DNA of 64,000 bases from Minwuia sp. (GTDB taxonomy: Bacteria; Pseudomonadota; Alphaproteobacteria; Minwuiales; Minwuiaceae), in the NCBI GenBank assembly GCA_029213165.1, contig JARGNO010000002.1, positions 86,604 through 150,603 of the forward strand, in the 5' to 3' direction. Shown here one piece after another: positions 1 to 64,000 of this stretch (position 1 is the first letter of the stretch; every line of letters begins with the position of its first letter). Position numbers and translations under genes: made by a program. The notes under the pieces were generated by a model, which saw only the letters and a program-made list of their open reading frames with translations, ran no database searches and was not told the DNA's origin.

Positions 1-986
1 CAGCGCGGATGGAGAGATTCACACCCTCGGCCTGCAGCGCCGTGATCAGCTTGTTCTGGTTGCTCAGTTCCGCCAGCGTCTTCACCGCGATACCAACGAT
101 CTCAAGCTGGTGCCGCAGATCATCGATCACCTTCTTCTGCGCTTCGCCCAGTCGGTCAAACACCGAACTGCTGAGGCGCGGCTGGAATCCGGCTTCCGTC
201 ACCACACGCGTCGCCAGAGTATCGGCATCGATTTCATTGGCACGCCACAGGATCGGTTCCAGCCCACCGACCTGCATGGCCTTGATGGCGCTGAAAGAAG
301 CTTCGATCCGACTGTTGACTGCCGCATGACCCCGGATCTGTTCCGGCGTCATCGGTTCGCCCCCCAGCAGACCACTGCGCTTGGCGAAGCTGTAGGTGCT
401 GATCGCGAACTGGACCGTGTCCAGCAGCGTCTCGAGATCAAGGAAGCTCTCATTGTCCTTGAAGTGGTTCAGATGAACATGGGCAATCTCATGGGCCAGC
501 AGGAACGCGAGGCCATCTTCGTTCAGACGTGTGCCGTCCCCTTCGCCCATCGCGTCGACAAACCAGCGGGCGGAGATGAAGATGTCACCGGCCTCATTGG
601 CGAAGGCCTCATAGTCAGCGCCGGAAATGATGAAGACCTCGATCTGTTGCGGGTTGAGCGTCGGGGGGAACTTCTCCAGCAAGCGACCTGTCAGTTCCCG
701 GACATAGGCACGGGTTGCAGGCATGTCGACGACCGTGGCATTGCCGTCCAGGCGCTTGGGCAAGCGGGGATTGATCAGCGGTTCGTCGACGAGTGTAAGG
801 CGGGATCCGCCTTTCAGGTTCTCGAGTTCCTCCTTGAACTCGGCATCGCGCTCCAGTCCCTTGCGCTTGGGGTCACCAAAGATGGCGTGATCGACACTCG
901 TCACGAAGGACTTGTCGCCGTCGTTTCCCTGGCAGCCGCCAAGCAGCAGTGCCGACGCCAGAATCACTGTCGAAAGAGTTCTCATC
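1..986 (-). CDS. M48-family metallopeptidase lipoprotein (partial, C-terminus outside window)
   Basis: The minus-strand frame opens at 986 and runs off the left edge without a stop (about 328 codons visible). The N-terminus (MRTLSTVILASALLLGGC) is a lipoprotein signal with lipobox LGGC, so Cys18 should be lipidated. HEIAH at about residues 165-169 is the zinc-binding HExxH helix of gluzincins, and NEIDAD near residue 245 supplies the expected third ligand Glu, as in M48 peptidases such as LoiP/BepA. It is therefore probably a periplasmic, membrane-anchored protease or chaperone of envelope proteins. It lies 85 bp downstream of a small secreted protein gene and a CHASE2-type gene on the same strand. 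The substrate is unknown, and the missing C-terminus could carry TPR repeats. Confidence 0.85.
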
Positions 987-1071
987 GGTTTCCCCCAATT
1001 CGTGCCCTTGTCCGGAACAGCGCCGAAATCGGCTCCGGACAGCGGCCTACGCCTACGCCTCCGCCTCCGTC

Positions 1072-1470
1072 TCAGTCGCAGATTCTGCCACCACCACCGC
1101 CAGATCCGTATCCGCCGCCCGTCCCGGCACTGCCGGCAAGCGCCGTCGAACGGCCTTTCGGTTCAAACGCGAAAATCTCGGGGTAGAGAAAGAAGGCCAG
1201 ACCGTCCTGGATCTCGTCACCGTCGCCATCGACATTGTAGACGCGGACCAGTCCGTCATCCGTCGGACGGACGCCCTTGCCCGCGACCAGTTCACTGGGC
1301 TTCCCGGATCCCTTCACTTCGTAGTCGTCGCCAAGCTTGTCCGTGACCGCGTCGTCAAGGATGCAGAATTCCTGCTGTGTCGCCGAAACAGCCACACCGG
1401 ACAGGCCCACGCAGCCGGAAATCAGAATTGCCGACAGAAATGCTCTGGAAAACACCAGATTCCCCCTCAC
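1072..1470 (-). CDS. small secreted protein with EF-hand-like acidic loop and Gly-rich tail
   Basis: I chose the GTG at 1470 because it has AGGGG a few bases upstream and begins a good signal sequence; the frame stays open further upstream but that part lacks protein character. The 132-residue product has a hydrophobic N-terminus with ISGC, a possible lipobox at Cys20; cleavage after AVSA by signal peptidase I is the alternative. Mature features are a DxDGDGDxxxD stretch (NVDGDGDEIQDG) resembling a calcium-binding EF-hand or thrombospondin type-3 loop, and a Gly-rich C-terminus. I recognise no family. A short 6-base tandem repeat (variants of CTACGC/CTCCGC) sits just past the stop, around 1047-1071. 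Position between CHASE2 and M48 genes suggests an envelope role. Confidence 0.6.
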   Translation of the reverse strand: MRGNLVFSRAFLSAILISGCVGLSGVAVSATQQEFCILDDAVTDKLGDDYEVKGSGKPSELVAGKGVRPTDDGLVRVYNVDGDGDEIQDGLAFFLYPEIFAFEPKGRSTALAGSAGTGGGYGSGGGGGRICD

Positions 1471-1594
1471 TTTTCCCCTGTTGGGCGAACTTTGGGCGAA
1501 ACGGGTTCGTGTTACAACCCAATTCAATGGAACTTGACCTGCGTTGCTCACGCGCAGGTTTATGCACGCATCATTGCTGTGGCGCCTGCGCGGG

Positions 1595-4540
1595 TCACCT
1601 GAGGTTCGCTTCGCTCCCCTCACCGCTCCCCCTCGGCGCGACATGCCAGAGAACCATGTGGAACCAGCCAATGACCCCCTCCCGGAAGACCACGCCGAGG
1701 ACCAGTATCAGGGCCAGCAGGTCGGCAGAGGGAAAGGGCAGGAATATCATGCCCACGACTGTCGCAACGATCACGGCCGGAATGCAGGCATAGAGCACCC
1801 GCCGATAGCCCAGCCCGTAGTCGCGCATGACACGGATTCCAAAAATTCTTCTTGAAACATCGCGCCCTTCCGCGCGCGCAGACCCGGTTTCCGGCAGGTC
1901 TCCCGGACGGGGGCGGGGATCGGCATCATTTTTCGCCAACATGACCCTGCCCAACAACAGCACGAACATGAGCGTGATCAGTTCCAGCAGGTCCATCACG
2001 TCGAAGTCGAAGAGCAACCGATCCGGACGCCTGGGACAGTCGGAACCATACCAGAGCAGGCATTGCAGCGCCTCGGCATGCAGGAAAGCACCGACCTTGC
2101 TGCCGAACACGGTAGAGGGAACCACATCCCGCGCATTGTCGAAATTGCCGGCGATGATGACGGCAGCCCCCTCAAACGCACTGCTCAGGTAACTGCGCCA
2201 TTGCCTTCTCTGGGTGGCGGACAAGCCGCCGCCATCGGCCTCTCCCTCCGCACCGTCATCGGACTTCTGGCGTACTGACAGCGGCCAGTCGCGGGATGTG
2301 AAGAAAGCCTCGTGCATCGGGATATTGGAGCAGCCTCGGTCGTAGGCGTTCTCTGTCCCGGCGATGTTGCCGAAGATCTCGTTGTCCAACCGGCCGAGCA
2401 TGTATCCGACGTGGTCCAGCAGCTTGGCCGCACTGTCCGTGCGATTGCTGTCCAGGAATGTGAGCTCGGGTCGGCAACCATGGATGTCGGACATGTCCGG
2501 TATCGGCGACCCGTCACCGTCGGTCCGCCGGGGCACATCCGAATCCAGCCACTGATAGAATTCAGGTGACCGGGCGTACGGGCGCGGCGCCAGTCGATGC
2601 TGCTCCACCTCCGACGTGCCATCAATCAGGTTCGCGGCCTGTCGCAATGGATCCACAATGCGGGCTACCAGATCGTCAGCAAGTCGGGTCGGCTTTCCCG
2701 GATCGAGCCGGGGATCGAGCCGCAAGCCCAGGCCCGTCATGACCTCCAGCCACGCGACCGGAAGATCGGCGGAAATGCTGGCCGGATTGTCTGATGCCAG
2801 CGTAGTGAGCGCATTTTCCTGCTCGACCGACAGCCGGACGGCGGCGATGAACTGTTCGACAATCTCGGGTTCCAGCCTCTCCTGGCGCTGTTCCAGCACC
2901 TGCTCGGCAATCTGCACTGCTGCGTTGCTTCGCCTGACTGCGGCTCTGGCATCCTCGACCTGCCAGGCTGAGACGGCGTCAGGCGCGGCGCGCAACCTGT
3001 CGCGTGCAATCCGCAGCGTTCCCTCAGCGACCATCCGGTTCCTCTTTGCGAGGTCGATTGCCGCCTCGGCCTTCCTGACACCGGCAGTCAGCAAGGCAAC
3101 CTTGCGCGCGACCTGTGCCGCGAACTCCGTTGCCCTGATCAAACGGCCCTTCGCCCAGGTCTCCGCAGCAGTTTCGATGCCCAGATAAGCCTCGCGATCA
3201 GGTCCCGAACATTCCCGCCGCAGCCTTTCAACAGCCATCGGTCCCCCGGCCAGCGTCCCGAAATCACCATCGGGACAGCGCGGATTCCAGTTCGGGTTGC
3301 ACTGGGGAAACTCGCTGATGGCCGAATTCGGGTGCGCACACCAGGCCGCAAACATCTCGAGTATGGGCGTCGCCGTTGGCATCAGATCCGGCGCGGATGC
3401 CTCGTTGCCGCCCAGAAGCCAGATCGTGCGGCTCTGATGGTTGGAATCGTGGAAGGGGACGGCCAGCGGATAGTCATCCGAGGACCACCGTGCGGGCACC
3501 ACCCGTGCGACATCGTGAAGACATCGCAGGCGTTGTGGCAGCCAGACAGGCTCCTCCGCCATTGTGGCCAACGTCCCGATCAGTTTCTCCATCCGCGCCC
3601 GGGTTGCCCGCCTGGCGGAAGGGTCCGTCGCGGTCAGATAGGTCCAGGCCTCGTCGCGGATCGCGTCCTCGGTTTCGGCAATCCGGGCCTTCTTGCTGCG
3701 CAGGACATGGTCCGTGGGCAGGCCCGCAACGAACAGGAACGGTTTCTCCTCAGCCCGGTTGCGCAACTGAAGGTCAAGATCTCCTTCCGTGTCTATCGGT
3801 GCATCGGCCTCACCACGGCGGAGCGGGCGTCTGACTGATCTCTTCCATTCCGCAGTTGCCTTGCCGTCCGCGTCACAGAAATCGCCATCCCTGCTGGTGT
3901 CCGTCAGCAGGCGGATGTCCAGAAAGATGACAGAAACCTTCAGTCGGCCCAGCAGATAGAACAGCCCCTTCATCCGATCGAGCGGCAGATGGTGCCGCGC
4001 GAAGGGTTTCAGGCGTCTCGGATCATCGCCATGGATCCTGGACATGACGACATCATCAAAACGCAGAACATGGATCGGAGCCCATGGCCGGGCCTCCAGA
4101 GGCCGTGTCTTGCGCAGGCTGCGCTGCTGCGCCAGGAGCCGCTGTTCTTCGGGAAGCTCCTGATTGCCGCCCACCGCTTCAGGTGCGGAATCCGCAGCAC
4201 CGGTCTCTCCCCGACCGTCGGACCGTTCGGTCCTGCGCAAGGTGCGTTTCAGGAAAGTGCCGGCTGCAGCCTCGAAATGATCACGATGGCTCAGCGGCCC
4301 GGAGGTACGAATGCGCTCATAGGCTTCCTCGGGCGTCGTGATGGCAGCAGGGGGCAGGATTGCGGCGAAGACCGATTCGAAGAAATCCTGCGTGGCACTC
4401 TCGCTGTTCTGCTTGACGCCCAGTGGGTTCCAGGCGGAGATGAACAGGAAAATCGCCAGCGCGACCGCAATCTGCATCCAGGTCAGTTTCGGCGATTGAC
4501 CGGACGACGCTACGCGGTCCCCGCCCCTCTCTTCGGTCAT
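1595..4540 (-). CDS. large CHASE2-like membrane protein with long central insert
   Basis: Start set at the ATG at 4540 (MTEERGGD), which has GAGGGG upstream; the frame itself opens eight codons earlier. The 981-residue product has one N-terminal membrane segment (about residues 23-38), then an extracytoplasmic region whose start (HVLRFDDVVMSRI, then LKVSVIFLDIRLL) and end (AAVIIAGNFDNARDVV, then FLHAEALQCL) look like the two halves of a CHASE2 sensor. Between them lie several hundred residues absent from normal CHASE2 domains, including an Ala/Arg/Glu-rich probable coiled coil at about 470-580. The C-terminus has three or so membrane segments but no kinase, cyclase or other cytoplasmic output domain that I recognise. 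CHASE2 membership is inference from motif resemblance; the function is unknown. Confidence 0.65.
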   Translation of the reverse strand: MTEERGGDRVASSGQSPKLTWMQIAVALAIFLFISAWNPLGVKQNSESATQDFFESVFAAILPPAAITTPEEAYERIRTSGPLSHRDHFEAAAGTFLKRTLRRTERSDGRGETGAADSAPEAVGGNQELPEEQRLLAQQRSLRKTRPLEARPWAPIHVLRFDDVVMSRIHGDDPRRLKPFARHHLPLDRMKGLFYLLGRLKVSVIFLDIRLLTDTSRDGDFCDADGKATAEWKRSVRRPLRRGEADAPIDTEGDLDLQLRNRAEEKPFLFVAGLPTDHVLRSKKARIAETEDAIRDEAWTYLTATDPSARRATRARMEKLIGTLATMAEEPVWLPQRLRCLHDVARVVPARWSSDDYPLAVPFHDSNHQSRTIWLLGGNEASAPDLMPTATPILEMFAAWCAHPNSAISEFPQCNPNWNPRCPDGDFGTLAGGPMAVERLRRECSGPDREAYLGIETAAETWAKGRLIRATEFAAQVARKVALLTAGVRKAEAAIDLAKRNRMVAEGTLRIARDRLRAAPDAVSAWQVEDARAAVRRSNAAVQIAEQVLEQRQERLEPEIVEQFIAAVRLSVEQENALTTLASDNPASISADLPVAWLEVMTGLGLRLDPRLDPGKPTRLADDLVARIVDPLRQAANLIDGTSEVEQHRLAPRPYARSPEFYQWLDSDVPRRTDGDGSPIPDMSDIHGCRPELTFLDSNRTDSAAKLLDHVGYMLGRLDNEIFGNIAGTENAYDRGCSNIPMHEAFFTSRDWPLSVRQKSDDGAEGEADGGGLSATQRRQWRSYLSSAFEGAAVIIAGNFDNARDVVPSTVFGSKVGAFLHAEALQCLLWYGSDCPRRPDRLLFDFDVMDLLELITLMFVLLLGRVMLAKNDADPRPRPGDLPETGSARAEGRDVSRRIFGIRVMRDYGLGYRRVLYACIPAVIVATVVGMIFLPFPSADLLALILVLGVVFREGVIGWFHMVLWHVAPRGSGEGSEANLR

Positions 4541-4564
4541 CGAAGTCCCCTCAGGCCTCATCAA

Positions 4565-4576
4565 CCAACCGGTTGG
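4565..4576. promoter_or_regulatory. perfect 12-bp palindrome, possible operator
   Basis: CCAACCGGTTGG is a perfect palindrome 25 bp upstream of the CHASE2-like start, in the 169-bp divergent region shared with dsbB. Its position suits a repressor or activator site for the minus-strand gene. No regulator gene is adjacent, so the operator role is a guess. Confidence 0.3.
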
Positions 4577-4709
4577 AGACTATGCAAAAGGGATTGCAAC
4601 CGAAAGGGCAGTCTTCCGTGAAATTCCAACCACAGGCATCTGGGCCGTGTCGGCACACCGCGACGTTTGCGCGGTTGCCCGGATCGGGGCCAGCCGCCAT
4701 GTTTCGCCA

Positions 4710-5201
4710 ATGAGCAGTCGCCTTTCATATCTCGCCCGGCGTCCGGCGCTGGCCATCATCGCGCCGCCGACCATCGCGCTTGGAACGGCGATGCTGGCGC
4801 AGCACGGGTTCGGGCTGGCGCCCTGCGAGCTTTGTGTCTGGCAACGCTGGCCCTATGTCGCCGCCGCGGCGCTGGCCGTTCCCGCCCTTCTGCTGCCCCG
4901 CGCTGCCGTGTTCTGGCTGCTGCTCGCGGCTGTTGCCCTTGCCGTGTCCGCCGGGTTCGGCGTGTTTCATGCCGGTGTCGAACAGGGGTTCTGGAAGGGG
5001 CTGGAGTCCTGCAGCGCCATCTCGACACCGGACTCGCTGGATGCGTTGAAGGCTCAGGTCCTGGGCGCGCAACCCGCGCGATGTGACCAGATCCCCTTCG
5101 CCTTCCTCGGCCTCTCCATCGCGGGCTGGAACGCCGTCTTCGGGACACTGTCGTCGTTGCTCATGCTGGCGCTCGCTGCCAACCGGATCAGGAGCCGCTG
5201 A
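4710..5201 (+). CDS. dsbB: disulfide bond formation protein B
   Basis: DsbB-family inner-membrane protein that passes electrons from periplasmic disulfide catalysts to quinone. With the ATG at 4710 it is 163 residues, the usual family size; the frame opens further upstream but that extension is not hydrophobic. Visible are the CELC redox pair (Cys39 and Cys42) followed by WQRW, the second periplasmic cysteine pair at about Cys101 and Cys125, and four hydrophobic helices. Its stop shares one base with the start of coq7, so the two are translationally coupled, a sensible pairing of a quinone-using and a quinone-making enzyme. No dsbA is visible here. Confidence 0.9.
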   Translation: MSSRLSYLARRPALAIIAPPTIALGTAMLAQHGFGLAPCELCVWQRWPYVAAAALAVPALLLPRAAVFWLLLAAVALAVSAGFGVFHAGVEQGFWKGLESCSAISTPDSLDALKAQVLGAQPARCDQIPFAFLGLSIAGWNAVFGTLSSLLMLALAANRIRSR

Positions 5202-5758
5202 TGGAACGCAGGACCGGACCGGCATTGCCCGGAGACATGGACCAGCGCACGAAGCTGGAGCGCATCCTGCGGGTCGATCAGGCAGGCGAATATGGCGCCA
5301 GGCGCATCTATCAGGGCCAGTTGGCCGTGCTGGGCAATGGTCCCTCCGGCGAAACCATCCGGCACATGGCAGAGCAGGAAGAGAAGCATCTGAAGACCTT
5401 TGACGACCTGCTGAACGAGCGCCACGTCCGCCCCACCCTGCTCTCCCCGATCTGGCATGTGGCCGGGTTCGCGCTGGGTGCCGGAACGGCGCTGTTGGGC
5501 GAAAAGGCCGCAATGGCCTGCACCGAGGCGGTCGAGGAAGTGATCGACGCGCATTACGCGCAGCAGACGCAGGCACTCGCCGACCAGGGCGTGGAGCCCG
5601 AGTTGCAGGAGACCATCGAGACCTTCCGGGCAGAAGAGATCGAACATCGCGACATCGCGCGGGAGAACCATGCTGCGGATGCGCCGGGGTACGAACTGCT
5701 GACAACGGGCGTGAAAGCCGGATCGCGCCTCGCCATCTGGCTCTCGACCCGGCTCTGA
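5201..5758 (+). CDS. coq7: demethoxyubiquinone hydroxylase, COQ7 family
   Basis: Di-iron hydroxylase of ubiquinone synthesis that adds the last ring hydroxyl (demethoxyubiquinone to demethylubiquinone), acting at the membrane. The 185-residue length is normal. The carboxylate-bridged iron ligands are visible in order: Glu30 (in DQAGEYGA), Glu60 with His63 (EQEEKHLKTF), a Glu in TEAVEEV near 109-112, and Glu146 with His149 (EEIEHRD). The ATG overlaps the dsbB stop by one base. The following glycosyltransferase begins 12 bp downstream. The alternative enzyme for this step is flavin-dependent UbiF; this is clearly the di-iron type. Confidence 0.93.
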   Translation: MERRTGPALPGDMDQRTKLERILRVDQAGEYGARRIYQGQLAVLGNGPSGETIRHMAEQEEKHLKTFDDLLNERHVRPTLLSPIWHVAGFALGAGTALLGEKAAMACTEAVEEVIDAHYAQQTQALADQGVEPELQETIETFRAEEIEHRDIARENHAADAPGYELLTTGVKAGSRLAIWLSTRL

Positions 5759-5770
5759 GACCGGACCCGC

Positions 5771-6850
5771 GTGCGTATCGCCTTCCACGCGCCACTGAAG
5801 CCGCCGGACCATCCGGTTCCGTCAGGCGACAGACAGATCGCACGGCTGCTGATGGCCGCCCTGCGCCAGTCAGGACATGACGTCATGGTGGCGTCCCGGC
5901 TGCGAACCCGGGAGCAGGAGGGCAACCCGGATCGGCAACGGAAGCTGCTGGCCGAAGCCGACGCCGAAATCGCGCGGCTGGTACGGGAACTCGGTCCCAA
6001 ACCGCCGGATCTCTGGTTCACCTATCACGTCTACTACAAGGCACCAGATCTGATCGGGCCGGAGATCAGCCGACGGCTGGGCATCCCCTATGTGGTTGCG
6101 GAGGCGAGCCATGCGCCACGGCGGCTGGAGGGGCCATGGTCGGACTTCGCCCGCCGGGCGCGCCAGGCCATAGCCGACGCAGACGCCGTCCTGTCTCTGA
6201 ACCCGGCGGATACGGGCGGCCTCATGGACCTCGCCCACGGACGCCTCCACGACATCAGACCCTTCATCCGGACCCGGCCACGCCCGGCTCGCCGGTCTCA
6301 GCACCGCCGGACCGTGCGGCTGCTTGCTGTCGGCATGATGCGACCCGGCGACAAGCTTGCCTCCTACCGTGAACTGGCCGCCGCGTTGCGCGGTCTCGGG
6401 TCGGAGGACTGGCGGCTCACCATCGTTGGTGACGGGTCTGCCGCGCAGCAGGTGCGCAGCGCCTTCGCGCCTTTGCGCGACCGGGTTGACTGGCGTGGCA
6501 GGGCATCCCCTGCCCATCTGGCGGGGATCATGCGCGACCACGACATGATGGTCTGGCCAGCGGTGAACGAGGCATTCGGCATGGCGCTTGTGGAGGCTGC
6601 CTGCACGGGCCTGCCCATCGTCGCAGGCCGGACGGGAGGCGTGCCGGATATCGTCGCGCACGGGCGGACAGGGGTGCTGGTCGAACCACATGACCGCCAT
6701 GCCCTGACGCAGGCCATTCGCGCCCTGCTGCGCAGGCCAGCGGCTCGAAAGCGCCTCGGCAGCCTGGCCTGGCGGCGGGCAACGGCCAGGCACGGTTTCG
6801 CGGCAGCGGCACGAAAACTGGATATGATCCTCAACGACCTGGTCAGATGA
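5771..6850 (+). CDS. glycosyltransferase family 4 (GT-B fold)
   Basis: A GTG at 5771, 12 bp after coq7, starts a 359-residue protein beginning MRIAFHAPLKPPDHPVPSGD. The C-terminal half has the GT4 nucleotide-sugar site: NEAFGMALVEAACTGLP with the paired glutamates, then GRTGGVPDIVAHGRTG. The N-terminal domain is shorter and less conserved, as usual for acceptor-side domains. It probably transfers a sugar from a nucleotide-sugar donor to a cell-surface lipid or polysaccharide; donor and acceptor cannot be told. Its stop overlaps an in-frame ATG of the next gene (ATGA), and a second glycosyltransferase follows the phosphatase, so the three look like one pathway. Confidence 0.85.
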   Translation: MRIAFHAPLKPPDHPVPSGDRQIARLLMAALRQSGHDVMVASRLRTREQEGNPDRQRKLLAEADAEIARLVRELGPKPPDLWFTYHVYYKAPDLIGPEISRRLGIPYVVAEASHAPRRLEGPWSDFARRARQAIADADAVLSLNPADTGGLMDLAHGRLHDIRPFIRTRPRPARRSQHRRTVRLLAVGMMRPGDKLASYRELAAALRGLGSEDWRLTIVGDGSAAQQVRSAFAPLRDRVDWRGRASPAHLAGIMRDHDMMVWPAVNEAFGMALVEAACTGLPIVAGRTGGVPDIVAHGRTGVLVEPHDRHALTQAIRALLRRPAARKRLGSLAWRRATARHGFAAAARKLDMILNDLVR

Positions 6851-6864
6851 GGAAACAGGAACCG

Positions 6865-7446
6865 ATGCGCATCACCATGCTCCGCCATGGCCGGACGGAA
6901 TGGAATGCCGAAAGGCGCATACAGGGCCGCACCGACACCTGCCTGTCGGATGAAGGGCGCAGCGCGCTGGCCGGGTTGCGGCTGCCACCGGAACTGGACG
7001 CGGAGGTCTGGATCAGCAGCCCGCTGCGCCGGGCGACGCAGACGGCACGGATACTGTCGGGCGACCGGGCACCTGCAACGGACCCCCGCTTGATGGAAAT
7101 GAACTTCGGTGACTGGGAGGGCCAGACCCACGCTGATCTGGTTGCTGCTGATCCGGCGGGCATGCGAGAGATGGAAGGGCGCGGCCTGCACATGCGCCCG
7201 CCAGGCGGTGAAACACCAGCGGAAGTCGCCGCCCGACTGTTCGATTTCATGGCCAGCCGCAGCGAGAATGCGGTGGTTCTCGTCAGCCACAAGGGCGTCA
7301 TCCGTGCCGCCCTGGCCCAGGCGAGCGGTTGGGACATGACCGCTGATCCGCCGTTCGCTATCAGGTGGCACATGGCGCAGACATTCACATTCGATGAAGG
7401 CGGGCTGCACATGGACCGCCTGAACGTCCCCCTGGTCCGTGCATGA
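6865..7446 (+). CDS. histidine phosphatase family protein (phosphoglycerate-mutase-like)
   Basis: Branch-1 histidine phosphatase: RHGRTEWN close to the N-terminus holds the phospho-accepting His, ERRIQGRTD matches the conserved Arg region, and VSHKGVIRAAL carries the second catalytic His. The start is uncertain: an ATG at 6847 overlaps the previous stop (ATGA), while the ATG at 6865 has AGGAA/CAGGAA upstream and gives the standard MRITMLRHG beginning, so I chose the latter (193 residues). Members dephosphorylate many small phosphates; specificity is not readable. Sandwiched between glycosyltransferases with overlapping ends, it probably acts on a phosphosugar or lipid-phosphate intermediate rather than in glycolysis. 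Confidence 0.85.
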   Translation: MRITMLRHGRTEWNAERRIQGRTDTCLSDEGRSALAGLRLPPELDAEVWISSPLRRATQTARILSGDRAPATDPRLMEMNFGDWEGQTHADLVAADPAGMREMEGRGLHMRPPGGETPAEVAARLFDFMASRSENAVVLVSHKGVIRAALAQASGWDMTADPPFAIRWHMAQTFTFDEGGLHMDRLNVPLVRA

Positions 7447-8576
7447 CCGGTCGCGCGATGATCCATGTCCAGCACCTGCTGGGTGTCGGGCACCTCAGCC
7501 GGGCGGCACGCCTCGCCAATGCCCTCGACCTCGCCGGCATGGATGTGGCTCTGGTTTCCGGCGGGCGGGAGGCACCGCAGATCGTGACCAGGCCCCGCGT
7601 CCGGCGCGTGCAGCTGCCGTCAGTGCGCGCTGCAGACGCCAGCTTCTCGACCCTGGTCGACGAGAATGACCGGCCAATCGATGACCGATTTCGGCGCAAC
7701 CGATGCAATCGCCTGCTGAACCAGTATGAAGACTTTCGCCCGGAACTTCTTGTAACCGAACTGTTTCCCCTGGGTCGCCGTCAGCTCCGGTTCGAAATGC
7801 TGCCCTTGCTGGAAATGGCCCATCTTGATCGCCATTGCCAGACGATCGCCTGCTCCGTGCGGGACATCGTGAACCGCCGCCCGCAGCGACAGGGCGAAAT
7901 GCTGGAATGGCTGAACCGCTACTACAGGGTGGTTGTCGCACATGGCGACCAGGACTTCCTGTCACTGCAGGACAGTGCGCCCTTTCTGGACCAGTACCGG
8001 GGCAATGTCCTGCACACAGGCTACCTCACCGATGCACAGCCTCTCGGCACCCGCCCCGAAACCGGTGAAGTTCTGGTAAGTGCCGGGGGTGGTGCGGTCG
8101 GGGACAGCCTGTTTGCCGCCGCTGCGGCCGCACGCGGTTCATCCAGCCTGGCGCATCTTGTCTGGCGTTTCCGACACGGGCGGGACGCACCCGTGGACAG
8201 GATCGCGCACTGGCGCGCACTGGCCGGTCCCGGCGCGATCTTCGAACCTGTCGCCCCTGATTTCACGGATCGCCTGGCTGCGGCCAGACTGGCCATCGGT
8301 CAGATCGGCTACAACACAGCGGCGGAGCTGCTGGCAACCGGGACACCAGCGGTCATCGTCCCCTTCGCGGGCGGGGCTGAGACCGAGCAGACCCGCCGCG
8401 CCGAGCGATTTGCCGCCATGGGCTATCCCGTCCTGCCTGAATCGCGGCTGACACCCGGCAATCTGGTCGCCGCGATCGACGTGGCAGCAAGGCAACCGCG
8501 AATGACGGCAAACCAAATTCAACTGGACGTGGGTGACAAGGCTGCGGCGGCCCTGATGCACGGGGTAGCACCATGA
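7443..8576 (+). CDS. glycosyltransferase, GT28/MurG-like
   Basis: The 377-residue GT-B protein starts within the ATGA overlap at 7443. Its N-terminus (HVQHLLGVGHLSRAARLANAL) has the glycine/His loop typical of MurG-like and UDP-glycosyltransferase folds. The C-terminal domain has VSAGGGAVGDSL and IGQIGYNTAAELLATGTPAV followed by VPFAGGAETEQTRRAE, matching the donor-binding region of the GT28 C-terminal family. It is not MurG itself, since the surroundings are not cell-division genes. It is coupled on both sides to neighbours and probably acts with the GT4 enzyme upstream. Confidence 0.82.
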   Translation: MTGRAMIHVQHLLGVGHLSRAARLANALDLAGMDVALVSGGREAPQIVTRPRVRRVQLPSVRAADASFSTLVDENDRPIDDRFRRNRCNRLLNQYEDFRPELLVTELFPLGRRQLRFEMLPLLEMAHLDRHCQTIACSVRDIVNRRPQRQGEMLEWLNRYYRVVVAHGDQDFLSLQDSAPFLDQYRGNVLHTGYLTDAQPLGTRPETGEVLVSAGGGAVGDSLFAAAAAARGSSSLAHLVWRFRHGRDAPVDRIAHWRALAGPGAIFEPVAPDFTDRLAAARLAIGQIGYNTAAELLATGTPAVIVPFAGGAETEQTRRAERFAAMGYPVLPESRLTPGNLVAAIDVAARQPRMTANQIQLDVGDKAAAALMHGVAP

Positions 8577-9082
8577 CACCGCTGTCCTGCCGGTACCCCC
8601 TGCGCGCGGTTTGGAGGGACTACCTGAGGGCCGTGATCGGCCTCACAACATTCGGCGCACCGGCATTGTTTGTCGAAGTTTCTTCTGTCATGTTCTGGCT
8701 GCTCGGGGGGCTCGCACTGCTTTTTGCGGCTTTCGGGATCAGGACGGCGATACGGCATTCCAGCCGTATCGTGGTGGACGGGGTGGGCATAAGATTCACC
8801 GGTCCTCTTCATCGTTCTGTTACCTGGAGTGGGTTAGGGGAAGTGCGGATAAGATATTATTCGACCTGGCGGGACCGCTCGGCAGGTTGGATGCAACTGG
8901 TCATCAAGGGGGGCGGCACGACAATCCGCGTTGACCAGACGCTGGACGGTTTCAAGGCACTTGCCGATACCGTCTGCCACGGGGCCTTGGCCAACGGGGC
9001 GCGTCTGGATGGCGTTACACGGCACAATGCCGGGGCAATCGGGCTGGACCTTCCGACCGAATCGGGAGACGAACAAGCATGA
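8573..9082 (+). CDS. hypothetical membrane protein with PH-like C-terminal domain
   Basis: The 169-residue protein starts in an ATGA overlap with the preceding glycosyltransferase and ends in an ATGA overlap with the ABC ATPase. It has two adjacent hydrophobic segments (about residues 20-60), then a beta-rich stretch (RIVVDGVGIRFTGPL, then WMQLVIKGGGTTIRV) resembling bacterial PH domains of small membrane proteins. I do not recognise a named family. The coupling on both sides means it is expressed with the glycosyltransferase and transporter genes, but a function is not evident. Confidence 0.6.
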   Translation: MTPLSCRYPLRAVWRDYLRAVIGLTTFGAPALFVEVSSVMFWLLGGLALLFAAFGIRTAIRHSSRIVVDGVGIRFTGPLHRSVTWSGLGEVRIRYYSTWRDRSAGWMQLVIKGGGTTIRVDQTLDGFKALADTVCHGALANGARLDGVTRHNAGAIGLDLPTESGDEQA

Positions 9083-10977
9083 GCACGAACGTATTGCGCG
9101 TTCGCGATCTCAAGGTCGAATTCCATGTGCCCGAGGGCGTGGTCAAGGCTGTCGATGGCGTTTCATTCCGCGTTCCCGAGGGCAAGACCGTTGCCCTGGT
9201 CGGCGAATCCGGCTCTGGCAAGACCGTGATCTCGCAGGCCATCATGGGAATCCTGCCGAAGGCAGCACAGATCAATCAGGGCGAGATCCTGCTGTTCGAC
9301 ACGCAGAAGCGCGGCAGTTTCGTCGACATCACCAAGCTGAAACGCGACGGGCCGGAGATGCGCGGCATCCGCGGCAACCGCATTTCCATCGTGTTTCAGG
9401 AACCCATGACCAGCCTGTCGCCCCTGCACACCATCGGTGATCAGGTGTCAGAGGCACTGCGTGTCCACGGACGCTCCAACATCAAGCAGGGCCTGGAGAT
9501 TTCGGAGGAGATGCTGCGCCTCGTCGGTTTTCCGAACCCGAAGAAGGCCCTGACCACCTATCCGTTCGAACTGTCCGGCGGCCTGCGCCAGCGCGCGGTC
9601 ATTGCCATGGCACTTGTCTGCCGCCCTGCCCTGCTGATCGCCGACGAACCGACAACCGCGCTGGATGTGACCATCCAGGCCCAGATCCTCAAACTGATGA
9701 ACGATCTCCAGAAGGAACTGGGGATGGCCATCCTGATGATCACCCATGATCTGGGCGTGGTCGCCAACATGGCTGACGAGATCGTCGTCATGTACCATGG
9801 ACGGGTGATGGAACGCGGCACGCTGACCGACCTGTTTGCCGCACCGAAGCACCCCTATCTGCAGGCCCTGCTGCGTGCCGTGCCACGCTTCGACATGGAA
9901 GTGGGGGAGCGACTGGTTCCGATCCGCGAGATCAAGGCGGAACTGGATGGCGCACTGCTGCAACCACGCAAGCCCTGGCCGGAGAATGCACCGGACGCCG
10001 CGAAGCCGCTGCTGGAAATCCGCAGCCTTACCAAGAGCTACGGCACCCGCAAGACCGGCATCCTGTCCGGCAAGGACGCGGGCCGCGTGCTGGCGGTGGA
10101 TGATGTGTCATTCCACATCAATCGCGGCGAATGCCTTGGACTCGTTGGTGAATCCGGCTGCGGCAAGACCACCACATCGAAGGTGATCATGCGCGCCCTG
10201 GGGCCGGACAGCGGCGATGTGCTGTTCAACGACAGCGGTACCCAGGTCGATGTCCTGAAACTGCGCGGCAAGAAGCTGTTCGACTATCGCCGCAAGGTCC
10301 AGTTCATGTTCCAGGACCCCTTCAGTTCCCTGAACCCGCGCATGACGGTCTTCGATATCATTTCGGAGCCGCTGGTGATCCACAAGGTGGCGACCAAGGA
10401 AGAGCGGGTGGAGCGTGTGAAGGAACTGATGTCGCTGGTCGGGCTGGATGTGCGTTTCCTGCGCCGCTATCCGCACAGTTTCTCCGGCGGCCAGCGCCAG
10501 CGTATCGGCATTGCCCGCGCCCTGGCCCTGCAACCGGAACTGCTGATCTGTGACGAGCCGGTCTCGGCACTGGATGTTTCCATTCAGGCGCAGGTGCTGA
10601 ACCTGCTGAAGGACCTGAAGGAAAAGATGGGCCTGACCTACCTTTTCGTGTCCCACAACCTTGCGGTCATCGACTACATGGCCGACCGCATCGCCGTCAT
10701 GTGTCGTGGCCGGCTGGTGGAGACCGCCCCGCGGGAGGAACTGTTCCGCAATCCGGTACATCCCTACACCCGCGCGCTGCTGAAGGCGGTGCCCAAGCCC
10801 GATCCGTCCGACAGGCTGGACCTGACGGCGCTGATGGAAGGCAAGGCATCGATCCCGGAGGAATGGCCTGCGCCATTCACCGTCGATGGCCATACGGAGA
10901 TGGCATTGCTGGACCTCGGGGCGGAGCATTTCGTGAGGGCCGCGGCCTCCACCGACAGGAAGGAGCTTGCGGCATGA
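9079..10977 (+). CDS. fused two-domain ABC ATPase of a peptide/nickel-type importer
   Basis: A DppD-DppF-type fusion (632 residues) that powers a family-5 importer. The first half has Walker A GESGSGKT (about 42-49), signature LSGGLRQR, Walker [14 protein letters not shown] and an HPY element ([13 protein letters not shown]). The second half repeats the set: [30 protein letters not shown] and [13 protein letters not shown]. Both nucleotide-binding domains look catalytically complete. It precedes its binding protein and two permeases, linked by an ATGA overlap to the binding-protein gene. The architecture is that of YejF/GsiA-like ATPases; the substrate is probably an oligopeptide but could be another small solute. 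Confidence 0.92.
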
Positions 10978-12902
10978 GGTTCCGTCTTCCGGCAACCCTG
11001 ATCGCAGCGGCGCTGGGCATTGGGCTTGCGACCGGCGTTTCGGCGCAAGGACTGATCGAGACACCCCTGCTCGAAGATGCCGTCAAGGCAGGCGAACTAC
11101 CGCCGATACAGGAGCGTATTCCCGACGAGCCTCTGATTGTCAGTTTCGCGACCAGCGATGGTGCACCGGGCATCCATGGTGGCGACATCAACATGCTGAT
11201 CCCGCGTGAGCGCTATCTGCGTCACATGGTGGTCTACAGCTACGCCCGACTGGTTGGATACAACGAGGAATACGAGCTCGAACCCGATCTGGTCCGTGAT
11301 CTTGAGGTCGTCGAGGGGCGGAGCTTCACGTTCCACCTGCGGCGCGGTCACAAATGGTCCGACGGCGCCCCCTTCACAGCCGACGATTTCCGCTACTGGT
11401 GGGAAGACGTGGTGCTGAACGAGGAGCTCAATCCCGGCGGCATCCCGTCCTACATGCTGGTCGATGGCGCTCCGCCGGTCGTCGAGTTCCCCGACGACCA
11501 TACGGTCCGCTACACCTGGCCAAAGCCGAACCCCTATTTCCTGCCGCGCATCGCCGGTGCGTCGCCGTTGTTCATCTATCGTCCGGCACATTACCTGCGC
11601 AGGTTTCACGTCAGATATGCCGACCCGGAAAAGCTGGCCAAGGCCGTGGAGGACAGCCGGCGGCCAAGCTGGGCGTCGCTGCACAATCGCCGCGACCGCA
11701 TGTACCGGTTCGACAATATCAATCAGCCGACCCTGCAGCCCTGGAAGAATTCGACCACGGACAAGTCGTCCGGTCGCTATGTCGGACTGCGCAACCCGTT
11801 CTACCACAAGATCGACGAGAACGGCCGTCAGTTGCCCTATGTCGACCGCTTCATCCTGACCGTTGCAGCGCCCGCCCTGATCGCTGCGCAGGCCGGATCG
11901 GGCCAGACCGATCTGCAGGCGCTGGGTCTGGCGCTGACCGACTGGACCTTCCTGAAACAGGCGGAGGATCGCGGCAACTATGACACCCTGGCCTGGCGGC
12001 AGGCGATGGGCGCAACCGTCGCCCTGTTTCCCAACCTGAACTATGACGATCCGGTCTATCGCGATCTGTTCCGTGATGTCCGGTTCAGGCGCGCGCTTTC
12101 CCTGGCCATCGACCGCGAACTGATCAACGAGGTTGTCTATTTCGGCGATGCCCGATCTGCCAGCAATCTGGTGCTGGACCGCAGTTCGCTGTTCAAGCCG
12201 GAGTATGCAGGGGACTGGACCCGCTATGACAAGAAGGCCGCGCGGAAACTGCTGGACGAGATCGGCCTGACGAAGAAGGGCCCGGGAGGCATCCGCCTGC
12301 TGCCGGATGGCCGCAAGCTGGAGATCATCGTCGAGACCTCGGGCGAGGACCCGCAACAGACCGATATCCTGGAACTGATCGAGGAAACCTGGCGCGAAGT
12401 CGGCGTGAAGATGTTCATCAAGCCGTCACAGCGCGACACCTTCCGCAACCGGGTCTATGCCGGTCTGGCGCAGATCTCGGTCTGGACAGGTATCCAGGCC
12501 GGTCTGGCAACACCTGACACCAGCCCCGAAGAGCTGGCTCCCACCAGCCAACTGGGTCTGCAGTGGCCGAAATGGGGCCTGTACCACGAGTCCGGCGGTA
12601 CCATGGGTGAAGCGCCTGACATGGAAATTCCGGCGAAACTGGTAAGGCTGGTGGAGCAATGGGACCTGGCGTCGGAGCGGGCCGAGAAGAAGCGTATCTG
12701 GGACGAGATCCTGGAGATCAATGCCGAACAGATCTATTCGATCGGCATCGTCTCCTCCGTCCCGCAGCCGATTGTCGTGCGCCGCGGATTACGCAACGTT
12801 CCGCGCGAAGGCATCTATCACTGGGATCCCGGCGCGTATTTCGGGCTCTATCGTCCTGACAGCTTCTGGTACGACACGCCAGAACTGCGCAACAGGTCCT
12901 GA
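10974..12902 (+). CDS. periplasmic solute-binding protein, family 5 (peptide/nickel type)
   Basis: Start at 10974 in the ATGA overlap with the ATPase gene, giving a clean signal peptide ([20 protein letters not shown], cleavage near VSAQG) and 642 residues, on the long side for the family and similar to YejA-type proteins. The SBP_bac_5 signature region is visible as LEPDLVRDLEVVEGRSFTFH, then HKWSDGAPFTADDFRYWWED. RFRRALSLAIDRELI is the second conserved block. It captures the ligand for the two permeases encoded next. The frame is open 91 codons upstream, but that part overlaps the ATPase and is not protein-like. Confidence 0.92.
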   Translation: MRFRLPATLIAAALGIGLATGVSAQGLIETPLLEDAVKAGELPPIQERIPDEPLIVSFATSDGAPGIHGGDINMLIPRERYLRHMVVYSYARLVGYNEEYELEPDLVRDLEVVEGRSFTFHLRRGHKWSDGAPFTADDFRYWWEDVVLNEELNPGGIPSYMLVDGAPPVVEFPDDHTVRYTWPKPNPYFLPRIAGASPLFIYRPAHYLRRFHVRYADPEKLAKAVEDSRRPSWASLHNRRDRMYRFDNINQPTLQPWKNSTTDKSSGRYVGLRNPFYHKIDENGRQLPYVDRFILTVAAPALIAAQAGSGQTDLQALGLALTDWTFLKQAEDRGNYDTLAWRQAMGATVALFPNLNYDDPVYRDLFRDVRFRRALSLAIDRELINEVVYFGDARSASNLVLDRSSLFKPEYAGDWTRYDKKAARKLLDEIGLTKKGPGGIRLLPDGRKLEIIVETSGEDPQQTDILELIEETWREVGVKMFIKPSQRDTFRNRVYAGLAQISVWTGIQAGLATPDTSPEELAPTSQLGLQWPKWGLYHESGGTMGEAPDMEIPAKLVRLVEQWDLASERAEKKRIWDEILEINAEQIYSIGIVSSVPQPIVVRRGLRNVPREGIYHWDPGAYFGLYRPDSFWYDTPELRNRS

Positions 12903-12925
12903 CCGTCGGAGAGATGTGAAAGCGG

Positions 12926-13951
12926 ATGTTCACCTACATCATTCATCGCCTGCTGATCATGATCCCGACGCTGATCGCGATTTCCGTGATCACGTTCCTG
13001 ATCATCCAGCTTCCGGAAGGCGACTATCTGTCGAACCTTGTCCAGGAACTGCAGGCCCAGGGCGAGGCTGCGGCGCTGGAGAAGGTCGAGTTCCTGCGCA
13101 AGCAGTATGGCCTCGATCAACCGGAAATCATCCAGTACGGCATGTGGATGGGCTTCTGGCCCGGCCCCACCGGTTTCAACGGGCTGCTGCAGGGCAACTG
13201 GGGCTGGGCGTTCGAACAGGACATGCCCGTCTCTGACGTCGTCGGCGACCGGGTGCTGCTGTCCTGCATCCTGAACTTCACCACCATCTTCTTCATCTAC
13301 CTGGTGTCATTCCCCATCGGCGTCTATTCGGCGACACGGCAGTACTCCATCGGTGACTACGGCTTCACCTTCCTGGGCTACCTCGGCCTGGCAACACCGA
13401 ATTTCCTGCTGGCTCTGATCATGATGTATTTCGCCAACCTGTGGTTCGGCGTTTCCATCGGTGGCCTGATGGACCCCGAGTACCTGGGGCAGGACTGGTC
13501 ATGGGGCAAGGCGGTTTCCGTCTTCGCGCATCTGGTGGCGCCGGTCATCGTCATCGGCACTTCCGGCACCGCAGGCATGATCCGCAGGCTGCGCGCCAAC
13601 CTGCTGGACGAACTGCAGCGCCAGTATGTCGTGACCGCCCGCGCCAAGGGTGTGCCGCGTGGCAAGCTGATCATGAAGTATCCGGTGCGCATGGCGCTGA
13701 ACCCCTTCATCGCGGACATCGGCAACCTGCTGCCGTCCATCGTTTCCGGCTCGGCCATCGTCGCGGTGGTCATGCAGTTGCCGACCCTCGGCCCGATCCT
13801 GCTGCAGGCGTTGCAGAGCCAGGATCAGTACCTTGCCGGATCGATCCTGATGTTCCTGGCGTTCCTGACCGTCGTCGGCATGCTGATCTCAGATCTGCTG
13901 CTGGCTGCGCTTGATCCCCGAATTCGGCTTGGCGGAGGTGTCGCGAAATGA
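12926..13951 (+). CDS. ABC transporter permease, DppB/YejB type
   Basis: Inner-membrane permease of the family-5 importer (341 residues). The N-terminus MFTYIIHRLLIMIPTLIAIS is the characteristic first helix of DppB-like subunits, followed by a periplasmic loop and five further helices. The EAA-like coupling motif is the cytoplasmic stretch VVTARAKGVPRGKLIMKYPV. It begins 23 bp after the binding-protein stop and ends in an ATGA overlap with the second permease. It forms a heterodimer with the next gene product. Confidence 0.92.
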   Translation: MFTYIIHRLLIMIPTLIAISVITFLIIQLPEGDYLSNLVQELQAQGEAAALEKVEFLRKQYGLDQPEIIQYGMWMGFWPGPTGFNGLLQGNWGWAFEQDMPVSDVVGDRVLLSCILNFTTIFFIYLVSFPIGVYSATRQYSIGDYGFTFLGYLGLATPNFLLALIMMYFANLWFGVSIGGLMDPEYLGQDWSWGKAVSVFAHLVAPVIVIGTSGTAGMIRRLRANLLDELQRQYVVTARAKGVPRGKLIMKYPVRMALNPFIADIGNLLPSIVSGSAIVAVVMQLPTLGPILLQALQSQDQYLAGSILMFLAFLTVVGMLISDLLLAALDPRIRLGGGVAK

Positions 13952-15123
13952 GTGTCACCGATCAGGACGAGAAGCAGCAGCTGGATCACTGGGTCGATGA
14001 CCGTCCCTTCGATCCCCAGTCACGCGAGACCCTGACGCCGGAGCAGGAGAAATTCTATCTGGCGTCCCAGTGGCAACTGATGTGGTGGAAGTTCAAGCGC
14101 CACAAGGTCGCCGTTGTCGCCGGGGTGATCCTCGCCATCTTCTACCTCTCGGTGGTGATCAGCGAGATGGTCGCCCCCTATGACCTGCATACCCGCGACG
14201 CCAAGCATATCCTGGCCCCGCCGCAGTCCATCAACCTGTTCCACGAGGGCGAGTTCGTCGGCCCCTTCGTTTATGGCTACACGCTGACCAAGGATCAGGT
14301 CATGCGGCAGCGCATCTATACGGAGGACCCGACACAGGTGCAGCCGCTGCGGTTCTTCTGCTTCGGCGACGAGTATGAATATCTCGGCCTGATAGAGGGC
14401 AGTTTCCATTTCGTCTGCCCGGCTGAGGGGGGAACGTTCTTCCTGTTCGGGACGGACAGGCTGGGGCGCGACATCTTCAGTCGCATTGTCTATGGCGCGC
14501 GCATTTCGCTGACCGTCGGCCTGATCGGCATCACGCTGTCGTTCATCATGGGACTCGTGATGGGTGGACTGGCCGGTTACTACGGCGGCTGGGTCGACAA
14601 CATCATCATGCGCATCATCGAGATGATCCGCAGCTTCCCGGAACTGCCCCTCTGGATGGCCCTTTCCGCGGCCCTGCCCGCCAACTGGTCGCCCTTGCTG
14701 ATCTACTTCGGTATCACCGTCATACTGGCCCTGTTCGACTGGCCGTCGCTGGCACGCGCCGTGCGCTCCAAACTGCTGGCGCTGCGGGAAGAGGACTTCA
14801 CTGTTGCCGCGCAGCTGATGGGGGCGAGTCCGACGCGCATCATCGGCCGCCACCTGCTGCCGAGCTTCATGAGCCATCTGATCGCCTCCGCGTCCCTCTC
14901 GATCCCGGCCATGATCCTGGGCGAGACGGCCCTTTCGTTCCTCGGAATCGGCTTGAGACCGCCGATAACGTCCTGGGGCGTGTTGCTGAACGAGGCGCAG
15001 AACCTGAATGCCGTCGTGCTGACACCCTGGCTGCTCTGGCCCATGGTGCCGGTCATCATCGTGGTGCTGGCATTCAACTTCCTGGGTGATGGATTGCGTG
15101 ACGCGGCAGATCCCTACAAGTAG
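13948..15123 (+). CDS. ABC transporter permease, DppC/YejE type
   Basis: Second permease (391 residues), coupled to the first by ATGA. It has the DppC-type N-terminal cytoplasmic tail, a first helix at about residues 50-72 (VAVVAGVILAIFYLSVVISE), a long periplasmic loop, and the conserved LFGTDRLGRDIFSRIVYGAR block followed by five helices. The coupling loop is FTVAAQLMGASPTRIIGRH. The periplasmic insert between helices 1 and 2 is long, as in YejE-like members, which fits the fused ATPase and long binding protein. asnB starts 27 bp downstream. Confidence 0.92.
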   Translation: MSVTDQDEKQQLDHWVDDRPFDPQSRETLTPEQEKFYLASQWQLMWWKFKRHKVAVVAGVILAIFYLSVVISEMVAPYDLHTRDAKHILAPPQSINLFHEGEFVGPFVYGYTLTKDQVMRQRIYTEDPTQVQPLRFFCFGDEYEYLGLIEGSFHFVCPAEGGTFFLFGTDRLGRDIFSRIVYGARISLTVGLIGITLSFIMGLVMGGLAGYYGGWVDNIIMRIIEMIRSFPELPLWMALSAALPANWSPLLIYFGITVILALFDWPSLARAVRSKLLALREEDFTVAAQLMGASPTRIIGRHLLPSFMSHLIASASLSIPAMILGETALSFLGIGLRPPITSWGVLLNEAQNLNAVVLTPWLLWPMVPVIIVVLAFNFLGDGLRDAADPYK

Positions 15124-15150
15124 ACAACGCGAAACAGGACCGCTTGGCTG

Positions 15151-17049
15151 ATGTGCGGCATAGCGGGCTGGATCACTGCGACAGACGGCGGCCCGCGCGA
15201 AAGCGTGTTGCACACCATGACCGACCGGATTGCCCATCGTGGTCCGGATGGTGAGGGACACCTGTTCTGTCCCACCCGCGACCGGCGGCATCAGGCCGGC
15301 CTCGGCCACCGGCGCCGGGCGACCATCGATCTGACCACCGGCGACCAGCCGATGCACTACACCGCGCCGGATGGCCGTCGCCTCTCCATGGTCTTCAATG
15401 GTGAGGTCTACAACTACGTCACCCTGCGGGAGGAACTGAAGGCCGTCGGCTACCGGTTCCAGACCACATCAGACTCAGAGGTCGTGCTGGCCGCCCACGC
15501 CCATTGGGGACCTGATGCGGTCAGCCATCTTCGCGGCATGTTCGCCCATATGGTCTGGGAGCATGAGGCGGAGCGGCTGACGGTTGCCCGTGACCGCTTT
15601 GGCAAGAAGCCGGTCTTCATGCTGCGGCAGGGCGAAAGCACCTTCTTCGCCTCCGAGATCAAGGCGCTGCTGGCGGTTCCCGGATACACCCCGAAGCTGA
15701 ATACAGGTGTCATCCCGTCCTATCTGAACTACCGCTATGTGCCGGGACCGGACACCTTCTTCGATGGCATCGAGAAGCTTCCTCCCGCCTCCGTTGCCGT
15801 CTGGCAGGATGGATCGCTGAAGGTCAGTCGGTACTGGTCACCGCCTGATGGCTCGGCCCAGACACCGCTGGAGGCGGAAGATCCGGTCAGCGCCTTCATG
15901 GACGTGTTGCAGGAATCCGTCAGTCTGCGCATGGCCTCGGATGTGCCTTTCGGTGCCTTTCTGTCCGGTGGCATAGACTCCTCCGCGATCGTCGCGCTGA
16001 TGGCGGAACAGAGTGACCTGCCTGTCCGCACCTTCTCGGTCGGTTTCAGGGAAGGCGCATACAGCGAACTGCGCTATGCCCGCGACATCGCCGAACAGTT
16101 CTCAACCAGCCATCACGAGCTGGAGGTCTCCGCCGATACCCTGATGGACCACCTGCCGAACCTCATCGGCTACCGCGATGCGCCCGTGGCTGAACCGTCC
16201 GACATCCCGATCTACCTGCTGTCGGTGGAAGCGTCCCGGACCGTGAAGATGGTGCTGACCGGTGAAGGCTCCGACGAGATCATCGCCGGCTATCCGAAAC
16301 ATCGCTTCGAACGCTATGCCAGTCGCTATCACGCGCTGATGCCCGGCGTATTGCACCGGTCCCTGATGCGGCCGCTGGTGAGCGCCCTGCCCTATTCCTT
16401 CCGCCGGGTGAAGACCCTGTTCGACAGTCTGGACCAGCGCGCCATCGAGGACCGTTTTCCGCGCTGGTTCGGTGCATTGCGGCCGGACGCCACCGCGCGT
16501 CTGCTGGCGGGTCCGGCCGCATATGACCTGACCCCCAGGGCTGCCGACAGTTTCCCGTTCGAAACGGCACCAGGCACCAGCGCCCTTCGCCGCCTGCAGT
16601 ACTTCGACCAGACATCGTGGCTGCCCGACAACCTGCTGGAACGGGGCGACCGCATGACCATGGCCGGCTCCATCGAGGGGCGAATGCCCTTCATGGATCA
16701 TGAACTGGCCAGCCTGGTCGCCCGCCTGCCAGACGATTGCCGCATCCGGGGTGGGGAGGACAAGTGGCTGCTGCGTCAGGGCATGAAGCGCATTCTGCCC
16801 ACGGAGATCCTGGAGCGCCCGAAGGTCGGCTTTCGCGTCCCCGTGAACGACTGGTTCCAGACCTCCATGCGGGATTGGGTTCACGATCATCTGACCGGCA
16901 AGGATTCGCTCAGTCGTGATCTCTATGACCGTGGCGAGCTGGAACGCATGTTGGGGGAGCACAACAGGGGCCGCCAGAACCACGAGAAACTGATCTGGAC
17001 CCTGGTTTCGCTGGAGCTCTTCCTGCGCCGGTTCGGCCTGACGGTCTGA
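15151..17049 (+). CDS. asnB: asparagine synthase (glutamine-hydrolysing), AsnB family
   Basis: The 632-residue protein begins MCGIAGW, so Cys2 becomes the N-terminal nucleophile of the class-II glutaminase domain; FNGEVYNYVTLREEL and SDSEVVLAAH follow. The synthetase domain has the pyrophosphate loop LSGGIDSS (about 270-277), TGEGSDEIIAGY and SIEGRMPFMDHEL. It makes amides from glutamine and ATP; aspartate is the classic acceptor, but many family members amidate peptides or sugar acids. It lies 27 bp after a peptide-importer permease gene and before a DUF1194 gene, an unusual neighbourhood for primary asparagine synthesis. Confidence 0.9.
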   Translation: MCGIAGWITATDGGPRESVLHTMTDRIAHRGPDGEGHLFCPTRDRRHQAGLGHRRRATIDLTTGDQPMHYTAPDGRRLSMVFNGEVYNYVTLREELKAVGYRFQTTSDSEVVLAAHAHWGPDAVSHLRGMFAHMVWEHEAERLTVARDRFGKKPVFMLRQGESTFFASEIKALLAVPGYTPKLNTGVIPSYLNYRYVPGPDTFFDGIEKLPPASVAVWQDGSLKVSRYWSPPDGSAQTPLEAEDPVSAFMDVLQESVSLRMASDVPFGAFLSGGIDSSAIVALMAEQSDLPVRTFSVGFREGAYSELRYARDIAEQFSTSHHELEVSADTLMDHLPNLIGYRDAPVAEPSDIPIYLLSVEASRTVKMVLTGEGSDEIIAGYPKHRFERYASRYHALMPGVLHRSLMRPLVSALPYSFRRVKTLFDSLDQRAIEDRFPRWFGALRPDATARLLAGPAAYDLTPRAADSFPFETAPGTSALRRLQYFDQTSWLPDNLLERGDRMTMAGSIEGRMPFMDHELASLVARLPDDCRIRGGEDKWLLRQGMKRILPTEILERPKVGFRVPVNDWFQTSMRDWVHDHLTGKDSLSRDLYDRGELERMLGEHNRGRQNHEKLIWTLVSLELFLRRFGLTV

Positions 17050-17102
17050 CACACAGAATCAGCTTTACCCCACTTGCCCGTCAGGGCGACACTCACGGCA
17101 TC

Positions 17103-17849
17103 ATGCGCTTCCCTCCCGTCCTGTTTCTCGTGCTCGCGGTTCTGTTGAGCGCGCCTGTTCTCTTCAGCCGACCGGCGGAAGCCCAACTGGACCGGCGGAT
17201 CGATCTGGCCCTGGTTCTGGCGGTGGATACCTCCACCAGTGTCGACAATGCCGAGTTCAGACTGCAGATGCTCGGGCTGGCCAATGCGTTTCGCCATGAG
17301 TCCGTGCGTCAGGCCATGCGCAGTGGCGCACCGCTCGGGATGGCGGTCACACTGATGCAGTGGTCCGGCCACGGGGAGCAGGCACAGGTCATCCCCTGGA
17401 CCTTGCTGCGCCGGGATCAGGACATAGAGGCGCTGGCCCAAAGGATCGCGGACACGAAACGGCTGGTCAAAGGGGGACGGACGGCGCTGGGCGAGGCGGT
17501 GATCGAAGCCCTGAAGCTGTTTGACAGCCTCGATTTCGACGTGCGCAGACGGGTGATCGATGTATCGGGCGACGGCGGCAGCAATGACGGCATCCTGCCA
17601 CGGGAAGCGCGGGAGATCGCGCGTGCCGCCTATGTCACGGTGAATGGCGTGGCCATCCTGAACGAGGAACCGCGGCTGGATGTCTACTACCGGTCAGACC
17701 TGATCGTTGGACCGGGGTCGTTCCTGATCACCGCCACCAACTATGTTGACTTCGCCCGCGCCATCCGCCTGAAACTGGTACGGGAGATCATCGGCAACCC
17801 GATGGCCATGCTGGAAGCCGACACCGACAGGGAGCGTGTATTGCAATGA
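17103..17849 (+). CDS. DUF1194 secreted von Willebrand factor A-like protein
   Basis: The 248-residue product has a signal peptide (about 1-28, ending near AEA), then LALVLAVDTSTSVD, the DxSxS beginning of a MIDAS metal site, and an alternating alpha/beta pattern to VIDVSGDGGSNDG, all of which match DUF1194. The family has no established biochemical role; vWA domains usually mediate metal-dependent protein binding, here in the periplasm. The stop overlaps the start of the molybdenum hydroxylase (ATGA), so the two are translationally coupled. A second DUF1194 gene is present at 55.7 kb with different partners. Confidence 0.85.
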   Translation: MRFPPVLFLVLAVLLSAPVLFSRPAEAQLDRRIDLALVLAVDTSTSVDNAEFRLQMLGLANAFRHESVRQAMRSGAPLGMAVTLMQWSGHGEQAQVIPWTLLRRDQDIEALAQRIADTKRLVKGGRTALGEAVIEALKLFDSLDFDVRRRVIDVSGDGGSNDGILPREAREIARAAYVTVNGVAILNEEPRLDVYYRSDLIVGPGSFLITATNYVDFARAIRLKLVREIIGNPMAMLEADTDRERVLQ

Positions 17850-20131
17850 CGAAGATGCTCGATGGAATCGGTGCCGGCACCACCCGGCGCGAAGACAGCC
17901 GCTTTGTCCGGGGGGCGGGCCGCTACACCGATGACCTGGCGACGGCGGACGATCTGTTCGGCCTGTTCGTGCGCGCTGAAGTGGCCCACGGACGTATCCT
18001 GTCCGCCGCGCTGGATGAGGCGCGCGCTGTGCCCGGGGTCGTTGCCATCCTGACCGGGGAGGATGCGGCGGCGGACGGGCTCGGCACCCTGACGACCACG
18101 GCACCGGTGACCAACCGCGACGGCACCAGCATGGTGGAGGCCCATCGTCCGATCCTGCCGCAGACCCATGTGCATCACGTCGGCCAGCCGCTGGCGCTGA
18201 TCGTGGCGGAAAGCATGGCGGCGGCGCGCGATGCCGCTGATCTGGTCTGGTTCGATATCGAGGATCTGGGCGCGGTCATCGAGGCAGGAACGGAGTCGCC
18301 TGTCCTGCACGACGTGGCCCCGGACAACATGATCTTCGACTGGGGTACCGGCGACGCGGATGCCACTGCCGCGGCCATTGCTGCCGCGCCGCATACGGTC
18401 TCCCTCCGGTTGCGGACACAGCGCATCTGTGGCGCGGCGCTGGAGGGGCGCGTCGTCGTGGCACGACCGGACCCCGCGAACGACCGGATCGAACTGACCA
18501 GTGCCAGTCAGGGCGTGCATCTGCTGCACTTCCAGATCTGCCGCAATGCCCTGCACTGGCCGAAGGAAAAGCTGCGTGTCGTCACCCACGACGTCGGCGG
18601 CGGCTTTGGCCCCAAGTTCTTCGCCTATCCCGAACAGGCAGCAATTGTCTGGGCGGCGTCGAAGCTGCAGCGGCCCGTGCGCTGGACCTCCTCCCGCACC
18701 GAGAGTTTCGTGTCGGAAACCCATGCGCGACCGCAGGTGACCCATGCCACGCTGGGGTTCGATGATGACGGCCGGTTCCTGGCGCTGCAGGTCGATGCGC
18801 TGGCCGACCTGGGTGCCTTCCTGTCCACCTTCGGTCCGGGCAATCCGACCGACAGCATGGCCAAGGTCGCAAGCGGCATGTACGCCCTGCCGCACATCGC
18901 CATCCGGTCCCGCGCCTGGTACACCAGCACCGTCCCGATCGACGCCTACCGCGGTGCGGGCAAACCGCCGATGGTGGTGACGCTGGAACGGCTGGTGGAC
19001 AAGGCTGGTCTGGCGCTGGGACTGCCGCCAGAGGAGATCCGGCGGCGCAACCTGGTGCAACCGGACGCCATGCCGTGGCAGACGCCGCTGGGCATGACCT
19101 ATGACGGCGGCGACTATCCGGCAATCCTGGATGCGGCTCTGGAACGGCTCGACTGGCAGGGTTTCGAAGGACGACGGGCGGACAGTGCCGCGCGGGGCCT
19201 GCTGCGCGGGCGTGGCATCGCCTGCAACATGCATCCGGTTGGCGGCGCCACCAGCGAGACCAGCACGGTCACCGTGAATGCAGCAACAGGTCGGATCGAG
19301 GCATGGACAGGGACCCAGTCCACCGGTCAGGGACATGAGACCATCTTCGCGCAGATACTGGCCGACCGGCTTGGCATTGCGGCAAGCGTGATCGATGTCC
19401 GGCAGGGGGACACGGACCGGCTGGTGCGGGGTGGCGGCACCGGTGGCTCATCCTCGACCATCATCTCCGGCGCGACCCTGACGCGGACGGCGGATGAAGT
19501 GATCCGCATCGGTCGCCAGCGTGCCGCAGACCGACTGGAAACGGCCGTCGAGGATATCGAGTTCCTGGAGGGAACCTTTCGTGTCACCGGCACCGACCGG
19601 CAGGTCAGCCTGTTCGACCTGGCAGACGAGGAACCGCTGGCGGCAACGCAGGAATTTGCCGATTCCGTTGCGGCCTTTCCCCACGGCGTCGTCATTGCGG
19701 AAGTGGATATCGATCCCGAGACAGGGCAGGTCCGCCTAGACCGGCTGGGAGCCGTCGACGACGCAGGCACGATCATCAACCCCGTCCTGCTTGCCGGTCA
19801 GTCGCAGGGTGCGCTGGCGCAGGGTGTGGGCGCGATCCTGCTTGAGCACGCGGTCTACGACCCGGACAGCGGCCAGCTGTTGAGCGGTTCGCTGATGGAT
19901 TACTGCATGCCCCGCGCGGATGACCTGCCCGAACTGCACGTGAATTTCCATGAAACCAGATCCGCGACGAACATTCTCGGCGCGCGCGGGATCGGGGAGA
20001 TGGGGGCGAATGGCGCGCCCGCAGCGATCACCAATGCGGTGCATGACGTGCTGCAGCGTCAGGGTATCATGACCGACCTGGATCCGCCCTTTACGCCTGC
20101 ACAGGTATGGCGGGCGCTGCGGTCACGCTGA
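17846..20131 (+). CDS. molybdopterin-binding large subunit of a xanthine dehydrogenase/CoxL-family hydroxylase
   Basis: The 761-residue protein covers the whole large-subunit fold: N-terminal a/b hammerhead (RREDSRFVRGAGRYTDDL), molybdopterin loop VGGGFGPK (about 249-256), AYRGAGK near 366-372 in place of the AYxCSFR of true CO dehydrogenase, and the GIGEMGANG stretch near 714-722 with the expected catalytic Glu. It therefore looks active and resembles the 'form II' group with unassigned substrates. Such enzymes normally need a 2Fe-2S subunit and an FAD subunit; neither gene is adjacent. It is coupled to a DUF1194 gene and followed 37 bp later by GH3. Substrate (aldehyde or N-heterocycle) unknown. 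Confidence 0.88.
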   Translation: MTKMLDGIGAGTTRREDSRFVRGAGRYTDDLATADDLFGLFVRAEVAHGRILSAALDEARAVPGVVAILTGEDAAADGLGTLTTTAPVTNRDGTSMVEAHRPILPQTHVHHVGQPLALIVAESMAAARDAADLVWFDIEDLGAVIEAGTESPVLHDVAPDNMIFDWGTGDADATAAAIAAAPHTVSLRLRTQRICGAALEGRVVVARPDPANDRIELTSASQGVHLLHFQICRNALHWPKEKLRVVTHDVGGGFGPKFFAYPEQAAIVWAASKLQRPVRWTSSRTESFVSETHARPQVTHATLGFDDDGRFLALQVDALADLGAFLSTFGPGNPTDSMAKVASGMYALPHIAIRSRAWYTSTVPIDAYRGAGKPPMVVTLERLVDKAGLALGLPPEEIRRRNLVQPDAMPWQTPLGMTYDGGDYPAILDAALERLDWQGFEGRRADSAARGLLRGRGIACNMHPVGGATSETSTVTVNAATGRIEAWTGTQSTGQGHETIFAQILADRLGIAASVIDVRQGDTDRLVRGGGTGGSSSTIISGATLTRTADEVIRIGRQRAADRLETAVEDIEFLEGTFRVTGTDRQVSLFDLADEEPLAATQEFADSVAAFPHGVVIAEVDIDPETGQVRLDRLGAVDDAGTIINPVLLAGQSQGALAQGVGAILLEHAVYDPDSGQLLSGSLMDYCMPRADDLPELHVNFHETRSATNILGARGIGEMGANGAPAAITNAVHDVLQRQGIMTDLDPPFTPAQVWRALRSR

Positions 20132-20168
20132 GACACATGCCACCCGACCGTCAGAACGGCACCGTCTG

Positions 20169-21692
20169 ATGCCCGATTTCACGGCGCTGCTGAAGCTCTA
20201 TGCCCGCCACCGGCTGAATGTGCTGAAACATCAGGATCCGGTCGAGGCACAGACCCGGCAATTGCTGGTCCTGCTGCGAAAGGCACGAAACACAAGGTTC
20301 GGGCGCGACCATGATTTCGACCGCATCAGGACCGTCGCCGATTTTCAGGAACGGGTACCTGTCCGCGCTTATGAGGATTTCTGGAGGGACTACTGGTCGG
20401 CAGCCTTTCCCGATCTGTCGGGCCAGACGTGGCCGGGCCGTGCGCCCTGGCTTGCCGTCAGCTCCGGCACGACGTCGGGCACCACGAAGTATCTGCCGGT
20501 GACACCCGCGATGATGCGGGCCAACAAGCGGGCCGCCGTCGACGTTGCGGTTCACCACCTGGCCAACCGGCCGGACAGCCGGCCCTTGAGCGGCAAGACC
20601 TTCATGCTGGGTGGATCCACAGCCCTGGTCGATCAGGGACAGGGTGTCCTGAGTGGCGATCTCTCCGGCATCGCGGTCAAGGGGCAGTCAGCCTGGATGC
20701 GGGCCTTTTCCTTCCCGCCGCCCGATCTGGCCCTGCTGGATGACTGGGAAGCGAAACTGGAACGCCTGACCCACCTGTCATTGCAGGAACGGATCAGCAT
20801 GATCACGGGCACGCCGGGCTGGATGCTGATCCTCTTCGAACGCCTGCACGGGCTGACCGGCGGCAAGGCCCCCTTCCCCGATCTGGAACTGGTCGTTCAT
20901 GGCGGCGTCGCCTGGGACCTCTACAGGGAACGCTTCCGCCCGTTTCTGGCACAGACCCGTGCCGAAACGCGGGAGGTCTATCCGGCCAGTGAAGGGTTCA
21001 TCGCGGTCGCTGACCGGGGCGACGGTGAAGGGCTGCGGCTGATCCTGGACAACGGCATCTTCTTCGAATTCATCCCACTGTCCGAATTGGGGGCGCAGAA
21101 CCCGGTCCGCCACTGGATCGGCAATCTGGAAACAGGCACCGACTACGCCATCGTGCTCTCGTCGAATTCCGGCATGTTCGCCTATCTGATCGGCGATACG
21201 GTGCGTTTCGTGGATCATGCGCCGCCGCGTCTGCTGATCACCGGACGCACGTCCTACATGCTTTCAGCCTTCGGTGAGCATCTGATCGGCAGCGAACTGG
21301 ACACCGCGATCAATCGTGCGGCGGACACGGTCGGACTGACGGTCAGGGAGTATACCGTTGGCGCACTGCTGCCAGAGAGCCAGGGCGGCGTCGGACACCA
21401 TCTCTATCTGGTCGAAGCCACCGCGCAACCCGATGCCACGCGCATGGCCCGGTTTGCGGCCACGGTCGACCGCACCCTGCAGGCCATGAACGAGGACTAT
21501 CAGGCGCACCGCATCAACGACGCCGGCATGAACCCGCCCGCGTTCAGGTTCCTGCCATCAGGCACCTTCGATCGCTGGATGGCATCAAACGGAAAGATGG
21601 GTGGCCAGCACAAGGTACCGCGCGTCATCAGCGACCAGAAGCGGTTCACCAAGGTGCTGGCCGAGTTCGAGGCCCTGTCGGCGCAGGACTGA
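20169..21692 (+). CDS. GH3-family acyl-adenylating enzyme
   Basis: A 507-residue GH3-family protein. Recognisable are the N-terminal TRFGRDHDF and VPVRAYEDF blocks, the ATP-binding loop SSGTTSGTTKYLPV (about 97-110), and YPASEGFIA near residue 275, which corresponds to the adenylation motif of plant auxin-conjugating GH3 enzymes. The plant members activate a carboxylic acid with ATP and join it to an amino acid; bacterial members are mostly uncharacterised. It is the last gene of the plus-strand run and ends 12 bp from the convergent monooxygenase gene. A hydroxylase making a carboxylic acid followed by an acid-activating enzyme is a plausible pair, but that is inference. Confidence 0.87.
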   Translation: MPDFTALLKLYARHRLNVLKHQDPVEAQTRQLLVLLRKARNTRFGRDHDFDRIRTVADFQERVPVRAYEDFWRDYWSAAFPDLSGQTWPGRAPWLAVSSGTTSGTTKYLPVTPAMMRANKRAAVDVAVHHLANRPDSRPLSGKTFMLGGSTALVDQGQGVLSGDLSGIAVKGQSAWMRAFSFPPPDLALLDDWEAKLERLTHLSLQERISMITGTPGWMLILFERLHGLTGGKAPFPDLELVVHGGVAWDLYRERFRPFLAQTRAETREVYPASEGFIAVADRGDGEGLRLILDNGIFFEFIPLSELGAQNPVRHWIGNLETGTDYAIVLSSNSGMFAYLIGDTVRFVDHAPPRLLITGRTSYMLSAFGEHLIGSELDTAINRAADTVGLTVREYTVGALLPESQGGVGHHLYLVEATAQPDATRMARFAATVDRTLQAMNEDYQAHRINDAGMNPPAFRFLPSGTFDRWMASNGKMGGQHKVPRVISDQKRFTKVLAEFEALSAQD

Positions 21693-21710
21693 CAGATTCC
21701 GTCGTCAGTC
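21687..21710. terminator. small hairpin between convergent GH3 and monooxygenase genes
   Basis: GACTGAC at 21687-21693 pairs perfectly with GTCAGTC at 21704-21710 around a 10-base loop, spanning both stop codons. There is no T-tract, so it is at best a weak bidirectional terminator. Confidence 0.3.
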
Positions 21711-23639
21711 GGCGCCCGCCCCCCGTCTGGGCTCCATCTCGAAGGCGTCCAGGTCCGCTTCCCGTGTCATGCCGAACAGATCCACATTGCGGAACGGGAA
21801 GTTCACCGTCACCCGACCAAGCCGGTTGCGGTAATAGGTCTGCATTCCGGGATGGGTCCAGACCATGTTCTCGTGCGCTGCCTCCACCTTCGCGTTGTAG
21901 GCATCGTGGACATCCTTGCGCACCGAGACCGCACCAATGTCCTGATCGACCATCCTGGCCATCAGATCCATGATGTAGTTGATCTGCATCTCGATCACGA
22001 ACAGCAGGCTGCCCCCATGGCCCGGCTGGGTATTGGGGCCGTAGAGGATGAAGTAGTTGGGGAAGTCAGGCACCGCCGCCCCCAGGAAGGCCCGCGCGTC
22101 ATCGTCGTCCCAGACATCACGCAGACTGCGCCCCCCACGACCGCGTGCCTCGTAGGTATTGATGAACCGAAGCACATCAAAGCCCGTGGCAATAATCAGC
22201 ACATCGGCCTCACGGCGTTCGCCATCATCCGTCACCAGCGCGTCCGGTGTGATCTCGGTGATGCGCTCCGTCACCAGTTCGACCTTCGGATTGCGCAGCA
22301 TCCGGTACCAGCCGTTGTCCATCAGCATACGCTTGCCGAATGGCGGATAGGACGGAACGACCTTCTCGAACAGGTCCTGACGATCCCCCAGTTCCTCCCG
22401 GATATGACGGGTGAAGAATTTCCTGTGACCTTCGTTGATCGCGTTCAGTGAATGCTCCGCGTCCGGCCAGTCGGGGTCCTTCTGCAACGCAGGATGAACC
22501 CGGTCATTGAAGGTCCAGCCGAGCCTGACCCGATACCAGGCCTGATAGAGCGGAACTTCGCGGATCAGGAACCGCATCGGCTCCGGCACCGGCTTGCGGA
22601 AATGCGGGAATGGTGCGGCCCAGTGGAGGGACCGCTGATAGATCTTCAGTTCGCCGACCTGGTTCTGGATCTCCGGGCAGATCTGCATGGCGCTGGCACC
22701 ATTGCCTATAATCGCCACGCGCTTGTCCGTCAGGTCCAGACCTTCGGGCCAGCGGGAGGTGTGGAAGCTTTCACCCGCAAAACTGTCGATGCCCGGAATC
22801 TCCGGGAATACCGCCGGGTTGAAGATGCCGGAGGCACTGACCACGACGTTGGCGTGCTCCACGTGCTCCTGACCGTCGGCATCGCGGGTCGTCACGCGCC
22901 AGAGCTGGCTGTCTTCCTGCCATTCGGTCGATACCACCTCGGTCTGGAACCGGATATGCGGCGTCAGTTCGAAGTGATCCGCGACATGTTCCATGTAGCT
23001 CTTCAACTCGTCACGCAGCGCGAAATACATCGGCCAGTCCCACATGACGAAGGAGAAGGAATAGAGGTGGTTCGGCGTATCGACGCCTGCGCCGGGATAG
23101 CGGTTCTCCAGCCAGACACCACCGACACTGCTGTTGCGTTCCAGGATCTCGAACGGGATACTGGCAGCCTTCAGATGTACCGCCATGCACATGCCTGACG
23201 CACCGGCTCCGATGACAATGGCGCGGAAACCCTCCGGCACCCTGATCGGCTTGCGCTCGACAGGGCGCTGCCCCAGTTGCGCCCTGGTCATGTCACCATA
23301 TTCCTGCGGCACCGGTTCGCCCATGGAGATGCCGAGCATCCGCACCAGCAGATCCGAATCGGGGTCCGGGATCGCCACAGGCTTTCCGCCCCTACAGTCA
23401 AGGATCGCGGTCAGCGCCGCATCGCGGATTTCCTGCTGCACATCTTCCGGCAGGCCACCGCTGTCATTGTCATCCAGCCCCTGGCCACGGCTCGGATGAT
23501 ACTTCGGCTCCAGCCATCCCAGGTCGCCGGTCATCTGGACCAGCACCATCAGCAAGGTTGGAATATTGGCGACGGCAACGGCGTCTGTCAGCAGACGCCT
23601 GTCCTCCGCAGTCACGGTTGCATCCTTCGTCATGGTCAT
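21705..23639 (-). CDS. Baeyer-Villiger-type flavin monooxygenase with N-terminal extension
   Basis: FAD/NADPH monooxygenase of 644 residues. Dinucleotide fingerprint GAGASG is at about 144-149, preceded by some 135 extra residues, the layout of 4-hydroxyacetophenone monooxygenase rather than cyclohexanone monooxygenase. The Baeyer-Villiger fingerprint FAGESFHTSRWP fits FxGxxxHxxxW, followed by a second Rossmann GNGASA. It probably inserts oxygen into a ketone to make an ester; the substrate is unknown. Two ATGs (23639 and 23633) lie just after GGGGAGGAC; the second has better spacing. A paralogue lies 59 bp upstream on the same strand, so both are probably transcribed from the 25.2-25.4 kb region. 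Confidence 0.88.
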   Translation of the reverse strand: MTMTKDATVTAEDRRLLTDAVAVANIPTLLMVLVQMTGDLGWLEPKYHPSRGQGLDDNDSGGLPEDVQQEIRDAALTAILDCRGGKPVAIPDPDSDLLVRMLGISMGEPVPQEYGDMTRAQLGQRPVERKPIRVPEGFRAIVIGAGASGMCMAVHLKAASIPFEILERNSSVGGVWLENRYPGAGVDTPNHLYSFSFVMWDWPMYFALRDELKSYMEHVADHFELTPHIRFQTEVVSTEWQEDSQLWRVTTRDADGQEHVEHANVVVSASGIFNPAVFPEIPGIDSFAGESFHTSRWPEGLDLTDKRVAIIGNGASAMQICPEIQNQVGELKIYQRSLHWAAPFPHFRKPVPEPMRFLIREVPLYQAWYRVRLGWTFNDRVHPALQKDPDWPDAEHSLNAINEGHRKFFTRHIREELGDRQDLFEKVVPSYPPFGKRMLMDNGWYRMLRNPKVELVTERITEITPDALVTDDGERREADVLIIATGFDVLRFINTYEARGRGGRSLRDVWDDDDARAFLGAAVPDFPNYFILYGPNTQPGHGGSLLFVIEMQINYIMDLMARMVDQDIGAVSVRKDVHDAYNAKVEAAHENMVWTHPGMQTYYRNRLGRVTVNFPFRNVDLFGMTREADLDAFEMEPRRGAGAD

Positions 23640-23698
23640 GTCCTCCCCAGAACAGAGTGACGCCCGGCGTTCACCCTGTACAGGTCACCGGACGCAGA

Positions 23699-25192
23699 TC
23701 AGGCAATCATGAAATCATTCAGGTCCGGCTCTGCCATGTCGCTGCGGAAGTGCTGGAAGTCCCAGGGGTAGAGCGCCGGATTGCCGTTCTTGTCCAGATA
23801 CCAGCTGTTGCAGCCGGTCACCCAGACCGTTCCTGTCATCGCCGCCTTGATCTCGTCATTGAAACGCTGGGTCGCTTCGGGCTTCGGTTCCACCTCTGCC
23901 CCTTCACGCGCCTGAAGCTGCCGGACGAGTTGCATGATGTAGTCGAGTTGCACTTCCGCCACCTGGATGAGCGAGAAGTTCCCGATCGGGCTGTTCGGCC
24001 CGGCCACCATGAAGAAATTCGGGAAGCCCGGCACGGCAACGGAACGATAGGCCTCATTCGCCTCCGCCCAGGCCTCGTCGATCGTCAGGCCATCGCGGCC
24101 CGTCACATTCATCGGACGCATGAAGTCGTGGGCGTGATAGCCGGTGGCCAGCACCAGCACATCCAGTTCGTGCAGACGGCCATCCACGGTGCGGACGCCA
24201 CCGGCCTCCACCCGTTCGATGCCATCGGTGACCAGTTCCGCGTTCGGCTGCTGGATCGCGGGATAGAACTGGTCGGTCATGATCAGGCGCTTGCAGGCGA
24301 CCTTGTAGTCCGGGGTCAGCCTGGCGCGCAGGTCCGGGTCGCTGACGTTCTCCATCAGGTTGTTGACGCAGTTCTCCTCCACCTTCGCCATCTCCTCGCG
24401 GTCACCGATGACTGCGCGGGCAAAGGTATCCACGAAACGCTCCGACAGATGGTTGTACAGGCCGTCCATCTCCTCCGGGTTCTCGCGATAGCGCTGTTTC
24501 AGCGGCTCGGGGATCTCCGGATTCGGCAGGGGCACAACCCACTGCGCGGTACGCTGGAACAGGCTCAGATGTCCGACCTCGCCCACGATTGCGGAGGTCA
24601 CCTGCATGGCGGTGGAGCCGGTGCCGATGATGCCGACCCGCTTCCCCTTCAGGTCAACATCATGGTTCCAGCGCGCCGTGTGGAAACTGTCGCCCGCGAA
24701 GGTGTCCAGTCCTTCGATGTCGGGATACTTCGGATGGTGCAGCACGCCGGTACAGCAGATCACGGCGTCGAAGGTCTCGACGTCACCGCCAATGGTCTCC
24801 AGTTCCCAGCACCCGTCACCGAATGTACTGCGCACGATCTCCGCGTTTGTCCGAATCAACCCGTCGATCTCATGCCGTTCGGCCACGCCCTCGAAATAGC
24901 GTCGGATCTCCGGGCCAGGCGAGAAGCGGCGGCTCCAGTCGGGATTGGGTTCGAAGGTATAGCGATACAGATGAGAGGGCACATCACAGGTCAGGCCCGG
25001 ATAGGTATTGTCGCGCCAGGTGCCCCCCAGCCGATCCGCCTTCTCGAAGATGGTGATATTGCGGACACCGGTCTCCCGCAGTCTGATCGCGGCAAGGATG
25101 CCGGACATGCCGGCACCAATGATCGCAACCCTGAGACTGCGGGAACCGATCTCCACGGCCTGTTCCGTCGAACCTCTGACCGTTTCGTCCAT
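23699..25192 (-). CDS. Baeyer-Villiger-type flavin monooxygenase
   Basis: A 497-residue FAD/NADPH monooxygenase: GAGMSG at about 26-31, GGTWRDNTYPG, the fingerprint FAGDSFHTARW near residues 160-172, and GTGSTA as second nucleotide motif. The length is that of typical FMO/Baeyer-Villiger enzymes without the N-terminal extension of its downstream neighbour. The start ATG has GGGGAGGAG 8-10 bases upstream. Being first in the pair, it may act on the same compound or class as the 644-residue enzyme. The two are clearly divergent paralogues rather than a recent duplication. Confidence 0.88.
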   Translation of the reverse strand: MDETVRGSTEQAVEIGSRSLRVAIIGAGMSGILAAIRLRETGVRNITIFEKADRLGGTWRDNTYPGLTCDVPSHLYRYTFEPNPDWSRRFSPGPEIRRYFEGVAERHEIDGLIRTNAEIVRSTFGDGCWELETIGGDVETFDAVICCTGVLHHPKYPDIEGLDTFAGDSFHTARWNHDVDLKGKRVGIIGTGSTAMQVTSAIVGEVGHLSLFQRTAQWVVPLPNPEIPEPLKQRYRENPEEMDGLYNHLSERFVDTFARAVIGDREEMAKVEENCVNNLMENVSDPDLRARLTPDYKVACKRLIMTDQFYPAIQQPNAELVTDGIERVEAGGVRTVDGRLHELDVLVLATGYHAHDFMRPMNVTGRDGLTIDEAWAEANEAYRSVAVPGFPNFFMVAGPNSPIGNFSLIQVAEVQLDYIMQLVRQLQAREGAEVEPKPEATQRFNDEIKAAMTGTVWVTGCNSWYLDKNGNPALYPWDFQHFRSDMAEPDLNDFMIA

Positions 25193-25378
25193 CGCAGCTC
25201 TCCTCCCCAGATAGCGCGGCGTGAACCGCGCGTAAAATTGCCCTACCGGGCGGTATTGTCCAATTCGTTTGTCGTGCGCAACAATTCACAAAATGAATGA
25301 CTGACCCACGCAACATTCAGATGGCGTCAGCCGACCCGACTGGGGCATTGTCGCGCGCCGCACCTGCAGGAGCCAGAC
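25193..25378. promoter_or_regulatory. divergent promoter region with imperfect operator-like palindromes
   Basis: This 186-bp region separates the minus-strand monooxygenases from the plus-strand AEC gene. It is AT-richer than its neighbours and holds ATTCA-CAAAA-TGAAT (25284-25298), an imperfect TTGT...ACAA palindrome just upstream, and CAATTC twice (25261 and 25282). Such half-site symmetry is typical of TetR- or LysR-type operators, but no regulator gene is nearby. Confidence 0.3.
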
Positions 25379-26226
25379 ATGACTGCCCAATTGTTCGCCA
25401 TCATCGCGCCGGTCTTCATCATCGCCGGCTTCGGTTTTGGCTGGCGGCGTCTGCGTCTGCCGTTCGACACCGCGACCGTCACCGCCATTGCAACCAATCT
25501 CGGCACCCCTGCCCTGATCCTCGCGACACTGGCAAAGCTGGAGGTATCGGCGGAGGCATTCGCGGAGATGCTGTTCGCCACTGCACTGACCCTGGTGGGG
25601 TTCGCTGTCCTAGGCGGTCTCGCCCTGAAGCTGGCACGGCTGCCGCTGCGTGCATGGGGCTGCCACTCTGCCTGTTTGCGTTCGGGCAGGAAGGTCTCTC
25701 GCTCGCCATTGCCGTTTTCGCAGTCATCGCCGGATACCATTTCAGTTTCGGCATTGCAGTGGTTTCCGGCCAGTTCGGCCTGCGCCAGCTTGCCCGGACA
25801 CCGGTCATCCACGCGACCATCCTGGGGCTGACGATGGTCGCCACAGGAACCGAACTGCCTGGCTGGATCGACAACACACTGAAGCTGCTGGGCGGCATCG
25901 CCATCCCGATGATGCTGCTGGCACTTGGCGTTTCGCTGTCCGGCCTGCGCCTGGCCAGCCTGGGTCAGGCCGGGATTGTCGCGGCGATCCGGCTTGTCGT
26001 CGGACTGGCCGTTGGACTGGGCGTCGCCCGGCTGCTGGGGCTCGACGACACGGCCACGGGGGTCCTGATCATCCAGAGCGCCATGCCTGTCGCCGTCTTC
26101 AACTACCTGTTCGCCAGCCTGTACGACCAGCGCCCGGAGGCCGTGGCCGGTTCGGTTCTGGTGTCCACCGCCGTCTCGTTCCTGACCCTGCCGTTCCTGC
26201 TGCTGCTGGCGCTCGGGCAGATCTGA
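25379..26226 (+). pseudogene. AEC-family transporter disrupted by a small deletion and frameshift
   Basis: Auxin efflux carrier-type permease in two frames. From the ATG at 25379 a normal N-terminus reads through four hydrophobic stretches to ARLPLRA at 25654; continuing in that frame gives non-protein sequence to 25831. The homologous sequence resumes in another frame at MGLPLCLFAFGQEG (from 25654) and runs to the stop at 26226. Family members normally have about a dozen residues ending in an asparagine/glycine-rich NxGN motif between those blocks; it is missing. This looks like a deletion of roughly 35-40 bp whose length is not a multiple of three. The product would be non-functional unless this is a sequencing or assembly error. 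Confidence 0.8.
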
Positions 26227-26233
26227 AACGCAA

Positions 26234-26297
26234 GATGCCGGGCCGATCTGCACCGGCCCGGCATCAATGCGTGAAAGGCGTCGGCCCGGGGGCCGAC
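26234..26297. terminator. tandem hairpins between convergent AEC and AGCS genes
   Basis: Two perfect hairpins follow the AEC stop: GATGCCGGGCCG (26234-26245) with CGGCCCGGCATC (26254-26265), and GTCGGCCC (26280-26287) with GGGCCGAC (26290-26297). Lacking long T-tracts, they probably act as bidirectional transcription stops for the two converging genes. Confidence 0.55.
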
Positions 26298-26307
26298 ACC
26301 GATCATC

Positions 26308-27849
26308 CTAGTGCTTGAAGCGACGGATCTCGCCGGACTTCAGACGCTCCATGTACGAACCCAGTTCCTTCCGCACGATCGGCATCAGGAAATAGAGCCC
26401 GGTGATGTTCACCACCGCCATCGCGAAGATCGCTGCATCGGAGAAGTCGATGACCGGACCCAGGCTCGCCGCTGCGCCTATGACGATGAAGACGCAGAAG
26501 ATCACCTTGAAGATGACCTCCGTCGTCTTCCCCTCACCGAACAGGTACGTCCATGCCTTCAGGCCGTAGTAGGACCAGGAGATCATGGTCGAGAAGGCGA
26601 ACAGGATCACTGCGATTGCAAGGATATAGGGGAACCAGCTGAACCCTTGCGCGAACGCGGCGGAGGTCAGTGACACGCCCGAGACATCGCCGACCGTCTT
26701 GATCGTTGAGCCATCGAGCACGAAGTTGCCCGTCGCCGGATCCATGATCAGCAAGCCGGAGATCGTGATCACCAGCGCGGTCATCGTGCAGATGACAACG
26801 GTGTCGATCAGCGGCTCCAGCAGGGACACCAGCCCCTCGGTGATCGGTTCCTTGGTCTTCACCGCCGAATGGGCGATGGCTGCGGAACCGACACCGGCCT
26901 CGTTCGAGAACGCGGCCCGCTTGAAGCCCTGGATCAGGGCACCGACGATACCACCCGCGACACCCAGACCGGTGAAGGCCCCTTCGAAGATCTGGCCGAA
27001 TGCCCAGCCGATCTTGTCGAAGTTCATGATCAGGATCACCAGCGCCGTGACGACATAGAGGATACCCATGAAGGGCACGACCTTCTCCGTCACGTTGGCG
27101 ATCGACTTGATGCCACCGACGATGACTGCGAACACGATCACCGCAAAGATGATGCCTGTGATCCAGCCCGGGAAGTCACCGACGATCCCGGCAATCTGGG
27201 CATGAGCCTGGTTGGCCTGGAACATGTTGCCGCCACCAAGTGCGCCGAGGATGCAGAAGACCGAGAACAGGAATGCCAGCACCTTGCCGCCCGGCAGTCC
27301 GCGCTCCCTGAAGCCCTTGGAGAGGTAGTACATCGGGCCGCCCGAGACGGACCCGTCCGCATACTCGTTGCGGTATTTTACACCCAGCGTGCATTCGGTG
27401 AACTTCGATGCCATGCCCAGAAGGCCGGCAAGGATCATCCAGAAGGTGGCACCCGGGCCACCGATACCGACGGCAACCGCAACACCGGCGATATTGCCGA
27501 GACCGACGGTGCCCGACAGTGCTGTGGCCAGAGCCTGGAAGTGACTGACTTCACCCGCATCCTCGGGGTCGGAATAGTCGCCCTTCACCAGTTGGATCGA
27601 ATGGCGAAAGCCCCTGATCTGGATGAAACCGAAATACAGCGTGAAGACACTCGCCGCGATCACCAGCCACATGACGATCCAGGGGAAGCTGGTTCCGGGG
27701 ATCGGGGCGAAGATGAAGTTGACGAAGGGACCGGTGGCGGCGGCAAATGCCTCGTTCACCGCCTGGTCGATGGACCCGCCTTCCTGCGCAAAGGCAGGCA
27801 CGGCAGTGAACGGCAGCAAGGCCAGGCCGTTGAGAATGCTCTTTTTCAT
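26308..27849 (-). CDS. alanine/glycine:cation symporter (AGCS family)
   Basis: Sodium-coupled small neutral amino-acid importer, 513 residues from the ATG at 27849, which has AGGGAG six bases upstream. The product begins with a signal-peptide-like segment ending AFAQEG, then the AGCS core: [52 protein letters not shown] and [12 protein letters not shown], with about ten membrane helices. A cleavable-looking leader before the first helix occurs in some bacterial AGCS proteins. The start is 10 bp from the stop of an upstream universal stress protein gene, so the two probably form one transcript. Confidence 0.9.
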
Positions 27850-27859
27850 GATTGCTCCC

Positions 27860-28297
27860 TCATCCGACAATCGTGACAGGAACTTCGGAGGTCATGGCGA
27901 GATGGGCTGTCGAGGTGCCGAACACCCTGCTCGCCAATCCGCGGTCACCGGAACGGGCAACAACGATCTGACTGGCCCCCTCTGACACCGCCGTCGAATT
28001 CAGCAGATCAGCCACATGGCCATGCTTGACCATTCCACGCGCGGCAAACCCCTCTGCCTTCAGCGCATTGATGGCCGGATTGATCACACGGTCCTTTGCC
28101 GCGGCAATCTCCGCCTCGCGCCGCTTGTGGCGCTCCGCGTTCTCCTCTGCCGTCTGGAATGAATATGGCGACCACTCGATGACGAAGAGGGCGATGAGTT
28201 CGCAGTCTCCGATCAGGGAAGCGAGCTGCTTGGCGAACGCGACTGCGCGGTCCCCCGCCTCGCTGCCATCAAGCCCGATGAGAATCTTGGCTGTCAT
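27860..28297 (-). CDS. universal stress protein (UspA family)
   Basis: The start at 28297 ([19 protein letters not shown]) with AGGGGG upstream gives 145 residues, the single-domain Usp size; the frame is open further upstream but without protein character. The C-terminus has the nucleotide-binding pattern [18 protein letters not shown] followed by [13 protein letters not shown], close to the G-2x-G-9x-G-S/T consensus of ATP-binding Usps. It is encoded directly before a symporter, recalling TeaD-like Usps that regulate transporters; that analogy is inference. The 286 bp upstream is AT-rich near 28400-28450 and probably holds its promoter; I see nothing else there. Confidence 0.88.
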
Positions 28298-28583
28298 TGA
28301 ATACCCCCTGCCAGGTTTCGTGTTTCGGTCCGACGCAAGCAATCGCCGAACAAGCGGCGTTAACCGTGGCACAGAGAAACAGCCGGGTCACCCAATCCTT
28401 TCATTAAAATGAAGTATTTAGAGCAATTTCCTGAAGTATATGTTCAGTTCAGGGCGTACGGTATTCTGCGACCCCATCGCAGGCTGAAAAACACCCTGCA
28501 TGCCGGTCACCGGTTCATTGCCCAAATGCCTGCGCAAAGACTGAAGCCGATTGATGCTTCATGCAAGCGGAGGCTGCGGGTCA

Positions 28584-29975
28584 TCACCGCGCGAAGCGGG
28601 CCTCGATCATCGCGAACAACGCCCGCATTCCCATGGCCTCTCCGCCGCGCGGACGGCCCGGACGGTTGCGGCTGTTCCAGGCCATGATGTCCAGATGCAG
28701 CCAGCGATCCGGTTCGGCGACGAACTCCTTCAGAAACAGCGCCGCCGTGCTTGCCCCGGCAAACCGTCCGGAACCGGCATTGTTGATATCGGCAAACGGT
28801 GTATCCAGCAGATGTCGATACCCCTCATGCAGCGGCAGACGCCAGACGGCATCATCGGCGGAACGTGCCGCCACCTCCAGTTCCGCCGCGAGGGCGTCAT
28901 CGCGGGCGAAGAAGGCCACGATCTCCGTACCGACCGCCACCCGCGCCGCGCCTGTCAGGGTCGCGAAATCAACCAGCAGATCCGGCTTGTCCTCTCCCGC
29001 GAGGGTCAGCGCATCACCCAGCACCAGCCGCCCCTCCGCGTCCGTATTGCCGATCTCCACGGTGATGCCCTGTCGCGTCTGCAGGATGTCCCCCGGGCGG
29101 TAGGCATTGCCGGCAACAGCGTTCTCCACCGCCGGAATCAGCACCCGGAGGCGCACCGGCAGCGCCTGAGCGAGAATCATATGCGCCAGACCCAGAACGG
29201 TCGCCGCCCCCCCCATGTCCTTGCGCATAAGTTCCATGCCTGATGCCGGTTTCAGGTCCAGCCCGCCCGTGTCGAAGCACACCCCCTTCCCCACCAGCGT
29301 GACCTTCGGAAGCGCCGCGTCACCGAAGGTCAGGTCGATCAGACGCGGGGCATCAGCCGCCGCGCGCCCCACCGCATGGATCATCGGAAAGTTCCGGGTC
29401 AGAAGCTCATCACCAACAACGGATTCCGCATGGCCGCCGAACTTCTCGGCCAGCCCCCGCGCGGATTGCTCCAGCGCACTCGGCCCCATGTCCTGCGCAG
29501 GTGTGTTGATCAGGGTGCGGGTCAGGAAGATCGCCTCAGCCATCGCGGTGACGCGCTCCCGATCGACCTCCAGCGGCCAGACAAGCTGGGCCCTGGGCTT
29601 GTCGGATGGCTTCAGGTACCGGTCGAAACGATAGGTGCCGAGGGCCCAGCCCAGCACCAGGTCCTGCGCAAGCGTCACGTGGTCGCCACATTCGAGTGCC
29701 GACAGATCCAGCATGAAGCGGTCCGCGGGCAAGCGGCCCTGCAGGCCTGCCACGCTCCACATGTCCGGCCTGTCACCCACCACCGCCAACACGGCGCTCG
29801 GCGTACCATCGCCCCCCGGCAGCATCAGGGCGGAACCGGCCTTCATGTTCTCCAGCCGCCCGGTGAGCCAGTTGCGCCAGTTCAGCGGTTGCGCCTCCAG
29901 CCAGTCCGTCAGCTTTCCGGCGGATACCAGATGAATGGGCAGCGCGCCTGCGCTTTCCCCGATCAGGTCGAACAT
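28584..29975 (-). CDS. M17-family leucyl aminopeptidase
   Basis: Cytosolic two-metal aminopeptidase. The ATG at 29975 (MFDLIGES) has GGAGGGG upstream and gives 463 residues. The M17 catalytic blocks are intact: VGKGVCFDTGGLDLKP with the metal-binding Lys and Asp, KDMGGAATVLG, and NTDAEGRLVLGDAL (about 304-317), the family signature with Asp and Glu ligands plus the catalytic Arg. It trims N-terminal residues from peptides. The length is somewhat below PepA (about 500) and similar to PepB-like or short alphaproteobacterial members, so I give no symbol. Confidence 0.9.
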   Translation of the reverse strand: MFDLIGESAGALPIHLVSAGKLTDWLEAQPLNWRNWLTGRLENMKAGSALMLPGGDGTPSAVLAVVGDRPDMWSVAGLQGRLPADRFMLDLSALECGDHVTLAQDLVLGWALGTYRFDRYLKPSDKPRAQLVWPLEVDRERVTAMAEAIFLTRTLINTPAQDMGPSALEQSARGLAEKFGGHAESVVGDELLTRNFPMIHAVGRAAADAPRLIDLTFGDAALPKVTLVGKGVCFDTGGLDLKPASGMELMRKDMGGAATVLGLAHMILAQALPVRLRVLIPAVENAVAGNAYRPGDILQTRQGITVEIGNTDAEGRLVLGDALTLAGEDKPDLLVDFATLTGAARVAVGTEIVAFFARDDALAAELEVAARSADDAVWRLPLHEGYRHLLDTPFADINNAGSGRFAGASTAALFLKEFVAEPDRWLHLDIMAWNSRNRPGRPRGGEAMGMRALFAMIEARFAR

Positions 29976-30038
29976 GTTGCCCCTCCAGTCATGATGGGGT
30001 GGGACTTTGGAGTCTCCCCGATCAGGCTGCAAGGGCCA

Positions 30039-31190
30039 TCAGTCGGTTGCGACCGTTCCCGTGTCCGAAGCAGCAGCGGCAGCATCCGGTTTGACAGGAG
30101 CGGTCTCCGCCGCCTTGTCCGAAGATGTGTCACTGCCCTCTGCCGCGTCTGAAACCGGTTCCGGTGTAACGGTCGGAGGTTCGATCAGACCGGCTTCCTC
30201 ATAGTATCGCCTGGCCCCCGAGTGCAGCGGCACGGTGAGACCGTCCAGCGCAGTCTGCAACCGGATCTGGCGCCCCTTGACGTGACCGGAGTTCAGCAGC
30301 TCGCGATTGCTCTCGGCCCAGAATGCCCGGGTGATCCGATAAATCAGATCCTCGTCAGCATCCTCCATCACGATCCACTGCGCGCCGACCAGCAGTGTCG
30401 GTATGGTCCCTACACCGTGATAGACCCCCAGCGGCACGGCACCGGGTGTGTAGAAGCGGTTGGTCAGGACAAGCTGATTTGCCGCCACCCCGGAAATGGG
30501 GGCAATGGTGAAGTTACCAGTCTCCGCGAGTTCGGTAACGGCAACGGACGGGTAGCCGACAACAAAGAATGCGGCATCGACTTCCCCTTCCAGCAGCGCC
30601 GTGATCGCGGCCTCCGGCCCCAGTTCCACGCTGTCGAAGTCCTTCGGCTCGATACCAAAGGCATTGAGGATCAGCAGCGTGTTGATCCTTGTCCCCGAAC
30701 CGGGCCGGTCGATCGCCACCCGCTTCCCGCGCAGGTCGGAGACGGAAAGAATGCCGAGATCGCGCCGGACCACCAGATGCACGTGTTCCGGATACAGATT
30801 GGCAATCGCACGCAGTTGCGGATAGGCCTTCTTGCCCGTGAAGACATGGTCGCCGCGATAGGCCCAGGCGGCGATATCCGCCTGCGAGAGCGCAGAATCG
30901 AAGCGGCCCGACACCAGCCCCTCGATATTGTCGAACGATCCCCGGCTGGTCACCGCCGTGGCGATCAGATTGTCGACGCCACAGGCACCACCTTCGTCGC
31001 AGGGCGCACTGCCGGGCGGTCGTGAAATGGCGGACGCGATGAGGGCACCGATGGGATAGTAGGTCCCGGCGGTTGATCCCGTGCCGATGCGGAAAAGCCG
31101 CACATCCTCGGCGAACGCAACCGGAGCGGCGATGAGCATGAAGCTCATGAGAATTGCCGCCTTCGCGGTTGTGACCGGCCTTGCCCACAT
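30039..31190 (-). CDS. TAXI-family TRAP transporter substrate-binding protein
   Basis: Start set at the ATG at 31190 (MWARPVTT), which has AAGGGA upstream and begins a signal peptide ending near AFAED; 383 residues. The hallmark is RIGTGSTAGTYYPIG, the substrate-loop beginning of TAXI proteins, followed by QADIAAWAYRGDHVF and VAIDRPGSGTRI. TAXI proteins deliver glutamate or other carboxylates to fused TRAP permeases. No TRAP permease gene is nearby, so it must pair with a distant one or act as a sensor. The last 45 or so residues form a low-complexity tail rich in Ala, Asp, Thr, Pro and Glu, unusual for the family. Confidence 0.85.
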   Translation of the reverse strand: MWARPVTTAKAAILMSFMLIAAPVAFAEDVRLFRIGTGSTAGTYYPIGALIASAISRPPGSAPCDEGGACGVDNLIATAVTSRGSFDNIEGLVSGRFDSALSQADIAAWAYRGDHVFTGKKAYPQLRAIANLYPEHVHLVVRRDLGILSVSDLRGKRVAIDRPGSGTRINTLLILNAFGIEPKDFDSVELGPEAAITALLEGEVDAAFFVVGYPSVAVTELAETGNFTIAPISGVAANQLVLTNRFYTPGAVPLGVYHGVGTIPTLLVGAQWIVMEDADEDLIYRITRAFWAESNRELLNSGHVKGRQIRLQTALDGLTVPLHSGARRYYEEAGLIEPPTVTPEPVSDAAEGSDTSSDKAAETAPVKPDAAAAASDTGTVATD

Positions 31191-31277
31191 TCTTCCCTTA
31201 TACGCCGATCCGGTCACGCGACAAGGGGAGGACGGTGATGAAGGGGAGCGGACGCGTGTGAGACAGCGATTGTGCAG

Positions 31278-31481
31278 ATGAAGACAAGCCGGAGAACCGC
31301 GCAAGCCGACATTGCGGAATTCGTGCGGCGGCGCCACGCGATACTTTCACCGGAATGCCCGTTCGAGTTCGACAGCCTGGCCGATCCCGTCGCCACCCGC
31401 TGACAAATCGTCGAGACCCTGAAACGCCTGCCAGCCCCCGCGCCGCGACAACATCGGAAACATCCGGTGGACGCGATGTAG
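31278..31481 (+). pseudogene. possible small gene interrupted by an in-frame TGA
   Basis: From an ATG at 31278 an open frame encodes 41 residues (MKTSRRTAQADIAEFVRRRH...) to a TGA at 31401-31403. The same frame continues with equally coding-like codons (QIVETLKRLPAPAP...) to a TAG at 31479-31481. GC-rich third positions run on both sides of the TGA, as if a TGG Trp codon had mutated. No strong ribosome-binding site is visible. This lies in the 343-bp gap between the TAXI gene and otsB, which otherwise should hold the divergent promoters. It could be a decayed gene, a real 41-residue peptide, or chance. Confidence 0.3.
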
Positions 31482-31533
31482 CCACCCCCCCTATCGTGGT
31501 TGCTGGTCAAGCAGCATTCGGGCCGGAGCAGAG

Positions 31534-32262
31534 ATGATCGTCGGACAACAGACCGCGTTGTTCCTGGACTATGACGGAACCCTGGTCGACCTGGCCGCAA
31601 CGCCGGAGGCTGCCCGCCCGCCGCACGGTCTCGTGCCCCTGCTCAAGGGCCTGGAGACGGCTCTTGGCGGCGCTGTTGCCATTCTGAGCGGGCGCACCAT
31701 TACCGACATCGACCAGATGCTGGCCCCCATGAAGGCAACCGTTGGCGGCGTTCACGGTGCGGAAATGCGTGTCGGGGATGGCGCACCGGAACGTCTGGAG
31801 ACGTCCGAGGAAATGACACACATACGCCGTCTCTGCGCCTCATTGGGCCGCAGCACGCCCGGTTTGCGTGTCGAGGACAAGGGCCAGGCCATTGCCGTTC
31901 ACTACCGCGCGGTGCCGGAGGCCGAACAACAGGTCGGCAAGGCCCTGCAGGCGGCGCTGGCCACGAGCCGCGATCTGGAACTGATCCAGGGCAAGATGGT
32001 CTATGAGGTTCGCCGCCCCGGAATGCACAAGGGTGCGGTGCTGCAGCGTCTGATGCAGCGTCCCCCCTTCCGGGATCGCATCCCGCTGATGATCGGTGAC
32101 GACCGGACCGACGAGGATGCCTTTGCCATGGCCCTGCACCTCGGCGGTTCAGCCATCAAGGTCGGCGAAGGGACAACCATTGCCCGCTCTCGCCTCCCGG
32201 ATCCGCTTGCCGTGCGCCAAGCGCTCGAAAGGGCTGTTGAATCGATGAAGGATAACCAATGA
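31534..32262 (+). CDS. otsB: trehalose-6-phosphate phosphatase
   Basis: HAD-superfamily phosphatase of 242 residues removing phosphate from trehalose 6-phosphate. The nucleophile motif LDYDGTLVD is at about 11-19 (Asp12 and Asp14), ILSGRT is motif II, and GDDRTDEDAF near 188-197 is the Mg-binding acidic motif typical of trehalose phosphatases. It opens a plus-strand cluster with a GH15 hydrolase and otsA; its stop overlaps the GH15 start (ATGA). The promoter must lie in the preceding 130 bp or so. Confidence 0.92.
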   Translation: MIVGQQTALFLDYDGTLVDLAATPEAARPPHGLVPLLKGLETALGGAVAILSGRTITDIDQMLAPMKATVGGVHGAEMRVGDGAPERLETSEEMTHIRRLCASLGRSTPGLRVEDKGQAIAVHYRAVPEAEQQVGKALQAALATSRDLELIQGKMVYEVRRPGMHKGAVLQRLMQRPPFRDRIPLMIGDDRTDEDAFAMALHLGGSAIKVGEGTTIARSRLPDPLAVRQALERAVESMKDNQ

Positions 32263-34070
32263 CAAGCCAGACTGCTGCGCCAATGCAGCCTTCGCTGAAC
32301 CTCGGCGTCGTCGGAAACTCTGCCTTCAATGCGCTGATCGATGACAGGGGTGCGGTCGTCTGGTGCTGCCTGCCGCGCTATGACAGCGAACCGCTGTTTC
32401 ACGCCCTGCTGAGCGATGGCAAGGACAGGCCCGATGGCAGCTTCATGATCGATGTCGAGGACTTCGACCATGCCGAACAGGCCTACGACCCCAATACGGC
32501 GATCCTGAGAACGCGCCTTTTCGATCGCAATGGCCGGGGGGTCGAGATCACCGACTTCGCACCGCGCTTCTCGGCACGGGGCCGCATGTTCCGCCCCCTC
32601 ACCATGGTTCGGCGGTTGCGGCCGGTCAACGGCTCCCCCCGCATCCGTATCCGGCTGCGGCCCACGCATGGCTGGGGCACCAAGGTGCCGACGATCACCC
32701 ATGGCAGCAATCACATCCGCTATGTCGCCGACCATTACACCCTGCGTTTCACCACAAATGCACCCATCGACTATGTGCTGAAGGAAACCGCGTTCCTGCT
32801 CGACCAGCCTCTGGACATGATCCTGGGGCCGGACGAGACCCTGACATCGGGTGTCGCCGAGACAGCCGCCGAGTTCGAGGAGAAGACCGCAGACTACTGG
32901 CGGCACTGGACCCGCCGCCTCGCCCTGCCGCTGGAGTGGCAGGAGGCCGTGATCAGGTCCGCGATCACCCTGAAGCTCTGCGTGTTCGAGGAGACAGGGG
33001 CCATTGTCGCCGCGCTGACGACCAGCATCCCGGAATCTGCCGGTTCGGGACGCAACTGGGACTATCGTTTCTGCTGGCTGCGCGATGCCTTCTTTGTTGT
33101 CCGGGCGCTGAACACGCTGGCCGAGGTCGGCACCATGGAGGACTATCTGCGCTGGCTGCGCAACGTCGTGGTCGATGCCGATGGCGGGCACATGCAGCCC
33201 GTCTACGGCATCGGGCTGGAGGCCCAGATCAGCGAGCGGATCATCGAGGACATTCCCGGCTATCGCGGCATGGGTCCGGTACGCGTCGGCAACCAGGCAC
33301 ATGAGCATTTCCAGTACGACGTCTTCGGCAATGTCGTACTGGGTGCGGCCCAGGCCTTCTTCGACAAGCGGCTGCTCCGCCCTGCCGACATCGACGATTT
33401 CGAACGGCTGGAGAAGGTCGGCGAGCAGGCCTACCATTTCCACGACAAGCCCGATGCCGGCATGTGGGAACTGCGGACACGGGCGCGGGTCCATACCTCC
33501 TCGGCGCTGATGTGCTGGGCGGCCTGTGACCGTCTGGCCAAGATCGCGACCGAGATCGGACGGCCGGACCGCACGCGATACTGGGCAGACCGCGCCACGA
33601 TCATCCGGGACCGCATCCTGACCGAGTCGTGGAGCGAGGAACGCCAGGCCTTCGCGGAGAGCTTCGGCGGTCGCGACCTGGACGCCTCCGTCCTGCTGAT
33701 GGCGGAGGTCGGGCTGATCGATCCGAAGGACCCGCGCTTCGTCTCCACGGTCGAGCGATTGGAGGAGGCCCTGACTGATGGGCCGCACATGCGCCGCTAT
33801 GAAGCCGCGGACGATTTCGGTGCGCCGGAAGTATCGTTCAACATCTGTGCCTTCTGGCGCATCGAGGCCCTGGCCCGGATCGGGCAGATCGACAAGGCGC
33901 GCGAAACCTTCGAGGCGATGCTGGCCCTGCGCAATCCGCTTGGCCTGCTGTCGGAAGACACGCATCCGGAGACCGGCGAACTCTGGGGCAACTTCCCCCA
34001 GACCTATTCGATGGTGGGGATCATCAATTGCGCCCGATTGTTGAGCAAGGGATGGGAGACCCGGATATGA
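32259..34070 (+). CDS. glycoside hydrolase family 15 (trehalase or glucoamylase-like)
   Basis: The 603-residue GH15 protein has an N-terminal beta-sandwich (LGVVGNSAFNALIDDRGAVV, WCCLPRYDS) and an (alpha/alpha)6 catalytic barrel with RNWDYRFCWLRDAFF, a conserved family block, and EVSFNICAFWRIEAL toward the end. GH15 enzymes are inverting and use two glutamates. Several bacterial GH15 members tied to trehalose genes are trehalases, and the tight otsB-GH15-otsA overlap order (ATGA on both sides) favours that here. It has no signal peptide, so it acts in the cytoplasm, where an intracellular glucosidase would regulate or recycle trehalose. Confidence 0.88.
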   Translation: MTSQTAAPMQPSLNLGVVGNSAFNALIDDRGAVVWCCLPRYDSEPLFHALLSDGKDRPDGSFMIDVEDFDHAEQAYDPNTAILRTRLFDRNGRGVEITDFAPRFSARGRMFRPLTMVRRLRPVNGSPRIRIRLRPTHGWGTKVPTITHGSNHIRYVADHYTLRFTTNAPIDYVLKETAFLLDQPLDMILGPDETLTSGVAETAAEFEEKTADYWRHWTRRLALPLEWQEAVIRSAITLKLCVFEETGAIVAALTTSIPESAGSGRNWDYRFCWLRDAFFVVRALNTLAEVGTMEDYLRWLRNVVVDADGGHMQPVYGIGLEAQISERIIEDIPGYRGMGPVRVGNQAHEHFQYDVFGNVVLGAAQAFFDKRLLRPADIDDFERLEKVGEQAYHFHDKPDAGMWELRTRARVHTSSALMCWAACDRLAKIATEIGRPDRTRYWADRATIIRDRILTESWSEERQAFAESFGGRDLDASVLLMAEVGLIDPKDPRFVSTVERLEEALTDGPHMRRYEAADDFGAPEVSFNICAFWRIEALARIGQIDKARETFEAMLALRNPLGLLSEDTHPETGELWGNFPQTYSMVGIINCARLLSKGWETRI

Positions 34071-35458
34071 GTCGCCTCATCGTCGTGTCGAACCGCGTGC
34101 AGGACCCTGCCGCCGGTGCCAGTGCCGGCGGCCTTGCCGTGGCGCTGGGTGAGGCGCTGGAGGCGAATGGCGGAGTCTGGGTTGGCTGGGACGGACGGAT
34201 CGAACAGGACCCGCTTCAGCCCGTCAGCTGGAACGAACATACATCCGGCAACCTGACCCTGCTGACCACATCCCTGACGCCGGAGGAGCACGAGGGGTAT
34301 TACCTCGGCTTCGCCAACCGTGTGCTCTGGCCCGCGTTTCACTACCGTCTCGACCTTGTGGACTACACCACTGCCAATTCACGGGTATATGGTGCCGTGA
34401 ACCGCCGCCTCGCCATGAAGATCGCCGCAATCCTGCGCCCGGACGACCGCATCTGGATACATGACTACCATCTGATTCCGCTGGCCGCAGAGTTGCGGGC
34501 GACCGGGTGTGGCAATCCCATCGGCTATTTCCAGCACATCCCCTTGCCGCCCCCCAGCATCCTGGCCGCGGTACCGGAGTTCAACTGGCTGGTCCGGGCC
34601 CTGTTCGCCTACGATGTGGTCGGCTTCCAGACCGAGACCGACCGCATGCATCTGGTGCAGCAGGTGCAGCAACTGGAGAGCGACACGGAAGTCGACGGCG
34701 AATATGTGACTGCCTTCGGACGCTCCACCCGGGTCAAGTCCTACCCCATCGGAATCGATGCCGAACGGTTTGCCGAGATGGCGCGCACCCCCAATGCGGC
34801 GGAGATCATCAGTCGAATCCGACAGCGCAACCTGAACCGCTCTCAGGTCATCGGCGTCGACCGGATGGACTATTCGAAGGGCTTGCCGGAACGCCTGGAA
34901 TCGGTGCGGCGCCTGTTCGAACTCTACCCGGAGAACCGCGGTGCCATGACCTTCATGCAGATCGCGCCGACATCGCGCGGCGCGGTCGATGCCTATGTGG
35001 ACCTGCACGAACGGCTGGACTCCCTCAGCGGTGAGATCAACAGCAAGTTCAGTGATTTCGACTGGACGCCGATCCGCTACATCAACCGCCAGTTCCCGCG
35101 CGAGACCCTGGCTGCCCTCTACCGCGCCAGTCGCGCCGCACTGATCACCCCGCTGCGCGACGGCATGAACCTGGTGGCGCATGAGTATGTGGCCGCGCAG
35201 GATCCGGACGATCCCGGCATGCCCGTCCTGTCGCGGTTTGCCGGCGCGGCGGAGTACATGGACGAGGCGCTGCTGATCAATCCCTACAATGCCGACGAGA
35301 CCGCGACTGCTCTGCAGACCGCCCTGCAGATGCCGCTGAAGGAACGACAGCGCCGCCACAAGGCGCTGATGAAGGTGGTGCGGGACCTGGATGTTTCACG
35401 TTGGAGCAGCCGCTTCATCAGCGACCTTGGCCAGTTGCTGCGTGCGGTACCCGGTTGA
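34067..35458 (+). CDS. otsA: trehalose-6-phosphate synthase
   Basis: GT20 enzyme joining UDP-glucose and glucose 6-phosphate. The ATG at 34067 overlaps the GH15 stop (ATGA) and gives the canonical MSRLIVVSNRV beginning; 463 residues is standard for OtsA. Visible landmarks are WVGWDGRI, IWIHDYHLIPL, IGYFQHIPLPPPSI, VGFQTETDR, the donor-site VDRMDYSKGLPERL and LRDGMNLVAHEYVA. All expected motifs are present. Glucokinase follows 16 bp downstream and can supply its glucose 6-phosphate. Confidence 0.95.
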   Translation: MSRLIVVSNRVQDPAAGASAGGLAVALGEALEANGGVWVGWDGRIEQDPLQPVSWNEHTSGNLTLLTTSLTPEEHEGYYLGFANRVLWPAFHYRLDLVDYTTANSRVYGAVNRRLAMKIAAILRPDDRIWIHDYHLIPLAAELRATGCGNPIGYFQHIPLPPPSILAAVPEFNWLVRALFAYDVVGFQTETDRMHLVQQVQQLESDTEVDGEYVTAFGRSTRVKSYPIGIDAERFAEMARTPNAAEIISRIRQRNLNRSQVIGVDRMDYSKGLPERLESVRRLFELYPENRGAMTFMQIAPTSRGAVDAYVDLHERLDSLSGEINSKFSDFDWTPIRYINRQFPRETLAALYRASRAALITPLRDGMNLVAHEYVAAQDPDDPGMPVLSRFAGAAEYMDEALLINPYNADETATALQTALQMPLKERQRRHKALMKVVRDLDVSRWSSRFISDLGQLLRAVPG

Positions 35459-35474
35459 ACGGAAGGCAGGTCCG

Positions 35475-36365
35475 ATGCGACTGATCGCGGATATCGGTGG
35501 AACCCACGCCCGCTTTGGCCTTGCAGACACGCAGGGCATGATTTCCGGGATCCGGAAGTGGAAGACCGCTGACCATGGCAACTTCCAGGACGTGGCCCGC
35601 GCCTATCTCTCCGACACTGGCATCCGGGAAGTCGCATCGGTTGCGGTCGCCATTGCCGGACCGGTGCGCGAGGGTGCGGGGCGACTGGTCAATGGTTCCT
35701 GGCACGTCGATACGCAGATGTTGCGTGGCCTGACGGATGGCGGGGCAGTCCGGTTGCTGAACGACCTGCAGGCCGCGGCGCTGGGCATCCGCCACTGCGT
35801 TCCCGCCGCATTGGATGCTGACAGGTTGCCGGACCACGAACGGCCCGTGCTGACGATAGGTGTCGGGACAGGCATTGGCGGCTGCCTGCTGGTCCCGGCC
35901 CAGCCCGGCGGGCAGTTGGCGGTGCCAACGGAGATCGGCCATGGGCTGATCGCCACCGGGGGGCTTCTGGAAACCGATGTGCCGTTCAGTGCGGAGGCGC
36001 TGCTTTCCGGCACCGGGCTGCCGCAGCTCTGCCGGATTGCCGGTTTCCGGACAGGTACGGGGACAACGCCCGAAATCGTGGATTTCCTGAGCCAGGCGAC
36101 ACCACCGGCGCTGCGGTTGGGTCAACTCTACGCCCATCTGTTCGCGCGCTTCGCGGCAACGTCTGCGCTGACGACGGGCGCAACGGGGGGCGTGGTCATC
36201 GTGGGTGGATTGGCGAAGCGACTGTTCCCGCTGTTGCCGACGGCAACGCTGGTGTCAGCCTTTCATCTGCCCGGCCCCATGCAGGACTGGCTGAAGCACG
36301 TCAGCATCAGCCAGATCACCGACGACGAGGTGGCGCTGAAGGGACTTGCCGGAATGCCAATCTGA
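35475..36365 (+). CDS. glk: glucokinase (Glk family)
   Basis: ATP-dependent glucose kinase. The start at 35475 yields MRLIADIGGTHARFGLAD, the phosphate-1 motif at the very N-terminus; 296 residues, slightly shorter than the 320 of E. coli Glk. VAVAIAGPV, LLNDLQAAALG with the catalytic-base Asp, and IGVGTGIGGCLLVP are the further sugar-kinase motifs, and GLIATGGLLETDV and GGVVIVGGLAKRL follow. It belongs to the Glk family rather than the ROK group. Placed 16 bp after otsA, it likely returns glucose released by the GH15 enzyme to metabolism. Confidence 0.9.
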   Translation: MRLIADIGGTHARFGLADTQGMISGIRKWKTADHGNFQDVARAYLSDTGIREVASVAVAIAGPVREGAGRLVNGSWHVDTQMLRGLTDGGAVRLLNDLQAAALGIRHCVPAALDADRLPDHERPVLTIGVGTGIGGCLLVPAQPGGQLAVPTEIGHGLIATGGLLETDVPFSAEALLSGTGLPQLCRIAGFRTGTGTTPEIVDFLSQATPPALRLGQLYAHLFARFAATSALTTGATGGVVIVGGLAKRLFPLLPTATLVSAFHLPGPMQDWLKHVSISQITDDEVALKGLAGMPI

Positions 36366-36375
36366 CATTCCGGCA
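36345..36375. terminator. 11-bp perfect hairpin between convergent glk and trcR
   Basis: TTGCCGGAATG (36345-36355) pairs perfectly with CATTCCGGCAA (36365-36375) around nine bases that include most of the glk stop codon. No T-tract follows on either strand, so it is a probable but unproven bidirectional stop. Confidence 0.5.
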
Positions 36376-36387
36376 ATCTCAGGCAGA

Positions 36388-37101
36388 TCAGCCTTCGGTC
36401 TTGCCGAAGACGGAATCAACCGTGGGCTCGTCCTCTTCGTCGCTCTCTTCCTTCGGCTTGCCGATCCCGAGCGCGGCGGAGGCAATTGCGGCCTCAGCGG
36501 ACAGACGCCCCGCCGCTGAGGGTGCCGCATGTTCCACATGGGTTTCCGGAATCAGGTCCGGCTTCTCGGCGACCATCTTGCGGCGGCGGTCAGCAGCCTC
36601 CGACACCAGCGCGGCGAGTTCGGTCTGGGTACAGATACCCAGGCTCACCGGATCCGTCGGCTTGATGTTGGTCATGTTCCAGTGGGTGCGTTCACGGATC
36701 TTGTTGATCGTGTCCTTCGTGGTGCCCAGCAGGCGACGGATCTGCGCGTCCGTCAGTTCCGGGTGGTGGCGCAGGATCCAGGCGATGGCCGCCGGACGGT
36801 CCTGACGCTTGGACACTGGCGTGTAGCGCGCACCCTTCTTCTGCCGCTGGATCGGGATCGCGGATTCCCGCAACACCAGATTGGCATTGGTGTCCTTCTC
36901 GCAACGCTCGATCTCGGCGCGGGTCAACTGGCTGTTGGCCACCGGGTCGAGACCGACGATGTTCTGGTCAACCTCACCATCCGCCATGCCCTGAATGGCA
37001 AGCGGATGCAGGCCGCAGAACTCCGCGATCTGGCGAAATGAAAGCATCGTGTTGTCGATCAGCCATACGGCGGTGGCCTTCGGCATCAGAGGTAATGCCA
37101 C
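36388..37101 (-). CDS. trcR: DUF1013 family cell-cycle transcriptional regulator
   Basis: The 237-residue protein is a clear DUF1013 member, now called TrcR, a conserved alphaproteobacterial transcription factor linked to cell-cycle control. The N-terminus MPKATAVWLIDNTMLSFRQI holds a helix-turn-helix-like start (FRQIAEFCGLHPLAIQ); AAIAWILRHHPELTDAQIRR and LLGTTKDTINKIRERTHW look like a second DNA-binding helix set, followed by NIKPTDPVSLGICTQTEL. The C-terminus is acidic and low-complexity (KEESDEEDEP). It stands alone, convergent with glk. Function follows from family knowledge, not from the context. Confidence 0.88.
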   Translation of the reverse strand: MALPLMPKATAVWLIDNTMLSFRQIAEFCGLHPLAIQGMADGEVDQNIVGLDPVANSQLTRAEIERCEKDTNANLVLRESAIPIQRQKKGARYTPVSKRQDRPAAIAWILRHHPELTDAQIRRLLGTTKDTINKIRERTHWNMTNIKPTDPVSLGICTQTELAALVSEAADRRRKMVAEKPDLIPETHVEHAAPSAAGRLSAEAAIASAALGIGKPKEESDEEDEPTVDSVFGKTEG

Positions 37102-37230
37102 TGTTTTCTCCCGTTCAGACTGTCAGGGGTACCGCGCCTGCATCGCATGTCCGTTTGCGTGCACATCAGCGGTCATAAAGCTCATGCGCACGAATTAGAC
37201 GTTTTGCGCGCCGGATTCAAGCGGGGCGCA

Positions 37231-38238
37231 TCACCCGACCGTCAGCATGATCTTGCCGACATGGTTGCTGGCCTCCATCAGGGCGTGGGCTTCGGACGCC
37301 TTTTCCAGCGGCAGGACGGTGTCGATGACCGGCAGGGCGCGCCCGTCAGCCAGCATCGGCAGCACGTGATCCTCCAGCGCGCGGGCAATCAGTGCCTTGT
37401 CCGCCACGGGGCGCGGTCGCAGGGTGGAGCCGGAGATATGCAACCGCTTCTGCATCACCTGCAGCAGGTTCAGTTCCACCTTCGGCCCTTGCTGGACCGC
37501 GATCTGCACCAGCCGCCCCTCTACTGCGAGCGACTTCACATTGCGCGCGAAGTAGTCGGCACCGCCGACCATGTCCAGAACCAGGTTGACCCCCTGCCCG
37601 TCGGTCAGTTCGGCAATGACTTCCGCGAAGTCCTCCTCGCGATAGTTGATCGCACGCTCCGCCCCCAGATCGACACAGGCGGCACATTTCTCCGCTGATC
37701 CGGCAGTCACGAAGATGCGCGCGCCAAAGGCCTTGGCAAGCTGGATCGCGGTGGTGCCGATGCCGCTCGAACCGCCGTGGATCAGGACACTTTCCCCGCC
37801 CTGCAGCTTCCCGCGCTCGAACATGTTGGTCCAGACCGTGAAATAGGTCTCCGGCACCGCTGCCGCATGGACCATGTCCAGGCTGGCCGGCACGTTCAGG
37901 CACTGCCCCTCCGGTGCCACGCAATATTCGGCATAGCCACCGCCGGCGACCAGCGCCATGACGCGATCACCCACGTTGAACTGATGCACGCCAGCGCCTT
38001 TCGCGGCCACGGTCCCCGCGACCTCCAGCCCCGGATAGTCGGGCGCACCGGGGGGCGGAGGATAGCCACCGGTCCGCTGCATCACGTCCGGGCGGTTCAC
38101 GCCTGCTGCCGCCACCTTGATGAGCACCTCGTCGTGCCCTGGCGCGGGTACGGGCCGCTGCATCGGTTTCAGCACCTCCGGCGCGCCAAATCCATCCAGG
38201 CCGATCACCGTCATTTCGCTCGGCAGTGTCTCGCTCAT
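37231..38238 (-). CDS. NAD(P)H:quinone oxidoreductase, zinc-independent MDR family
   Basis: Medium-chain reductase of the QOR/PIG3 group, 335 residues from the ATG at 38238 (AGGGAA upstream). It has AAGVNRPDVMQRTGGYPPPP near the substrate site, GLEVAGTVAAKG, and the NADPH-binding Rossmann loop GGSSGIGTTAIQLAKA. The Cys and His ligands of the catalytic zinc in alcohol dehydrogenases are absent, as expected for quinone oxidoreductases. It probably reduces quinones or enones with NADPH. It is divergent from the DUF1192 gene, with about 120 bp between. Confidence 0.88.
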   Translation of the reverse strand: MSETLPSEMTVIGLDGFGAPEVLKPMQRPVPAPGHDEVLIKVAAAGVNRPDVMQRTGGYPPPPGAPDYPGLEVAGTVAAKGAGVHQFNVGDRVMALVAGGGYAEYCVAPEGQCLNVPASLDMVHAAAVPETYFTVWTNMFERGKLQGGESVLIHGGSSGIGTTAIQLAKAFGARIFVTAGSAEKCAACVDLGAERAINYREEDFAEVIAELTDGQGVNLVLDMVGGADYFARNVKSLAVEGRLVQIAVQQGPKVELNLLQVMQKRLHISGSTLRPRPVADKALIARALEDHVLPMLADGRALPVIDTVLPLEKASEAHALMEASNHVGKIMLTVG

Positions 38239-38358
38239 GTGCTGTTCCCTCACCCTTGTGCCAGGAAGGCGCCCGGTCGATTCACACCAGCGCCCCTTTG
38301 TCGATCACCATGCACCTGATCTATGCTGGCTGCCCCTGAGTGGCAAGCGGAGGCAACA

Positions 38359-38538
38359 ATGGAAGACGAGGAACGCGCACGGGAGAAATATTTCCAGTCC
38401 CGCGATCTGGACGATGTCTCGATTGACGAACTGGAGGAACGCATCACCCAACTGGAGGCGGAGATCACCACCCTGCGTGCCGCCATCGAGAAGAAGCACG
38501 GCGTGCGCAGTGCCGCTGATGCCGTGTTCAGCCGGTAG
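38359..38538 (+). CDS. DUF1192 family small coiled-coil protein
   Basis: A 59-residue protein starting at the ATG at 38359 with GGAGG five bases upstream. Its sequence (MEDEERAREKYFQSRDLDDV, then SIDELEERITQLEAEITTLR) fits the short alphaproteobacterial DUF1192 family: an acidic N-terminus followed by a heptad coiled coil. The function is unknown. It is not coupled to any neighbour; a 489-bp intergenic region follows. Confidence 0.8.
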   Translation: MEDEERAREKYFQSRDLDDVSIDELEERITQLEAEITTLRAAIEKKHGVRSAADAVFSR

Positions 38539-38647
38539 GTCGGGCAGCATCCTTTTCTTCGGCTGCTTAGGACTCGGTTAACTTCTGGCCGGTATTCTTG
38601 GAAATGTGAGCAGGAGAAGTTCTCCCCTCAACCTCCCTGTCTAGAAT

Positions 38648-38681
38648 GGTCGCCTCCGATTCCCCCTCCCCGGGGGCGACC
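38648..38681 (+). terminator. stable hairpin downstream of the DUF1192 gene
   Basis: GGTCGCC (38648-38654) pairs perfectly with GGCGACC (38675-38681), enclosing a C-rich then G-rich loop that can pair further, followed by TTCTCTT. It may terminate the DUF1192 transcript or close a small RNA whose upstream part holds several CTCCC motifs. Confidence 0.45.
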
Positions 38682-38754
38682 TTCTCTTGCGGTCAGGCGA
38701 CCCTGATTGCTGCGCCGCAGCATCGATTTTGTGTTTCAGTACTAATGCACTTGC

Positions 38755-38783
38755 TTGACTCCTTCCCCCAACATTGGCCTAAT
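38755..38783 (+). promoter_or_regulatory. candidate promoter upstream of metY leader/small RNA
   Basis: TTGACT (38755-38760), a 17-bp spacer and CCTAAT (38778-38783) form a plausible vegetative promoter whose transcript would begin near 38790, some 240 bases ahead of the metY start. Confidence 0.4.
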
Positions 38784-38789
38784 CCCGCT

Positions 38790-38899
38790 CGCGGAGCCGA
38801 GTTGACAGGGACTGGCGCGTAATAACAGGGCGATCAACGCCTTGAGGGGAAAACTAAGTTTCTCGAAAAAGCCGCGACCGGCAACGGGCGCGGTTTTTT
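38790..38899 (+). ncRNA. candidate structured leader or small RNA upstream of metY
   Basis: This stretch within the 489-bp gap between DUF1192 and metY lies between a candidate promoter and an intrinsic terminator. It can fold GGCG/CGCC around ATCAA (about 38829-38841), an AAAC/GTTT element inside GAG/CTC, and ends in the terminator hairpin. It could be an independent small RNA of about 110 bases or an attenuating leader of metY. I could not match it to a SAM-II, SAM/SAH or other known aptamer by eye. The rest of the gap shows no open frame of note. Confidence 0.35.
38872..38899 (+). terminator. intrinsic terminator with GCAA tetraloop upstream of metY
   Basis: CCGCG (38872-38876) pairs with CGCGG (38889-38893), with an inner CCG/CGG stem capped by GCAA, preceded by AAAAAG and followed by six T residues. 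This is the best intrinsic terminator in the window. It lies 128 bp upstream of the metY start on the same strand, so it either ends a small RNA or attenuates metY. Confidence 0.7.
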
Positions 38900-39027
38900 C
38901 TTTGCGCCGGTCATGCGAAGCCCCAAGACTGAGCACCTGAAGATCAGCGCCGACGCGGCCTGAAGCCTTGCAGGACCCGGATTGCGCAGCCGTCGCCAGA
39001 CAGCGCTGCTGGAGGAGGAGAGCCACC

Positions 39028-40338
39028 GTGAAACCCAAATATCCGAAGTTCGATACGCTTGGCCTTCATGCCGGACAGCATCCGGATCCGGTGACCGGCG
39101 CGCGCGCCGTGCCGATTCACATGACCACATCCTACGTCTTCCAGGACACCGACCACGCGGCGGCCCTGTTCAACATGGAGACGCCGGGCCACATCTACTC
39201 GCGAATCTCCAACCCCACCGTCGCGGTGCTGGAGGAACGGCTGGCCGCGCTGGAAGGTGGCGTGGGCGCCGTCTGCACGGCCTCCGGTCAGGCAGCACTG
39301 CATGTGGGAATCGCCACCCTGATGGGACAGGGCGGACATATCGTCAGTTCCGCCTCCGTCTACGGCGGCAGCCACAACATGTTCCATCACACCCTGCCGC
39401 GATTCGGCATCACCACGACCTTCGTCGACCCGCGCGACACTGAAGGCTTCGCGAAGGCGATCCGGCCGGAGACGCGTCTGGTGTTTGGCGAGACGCTGGG
39501 CAATCCGGGTCTGGAGATCATGGACATGCCAGCCGTGGCGAAGATCGCGCACGACAACGGCATTCCGCTGATGATCGACAATACCTTCGCCACCCCGTAC
39601 CTGTTCCGCCCCATCGAGCATGGCGCGGATATCGTCATGCATTCGGCGACCAAGTTCCTGGGTGGCCATGGTGTGGCCATCGGCGGCGCGCTGATCGACG
39701 GCGGCACCTTCGACTGGGCCGCATCGGGCAATTTCCCGACACTGACCGAACCCTACGACGGCTACCACGGGCTGAATTTCTGGGAGGAATACGGGCCGGC
39801 CGCCTTCGCCATGCGCGCACGCGGCGAGGGTGTGCGCGATTTCGGCGCCTGCCTCAGCCCGCAGAATGCCTTCTACCTGTTGCAGGGTGTCGAGACACTG
39901 CACGTGCGTATGCCGCGTCATGTGGAGAATGCGCGGAAGGTGGCGTCGTTCCTGGACGCCAATGATGCGGTAAGCTGGGTCTCCTATCCGGAACTGCCGA
40001 GCCATCCGGACCACGAACGGGCGAAGCAGCTTCTGCCCAAGGGTGCGGGCGCCATCTTCAGCTTCGGTGTTCAGGGCGGTCGGGAGGCCGGTCGGGCCTT
40101 CATCGAGGCACTGAACATCTTCTCCCATCTCGCCAATGTCGGGGATGCCAAGTCGCTGGTCATCCACCCGGCCTCCACGACGCATCAGCAGATGGATGCG
40201 GCAGCACTGAAGGCCGCCGGAATCGGGGAAGACATGATCCGCCTGTCGGTTGGCATGGAAGACGCCGACGACCTGATCGATGACCTGAAACAGGCCCTGC
40301 GCGCCGCGCAGCGTGCCGTTCCCATGGCGGCGGAGTAA
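39028..40338 (+). CDS. metY: O-acetylhomoserine sulfhydrylase (PLP enzyme)
   Basis: Makes homocysteine (or methionine) from O-acetylhomoserine and sulfide. A GTG at 39028 preceded by GGAGGAGGAG starts a 436-residue protein beginning MKPKYPKFDTLGLHAGQHPD. YSRISNPTVAVLEERLAALE, ASGQAAL and the PLP lysine in HSATKFLGGHG (Lys near 210) identify the Cys/Met-metabolism family. The length and the FPTLTEPYDGYHGLNF insert favour OAH sulfhydrylase over MetB/MetC (about 390). Its 5' region is long and structured, a sign of RNA-level regulation. An alpha/beta hydrolase starts 6 bp downstream. Confidence 0.92.
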   Translation: MKPKYPKFDTLGLHAGQHPDPVTGARAVPIHMTTSYVFQDTDHAAALFNMETPGHIYSRISNPTVAVLEERLAALEGGVGAVCTASGQAALHVGIATLMGQGGHIVSSASVYGGSHNMFHHTLPRFGITTTFVDPRDTEGFAKAIRPETRLVFGETLGNPGLEIMDMPAVAKIAHDNGIPLMIDNTFATPYLFRPIEHGADIVMHSATKFLGGHGVAIGGALIDGGTFDWAASGNFPTLTEPYDGYHGLNFWEEYGPAAFAMRARGEGVRDFGACLSPQNAFYLLQGVETLHVRMPRHVENARKVASFLDANDAVSWVSYPELPSHPDHERAKQLLPKGAGAIFSFGVQGGREAGRAFIEALNIFSHLANVGDAKSLVIHPASTTHQQMDAAALKAAGIGEDMIRLSVGMEDADDLIDDLKQALRAAQRAVPMAAE

Positions 40339-40344
40339 GCGATC

Positions 40345-41139
40345 ATGATGTTTCAAGTCGATGGTCACGATGTCTACGCCCATACCGGTGGCAAGGAATT
40401 CGACCCCGCTGGCAATGTGGTCGTCATGATCCACGGGGCCGCGATGAGCCATCTCGCCTGGTCCCTGCAGACGCGATACCTGGCGCATCACGGGCTGAGT
40501 GTCCTGTCGCTCGACCTGCCTGGCTGCGGCAAGTCCGGGGGTGAGCTGCCTGAATCGATCCATGCCGCATCCCATTGGCTGATCACCGTTCTGGATTCGC
40601 TGGGGGTGGAGAAGGCGGCACTGGTCGGCCATTCCATGGGCGCGCTGATCGCGCTGGAGACTGCGGGTCACAATCCCGACCGGGTGAGCAGGCTGGTGCT
40701 GATGGGTGTCGGCTATCCGATGGCGGTCAACGATGCCTTCCTGGATGCCGCTGACAGCAACCTGCCCCTGGCCATCGGCCTGATGAACGACTGGGCCCAT
40801 GCCAGACGCGCGCACATTGGTGGCTTCCAGGTTCCGGGATTGTGGATGGTCGGTGCCGACACACGGGTGGTGCAGCAGGCGGCGCATGGTGTGATGCATC
40901 GCCACCTGGCGATCTGCAATGCCTACGACGGTGGTGAGGCTGCTGCGGCTGCGGTGACCTGCCCGACCCATCTGATCCTTGGGGCCGGTGACAACATGAC
41001 CCCCGCCAAGGTCGGTCGCAAGCTCGCGGGCCTGATCAAGGGGGCGGAGGCGACAGTCATTCCCGATTGCGGCCACATGATGATGACCGAGCAGCCGACA
41101 GCCGTGATGCGGGCACTGAAGCCTGCGCTCGGCATCTGA
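40345..41139 (+). CDS. alpha/beta hydrolase
   Basis: The 264-residue hydrolase-fold protein has the oxyanion segment MIHGAAMSHLAW, the nucleophile elbow VGHSMG (Ser near 97), an acid Asp in ILGAGDNMTP and the His in PDCGHMMMTE, so the triad is complete. No signal peptide. It begins 6 bp after metY (ATGATG, either could start), so it is probably cotranscribed. Whether it acts in sulfur-amino-acid metabolism or is a general esterase cannot be told. Confidence 0.85.
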   Translation: MMFQVDGHDVYAHTGGKEFDPAGNVVVMIHGAAMSHLAWSLQTRYLAHHGLSVLSLDLPGCGKSGGELPESIHAASHWLITVLDSLGVEKAALVGHSMGALIALETAGHNPDRVSRLVLMGVGYPMAVNDAFLDAADSNLPLAIGLMNDWAHARRAHIGGFQVPGLWMVGADTRVVQQAAHGVMHRHLAICNAYDGGEAAAAAVTCPTHLILGAGDNMTPAKVGRKLAGLIKGAEATVIPDCGHMMMTEQPTAVMRALKPALGI

Positions 41140-41161
41140 CGAACCGGCGCCTTTCAACGCG

Positions 41162-42421
41162 ATGATGCGGGGATCTGCTAGACCCACATCCGGCGGTGCT
41201 TCCGTTTGGGATCCCGTCGGCGTGCTGCTGTTCTGTTTCATCCTGGGCATGGTTGCCCGGGGGATGTTCGACAGCTTTGTCGTCATGCTGCGCCCACTGG
41301 ACCAGAGCCACGACTGGGACCGCGACCAACTGACCGCGATCTACGCCATCGCGATGACCTGCTGGGGGATCGGCGCGCCACTTGCGGGCTGGATCTTCGA
41401 CCGTCACGGGCCGCGAACCGTCTATCTCTGCGGCACCGCGATGATGGTCGGTGGCATGTTGCTGGCCAGCACCGACGCGGGTCTGTGGAGCTTCTATCTC
41501 GGTCATGGTGTGGCGGTCGGCACCGCCGGGGCAATGCTGGGCAACGTGACCCACGCCGCGCTGGTGAGCCGCTGGTTCGACCGCCGCCGCGCCGCCGCGC
41601 TGGGGCTGGTGCATTCGTCGATGGGCATCGGCGTCCTGGTCTTCTCCCCGGTGTCCCAGCTTTTGATCGACGAACTCGGCTGGCAGCTTACCTATCGCTG
41701 GCTGGCCGTGATCGGTCTTGCCGTCGTGTTGCCGGTCGTCCTTTTCGCGCCCTGGAAGCGATTCCTGGCGGGCAGCCCGGAAATCGCGAACCGCAGCGTG
41801 ACCCGCGCGGCCGAACCTGGCGCGCGGCAGCAGGTGACCTCACTCAAGGCTGCCATGGGAACCTGGTATTTCTGGGGGCTGGCCTGGATCTATGCGACTA
41901 CGGGTGCCGGGGTCTATGTCGCGGTGACACAGCAGGTCGACTACTTCCAGACAGTCGGTATCCCGCCGCTGGATTCGGCCAGCCTGTATGGCATCACCGG
42001 CGCCCTGGCGCCTGTCGGCATGATCGGTTTCGGCTTTCTGGGGGACCGGTTCGGCGTGTTGCCTGCCGCCACGCTTTCCTACGCCCTGACCCTGGTGGCC
42101 TACGCCGGTTTTCTGTCACTTGCCAGCGACCTGAACGCCATCGTGCTCTATGGCTCCATCATATGCCTCGGCCTGACACTCGGCAGTCGGGGACCCATGA
42201 TCTCCTCCATCGCATCGCGGCTGTTTCAGGGTCCTGCCTTCGGACGCATCTATGGGTTCATGCTGGCGGCAGGTGGCGCCGGCGGAGGTCTCGGCGCCTG
42301 GGTCGGCGGCTTCATTCAGGAAGCGAGTGACAGCTATGCGGCGCTGTATTACTCGGGTGCGGCAATCCTGATCGTCGGGGGTGTACCGTTCATCTTCCTT
42401 GCGCGCCTGATCACACGCTAG
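41162..42421 (+). CDS. MFS transporter
   Basis: A 419-residue, 12-helix major facilitator. The loop between helices 2 and 3 reads GAPLAGWIFDRHGPRTVY, the MFS signature; VSRWFDRRRAAALGLVHSSM and FGFLGDRFGVLPAA are matching loops in each half. The sequence style resembles monocarboxylate/oxalate-type (OFA/MCT) facilitators, which suggests organic-acid transport, but the substrate is uncertain. It starts 22 bp after the hydrolase stop and ends just before the long inverted repeat at 42444, which probably terminates the metY-hydrolase-MFS transcript. Confidence 0.87.
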   Translation: MMRGSARPTSGGASVWDPVGVLLFCFILGMVARGMFDSFVVMLRPLDQSHDWDRDQLTAIYAIAMTCWGIGAPLAGWIFDRHGPRTVYLCGTAMMVGGMLLASTDAGLWSFYLGHGVAVGTAGAMLGNVTHAALVSRWFDRRRAAALGLVHSSMGIGVLVFSPVSQLLIDELGWQLTYRWLAVIGLAVVLPVVLFAPWKRFLAGSPEIANRSVTRAAEPGARQQVTSLKAAMGTWYFWGLAWIYATTGAGVYVAVTQQVDYFQTVGIPPLDSASLYGITGALAPVGMIGFGFLGDRFGVLPAATLSYALTLVAYAGFLSLASDLNAIVLYGSIICLGLTLGSRGPMISSIASRLFQGPAFGRIYGFMLAAGGAGGGLGAWVGGFIQEASDSYAALYYSGAAILIVGGVPFIFLARLITR

Positions 42422-42443
42422 ACTGTTCGACCAATTGATCGCG

Positions 42444-42520
42444 GCACCAGCCCACTCCCTGACCCGGACACCCATGGGATCATCCTGAATGGGTGGCCGG
42501 GTCGGGGAGTGGGCTGGTGC
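42444..42520. repeat. 32-bp-arm inverted repeat (long hairpin)
   Basis: Arms 42444-42475 (starting GCACCAGCCCACTCCCTGAC) and 42489-42520 (ending GGGGAGTGGGCTGGTGC) are reverse complements over 32 bp with one mismatch and one position that is a G-U wobble in RNA, around a 13-base loop (GGGATCATCCTGA) that can itself pair. It lies between the MFS and acyl-CoA dehydrogenase genes, both on plus. It could be an unusually strong terminator, a repetitive palindrome family member or a miniature mobile element. No copy was found elsewhere in the window by eye. Confidence 0.9.
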
Positions 42521-42592
42521 GATTCCATCATTCGATTGAATGATCTAGACTGACAGGCTGTTGCGCAAACACAGGGTTCTGGGGAGGACACG

Positions 42593-43759
42593 ATGGATTT
42601 CAGGATGACCGAAGAGCAGGAAGCGATCCGCGATGCGGTACGCAAGGCCTGCGAACCTTTCGATGATGCCTATTGGCTTGATCGCGACGAGACCGGCAAG
42701 TTCCCCTATGAGTTCCACAAGGCCATGGCTGACGGCGGCTGGCTCGGCATCGCCATGCCGGAGGAATATGGCGGATCGGGTCTCGGCGTGAAGGAAGCCG
42801 CGATCATGATGAACACCATCGCGCAGACACCGGGCGCACAGAGCGCGGCCTCTGCGGTGCATATCAACATCTTCGGCCCCCACCCGATCGTGGTCATGGG
42901 TACTGAGGAGCAGAAGCAGCGGCACCTGCCACCGCTGATCCGGGGTGAACAGATCACCTGCTTCGGCGTCACCGAGCCGGATGCCGGTCTCGATACCACC
43001 AGCATCAAGACAAGGGCGGAACGCACGGACAAGGGTTACGTCGTCCATGGCCGGAAGATGTGGACCTCCACCGCGCAGGAAGCCCACAAGATCCTGCTGC
43101 TCGCCCGGACCACGGCGAAGGAGGACTGTGCCAAGTCCACAGATGGCATCAGCCTGTTCTACACCGACTTCAACCGTGACTACATCGAGGCGCGGGTGAT
43201 CCCGAAGATGGGCCGCAAGTCCGTGGATTCGAACGCGGTCTTCATCGACGGACTGCCGATCCCGAAGGAAGACCTGATCGGGGAGGAAGGCAAGGGGTTC
43301 TATTACCTGCTGCACAGCCTCAACCCGGAACGCATCCTCGTCGGCATCGAAGGCATCGGCATCGGTCAGCAGGCGCTGGCGCGCGCGGTGGAATACGCCC
43401 GGGAGCGCGTGGTCTTCGGTCGCCCCATCGGCATGAACCAGTCGATCCAGCATCCGCTGGCGGTCAACTGGGCCGAACTGGAGGCCGCCTACATGATGTG
43501 CATGAAGGCCGCCGACCTCTATGACCGTGGCCTGCCCTGCGGTGCGGAGGCGAATGCGGCGAAGTATCTGGGTGCGGAAGCCGGCTTCAAGGCTGCGACG
43601 CAGGCAGTGCTGACCCATGGCGGCATGGGCTATGCCAAGGAATACCATGTGGAGCGGCTGATGCGCGAAGTCATGATCTCCCGCATCGCACCGGTGTCGA
43701 TGCAGATGATCCTGAACTTCATCGCGGAGAGGAAACTGGGCCTGCCGCGCAGCTATTGA
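42593..43759 (+). CDS. acyl-CoA dehydrogenase
   Basis: FAD enzyme of 388 residues that introduces the alpha-beta double bond into an acyl-CoA. N-terminal FRMTEEQEAIRDAVRKAC, GWLGIAMPEEYGGSGLG, the FAD-binding ITCFGVTEPDAGLDTTSIKT block and C-terminal LTHGGMGYAKEYHVERLMRE are all standard. GGAGG precedes the start. It is alone between the inverted repeat and a convergent esterase-like gene, without etf or thiolase genes, so the chain-length or branched substrate cannot be assigned. Confidence 0.9.
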   Translation: MDFRMTEEQEAIRDAVRKACEPFDDAYWLDRDETGKFPYEFHKAMADGGWLGIAMPEEYGGSGLGVKEAAIMMNTIAQTPGAQSAASAVHINIFGPHPIVVMGTEEQKQRHLPPLIRGEQITCFGVTEPDAGLDTTSIKTRAERTDKGYVVHGRKMWTSTAQEAHKILLLARTTAKEDCAKSTDGISLFYTDFNRDYIEARVIPKMGRKSVDSNAVFIDGLPIPKEDLIGEEGKGFYYLLHSLNPERILVGIEGIGIGQQALARAVEYARERVVFGRPIGMNQSIQHPLAVNWAELEAAYMMCMKAADLYDRGLPCGAEANAAKYLGAEAGFKAATQAVLTHGGMGYAKEYHVERLMREVMISRIAPVSMQMILNFIAERKLGLPRSY

Positions 43760-43802
43760 GCGCGAGCGACCTGTCTGCTGTTCATCAGAGGAGCCGCCTG
43801 CC

Positions 43803-44873
43803 TCACAACCTGTAGAATCCAGGCAATCCGTCCTGAGGCTTGCGTCCAGATATTGCCCCCGGATCACGTCCGGCGATCACCTGACGGATGTCGTTCACCA
43901 CCGCGCGGTTCTTTATGTAATGGCGGTGGCGCTGCCTGTCGGGGGCAAGATCGAATTCGGTCGCCTCGCAGTCCAGGGCACTGATACGGCATCCGGGCGC
44001 CGTCATTGGAGTGGAGGTAACAGGTCCCTTCTGCCCCAATCGGTCGTCGTGCACACTGTCACTCAAGCGGACCAGCTTGTCCGTCCGGTCGTAGTAAACG
44101 ACGACATCGTCAGCCAGTCGGGTCAGGGGACGAAGTTTCTGATCCAGTTTCAGAGCATCATTGTCCTCATCGGCATGCACCAGTATGGCTGAGTCGAACA
44201 GCCTTACCGGACGCATGACCGCGCTGGAGGAGATAGCCTGTACTGCGGATCGCAGGGCAAAGTTTCCAAGGCTGTGGACCACCAGATGGATCTTCTTTCC
44301 GCATCTGTCGTCAGCGCGCGTTTTGGCCACAAAATCGATCAGACGCGCATAAGCCCGCGCGATGGCAGGACCGCTGACGCTCGCATCATAGCGATCCTGA
44401 AAATAGTCGAGCGGGTTCGACCGACCGTTGGGCGGATAGCTGAACACGAAGGGAATCATGGGTTTGCGCGGCGAAATGCGGCCCACACCTGCGTCGTCCG
44501 GCAACGGCTCCATCGGATCGGAATACAGTTCAGCACAGCGCGCGCCCACTTCGACCGACGATTCGAACGAATGGGCGGCACCATGAATGACGATCAGAAG
44601 ATCGCCGGTCGCATCATCCCTCGTCACCTCCATGAGTTCCGCGAAGAGGGCTTCGGAACCCCGCATCGCAAACTCTCTCTGGTCCGTCCCAGGCTTCGTC
44701 CTTTCCGGTGCGACATGCAACGATGCGGACTTTGCAACCCAACTGTCGGTTCCAGGGGCAACGGTGATGTGCCCCACCCGGTATTCGAGTGGATGTGTAC
44801 TCGGATCATTGCCGAACTGCGGGCGACCACCTCTCTTCAACAGCCCCCGGTTGGTCGCAAAATAGACTTTCAT
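43803..44873 (-). CDS. alpha/beta-hydrolase fold protein, DUF900-like
   Basis: The 356-residue protein begins MKVYFATNRG at 44873 (an adjacent ATG at 44876 is equally possible; GGGGG lies upstream). The opening resembles DUF900-type esterases, whose N-terminus reads 'yaTNR'. The nucleophile region is IHLVVHSLGNFALR, with His-Ser-Leu-Gly-Asn in place of the usual G-x-S-x-G, and LLIVIHGAAHSFESS is the oxyanion strand. There is no signal peptide. It stands alone and its upstream region is distinctly AT-rich, so recent acquisition is possible. The substrate is unknown. Confidence 0.7.
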   Translation of the reverse strand: MKVYFATNRGLLKRGGRPQFGNDPSTHPLEYRVGHITVAPGTDSWVAKSASLHVAPERTKPGTDQREFAMRGSEALFAELMEVTRDDATGDLLIVIHGAAHSFESSVEVGARCAELYSDPMEPLPDDAGVGRISPRKPMIPFVFSYPPNGRSNPLDYFQDRYDASVSGPAIARAYARLIDFVAKTRADDRCGKKIHLVVHSLGNFALRSAVQAISSSAVMRPVRLFDSAILVHADEDNDALKLDQKLRPLTRLADDVVVYYDRTDKLVRLSDSVHDDRLGQKGPVTSTPMTAPGCRISALDCEATEFDLAPDRQRHRHYIKNRAVVNDIRQVIAGRDPGAISGRKPQDGLPGFYRL

Positions 44874-45075
44874 CATCAACCCCCATCGCAAAACGAACCG
44901 TGATGACCAAAATACCATTAATTGAAATATGACTTAGTATTATTGCTTACATAAGTTGTGTCTTCCGCGAGTCACTTTGCGGGCATACCCCAAGCACACC
45001 GCGCCCGCAGCGGCATGCTTTTCTGCTACCAATGCCCAATCGCTATCGGGTGAGGCCAAAGGGAATGGCAGAGAA

Positions 45076-45705
45076 ATGTACTCCGACCTCTTCATCGTCA
45101 TCACGCAGATCTTCGCTGCACCGGACTGGTTCCTGCCAACGGTTGCCGTGGCTTACCTGATCGGGTCGATCCCCTTCGGCCTGGTGCTGACACGGGTCGC
45201 CGGGCTGGGCGACGTACGCAAGATCGGGTCGGGCAACATCGGCACGACCAATGTGCTGCGGACGGGGCGCAAGGACCTGGCGGCGGCAACCCTGGTGCTG
45301 GATGCGGGCAAGGGTGCGGTCGCGGTTCTGCTGGCGGACTATTTCCTGGGTGTGAACGGCGCGGTCCTGGCGGCAATCGCCGCCTTCCTGGGTCACCTGT
45401 TCCCCATCTTCCTGGGGTTCAGGGGCGGCAAGGGCGTGGCGACATTCCTCGGAATCGCACTGGCCATGCATCCGCTGGTCGGGGCCGCTGCCTGTGCGAC
45501 ATGGGTCCTGGTTGCCGTCGTCTTCCGCTACTCGTCACTGGCGGCACTTGTCAGCGCCGCCCTGACGCCTGTCTATGCGCTGCTCTGGTACGACCACCTG
45601 CGCATGGAACTGGCGATCCTGCTGGCGGCCTTCATCTTCATGAAGCATCGCGCGAACATCGTCCGGCTGCTGAGTGGTGAGGAGCCGAAGATCGGCAGCA
45701 AGTGA
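45076..45705 (+). CDS. plsY: glycerol-3-phosphate acyltransferase PlsY
   Basis: Membrane enzyme that uses acyl-phosphate to acylate glycerol 3-phosphate, the first step of phospholipid synthesis. From the ATG at 45076 the protein is 209 residues, the standard size. The three PlsY motifs are present: AYLIGSIPFGLVLTR, GSGNIGTTNVLR and FRGGKGVATFLG, along with five hydrophobic helices. The frame extends 40 codons upstream, but that part is not membrane-like. It converges with the SMP-30 gene only 7 bp away. plsX is not in the window. Confidence 0.92.
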   Translation: MYSDLFIVITQIFAAPDWFLPTVAVAYLIGSIPFGLVLTRVAGLGDVRKIGSGNIGTTNVLRTGRKDLAAATLVLDAGKGAVAVLLADYFLGVNGAVLAAIAAFLGHLFPIFLGFRGGKGVATFLGIALAMHPLVGAAACATWVLVAVVFRYSSLAALVSAALTPVYALLWYDHLRMELAILLAAFIFMKHRANIVRLLSGEEPKIGSK

Positions 45706-45712
45706 CAGGGTC

Positions 45713-46567
45713 TCAGGGCAGGCCTGCGCCCGGCACCTCGACCTCCATGACCTCGATCATGCCGAGTCCCTTGCCGCTGATTTCCGGACCGCTGTCCTGA
45801 TTGGTGATCACGAACAGGTGCCGCATCTGCGGACCACCCAACATGCAGGCATAGGCACCCCGGTCCTTCAGCGGAACTTCCTCCACGATACGTCCGCCGT
45901 CGAAGACACGCACAACACGTCGGCCACGCGGATCGGCCACCCAGATCGCACCTTCTGCATCCAGGCAGATACCGTCCGGAAACACCCCCGGCGTATCGGC
46001 AAACATGCGCCTGTTCGACAGACTGCCGTCCGCGGCGCGGTCAAAGGCCGTCAGCCGGTTGCCGAATGTCTCCCCGACGACCAGCGTGTTGCCATCCGGC
46101 GTGATCACCGTGCCGTTCGGAAAGAACAGGTCCGTCGCAGCCTCATGTATCGAACCATCGGGATCGATGCGCCACATGCTGGTGGTGGACGGTTCCTCAC
46201 CCTTGTGCCTCTCGAAGCCGAAATTGCCGACATAGGCCCGCCCTTCAGCATCGACCACCATGTCATTGCAGGGCGCTGAAACCACGCCAGAGAGGTCACC
46301 AACCGTGGTCAGCGAACCATCGTCCTCCAGCCGCAGCAACAGGCGGTCGAGCATCGAGACGATCAGCAACCGACCCTGCGGATCGAATCCCAGACCTGAC
46401 GGCTGATTCGGAACCTCGACAATATCCCGGATATTGCCCTGAAGATCGACCGTACGAACCCTGTGTGCATAGAAATCGGAGTACCAGAGCCGACCGTCGC
46501 GCCAGCGCGGACCCTCCCCGAACTGGAGACCACTCACCAGCACCTTCAATTCACGTCTGGCAGTCAT
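45713..46567 (-). CDS. SMP-30/gluconolactonase family protein
   Basis: Six-bladed propeller lactonase-type protein of 284 residues (ATG at 46567, GGGAGGG upstream). FGEGPRWRDGRLWYSDFY holds the N-terminal metal-binding Glu, DMVVDAEGRAYVGNFG the Asn/Asp ligands, and FPDGICLDAEGAIWVAD the last blades, as in gluconolactonases and regucalcin. It probably hydrolyses a sugar lactone. Cotranscription with the upstream dnaJ gene (45 bp gap) is possible. No sugar-catabolic partner is adjacent. Confidence 0.85.
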   Translation of the reverse strand: MTARRELKVLVSGLQFGEGPRWRDGRLWYSDFYAHRVRTVDLQGNIRDIVEVPNQPSGLGFDPQGRLLIVSMLDRLLLRLEDDGSLTTVGDLSGVVSAPCNDMVVDAEGRAYVGNFGFERHKGEEPSTTSMWRIDPDGSIHEAATDLFFPNGTVITPDGNTLVVGETFGNRLTAFDRAADGSLSNRRMFADTPGVFPDGICLDAEGAIWVADPRGRRVVRVFDGGRIVEEVPLKDRGAYACMLGGPQMRHLFVITNQDSGPEISGKGLGMIEVMEVEVPGAGLP

Positions 46568-46611
46568 GTCGCTTCCCTCCCCCAAGGTTCCGCCAATGTC
46601 GATGGCCGTCG

Positions 46612-47514
46612 TCAGCCGGTGCGCAGCCCCGCGCGGGGATCATGGTCTTCCCCCTGCTGCCAGCCACGCACGAACGCCTCCAGAGCCGCATCCGGGACCT
46701 CGGGCAGTACCACTTTCAGTTTCACGTACTGATCACCCGCGGTGCTGTCCTTCGGGTTGCGGATGCCACGTCCCTTGAGACGCAGGACCCGACCCGCATT
46801 GGATCCCTTCGGGATGCTGATGGTCACGTCGCCATGGATCGTCGGGGCGGTGATCTTTGCACCCAGCACGGCCTCACGAAGTGAAATCGGCAGTTCCAGA
46901 TTGATATCCCGGCCTTCCCGCGAGAACAGCGGATGCGGGCGCACCGAAACCTCGATCATCGCGTCACCGGCGGTACCCCCCTGGGGCTGGTCGCCCTGCC
47001 CTTTCAGGCGAATCTGCTGACCGTCTTCCAGTCCCTCCGGAATGCGCACATCCAGTGTCTTGCCACCTGGCAAGGTCAGGCGACGGTTGCCGCCACGTGC
47101 GGCTTCCAGAAAATCGACTGTCAGGCTGTACTTGCGATCACGCCCGCGCACCGGCCCACCACGCCCGCCGCGAAAGCCGCCGAAGATGTCGCCGACAATA
47201 TCCTCGAATCCGCGCTGGCCACCAAATCCGCCCCGGGTGAACTCGTCGGCGCCACCCGCGTTGGCATAGTGAAACCCCTGCGGTGCCTTCTCCGCGCCAT
47301 CTGCACCGATCTCACCACGGTCAAACCGGGCGCGCTGCGTCGCATCGCCAAGCAGGTTGTATGCTGCGGAGACTTCCTTGAAACGCTCGGCGGCTGCGTT
47401 GTCGCCTGGATGACGATCAGGATGCAGTTCCTTCGCAAGTCCGCGATAGGCCCGCTTGATGTCCTCCTGCGACGCAGCCCGCGTCACGCCCAGAATGGAA
47501 TATGGGTCTTTCAT
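46612..47514 (-). CDS. DnaJ/CbpA-type J-domain co-chaperone
   Basis: With the ATG at 47514 (MKDPYSILGV) it is 300 residues: a J-domain with HPD at 31-33, a Gly/Phe-rich linker (FHYANAGGADEFTRGGFGGQ) and two beta-barrel substrate-binding domains (LDVRIPEGLEDGQQIRLKGQ, ISIPKGSNAGRVLRLKGRG). The four zinc-finger CxxCxGxG repeats of true DnaJ are missing, which places it with the CbpA/class B group. It stimulates Hsp70 (DnaK). The frame continues upstream of 47514 but the J-domain start fixes the N-terminus. Confidence 0.9.
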   Translation of the reverse strand: MKDPYSILGVTRAASQEDIKRAYRGLAKELHPDRHPGDNAAAERFKEVSAAYNLLGDATQRARFDRGEIGADGAEKAPQGFHYANAGGADEFTRGGFGGQRGFEDIVGDIFGGFRGGRGGPVRGRDRKYSLTVDFLEAARGGNRRLTLPGGKTLDVRIPEGLEDGQQIRLKGQGDQPQGGTAGDAMIEVSVRPHPLFSREGRDINLELPISLREAVLGAKITAPTIHGDVTISIPKGSNAGRVLRLKGRGIRNPKDSTAGDQYVKLKVVLPEVPDAALEAFVRGWQQGEDHDPRAGLRTG

Positions 47515-47664
47515 GCTCGTCATGCTGGTCGAAATGGTCCTGTCAGACCATGCGGAATCGTCATGGCCTTTGCAGACTATCATGTAGTGGCGTCAACGTT
47601 TCATTGCCAGATGCCGCCGGCACAGAAGTTTCCGCCCGAGAATGGGCATGACTGCATGAAAAGG

Positions 47665-48342
47665 TCAGCCTGACGGTGAAAGAATGGCGTTCAGGCTGTC
47701 GATCAGGCCACCGTCGCCCACTCTCGGAACCTTCCGGGCTTCATCGGTCGCCGACAATGCGCCATCTTCGGCAAGGTCCGACACGGCATCATCGGCATCT
47801 TCCGAAGCCACCTGTCCCGGTGCCAGTTGCCGCAGCCGTTCCCGCGCTGGCGCGTGCCCGCCGGCAGCCGCGCGCTGGAACCAGCGCCGCGCCAGTTCCG
47901 GATCCTTCTTCACGCCATATCCGGCTTCGATCAGGATTGCGAAATTATGCTGTGCCTCCGGCAGGCCAGCCTCCGCCGCGCGCTGGAAATACGACACTGC
48001 CCGTTCCGGGTCGCGTGGCACGCCGACACCCCGCAGGTACAGTTCGCCAAGATTGGCGGAGGCGCGGGGGAACCCCTGGTCCGATGACCGCCGGAACCAT
48101 TCCGCTGCCGCCGCCTCGTTCTTCGGCACACCCTGACCGTTCAGATAGAGCAGGCCAAGGTTGCGCTGGGCTGCGGCATCACCGCTGGCGGCATCCTCCC
48201 GCCAGATATCCGCCGCTGCGGCGAAGTCACCGCGACTGTAGGCGGCGACGCCTTCCAGAAAAGCGGCATGTGCCGGGGCGACGCAAAGCGTGACACCAGC
48301 AAACAACAGGGCTGCGGCAACTGACTCGTGAAGCTGTCTCAT
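47665..48342 (-). CDS. secreted Sel1/TPR repeat protein
   Basis: The 225-residue product has a signal peptide ending near APAHAAF, then about four Sel1-like repeats such as AAQRNLGLLYLNGQGVPKNE, ASANLGELYLRGVGVPRDPE and EAQHNFAILIEAGYGVKKDP, forming an alpha solenoid of about 36-residue units. The C-terminal 50 residues are acidic and unstructured. Sel1 proteins serve as periplasmic protein-interaction scaffolds; no specific role can be given. It lies 150 bp upstream of dnaJ on the same strand. Confidence 0.85.
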   Translation of the reverse strand: MRQLHESVAAALLFAGVTLCVAPAHAAFLEGVAAYSRGDFAAAADIWREDAASGDAAAQRNLGLLYLNGQGVPKNEAAAAEWFRRSSDQGFPRASANLGELYLRGVGVPRDPERAVSYFQRAAEAGLPEAQHNFAILIEAGYGVKKDPELARRWFQRAAAGGHAPARERLRQLAPGQVASEDADDAVSDLAEDGALSATDEARKVPRVGDGGLIDSLNAILSPSG

Positions 48343-48408
48343 GCCCGGAATCTATCCGATTGCGTGCCCCCGCCCAAGCCCGCTGACATGGCGTTCAACA
48401 TGCACACG

Positions 48409-49305
48409 TCAGATTGCCAGATCACCGGTCATCACGCGGACAACCTTGCCGCCAACCCGAGGCGCCGCGTCGGCCGCATCACAACTGACGAAGATCTTTC
48501 CTGCCCGCCCCATCTCAACGCCCTGCTCCGCCACGTAACTGAATGGCGCGTCACCGAGGATACCGTCACGGGCGATCAACGCGGCCAGGCAACCATTGGC
48601 GGAACCCGTGACAGGATCTTCCGGCACACCCTCCGCGGGGGCAAAGCCGCGCAGTTTCACATCCACACCAGCCTGCGTCGCACCAACTGACCAGGCTGCC
48701 AGCCCCGTGATTCCCGTCTCCTGCGACAGGGCACTGATGGCGGTCATGTCGGGTTCGAGCGCGGCCACGACCTCCGGCGAGCGGCAGCGGGCAAACATCC
48801 ACCAGATGCCGGTACTGGATGCATCCAGAGCCGGGTCCAGCAGGTCACCGGGATCACAGCCGAGCATTGCCGCCACGTCCGCCTTGCCTGTATCGAAGGC
48901 CCGGAAAGCCGGTCGCATCTGGGTCATCGTGAAGACCTGTGTTCCGTCCTGCGGGCTGATCTCCACCGGAATGATGCCTGCACCGCATTCCTGTCGCAGC
49001 ACTGTTGGCATTGGTCCGAAGCCCGCATCGCGCATGCTGCTCCAGACGCTGAAGGCGGCAGATATGGTCGGATGCCCGGCGAAGGGCAATTCACTGCGTG
49101 GGGTGAAGATGCGCGCGCGATAGTCCGCATCTGCCGTTGTCGGCGGACACAGGAATACGGTCTCGGACAGGTTCATCTCCTGCGCGATCTGCTGCATCTG
49201 CGCATCGGACAGATCGCCACCGTCAAAGAAGACAGCACACGGATTGCCGCGGTACGGCACATCGGTGAATGCATCCACCTGCCACATCCTGAGTACCCGG
49301 GTCAT
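48409..49305 (-). CDS. PhzF-family isomerase/epimerase
   Basis: Start at 49305 (MTRVLRMWQVDAFTDVPYRG) with GGAGG six bases upstream; 298 residues. The PhzF landmarks are GNPCAVFF, the catalytic Glu in MNLSETVFL, FAGHPTISAAF, and EDPVTGSANGCLAALI in the second half. The fold is diaminopimelate-epimerase-like. Phenazine synthesis itself is not implied, since no other phz gene is present; most genomic PhzF proteins have unknown substrates. Confidence 0.88.
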   Translation of the reverse strand: MTRVLRMWQVDAFTDVPYRGNPCAVFFDGGDLSDAQMQQIAQEMNLSETVFLCPPTTADADYRARIFTPRSELPFAGHPTISAAFSVWSSMRDAGFGPMPTVLRQECGAGIIPVEISPQDGTQVFTMTQMRPAFRAFDTGKADVAAMLGCDPGDLLDPALDASSTGIWWMFARCRSPEVVAALEPDMTAISALSQETGITGLAAWSVGATQAGVDVKLRGFAPAEGVPEDPVTGSANGCLAALIARDGILGDAPFSYVAEQGVEMGRAGKIFVSCDAADAAPRVGGKVVRVMTGDLAI

Positions 49306-49418
49306 CTCTACCTCCGCCATTTCATGCAACGGGGCGCAGGATAGGGCAGCAGGGGTCCATGACACGCGAGAAATGCTCAGCCACGCGCAAGACGGGCTCA
49401 GCAACAGGGCAATTCGGC

Positions 49419-50042
49419 CTACTTGGGTTCGTCGACCGGCGCAGAGAGCTTGGCGATCTCGCGTTCCACGATTCGCTGGACCACGGTCGGCAGGTTCTGG
49501 TCCAGCCACTGCTTCAGCATGGGTCGGAGCAGTTCCTTCGTGATGTCTTCCAGCGTGCGGTGCGTCGGCACGGCAATGTCGCGCTGGGCCGAGAGAGCAC
49601 TTGCAAGCCCGGCGAAGGACGCTGCCGATGCTGCGGCAACATTGTCGGCCAGAAGTGCAGAGGTATTCGCATGGCTCGGACTCACCGGTTCCGGCTCATC
49701 CTGCAACATCAATTCGTCGTCCAGATCCTCGACCGTGCCGTCGTCCCGCAGTACCTGGGTCAGTTCGAATACATCCGCTGTCGGGCGTTCCGGTTCCGGT
49801 TCCGGTTCGGGCTCCGGCTCCGGTTCCCGCACGGGCTCGGGTTCCGGCTCGGGTTCAGGCTCCGGTTCCGGCTCGTCTTCCACGGCCAGGATATCATCCA
49901 GCGTCGGCTCCGAAGCTTCCGCAGCCTCGCCTTCGCTGGCCTCGGCACCGTCAGGCACTTCATCATCTTCCGAAATGATGCGTCTGATGGAGGCGAGGAT
50001 CTCCTCCATTGTCGGTTCGCTTTGTGCCGTGGCGTCGCTCAT
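49419..50042 (-). CDS. popZ: polar organising protein PopZ (DUF2497)
   Basis: The 207-residue protein has the conserved N-terminal helix EPTMEEILASIRRIISED, a proline- and glutamate-rich spacer, and the C-terminal DUF2497 helices (ITKELLRPMLKQWLDQNLP, then IVEREIAKLS) used for oligomerisation. This is the architecture of Caulobacter PopZ, which forms a polar matrix anchoring chromosome centromeres via ParB. The middle consists of two nearly pure Glu-Pro runs separated by VR. It is monocistronic, 142 bp from the tolC 3' end. Confidence 0.9.
   Translation of the reverse strand: MSDATAQSEPTMEEILASIRRIISEDDEVPDGAEASEGEAAEASEPTLDDILAVEDEPEPEPEPEPEPEPVREPEPEPEPEPEPERPTADVFELTQVLRDDGTVEDLDDELMLQDEPEPVSPSHANTSALLADNVAAASAASFAGLASALSAQRDIAVPTHRTLEDITKELLRPMLKQWLDQNLPTVVQRIVEREIAKLSAPVDEPK
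49787..49877 (-). repeat. Glu-Pro coding tandem repeat inside popZ
   Basis: About 90 bp of imperfect 6-bp units (GAGCCG/GAACCG/GAGCCC on the minus strand) encode alternating Glu-Pro, broken once by Val-Arg. Units differ only at silent positions, so length is probably variable between strains while the reading frame is kept. Confidence 0.75.
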
Positions 50043-50184
50043 GACTGTTCCGTTCCCCGCTTTCTGCGGCTCCTAGCTGGTTGAGGCCGCACACGACCTA
50101 CTCCAGAACCGGAATTTAGAGGGATGACGCTAAGACTTGGTTAACAGACCGGCAATACCCGGAATGGCCGCAGCGAAAATCAGA

Positions 50185-51594
50185 TTACTTCAGTCCCGGC
50201 GCATCAAATCCGAACCAGCGATCCCTCACCGCCCGATAGTTGACGGACGGATTGTAGACATCAACGTCGAGACTGAGCGATTGGGCATCCAGCTGGCCAA
50301 CCGCATCCAGCAGCTGGAACGCGGCCACATACTCGTCCCGCTCCGCCTGAACCAGCGCGACCTGGGAATCGAGCAATTCCTGCTCCGCATCCAGCACGTC
50401 CAGCGTTGTCCGCGACCCCACCTGCGCCTCCTGGATCACGCCTTCCAGTGCGATCTCATTGGCATGAACTTCTTCGCGGCCAGCCTGTATGCGGGCCTGC
50501 GCGGTGGTCAGTGCTTCCCAGGCCTGCGTCACACCCTGTTCGACAATGCGGCGGGTTTCCTCCACCTCCAGGCGGCGCTGGCTTTCGACCTGGCGCTGCT
50601 GGCGCACGGCGCTGTATGTCGCGCCGGTCTGATACAAGGGCACGGTCGCGACGATCTGGAATGTCACCTGGCTGGTGACATTGCCACTCTGGTTGTTGTC
50701 GCGGGCATGGGCACCCGTGGTCTCGAAATCGAGACTGGGATTCAATTGGCCTTCGGCAGTCTCGATGTCAAAGCGCGCCGAACGCGCCACCTCGTTCGAG
50801 GCCAGCAGATCAGGATTGTTGGCGAACGCCGTGGTCAGCGCCGCAGCCTCATCAGCAGGCAGCGCAGGCAACGGCGGCGGCGGTTCGAGCTGTCCGGGCT
50901 GATTGCCGACAATGCGTGCGTAATTGGCCTGGGCAGCGATCAGGTTGCCTTCCGACTGCGCCCGGTCAGCGGCGGCACGGGCAAGACGTGCCTGCGCCTG
51001 CGCCACATCCGTGCGGGTGATCTCACCGACGCTGAAGCGGTCCTGCGCGGCCTCAAGCTGGCGGCGCAGACGTTCCTCGTTGTTCAGGTTCAGGCGGACG
51101 ACGGCCTGATTCTGCAGCACGTCCAGAAATGCGGTGACCACATCCAGCAGTACATCCTGCTCCGTCCCGCGCAGGTTCTGGCGACCGGCCCGGACCAGCG
51201 CCTCCGCCGAACCGATCTGCGCATCAACGCGCCCCCCCTGATAGATCGGCTGCGTCACCTGGACATTGGCATTGATGGGGACCGTGCCGTCCGAACGGTT
51301 GATACCGGCAATGTCCTGATCGGTGAACTGAACCCCAAGGTCACTGGTGGCGACGACGGTCGGGTGCCAGCCAGCCACCGCCTGGGAAACATTCTCGTCA
51401 TTCGCGCGCAGGTTCGCCCGTTCCGCCCGCAGTGTCGGATTGGTCGTATAGGCGGCATTCAGGGCATCGCGCAGGGTTTCCGCCTGGGCCGGAACCGCAA
51501 ACAGCACGGCCATGGCCGCCAGTCCTGAAGCCAGTGACGCAAACGCCGAACCGGTCAGTAGCGCGCGACCGAACTGTCGATTTCCTGCGACCAT
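50185..51594 (-). CDS. tolC: TolC-family outer-membrane channel protein
   Basis: The 469-residue product has a signal peptide ending AVPAQAE, then TLRDALNAAYTTNPTLRAER and long heptad-rich helices (EEVHANEIALEGVIQEAQVG, then SRTTLDVLDAEQELLDSQVA) with beta strands between, the TolC/type-I secretion outer-membrane pattern. It trimerises into a periplasm-spanning exit duct for efflux pumps and type-I secretion. The first 40 bases overlap the 3' end of the rhodanese gene, and pcm lies before that; pcm-tolC neighbourhood is common in alphaproteobacteria. No pump components are adjacent. Confidence 0.9.
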   Translation of the reverse strand: MVAGNRQFGRALLTGSAFASLASGLAAMAVLFAVPAQAETLRDALNAAYTTNPTLRAERANLRANDENVSQAVAGWHPTVVATSDLGVQFTDQDIAGINRSDGTVPINANVQVTQPIYQGGRVDAQIGSAEALVRAGRQNLRGTEQDVLLDVVTAFLDVLQNQAVVRLNLNNEERLRRQLEAAQDRFSVGEITRTDVAQAQARLARAAADRAQSEGNLIAAQANYARIVGNQPGQLEPPPPLPALPADEAAALTTAFANNPDLLASNEVARSARFDIETAEGQLNPSLDFETTGAHARDNNQSGNVTSQVTFQIVATVPLYQTGATYSAVRQQRQVESQRRLEVEETRRIVEQGVTQAWEALTTAQARIQAGREEVHANEIALEGVIQEAQVGSRTTLDVLDAEQELLDSQVALVQAERDEYVAAFQLLDAVGQLDAQSLSLDVDVYNPSVNYRAVRDRWFGFDAPGLK

Positions 51595-51890
51595 AGGTCG
51601 ATGCCTCCATGTAGGTTCGTCACGTTGTCATAACCCTGCTGCCGAAACCACGACACAGCTTGCATACTGCGCATGCCGTGGTGGCAGTTGAAGATCACCG
51701 GTCGGTCCGCAGGTACCTCGTCTCGCCGCTGGGGCAGATCACGCAGTGGGATATGGTGGGCGTCCGCGATCCTGCAAACGTCCCATTCCCATTTTTCGCG
51801 TACATCGACAATCAGGGCATTGGATTCCAGCACCAGCGCACGGGCATCCGACGGGGTGACTTCCAGCGGCAGGGCCCCCTCAGAACTCAA
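51555..51890 (-). CDS. single-domain rhodanese-like protein
   Basis: The 111-residue protein has LIVDVREKWEWDVCRIADAH and the active-site loop FNCHHGMRS with catalytic Cys, then SWFRQQGYDNVTNLHGGIDL. It is a thiosulfate sulfurtransferase-type domain that carries persulfide; the partner is unknown. The only upstream start is a TTG at 51890 overlapping the pcm stop (TTGA), so translation should depend on pcm. Its end overlaps tolC by 40 bases. Such packing implies one transcript, pcm-rhodanese-tolC. Confidence 0.85.
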   Translation of the reverse strand: MSSEGALPLEVTPSDARALVLESNALIVDVREKWEWDVCRIADAHHIPLRDLPQRRDEVPADRPVIFNCHHGMRSMQAVSWFRQQGYDNVTNLHGGIDLWSQEIDSSVARY

Positions 51891-52537
51891 AACACGAAAG
51901 CCTTGCGCGCTTCGAACCCCGGCAGCACCGGCGTCGCGGCATCAAACAGCGCCCGATGGCCCACGACCCCGTTCTCCCGACGATAGAGTGTGACCACGCC
52001 AACCCCGTCGCCGCGAACGATGGCCAGCAACTGCCCACCATCCGCGATCTGGTCGATCAGCGCCTGGGGCACGCTGGAAACGGCACCTTCCACCAGGATC
52101 AGGTCATAGGGCCCCTGGTCCGCCAGACCCTTGGCCAGTTCCCCCTCCACAACCGCCGCATTGGCGATCTGCTGGTCAGCCAGAAGGTCCGTGGCCCGGG
52201 CCGCCAGGTCAGGATCGGATTCCAGCGCAACCACGGTCCCTGCCAGTGTTGCCATGACAGCGCTGGCGTATCCGGTGGCGCAACCAACGTGCAGAACCGT
52301 GTCGGTCGGCCCGATACCGGCGACCTGCAGCATGCGGGCCAGCACCATCGGTTCCATCACATAGCGGCCGTTTCCGAGATGAATGTCCTCATCGACATAG
52401 GCGACACCTGCCAGCGACTTCGGCAGGAATTTCTCGCGCGGCAGGGTGAGCATCGCATCGGCAATGCGGTCATCGGTCAGCCGGTTCGGTCGCAACTGGC
52501 AATCCACCATGGCCTTGCGTGCAGCCTGGAAGTCCAT
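51887..52537 (-). CDS. pcm: protein-L-isoaspartate O-methyltransferase family protein
   Basis: SAM-dependent methyltransferase of 216 residues from the ATG at 52537 (a GTG two codons earlier is possible). The N-terminus DFQAARKAMVDCQLRPNRLT matches PCMT proteins, and VLHVGCATGYASAV is the SAM-binding loop, followed by ALESDPDLA. It would repair isoaspartyl residues in damaged proteins, although the alphaproteobacterial pcm-tolC variants often diverge from E. coli Pcm, so the exact target is less certain. Confidence 0.85.
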   Translation of the reverse strand: MDFQAARKAMVDCQLRPNRLTDDRIADAMLTLPREKFLPKSLAGVAYVDEDIHLGNGRYVMEPMVLARMLQVAGIGPTDTVLHVGCATGYASAVMATLAGTVVALESDPDLAARATDLLADQQIANAAVVEGELAKGLADQGPYDLILVEGAVSSVPQALIDQIADGGQLLAIVRGDGVGVVTLYRRENGVVGHRALFDAATPVLPGFEARKAFVF

Positions 52538-52689
52538 TTTCACCGTCTCTCCCGCAACGTTGAGTGCACCTTGAGCCCTCCGCTTATAGTTCCCGCACCT
52601 GCGCCACGCAATGCGGCGGATCGGCGTTTGGCCATGCCGCTTGACCGCGGGGGCGTGCCCCGCATATACACCGATGCCCTGTCGGCTTC

Positions 52690-52763
52690 GGCGCGGTGGC
52701 GGAGTGGTTACGCAGCGGACTGCAAATCCGTGTACGCCGGTTCGATTCCGGCCCGCGCCTCCA
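52690..52763 (+). tRNA. tRNA-Cys (GCA)
   Basis: A 74-base cloverleaf: acceptor GGCGCGG (52690-52696) pairs with CCGCGCC (52753-52759), anticodon loop CTGCAAA carries GCA, the T-loop is TTCGATTC, and CCA is encoded at 52761-52763. It lies between the divergent pcm promoter side and the convergent MATE gene. Confidence 0.95.
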
Positions 52764-52813
52764 GCCGAACCGGCAGGCCTTCATCTTCCACTGCAATCGC
52801 CGCCACATCCCCG

Positions 52814-54211
52814 TCAGGGCGCGACACCTGACCTGTCGGATCGTGCGAACAGCCCCCACATGCGACCACCCTGCCTGCTGGCGCGGAAGAGCACCAGAGC
52901 CGTGAGCAGCAACCACAGTGCCTCCCCCACCGGACTGGCCTGCCAGATGCCGGGCTCCCCACGCAGTATCGGCAACGCCAGCGTCAGGGGAATACCGAAA
53001 AGGTAGGTTCGCGACAGGCCGAGCAAGGCGGCACGTCCGGCATCCCCGATGGCCTGGAAATGACTGGCGATCATCATGAGGGGGCCAGCGGCGCAATAGA
53101 ACAGCACGATGACCGGCAGGATACGCGCCACCTCCGCGACAACGCGCTGGTCATCCACGAACACCCCGCCAATCGGCTCCGCAAACACCATCAGGAGCGC
53201 CTGAAGGAAACCACAGTACACAAGTGCCACAACCATCCCGATACGCAGGCTGCTGTTGGCGCGATCGACCAATCCGGCGCCGTGATTGTTGCCGGTGACT
53301 GTCTGCATCGCGTGTGACAGCCCAAGCAACGGCAGATAGGCAAAGGTCATGACCCGCGTGATGATTCCATAGGCCGAGACGGTGTCTCCGTAGTTCACGC
53401 TGTTGATGACCTGAAGCATCAGCATCACTGCGGCGGAACTCAGCGCCAGCCCGATGAAACCCAGGCTCTGTGGTGCGCCAAGCGCCATGATGCGCCCCCA
53501 GCGCGCGCCAAGGGCCTTGCCGGAGAGGGCAGCGGGGCGAAGTTCGGTCTCGCCCCTCAGCCGGAACGCCAGGATGATGGCGAAAGCCAGGGCCTGGGCG
53601 AAGGCCGTTCCGAGGGCGGAACCGGCAACGCCCTGGTCGAATTGCGCGATCAGGATGTAGTTGAAACCAATATTGGCGAGCGACACCAGCAGGCTCATCG
53701 CGGCCATGAAGCCGACCCTGCCTTCATTCCGAAGGGCATCGGAATTCACGGAAAGCACGAAGATCAGGGGCGACGCCAGAACCGTGATCCGCAGGTACGT
53801 CAGACCCAGTTCCGCCAGGGTCGCATCGCCGCCCGACGCGAGACGGGTGACCATCGGCCCGAACAGGAGGAAGAGCACCACAAGAACCGCGCTGACCGCG
53901 AGCGCCAGCCCGTGTGCGCCTGCAAAGACCTGCCGCGCCTCCACGAACTGCTTTCCACCAAGGTGCCGTGCGAGAATGCTGGACATCCCGCTGGAGACGA
54001 GTGTGGCGAGCGCCACGACCAGCATGTAGAGCGGAAACATCAGGGTCACCGCCGCCAGGGCTTCCGGTCCCACGAAGTGACCCAGAAACAGGGCATCGAC
54101 GACCGCCAGCAGTCCGTTCATGCCCATCACCATGATGATGGGCAAGGCTGTCCGGATGTAGATGGCGCCGAGGGAGCCGACAAGAAATGCATTTGTTCGG
54201 GAATCGGTCAT
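52814..54211 (-). CDS. MATE-family efflux transporter
   Basis: A 465-residue, 12-helix multidrug/toxin extruder. The start at 54211 (MTDSRTNAFLVG) has AGGAGG upstream; a longer form from 54232 is possible. Typical MATE features are MNGLLAVVDALFLGHFVGPE in helix 1, SSGMSSILARHLGGKQFVEA and the symmetrical ALGAPQSLGFIGLALSSAAV in the second half. It exports drugs or metabolites with H+ or Na+. It is divergent from an MFS gene; the 250 bp between shows no clear operator or small gene. Confidence 0.87.
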   Translation of the reverse strand: MTDSRTNAFLVGSLGAIYIRTALPIIMVMGMNGLLAVVDALFLGHFVGPEALAAVTLMFPLYMLVVALATLVSSGMSSILARHLGGKQFVEARQVFAGAHGLALAVSAVLVVLFLLFGPMVTRLASGGDATLAELGLTYLRITVLASPLIFVLSVNSDALRNEGRVGFMAAMSLLVSLANIGFNYILIAQFDQGVAGSALGTAFAQALAFAIILAFRLRGETELRPAALSGKALGARWGRIMALGAPQSLGFIGLALSSAAVMLMLQVINSVNYGDTVSAYGIITRVMTFAYLPLLGLSHAMQTVTGNNHGAGLVDRANSSLRIGMVVALVYCGFLQALLMVFAEPIGGVFVDDQRVVAEVARILPVIVLFYCAAGPLMMIASHFQAIGDAGRAALLGLSRTYLFGIPLTLALPILRGEPGIWQASPVGEALWLLLTALVLFRASRQGGRMWGLFARSDRSGVAP

Positions 54212-54461
54212 GCCCGATGCCTCCTCATTCATGTTTCGCACAAGGAGAATGGGGACCCGCATTACCATCCGCACGACGCATGTGAAGGATGACAGGAAAC
54301 ACGACCGGCAACTCTTCACCGGGACACGAATGTCAGCGGGCGGCAGGCGGTTGCGACCTGCGGGTTCCCTATCCGCAGCCACCGGAAGTGTCAAATGCGT
54401 TGATGGTGTGGCCGCAAAATGCGCGGGGCGGCGTGACGGTTTCGCCTCTATGCTTCACCGC

Positions 54462-55682
54462 ATGAGCCAGCAAGCAAACGACATTTCCGACAGGACACGC
54501 TGGGGCGTTGCCTGGGTCGCCATCGGGGCCGGCATTGTCTGTGGCATGCAGGTGGGCAAGGCCCCCCCGATGATCAGCGGGATACGGGATACGCTGGGCA
54601 TCGACCTGGTCGGTGCCGGGTTCTACATGTCGATCATCAACGGTCTGGCTGTCGCCATCGGCATCATTGCCGGTGTCTTCGCCGATCAGGTCGGACGTCG
54701 GCGCGCGGTGACCCTCGGACTGGTCGCGATCATCGCGGGCAACCTGACAGGTGCCCTGGCGGACAGCGCGTCCGTCATGTACGCGTCACGGATCCTGGAG
54801 GCTGTCGGCTTTGTCGGCATCGTGACAGCCGTGCCCGGCATGCTGTCCGAACTGGTGACGCAGAAGGACCAGCGGATCGCCCTGAGTGCCTGGAGCATCT
54901 ACATGCCCGCCGGTTTCTGCGCGATGATGGCTGCTGCCCCCCTGCTGGCGAGCCAGGATGACTGGCGGCTGATCTGGTGGCTGAACGGTGCGCTCGTCGC
55001 CCTGTTCCTGATGCTCTTCCTTTCGGCCACGCGCGGTATTGGCGGACGTCCTCGACAGGCGCGGTCCCTGAGCGGCCTGCGCGCTGTCGCCAGCCGTCCA
55101 GGACCGTGGCTGCTCGGCCTGATCTTCATGAGCTACACAACGCAGTGGTTCGGGGTGCTGACCTGGATGCCCACGATCATGGAACAGGCCGGACTGTCGA
55201 CGGCTGACGCCGGTCTTGGCGTCGCGCTGGTGGTGGGGGCCAACATGGCGGGCTGTCTCGGTTCTGGGCCGCTGCTGAACCTCGGGCTGGCACGCTGGAA
55301 GATCGTCGTTGCCTGCTCCCTTGCGCTTTCGGCTCTGGCGTTCGGGATCTACGACTCATCCCTTTCGCCCACAATCCGCCTGCTCCTTGCAGCTCTGTTT
55401 TCGGCCGTCGGTGGCCTGATCCCGGGTGCCGTGCTGGCTGGCGCACCGATGCACAGCCCGGGTGCCGGCAACATCGGCACCACCAACGGGGTCATCGTGC
55501 AATGCACCAACCTCGGTTCCCTGCTCGGCCCGCCTGCCGTCGCATGGCTGGCGGTTCAGGCAGACGGAGATTTCGGTGCAGCACGCTGGCTGGTTCTGGC
55601 GGCTGGACTGACCGGCATCCTGCTGGCCCTCACCTTGCGCACCGTGGAGCAGCGCATGCAGGCAGGGGCGGCGGCGTCATGA
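54462..55682 (+). CDS. MFS transporter
   Basis: A 406-residue major facilitator. The frame is open from 54162, but membrane character starts after the ATG at 54462 (54450 is an alternative; neither has a strong ribosome-binding site). The loop 2-3 signature is GVFADQVGRRRAVTLG, and twelve hydrophobic segments are seen. The sequence resembles CynX/NarK-like or drug-type facilitators only loosely. The stop overlaps the following DUF1194 gene (ATGA). Confidence 0.85.
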   Translation: MSQQANDISDRTRWGVAWVAIGAGIVCGMQVGKAPPMISGIRDTLGIDLVGAGFYMSIINGLAVAIGIIAGVFADQVGRRRAVTLGLVAIIAGNLTGALADSASVMYASRILEAVGFVGIVTAVPGMLSELVTQKDQRIALSAWSIYMPAGFCAMMAAAPLLASQDDWRLIWWLNGALVALFLMLFLSATRGIGGRPRQARSLSGLRAVASRPGPWLLGLIFMSYTTQWFGVLTWMPTIMEQAGLSTADAGLGVALVVGANMAGCLGSGPLLNLGLARWKIVVACSLALSALAFGIYDSSLSPTIRLLLAALFSAVGGLIPGAVLAGAPMHSPGAGNIGTTNGVIVQCTNLGSLLGPPAVAWLAVQADGDFGAARWLVLAAGLTGILLALTLRTVEQRMQAGAAAS

Positions 55683-56398
55683 GGAACTCATGCGGATGTG
55701 CCCTGGCTCTCGCCTTGGCGATCATGCTGCTGGCGCTGCCTGCGCACCGCGCCAGGGCACAGGCATCGGTCGACCTGGCGCTTGTGCTCGCAGTCGATGC
55801 CTCGACCTCAGTCAATCGGGAGGAATTTGGCCTGCAACTGGACGGCATCGCGACCGCGCTCCGCCATCCCAGGGTCATTCAGGCGATCCGCAATGGCGCA
55901 GTCGGGGCAATCGCCATCGCCCTGGTGGAGTGGTCCAGCCCGCACCAGACCTGGCTGGCCATCCCCTGGACCCGGATCTCGGATGCTGCATCCGCCGAGC
56001 GGATGGCAGACATGATCAGCCAGACGCCGCGTCTGTTCGCCGACGGCGGTACTGCCATCGGCGCAGCAATCCGCTTCAGCGCCCTGCAGTTCCGGCACCT
56101 GCCCTTTCCGGCAGGGCGGCGCGTCATCGACATTTCAGGTGATGGCAGCAACACCCATCTGCCTGATGTCTCGGCCGAGCGCGACGTAGCTGTGGCGGCG
56201 GGCATAACGATCAACGGTCTGCCAATTCTCAGTCGTGAAGAGGGTATTGAGAATTATTATCAGAGACGTGTAATCGGCGGCAACAGTGCTTTCGTCGAGG
56301 TGGCCGTGGACTACGCTTCCTTCCCATCCGCCATGCTGCGAAAACTGTTGCGGGAAATCAGAAGCGATTCACTTGTGTCTGTGTTAGAGCCTGATTAA
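55679..56398 (+). CDS. DUF1194 secreted von Willebrand factor A-like protein (second copy)
   Basis: The 239-residue protein has a signal peptide ending ARAQA, then LALVLAVDASTSVN (metal-site motif) and RRVIDISGDGSNTHLPD, clear DUF1194 marks shared with the gene at 17.1 kb, though the two are divergent. It begins in an ATGA overlap with the MFS gene and is followed 22 bp later by a DUF2834 gene. No function is established for the family. Confidence 0.85.
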   Translation: MRNSCGCALALALAIMLLALPAHRARAQASVDLALVLAVDASTSVNREEFGLQLDGIATALRHPRVIQAIRNGAVGAIAIALVEWSSPHQTWLAIPWTRISDAASAERMADMISQTPRLFADGGTAIGAAIRFSALQFRHLPFPAGRRVIDISGDGSNTHLPDVSAERDVAVAAGITINGLPILSREEGIENYYQRRVIGGNSAFVEVAVDYASFPSAMLRKLLREIRSDSLVSVLEPD

Positions 56399-56420
56399 CT
56401 TTTCTGTGCGAAAGACAGTT

Positions 56421-56741
56421 ATGGCTCGATTCTGGTTGTTCATGACACTGGTCGGCACCGTCGTCCCTTACGCGTTTTTCGTGCCGTGGGCGATCGAGCA
56501 CGATTTCAACATACCGCTGCTGTTCGTGCAGAACTCCATGACGCTGGCGGATCGCTTCTTCACAGCGGATCTGGTGATTACCGGCGTCTGCTTCCTGATC
56601 TACATGCTGGTGCGGGAACGGCGCAGGCACGTGCCGTACTACGGCCTGGCCATCGTAGGGTTGCTGCTGGTCGGCATCTCCTGCGGACTGCCGCTCTATT
56701 ACTATCTTGAGGAGCGGCAGCGCCTGAAAGACGCGGCCTGA
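56421..56741 (+). CDS. DUF2834 membrane protein
   Basis: A 106-residue protein with three membrane helices: ARFWLFMTLVGTVVPYAFFV, a middle segment around ADLVITGVCFLIYMLV, and YGLAIVGLLLVGISCGLPLY. The pattern and length fit DUF2834. The ATG at 56421 is preferred; a GTG at 56406 is an alternative. Its stop shares one base with the next start (TGATG). Function unknown. Confidence 0.78.
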   Translation: MARFWLFMTLVGTVVPYAFFVPWAIEHDFNIPLLFVQNSMTLADRFFTADLVITGVCFLIYMLVRERRRHVPYYGLAIVGLLLVGISCGLPLYYYLEERQRLKDAA

Positions 56742-57130
56742 TGCGCAACGGCACGATCCTGCGGGTGGTGCGCCCGACGGATGACCTTGCGCCCATCCGG
56801 CGCTTCTATGTCGATGCGCTCCAGTTGCCGGTCATCTACAGCTTTGAAGATCACGATGGTTTCGACGGACTGATTGTCGGTGTACCGGGTGCGGACCATC
56901 ATTTCGCTTTCACCCGCAAACACGGCTACGCGGCCGGACGGGCGGCAACGCCGGAGAACCTGCTGGTCTTCTATCTGGAGGACGATGCCGAGTGGGATGC
57001 GGCGGTTGCCCGGATGCGGTCGCATGGGTTCGATCCGGTGCCGCCGCACAATCCGTACTGGCGCGCGAACGGCGCCACCTTCGAAGACCCGGACGGTTAC
57101 CGCGTCGTGTTGCAGAACAGCGCGCCCTGA
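56741..57130 (+). CDS. VOC-family (glyoxalase/bleomycin-resistance fold) protein
   Basis: The 129-residue protein contains a paired beta-alpha-beta-beta-beta vicinal-oxygen-chelate fold: ILRVVRPTDDLAPIRRFYVD opens the first module and NPYWRANGATFEDPDGYRVV closes the second with the conserved Glu-Asp-Pro-Asp-Gly. Metal-binding His candidates are in ADHHFAF. It could be a dioxygenase, lyase or binding protein. It overlaps the DUF2834 gene by one base. Confidence 0.85.
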   Translation: MRNGTILRVVRPTDDLAPIRRFYVDALQLPVIYSFEDHDGFDGLIVGVPGADHHFAFTRKHGYAAGRAATPENLLVFYLEDDAEWDAAVARMRSHGFDPVPPHNPYWRANGATFEDPDGYRVVLQNSAP

Positions 57131-57154
57131 CAGATCTCCTGACGGACGCGACCA

Positions 57155-58546
57155 TCAATCGATGGCGCGCACGATCTCCTCGCAGCACCCCTTGGCGTCC
57201 GCAAACAGCATCATGGTGTTGTCGGCGTAGAACAGCTCGTTGTCGATACCGGCGTAGCCAGGGCTGAGAGAGCGCTTCACGAACAGCACCGTCTTGGCCT
57301 TGTCCACATCCAGGATGGGCATGCCGTAGATCGAACTCTGCGGATCATCGCGGGCCGCTGGATTGGTCACATCGTTAGCACCGATGACAAAGGCCACATC
57401 AGCCGTCTGGAAGGACGAATTCACCTCCTCCAGCTCGAAGACCTCGTCATAGGGGACGTTGGCTTCAGCCAGCAGCACGTTCATGTGCCCCGGCATGCGT
57501 CCGGCGACAGGATGAATGGCGTAGACCACCTCCACCCCCTCTTCCTTCAGCTTGTCGGCCATCTCGCGCAGCGCATGCTGTGCCTGAGCCACGGCCATGC
57601 CGTAGCCCGGCACGATCACGACCTTGCCGGCATTCTTCATGATGAAGGCGGCATCGTCAGCCGATCCGGCCTTGACAGGCTTGTCACTGCGGGTCGCGGC
57701 AGACGCGGCGGAATCACCACCGAAGCCGCCAAGGATGACGTTGAAGAACGACCGGTTCATACCCTTGCACATGATGTAGCTGAGGATCGCGCCGGAAGAG
57801 CCGACCAGCGCACCGACAATGATCAGCGCCGTGTTCTCCAGCGTGAAGCCGATCCCCGCCGCCGCCCAGCCGGAATAGCTGTTCAGCATCGACACGACGA
57901 CCGGCATGTCCGCGCCACCGATGGGAATGATCAGCAGGAAGCCGATCACCAGCGCCAGGATGGTCATGACCCAGAACCACGTCGGATCCACATCAATGGT
58001 GAACAGGACAATGGCGACGACGATCACCAGCCCGATCAGGGCATTCAGCGGGTGCTGGCCGGGAAATGTGATCGGGTTGCCGGTCATCAGCTCCTGCAGC
58101 TTGGCAAATGCGATGATGGAACCGGAGAAGGTGATGGCACCGATGACCACGCCCAGCGCCATCTCGATGCGGCTGCCGATCTTCAGTTCGCCGGCAGCGT
58201 TCAGGATGCCGTACGGCTCCGGATTGTAGAACGCAGCGGCGGCCACCAGCACGGCAGCGAGACCCACCAGGCTGTGGAACGCGGCCACAAGCTGCGGCAT
58301 GGCCGTCATCGGGATGCGGCGCGCGATGACGGTGCCGATGGTGCCACCGATGATCAGCGCCACGATGATCCAGACATAGTTGGTCACGGCAGGGCTGACG
58401 ATGGTGGTCAGCACGGCAATGGCCATGCCGATCATGCCGAGCACATTGCCCCGACGGCTGGAGACAGGTGACGACAGCCCCCTCAACGCCATGATGAAGA
58501 GGATGCCTGAAACCAGATAGGCGATTGCGGTCAGGTTGGCCGACAT
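57155..58546 (-). CDS. pntB: proton-translocating NAD(P) transhydrogenase subunit beta
   Basis: The 463-residue beta subunit has nine or so membrane helices (domain II) followed by the NADP-binding domain III with IVPGYGMAVAQAQHALREMA, HPVAGRMPGHMNVLLAEANV and GANDVTNPAARDDPQSSIYG. It drives NADPH formation from NADH with the proton gradient. AGGAG precedes the start. It is the last gene of cox subunit IV-pntAA-pntAB-pntB. Confidence 0.94.
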   Translation of the reverse strand: MSANLTAIAYLVSGILFIMALRGLSSPVSSRRGNVLGMIGMAIAVLTTIVSPAVTNYVWIIVALIIGGTIGTVIARRIPMTAMPQLVAAFHSLVGLAAVLVAAAAFYNPEPYGILNAAGELKIGSRIEMALGVVIGAITFSGSIIAFAKLQELMTGNPITFPGQHPLNALIGLVIVVAIVLFTIDVDPTWFWVMTILALVIGFLLIIPIGGADMPVVVSMLNSYSGWAAAGIGFTLENTALIIVGALVGSSGAILSYIMCKGMNRSFFNVILGGFGGDSAASAATRSDKPVKAGSADDAAFIMKNAGKVVIVPGYGMAVAQAQHALREMADKLKEEGVEVVYAIHPVAGRMPGHMNVLLAEANVPYDEVFELEEVNSSFQTADVAFVIGANDVTNPAARDDPQSSIYGMPILDVDKAKTVLFVKRSLSPGYAGIDNELFYADNTMMLFADAKGCCEEIVRAID

Positions 58547-58558
58547 GCCCGGTTGCTC

Positions 58559-58864
58559 CTACTTCTTCTTCTTTTTGTACATGCCCAGCATCCGCTGGGT
58601 GACGACGAAGCCGCCGAAGATATTCACCGACGCCAGGATGACCGCGAAGAAGCCCATGACCTTGGCGAAGGTCGATCCGTCGCCACCCACATCCGGCCCG
58701 ACGGCCAGCAGGGCACCGACGACAATCACCGAACTGATCGCATTGGTGACGGACATCAGCGGCGTGTGCAGCGCAGGTGTGACCGACCACACAACGTAGT
58801 AGCCGACGAAGATGGCCAGCACGAAGATCGCCAGCCGGAATACAAACGGATCAACGGCTTCCAT
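58559..58864 (-). CDS. pntAB: NAD(P) transhydrogenase membrane subunit alpha-2
   Basis: This 101-residue small subunit holds the alpha-side membrane helices: [19 protein letters not shown], then [15 protein letters not shown] and [20 protein letters not shown], ending in a short Lys-rich tail (MYKKKKK). In E. coli this part is fused to PntA; the split form is usual in alphaproteobacteria. It lies 2 bp after pntAA and 12 bp before pntB. Confidence 0.93.
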
Positions 58865-58866
58865 GA

Positions 58867-60015
58867 TCAGCCCTCACCCTTGAGTTGCGCATGCACGACC
58901 TGGCCATCACGCGTCAGCAGCGTGTCGGTGACGGTTTCATCATCCCAGTCGATCTTCAGGTCGCCGGTTTCCTTGTCGATATGCGGTGACAGGAAATTCC
59001 ACAGGTTCTTGGCAAACAGCAGTGACGCGTCGGCGGCGATCCGGCTCGCCGTGTTCAGATGGGCAACGATGGTCACGCCATGCTCGACCGTGACCTCGCC
59101 CGGCGTCGTCAGTTCACAGTTGCCGCCCATCTCCGCCGCCAGATCGACGATGACCGAACCGGGGCGCATGGACTTCACATGTTCCGCGGTGATCAGGATG
59201 GGGGCCTTGCGCCCGGGTATCAGCGCAGTGGTGATGGCAATATCGGTCTTCTTCAGCGCCTCGGCGATCATCTCGGCCTGCTTGGCCTTGTAGGCGTCGG
59301 ACATTTCCTTCGCATACCCGCCCTCGCCGTCGCCCGATTCCTCGATATCAGGAGCCACGAACTTGCCGCCCAGGCTCATCACCTGTTCCCGCGTAGCGGG
59401 GCGCACATCGGTGGCGGAGACCACGGCGCCAAGCCGCTTGGCCGTCGCGATCGCCTGCAATCCGGCAACACCGGCACCGAAGACGAAGACACGTGCAGGG
59501 GCAACGGTGCCCGCCGCCGTCATCATCATCGGCATGGCGCGGGGAAAATGCTCGTTCGCGTCCAGGACTGCCTTGTAGCCAGCCAGATTGGATTGCGATG
59601 ACAGGATATCCATGGACTGCGCACGGGAGATACGGGGCATCAGTTCCATGGCGAAAGCCACAATTCCCTTCGCGGCATAGTCGCTGACCTGCGCGGCGTT
59701 CTGCAGTGCCTCCATCCCAGCGACCAGGATCGCCCCGGATTTCAGCATTGCCGCCTCATCCGGCCCGCCTTCGGCCTCCGTCAGCGGTCGGCGCACCTTC
59801 AGCACCAGATCGGCGTCACCAACGGTCGCCGCTGCATCAGGCGCGATTTCAGCACCCGCCGCCCTGAACAGGTCATCTGTCAGGCCACAGGACTCACCCG
59901 CACCCGACTCGACGACAACCGTGGCACCAAGGCCGGTGAACTTCTTCGCCGTCTCAGGTGAAACGGCAACGCGCCGCTCCAGCGGGCGACGCTCCTTCGG
60001 GATACCGATTTTCAT
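58867..60015 (-). CDS. pntAA: NAD(P) transhydrogenase subunit alpha-1 (NAD-binding)
   Basis: A 382-residue soluble domain I binding NAD(H), homologous to alanine dehydrogenase: [20 protein letters not shown], the dinucleotide motif [20 protein letters not shown], and [15 protein letters not shown]. It forms the split transhydrogenase with PntAB and PntB. The ribosome-binding site is weak, so translation may be helped by the short cox gene 101 bp upstream. Confidence 0.94.
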
Positions 60016-60116
60016 GCTGTTCGACGCCCTGTCCGTCTGTGGCAGTGTCCGTCCCGGCCATCATGACCGGACCATCGTCGTCCCGGGCCCGGCAATCACC
60101 GAGCACGCATTCGCGA

Positions 60117-60245
60117 TCAGACCAGGAAGATGGCCATTCCGGCCAGCAGGATGACGCAGCCAATGATCGTCACCTTGGTCAGCGTGACAAATGCGCCATA
60201 CATGCCCTTGTGCTGGCTGATATCCATGGAACCCGGTTCGTGCAT
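60117..60245 (-). CDS. aa3-type cytochrome c oxidase subunit IV (42 residues)
   Basis: A tiny gene easily missed: a minus-strand ATG at 60245 with AAGGGGG seven bases upstream encodes 42 residues ending at a TGA at 60117-60119. Its sequence (MDISQHKGMYGAFVTLTKVT followed by one hydrophobic helix, IIGCVILLAGMAIFLV) fits the bacterial aa3 oxidase subunit IV family: a short His-containing amphipathic start and a single membrane span. It lies 101 bp ahead of pntAA, apparently as first gene of that operon. The catalytic oxidase subunits are elsewhere. Confidence 0.85.
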   Translation of the reverse strand: MHEPGSMDISQHKGMYGAFVTLTKVTIIGCVILLAGMAIFLV

Positions 60246-60337
60246 CGCCTGCCCCCTTGAAACAGTCACTTTCGCCCGAGTGTGCCGCTATCGGCATCGG
60301 AGCGATTCAACATCCTGCGTCTCCAGACGCGGCCCGC

Positions 60338-60366
60338 AACATAGAGAAGTCGCGGGACGGCGGCAA
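60338..60366 (-). promoter_or_regulatory. candidate promoter of the cox IV-pnt operon
   Basis: On the minus strand TTGCCG (60361-60366), a 17-bp spacer and TATGTT (60338-60343) form a good alphaproteobacterial vegetative promoter, with a start near 60331 and a leader of about 85 bases before the cox subunit IV ATG. Confidence 0.5.
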
Positions 60367-60427
60367 TCACCCCACTGCGGCAAAATCAGCGCACCTTGCG
60401 ACACAACGGATACCGCGGAATGGCTAC

Positions 60428-62704
60428 CTATTTGCTGGTCGCCCGGAACACGCCGTCCCAGTCGGCGGGCGGCGGATTGACCCGGTACTCCTCCAGGCGC
60501 TCCTGATAGAGGTCCCAGAGCACGTCCATGTCGGGACGCATCTCCCGGCATTTCTCCATATGCGCCCAGCTTTCCTCGAACTTCATGCCCTTGTAGGTGG
60601 CAAGCATGGCCTCCGTCTCTGCCCGCAGCGCCTTGTACTCCGGCTTCGCGGCTTCTTCCGGGCCACCCATCATGGTGAAGATGCGGACGGCCTCGTCCTT
60701 GCCCTTCACCGCGATCAGGTCGAGTTCCAGGATCGCGTAGTCAGGCACTGCCTCCGCGGTGATCTCGCCAATGATGTTGGTGACGCCATAGGACTTCGAC
60801 TGGCCCTCCAGCCGCGCGCCCAGGTTCACGGCATCACCCAGCACCGAATAGTCGAAACGCTGCTGCGAGCCCATGTTGCCGACCACGCATTCGCCCGTGT
60901 TCAGGCCGATACCGATACGGATCGGGATGAAGGGACGCCCCTCCTCCTCCGCCTCGATCTTCAGCTGCTCGTTCACCTTCACCAGGTCGTCCTGCATCAT
61001 CAGGGCTGATTCGCAGGCGTGGCGCGGATGCTCTTCATCGCTCAACGGCGCGTTCCAGAACGCCATGATGCAATCGCCCATGTACTTGTCGATGGTGCCG
61101 TGGTTGGCCATGATGATGTCGGTCATGGGCGTCAGGAACTTGTTGATCAGCTTGGTCAGGCCCTGCGGATCGCCCTTGAAACTCTCAGAAATCGGCGTGA
61201 AGCCACGGATGTCGCAGAACAGGAACGTCATGTTCTTGGTCTCGCCACCCAGCACCAGCCGGTCCGGATCATCGGCCAGCTGCTCCACCAGCGCAGGCGA
61301 CAGGTACTGTGCGAACGCACCGCGCACCTGCTTCTTCTGCGCCTGTTCCCGCGCGAATTTCTGATAGACCAGCAGCACGAACAGGATGAACAGCGCCACC
61401 ACCGGCGACAGCCCGTCGACCAGGATGGACTCATAGGCGAACAGGTACCAGCTTCCCCCCAGCAGCAGCAGGCTGAACGGCACGAAGAAGGCAATGGTCG
61501 TGACGGCAGACAGATAGGGCACCAGAGAGATCAGGATGATGCCCGCCACCAGGATGATCGCCAGTTCGATCGCGCTGGAGACAGACGGCCGGATCAGATG
61601 CGCCTCGTTCTCGATCATGTCGATGATGTTGGAATGGACCTCGACCCCCGGGATCGCGCTGTCCAGCGGCGTTGCCCGAATATCCTTCAGCCCTTCAGCA
61701 GAGGTGCCGACCAGCACGTACTTGCCCTTGATCTTGCCGAACAGCTCCTGAATCTTCTCCTGATTGGCCGGGTCGATCTGCACGATGTCGGAGGCCGAGA
61801 CATAGATGTCCGGATTGTGGGCCTGGAACCGCGGCCAGATGATTCCGTTCTCGTTCGTCGGAATCACCAGTTTCTTGTCTTCCCGCAGGTTCGAGCGCAT
61901 GCGGATCGACGCGATACCGGAGTTCTGGTTGGCCTTCGAGATGATGATGCCCTTTGAACCGTGGACGAGGCGGATCACCTCGATCCCCAGGCTGACATAG
62001 ACCTCCTGGTTCTTGGGATCATTTGGCGGCCCGACCCTGGTGAGTGACGGAACCCGGCGGACAACGCCATCCGAACTGGGATCGGTATTGAAAATGCCGA
62101 AACCGGGTGCCGCGCCCTGCAGGGTGGGATTGTTCTCGATCAGTTCGGGATACAGCGGCAACCAGGTCTTGCCTGGCCCGTTTTCCTCCAGAATACGCGC
62201 CCCCTTGGGCAGTTTCCTGTCCTTGCCCTCGGTCTTCACGAAAGTCGTCGTGCCGCCCAGCACGGTGACGCTCTGGCGCAGGACGCCGGCAAGTTGCTCA
62301 TCCGTATTGGGCAACTGCTTCAGCGCCGCCGCAATCTCCGGCGGCAATTGCGCATTCTGTTCACTGTAGACGGTCGGCGAGAGCCGATCCGCCTCCGGGA
62401 AGGTGACGTCGAACGCGATGCCCTTGGCGCCAAGCTGGCTGAGGACCTGGATCATCACCGCGATCTGATAGCGTGACCAGGGCCACTGGCCGACCTGCGC
62501 GAGGCTCTTCTCGTCGATGTCGACAATGGCGGTATGCCGCGCGGGCGGAACGTATTCGTCGAAGCGCTGGAACTGGTCAAACCAGACATTCTCACGCACG
62601 AAGCGGGAGATGTTGGGGTCTTCGACCCTTACCCAGATCAATCCGGCCAGAATCACAAATGCGATCCAGCGCTGTCCGAAGAATCTTCCCAGTCTTCTCA
62701 TCAT
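60428..62704 (-). CDS. CHASE2-domain class III adenylate/guanylate cyclase
   Basis: A membrane receptor cyclase of 758 residues: one N-terminal helix (IAFVILAGLIWVRV), an extracytoplasmic CHASE2 domain (TAIVDIDEKSLAQVGQWPWS, IAFDVTFPEADRL, then PGVEVHSNIIDMIENEAHLI), three membrane helices around residues 360-450, and a C-terminal catalytic domain with MTFLFCDIRGFTPISESF carrying one metal Asp, KYMGDCIMAFWNAP and DAVNLGARLEGQSK. It should make cAMP or cGMP in response to an unknown envelope signal. Two ATGs (62704, 62701) lie at the start. Confidence 0.93.
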   Translation of the reverse strand: MMRRLGRFFGQRWIAFVILAGLIWVRVEDPNISRFVRENVWFDQFQRFDEYVPPARHTAIVDIDEKSLAQVGQWPWSRYQIAVMIQVLSQLGAKGIAFDVTFPEADRLSPTVYSEQNAQLPPEIAAALKQLPNTDEQLAGVLRQSVTVLGGTTTFVKTEGKDRKLPKGARILEENGPGKTWLPLYPELIENNPTLQGAAPGFGIFNTDPSSDGVVRRVPSLTRVGPPNDPKNQEVYVSLGIEVIRLVHGSKGIIISKANQNSGIASIRMRSNLREDKKLVIPTNENGIIWPRFQAHNPDIYVSASDIVQIDPANQEKIQELFGKIKGKYVLVGTSAEGLKDIRATPLDSAIPGVEVHSNIIDMIENEAHLIRPSVSSAIELAIILVAGIILISLVPYLSAVTTIAFFVPFSLLLLGGSWYLFAYESILVDGLSPVVALFILFVLLVYQKFAREQAQKKQVRGAFAQYLSPALVEQLADDPDRLVLGGETKNMTFLFCDIRGFTPISESFKGDPQGLTKLINKFLTPMTDIIMANHGTIDKYMGDCIMAFWNAPLSDEEHPRHACESALMMQDDLVKVNEQLKIEAEEEGRPFIPIRIGIGLNTGECVVGNMGSQQRFDYSVLGDAVNLGARLEGQSKSYGVTNIIGEITAEAVPDYAILELDLIAVKGKDEAVRIFTMMGGPEEAAKPEYKALRAETEAMLATYKGMKFEESWAHMEKCREMRPDMDVLWDLYQERLEEYRVNPPPADWDGVFRATSK

Positions 62705-62788
62705 GTCCCACCGCCCCCCTGTCAGGCGAATGGTCTCTGGCGATTGACTTCAGGCGAAAGTCACGATGCCTGACGGTCCTCGCCGGTC

Positions 62789-63277
62789 TTATTCGATGTT
62801 CACCCTGTGCGAGAATGATTCCCCGTCCGAAATGACGATCTGGTTAAAGCCGAGCATCTTCGCCAGATCGAAGAAGGTGAACAGATCCTCCACTTTCAGT
62901 TCCCTGAACAGCGGCGTCCCGCGCGCCGTCGCGGTCAGTTGTGCCAGCAATGCGCGCGCCTGATATATGGTTCTGAAACCTGCGTCGCCGGTCGCGACGA
63001 TGATCATCTTTTCCGCCTCCGCCCCCTTGGCGTAGATGACGAATGGCGGCCAGTACTGGCGGGCAAGCTGCTCTGCCGTCAGTCCGGTGATGAAGCCGAG
63101 CCGCTGGCCGCGATCCGCGTTCGCAACCTGCTCGGCGCGTCCGACATATCGCTCCGACGTTACCGGGCCGGGATAATAATACCCCTCGTGCCGGTCATCG
63201 GACGCATTGGCTGCCCCTGCCACAAGCAGTGGCAGCAGGATCAGGATCGGAAACAGGATTCTTCGGGCGACTCTCAT
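62789..63277 (-). CDS. conserved secreted protein of unknown function
   Basis: The 162-residue protein has a signal peptide (MRVARRILFPILILLPLLVA, cleavage near ANASDD). The mature part has ERYVGRAEQVANADRGQRLG, a beta-alpha stretch ending FVIYAKGAEAEKMIIVATGD, and FFDLAKMLGFNQIVISDGE near the end. I do not recognise a characterised family. It lies 84 bp upstream of the CHASE2 cyclase on the same strand and is probably periplasmic, so it might modulate that sensor, but nothing in the sequence proves it. Confidence 0.7.
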   Translation of the reverse strand: MRVARRILFPILILLPLLVAGAANASDDRHEGYYYPGPVTSERYVGRAEQVANADRGQRLGFITGLTAEQLARQYWPPFVIYAKGAEAEKMIIVATGDAGFRTIYQARALLAQLTATARGTPLFRELKVEDLFTFFDLAKMLGFNQIVISDGESFSHRVNIE

Positions 63278-63385
63278 GCGCTGATGATCACCTGCCCTCG
63301 CACCATGTGCAAGCGGTCGTGGCCATGACCGCTGTCTCGGGCACAGTTACCGGCAAAGTCACGGGCATCATCATTGGCACCGTCA

Positions 63386-63414
63386 CTGGCACGTCGCCGA
63401 ACGCTCGCTATACT
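63386..63414 (+). promoter_or_regulatory. candidate nadK promoter
   Basis: CTGGCA (63386-63391), a 17-bp spacer and TATACT (63409-63414) lie about 50 bp upstream of the nadK ATG, giving a transcript start near 63421. The -10 box is near consensus, the -35 weaker. Confidence 0.45.
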
Positions 63415-63464
63415 CCCGCGACCCGGCGCGCAGGCGTCGGGTTCGGGGTTTGAGGGGACACCGC

Positions 63465-64000
63465 ATGTCAATCGAACGTATCGCGTTCACGTCAGCACGC
63501 ACTCCAGGAGCGGAGTCAGCCATAGAGGCCCTGACCAAGCGCTATGGCAACACGCCGGTGGATGAGGCAGAAGTGGTCGTCGCGCTGGGGGGTGATGGCT
63601 TCATGCTGCAGGCGATGCACAACTTCATGCATCGCGACATCCCGATATACGGCATGAACCGGGGGACCATCGGGTTCCTGATGAACCAGTATTCGGAAGA
63701 CGACCTGCTGGAGCGCCTCGACGGGGCAACGATGGCCCAGATCCACCCCCTTCGCATGGTCGCGATCCCGGAATCCGGCGGGCGGCAGGAAACGCTCGCC
63801 ATCAACGAGGTGTCGCTGCTGCGCCAGACCCGGCAAGCGGCGAAGATCCGCATCGAGATCGATGGCCGCGTCAGGATGGAGGAACTGATCTGCGACGGCG
63901 TCCTGCTGTCCACACCAGCCGGCAGCACGGCCTACAACCTGTCGGCCCATGGCCCGATCCTGCCGCTGACCGCCGGTGTTCTGGCCATGACCCCGATCAG
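63465..64000 (+). CDS. nadK: NAD kinase (partial, C-terminus outside window)
   Basis: ATP-dependent NAD kinase that makes NADP, 178 codons visible before the window ends. The start ATG at 63465 has GAGGGGA upstream. The family motifs are present: [15 protein letters not shown] (GGDG near 43-46), the region [13 protein letters not shown] and [20 protein letters not shown]. It follows after a divergent 187-bp region from the secreted protein gene. With the pnt operon nearby it serves NADP(H) supply, though the two are separate transcripts. Confidence 0.93.

Follow-up and report, generated by a model that had tools for sequence, protein, structure and literature searches.

A stand-alone molybdenum hydroxylase large subunit of Minwuia and the possible sharing of electron-transfer subunits among Alphaproteobacteria

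Genes of the locus and their order in relatives

The window analysed here, a stretch of 64,000 nucleotides from contig C5 of a Minwuia sp. draft genome (4.12 Mb in 120 contigs), contains a co-directional gene run, OppDF-SBP-OppB-OppC-AsnB-DUF1194-L-GH3 (9079-21692), of which the genes for a DUF1194 protein, a molybdenum hydroxylase large subunit (L) and a GH3-family enzyme form the 3' tail:

9079-10977, + strand: OppDF of an oligopeptide-type ABC transporter
ending at 12902, + strand: solute-binding protein (SBP), between OppDF and OppB
12926-13951, + strand: OppB, assigned from its place and its orthologues only
13948-15123, + strand: OppC
15151-17049, + strand: asparagine synthase (glutamine-hydrolysing), AsnB, upstream of DUF1194
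17103-17849, + strand: DUF1194 (vWA-like) protein, 248 aa; PF06707 at 215.3 bits, above cut-off
17846-20131, + strand: molybdenum hydroxylase large subunit L, 761 aa; stand-alone, catalytic, intact
20169-21692, + strand: GH3-family acyl-acid amido synthetase, OlsH-related, 507 aa; GH3 N, middle and C domains above cut-offs

The preliminary description of this DNA reported an intact L with the motifs GGGFGPK, AYRGAGK and GEMGANG, lacking an adjoining small (S, 2Fe-2S) or medium (M, FAD) subunit, coupled to the DUF1194 gene and followed by GH3, and each of these observations was borne out. The reading frame is complete and all three motifs are present, AYRGAGK in the active-site loop and GEMGANG with the catalytic glutamate, as are GGGFG, GQG, GTxGS and GE, which we take to be the catalytic-glutamate and cofactor-binding motifs. 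MoCoBD_1 (235.5 bits), MoCoBD_2 (230.5 bits) and Ald_Xan_dh_C (74 bits), all above Pfam cut-offs, place the protein in the xanthine oxidase family. The first 4 bp of L are also the last 4 bp of the DUF1194 gene, and neither S nor M adjoins L, whether in the window or at the orthologous loci. Inspection by eye of the DUF1194 protein revealed a signal peptide and a MIDAS-like DTSTS. The window genes evolve under purifying selection: dN/dS of L (by YN00, or NG86 where YN00 failed) is 0.04-0.15 against four close relatives, a rough figure with dS near 1, and 0.36 against genome G003 by the cruder method.

A second DUF1194 gene, 41% identical to the first, is located at 55709-56395 of the window (G000:C5:142312-142998), and the host genome has four DUF1194 genes altogether. 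Two genes of FMO/Baeyer-Villiger-type monooxygenases, convergent to GH3 (21705-25192, - strand), are conserved in G001 and G002, but the G004 and G005 stretches do not show them.

Gene order was compared among seven genomes of the genus, all of which retain DUF1194, L and GH3. The order DUF1194-L-GH3, with the 4-bp overlap each time, occurs in five (G000, the host, with G001, G002, G004 and G005); in G003 and G006 the orthologues (L 59% and GH3 61% identical) are found at three separate places, DUF1194 still lying 3' of asparagine synthase. The neighbours of L in G003 are Mg-chelatase-like, NlpC/P60 and luciferase-like genes, and GH3 there adjoins cobalamin genes and a gene for an AMP-binding enzyme. 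Two further genera of the family were tested, and both lack orthologues of GH3 and of the window L. GH3 relatives in three genomes from beyond the genus, G015, G037 and G053, have neither L nor DUF1194 adjoining in the stretch examined, which covers only 5.9 kb in G015 and 3.9 kb in G053. The same run appears in records L016 (Minwuia sp.) and L026 (Kordiimonadales bacterium IMCC3096, complete chromosome), which are taken to be genomes G004 and G002 and were left out as duplicates of L179 and L177. Conservation of the three-gene order, on which the preliminary description had made its reading depend, thus holds in part: because the order is kept in five of seven genomes and the genes lie apart elsewhere, it is a trait of part of one genus. 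DUF1194 and GH3 probably accompany L in an operon without being indispensable to it.

The GH3 protein matches the NCBIfam model for OlsH (NF052613) over nearly its whole length and contains the same three nucleotide-binding motifs (SSGTTSGTTK, YPASE and GMFAYLIGD), which together with its three domains identify it as a GH3 acyl-acid amido synthetase, but its score of 560.6 bits is under the curated cut-off of 620. OlsH is described, in the part of the source bearing on it, as a GH3-like lyso-ornithine lipid synthetase with three nucleotide-binding motifs, whose non-planctomycete relatives may act on other amino acids and whose gene in planctomycetes shares an operon with OlsI (PMC12493201). 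Among the neighbouring genes that were scanned, which were a part of the total, there was no OlsI-like alpha/beta-hydrolase. Given the OlsH-like match and motifs, and the possible use of other amino acids outside planctomycetes, the enzyme is likely to be an acyl-amino-acid synthetase. The host genome has a single GH3 gene; in G001 and G002 a second (67%) follows the first in tandem (L176 3599-5116 and L177 15651-17180).

Large subunits without adjoining partners

An L was counted as stand-alone if no S or M was detected within 2.5 kb (tblastn, at least 50 bits) for the earlier set of loci, or anywhere in the stretch examined for the newer ones. At L018, L057 and L072 only S or only M is visible, and in each the contig ends within 0.6 kb on the opposite side; L100 is cut by a contig end. 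The host genome has further L genes lacking adjoining S or M on contigs C108, C114 and C96/C65, the last being one gene apparently split by contig ends, and a complete set, CoxG-S-L-M, on contig C28 (CoxG 137.6 bits, S 118.7 bits). The complete one-contig genome G002 encodes 13 L, eight S and four M; every S and every M there has an adjoining L, and five L genes are left with no private partner. Neighbours of stand-alone L genes vary, and include an EamA transporter, an SDR with a PLP enzyme, CoA transferase III, inositol monophosphatase, and dioxygenases with MmgE/PrpD.

The closest described relatives of the window L are the form II 'CO dehydrogenases' (BMS, CoxSLM-like), which share its three Pfam domains and cofactor motifs at 41-46% identity over the whole length, and whose kind of S and M are the partners proposed for it below. 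We know of no agreed substrate for this group. Whereas form II L genes lie between S and M and their products possess a loop near residue 470, the window L is unlinked, lacks these 13 residues, and has AYRGAGK. The published motifs, as given in the part of the source that treats them, are (A/S)YRCS(F/L)R for form I Mo-Cu CO dehydrogenase and AYRGAGR for form II (PMC13240472). The window L has neither, and neither does it have the S-L-M gene arrangement of form II; the final arginine is replaced by lysine in all seven orthologues, while most other stand-alone L's have AYRGAGR (28 of 41 rows), which suggests that the window orthologues may have a substrate of their own. No NCBIfam equivalog accounts for the protein (best score 483.8 bits against a cut-off of 950). 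Its best full-length sequence matches in the PDB, CoxL of Mo-CODH (8uem) and 6-hydroxypseudooxynicotine dehydrogenase (7dqx), are distant relatives only and presumably belong to three-part L-M-S complexes.

Length of the segment around the missing loop is a marker that agrees with the trees described below: 157 linked rows (of 161) have the full 47 residues there, and 36 stand-alone rows (of 41) have 33-36, a deletion of 11-13 residues in the stand-alone group. The five stand-alone rows with 47 residues are placed within the linked clade or adjacent to it; among the four deviating linked rows, three (34 residues) are near S-M modules and one, cL289, is too partial to count. In trees of hand-chosen subsets (66, 62 and 51 rows), stand-alone L's fall mostly outside the supported clade of S-L-M-linked form II L's; they do not form one strongly supported clade, and the window L is placed outside the S-L-M clade. 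Members of the stand-alone group occur in many families. Linked L's have 274 invariant positions, of which 142 are kept in at least 80% of the stand-alone group and 33 by fewer than 20%, a measure by which fold and interface are not separable. The missing loop might be part of an interface, a point against the docking on S and M proposed below.

Subunit counts and S-M operons without a large subunit

Among 60 genomes, the 37 that have an L are the same 37 that have an S; L outnumbers S in 26 of these, equals it in 11, and is outnumbered in none. Form II-type S genes were collected by a sample search over 240 Alphaproteobacteria genomes, and the resulting census of 104 comprises 92 places from that search (down to E 1.2e-62) and 12 other loci, leaving out G004, G015 C54 and G089 C8 (above the E line) and the lower-scoring rest. 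In this census, whose ranking follows similarity to S from an L-less operon and may favour L-less cases, the gene directly after S is L in 82, M in 21 and neither in one. No L occurs anywhere in the stretch in 14 of the 21 cases of S followed by M. The typical order in these 14 stretches, which represent 11 family codes, is CoxG-S-M-CoxD-CoxE-XdhC or CoxG-S-M-XdhC; CoxG is present in ten and several have CoxD, CoxE and XdhC. Pfam models confirmed CoxG, MoxR-type AAA, CoxE and XdhC wherever L-less operons were scanned. Two of the stretches, L330 and L306, reach only 0.2 and 1.6 kb to one side, and a fifteenth, L350, has S only. Further L queries, including XDH-like and IorB-like ones, matched only the FeS part in the 15 stretches. 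The L-less trait requires at least four, and most simply eight, changes on the tree of S and M.

L genes elsewhere in the genome could be checked for three L-less genomes only. In G037 the sole S and sole M lie side by side in an L-less operon, and its four L genes, three of them in tandem, are located elsewhere and are all loop-less stand-alones. G012 and G057 likewise have an L-less S-M pair and L genes elsewhere, and do not by themselves demonstrate sharing, because one unlinked L in each is a normal looped L that has been relocated; G012 had been considered as direct proof and was set aside since its looped L206 has merely moved. Three stretches (L272, L291 and L318) combine a loop-less L with a nearby S-M module; in L272 and L291 the loop-less L directly precedes CoxG-S-M, giving L-CoxG-S-M, and both are placed outside the S-L-M clade.

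Electron transfer from unlinked large subunits

Standard accounts present molybdenum hydroxylases as fixed S-M-L units. The preliminary description had supposed that electrons from the window L pass to a distant or novel partner, and had recommended a search for unpaired subunits. A distant partner is the most likely outcome for this orphan L, but the expectation of an unpaired one failed: since all eight S and all four M of G002 are already paired with an L, the partner must be shared. A lone S on contig C66 of the host, considered as a private partner, was rejected, as it lies about 0.4 kb from a contig end and the sister genome G002 has every S paired. From the comparison of genomes, several catalytic L's probably share one S-M electron-transfer hub. 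Stand-alone L's of the host would dock in turn on one common S-M pair, the form II set on C28 being the candidate. Each L would oxidise or hydroxylate a small organic substrate in the cytoplasm and hand over two electrons per turnover, which would pass from the Mo centre through the two 2Fe-2S clusters of S and the FAD of M to CoxG and the quinone pool, with CoxG as the putative membrane contact. Gene content, conservation, phylogeny and gene order are what was observed; the physical sharing, the docking, the electron path and the substrate class are inferred. This role of CoxG has been described for form I enzymes in the part of the source concerned (PMC13240472). More broadly, and with a preference only a little better than even, the CoxG-S-M(-CoxD-CoxE-XdhC) operons of Alphaproteobacteria may form a hub-and-spoke system, in which the catalytic gene was lost several times and the remainder became a common electron-transfer and maturation base for exchanged, unlinked, loop-less L's with different substrates. 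Rieske dioxygenases, in which one reductase is common to several oxygenase components, resemble this proposal in having many catalytic and few electron-transfer parts, although the proteins are unrelated and the electrons run in the opposite direction.

A stand-alone L might instead work with no S or M and deliver electrons directly to another acceptor such as a ferredoxin, cytochrome or quinone protein. The lack of adjoining S or M in all seven genomes of the genus agrees with this, as do the 11-13-residue deletion and the poor retention of 33 of the 274 linked-invariant positions; yet S is present in every one of the 37 L-bearing genomes, G037, all of whose L's belong to the loop-less group, still retains one S-M operon, and no acceptor gene is common to the loci, which have transporters, SDR, CoA transferase, dioxygenase and other genes, and we consider the idea quite unlikely. 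That S and M were cut away from L by a recent rearrangement or lost in assembly would fit a draft of 120 contigs, but has almost no probability left. The window L lies well inside its contig, the arrangement recurs in the one-contig G002 and other assemblies of the genus, and the stand-alone group occupies many families. Adjacent S or M genes in relatives, named in the preliminary description as the sign of such an event, were sought and none occurs at orthologous loci, which refutes recent rearrangement; the orphan state of L is real and is not recent. Very improbable, too, is a decaying or non-enzymatic paralogue, for which the unusual AYRGAGK in place of AYRGAGR, common to all seven orthologues, might speak; the cofactor motifs and catalytic glutamate are intact in each, and the dN/dS values given above, the cruder one included, are those of a gene under constraint.

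An oxidation-then-conjugation pathway, in which L makes an acid from an aldehyde or heterocycle, GH3 joins that acid to an amino acid and DUF1194 is coupled to them, was the main proposal of the preliminary description and now appears rather unlikely. It draws on the order and 4-bp overlap in five of seven genomes, the retention of the three genes in all seven, and the absence of GH3 and the L orthologue alike from the two other genera. It is weakened by the three separate places in G003 and G006, by the three outside GH3 relatives with neither L nor DUF1194 adjoining in the stretch examined, and by the quite different neighbours of other stand-alone L's. DUF1194 has a signal peptide and L by inspection has none, so the two are expected in different compartments. 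DUF1194 was also considered as a maturation vWA protein and rejected: Cox maturation involves a vWA protein of another family, CoxE (PF05762), which occurs in the hub operons, and the DUF1194 protein appears to be exported.

No description of S and M shared among stand-alone L's was found in a search of the open-access literature. Genomes with coxL alone or coxSM alone were put down to incomplete genomes in the relevant part of one survey (PMC13240472) and to possible loss of CO oxidation in that of another, which also mentions photic-zone SAR202 genomes with coxS and coxM but no coxL (PMC11245477). The SAR202 genomes could represent the same L-less hub arrangement in another phylum. If sharing occurs, such loci gain a testable alternative meaning, and if the hub-and-spoke arrangement is correct, genomes with coxS and coxM but no coxL would be misread as cases of enzyme loss. 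Were catalytic subunits to swap on a common base, the unlinked L genes of a genome would set its substrate range, and annotation by gene neighbourhood would undercount molybdenum hydroxylases. Strains like G037, with one S-M pair and four L's, would be a simple test case for sharing.

Further stand-alone loci have contents of their own. The L at L195 7006-14565 (G002) is part of a catabolic-looking cluster with TauD-type and 2OG-Fe(II) dioxygenases, MmgE/PrpD, a polysaccharide deacetylase-like gene and a D-2-hydroxyacid dehydrogenase. At L216 4969-12143 (G037 C21), in a stretch with no S or M, the three tandem stand-alone L's are followed downstream by DUF1800 and DUF1501 genes.
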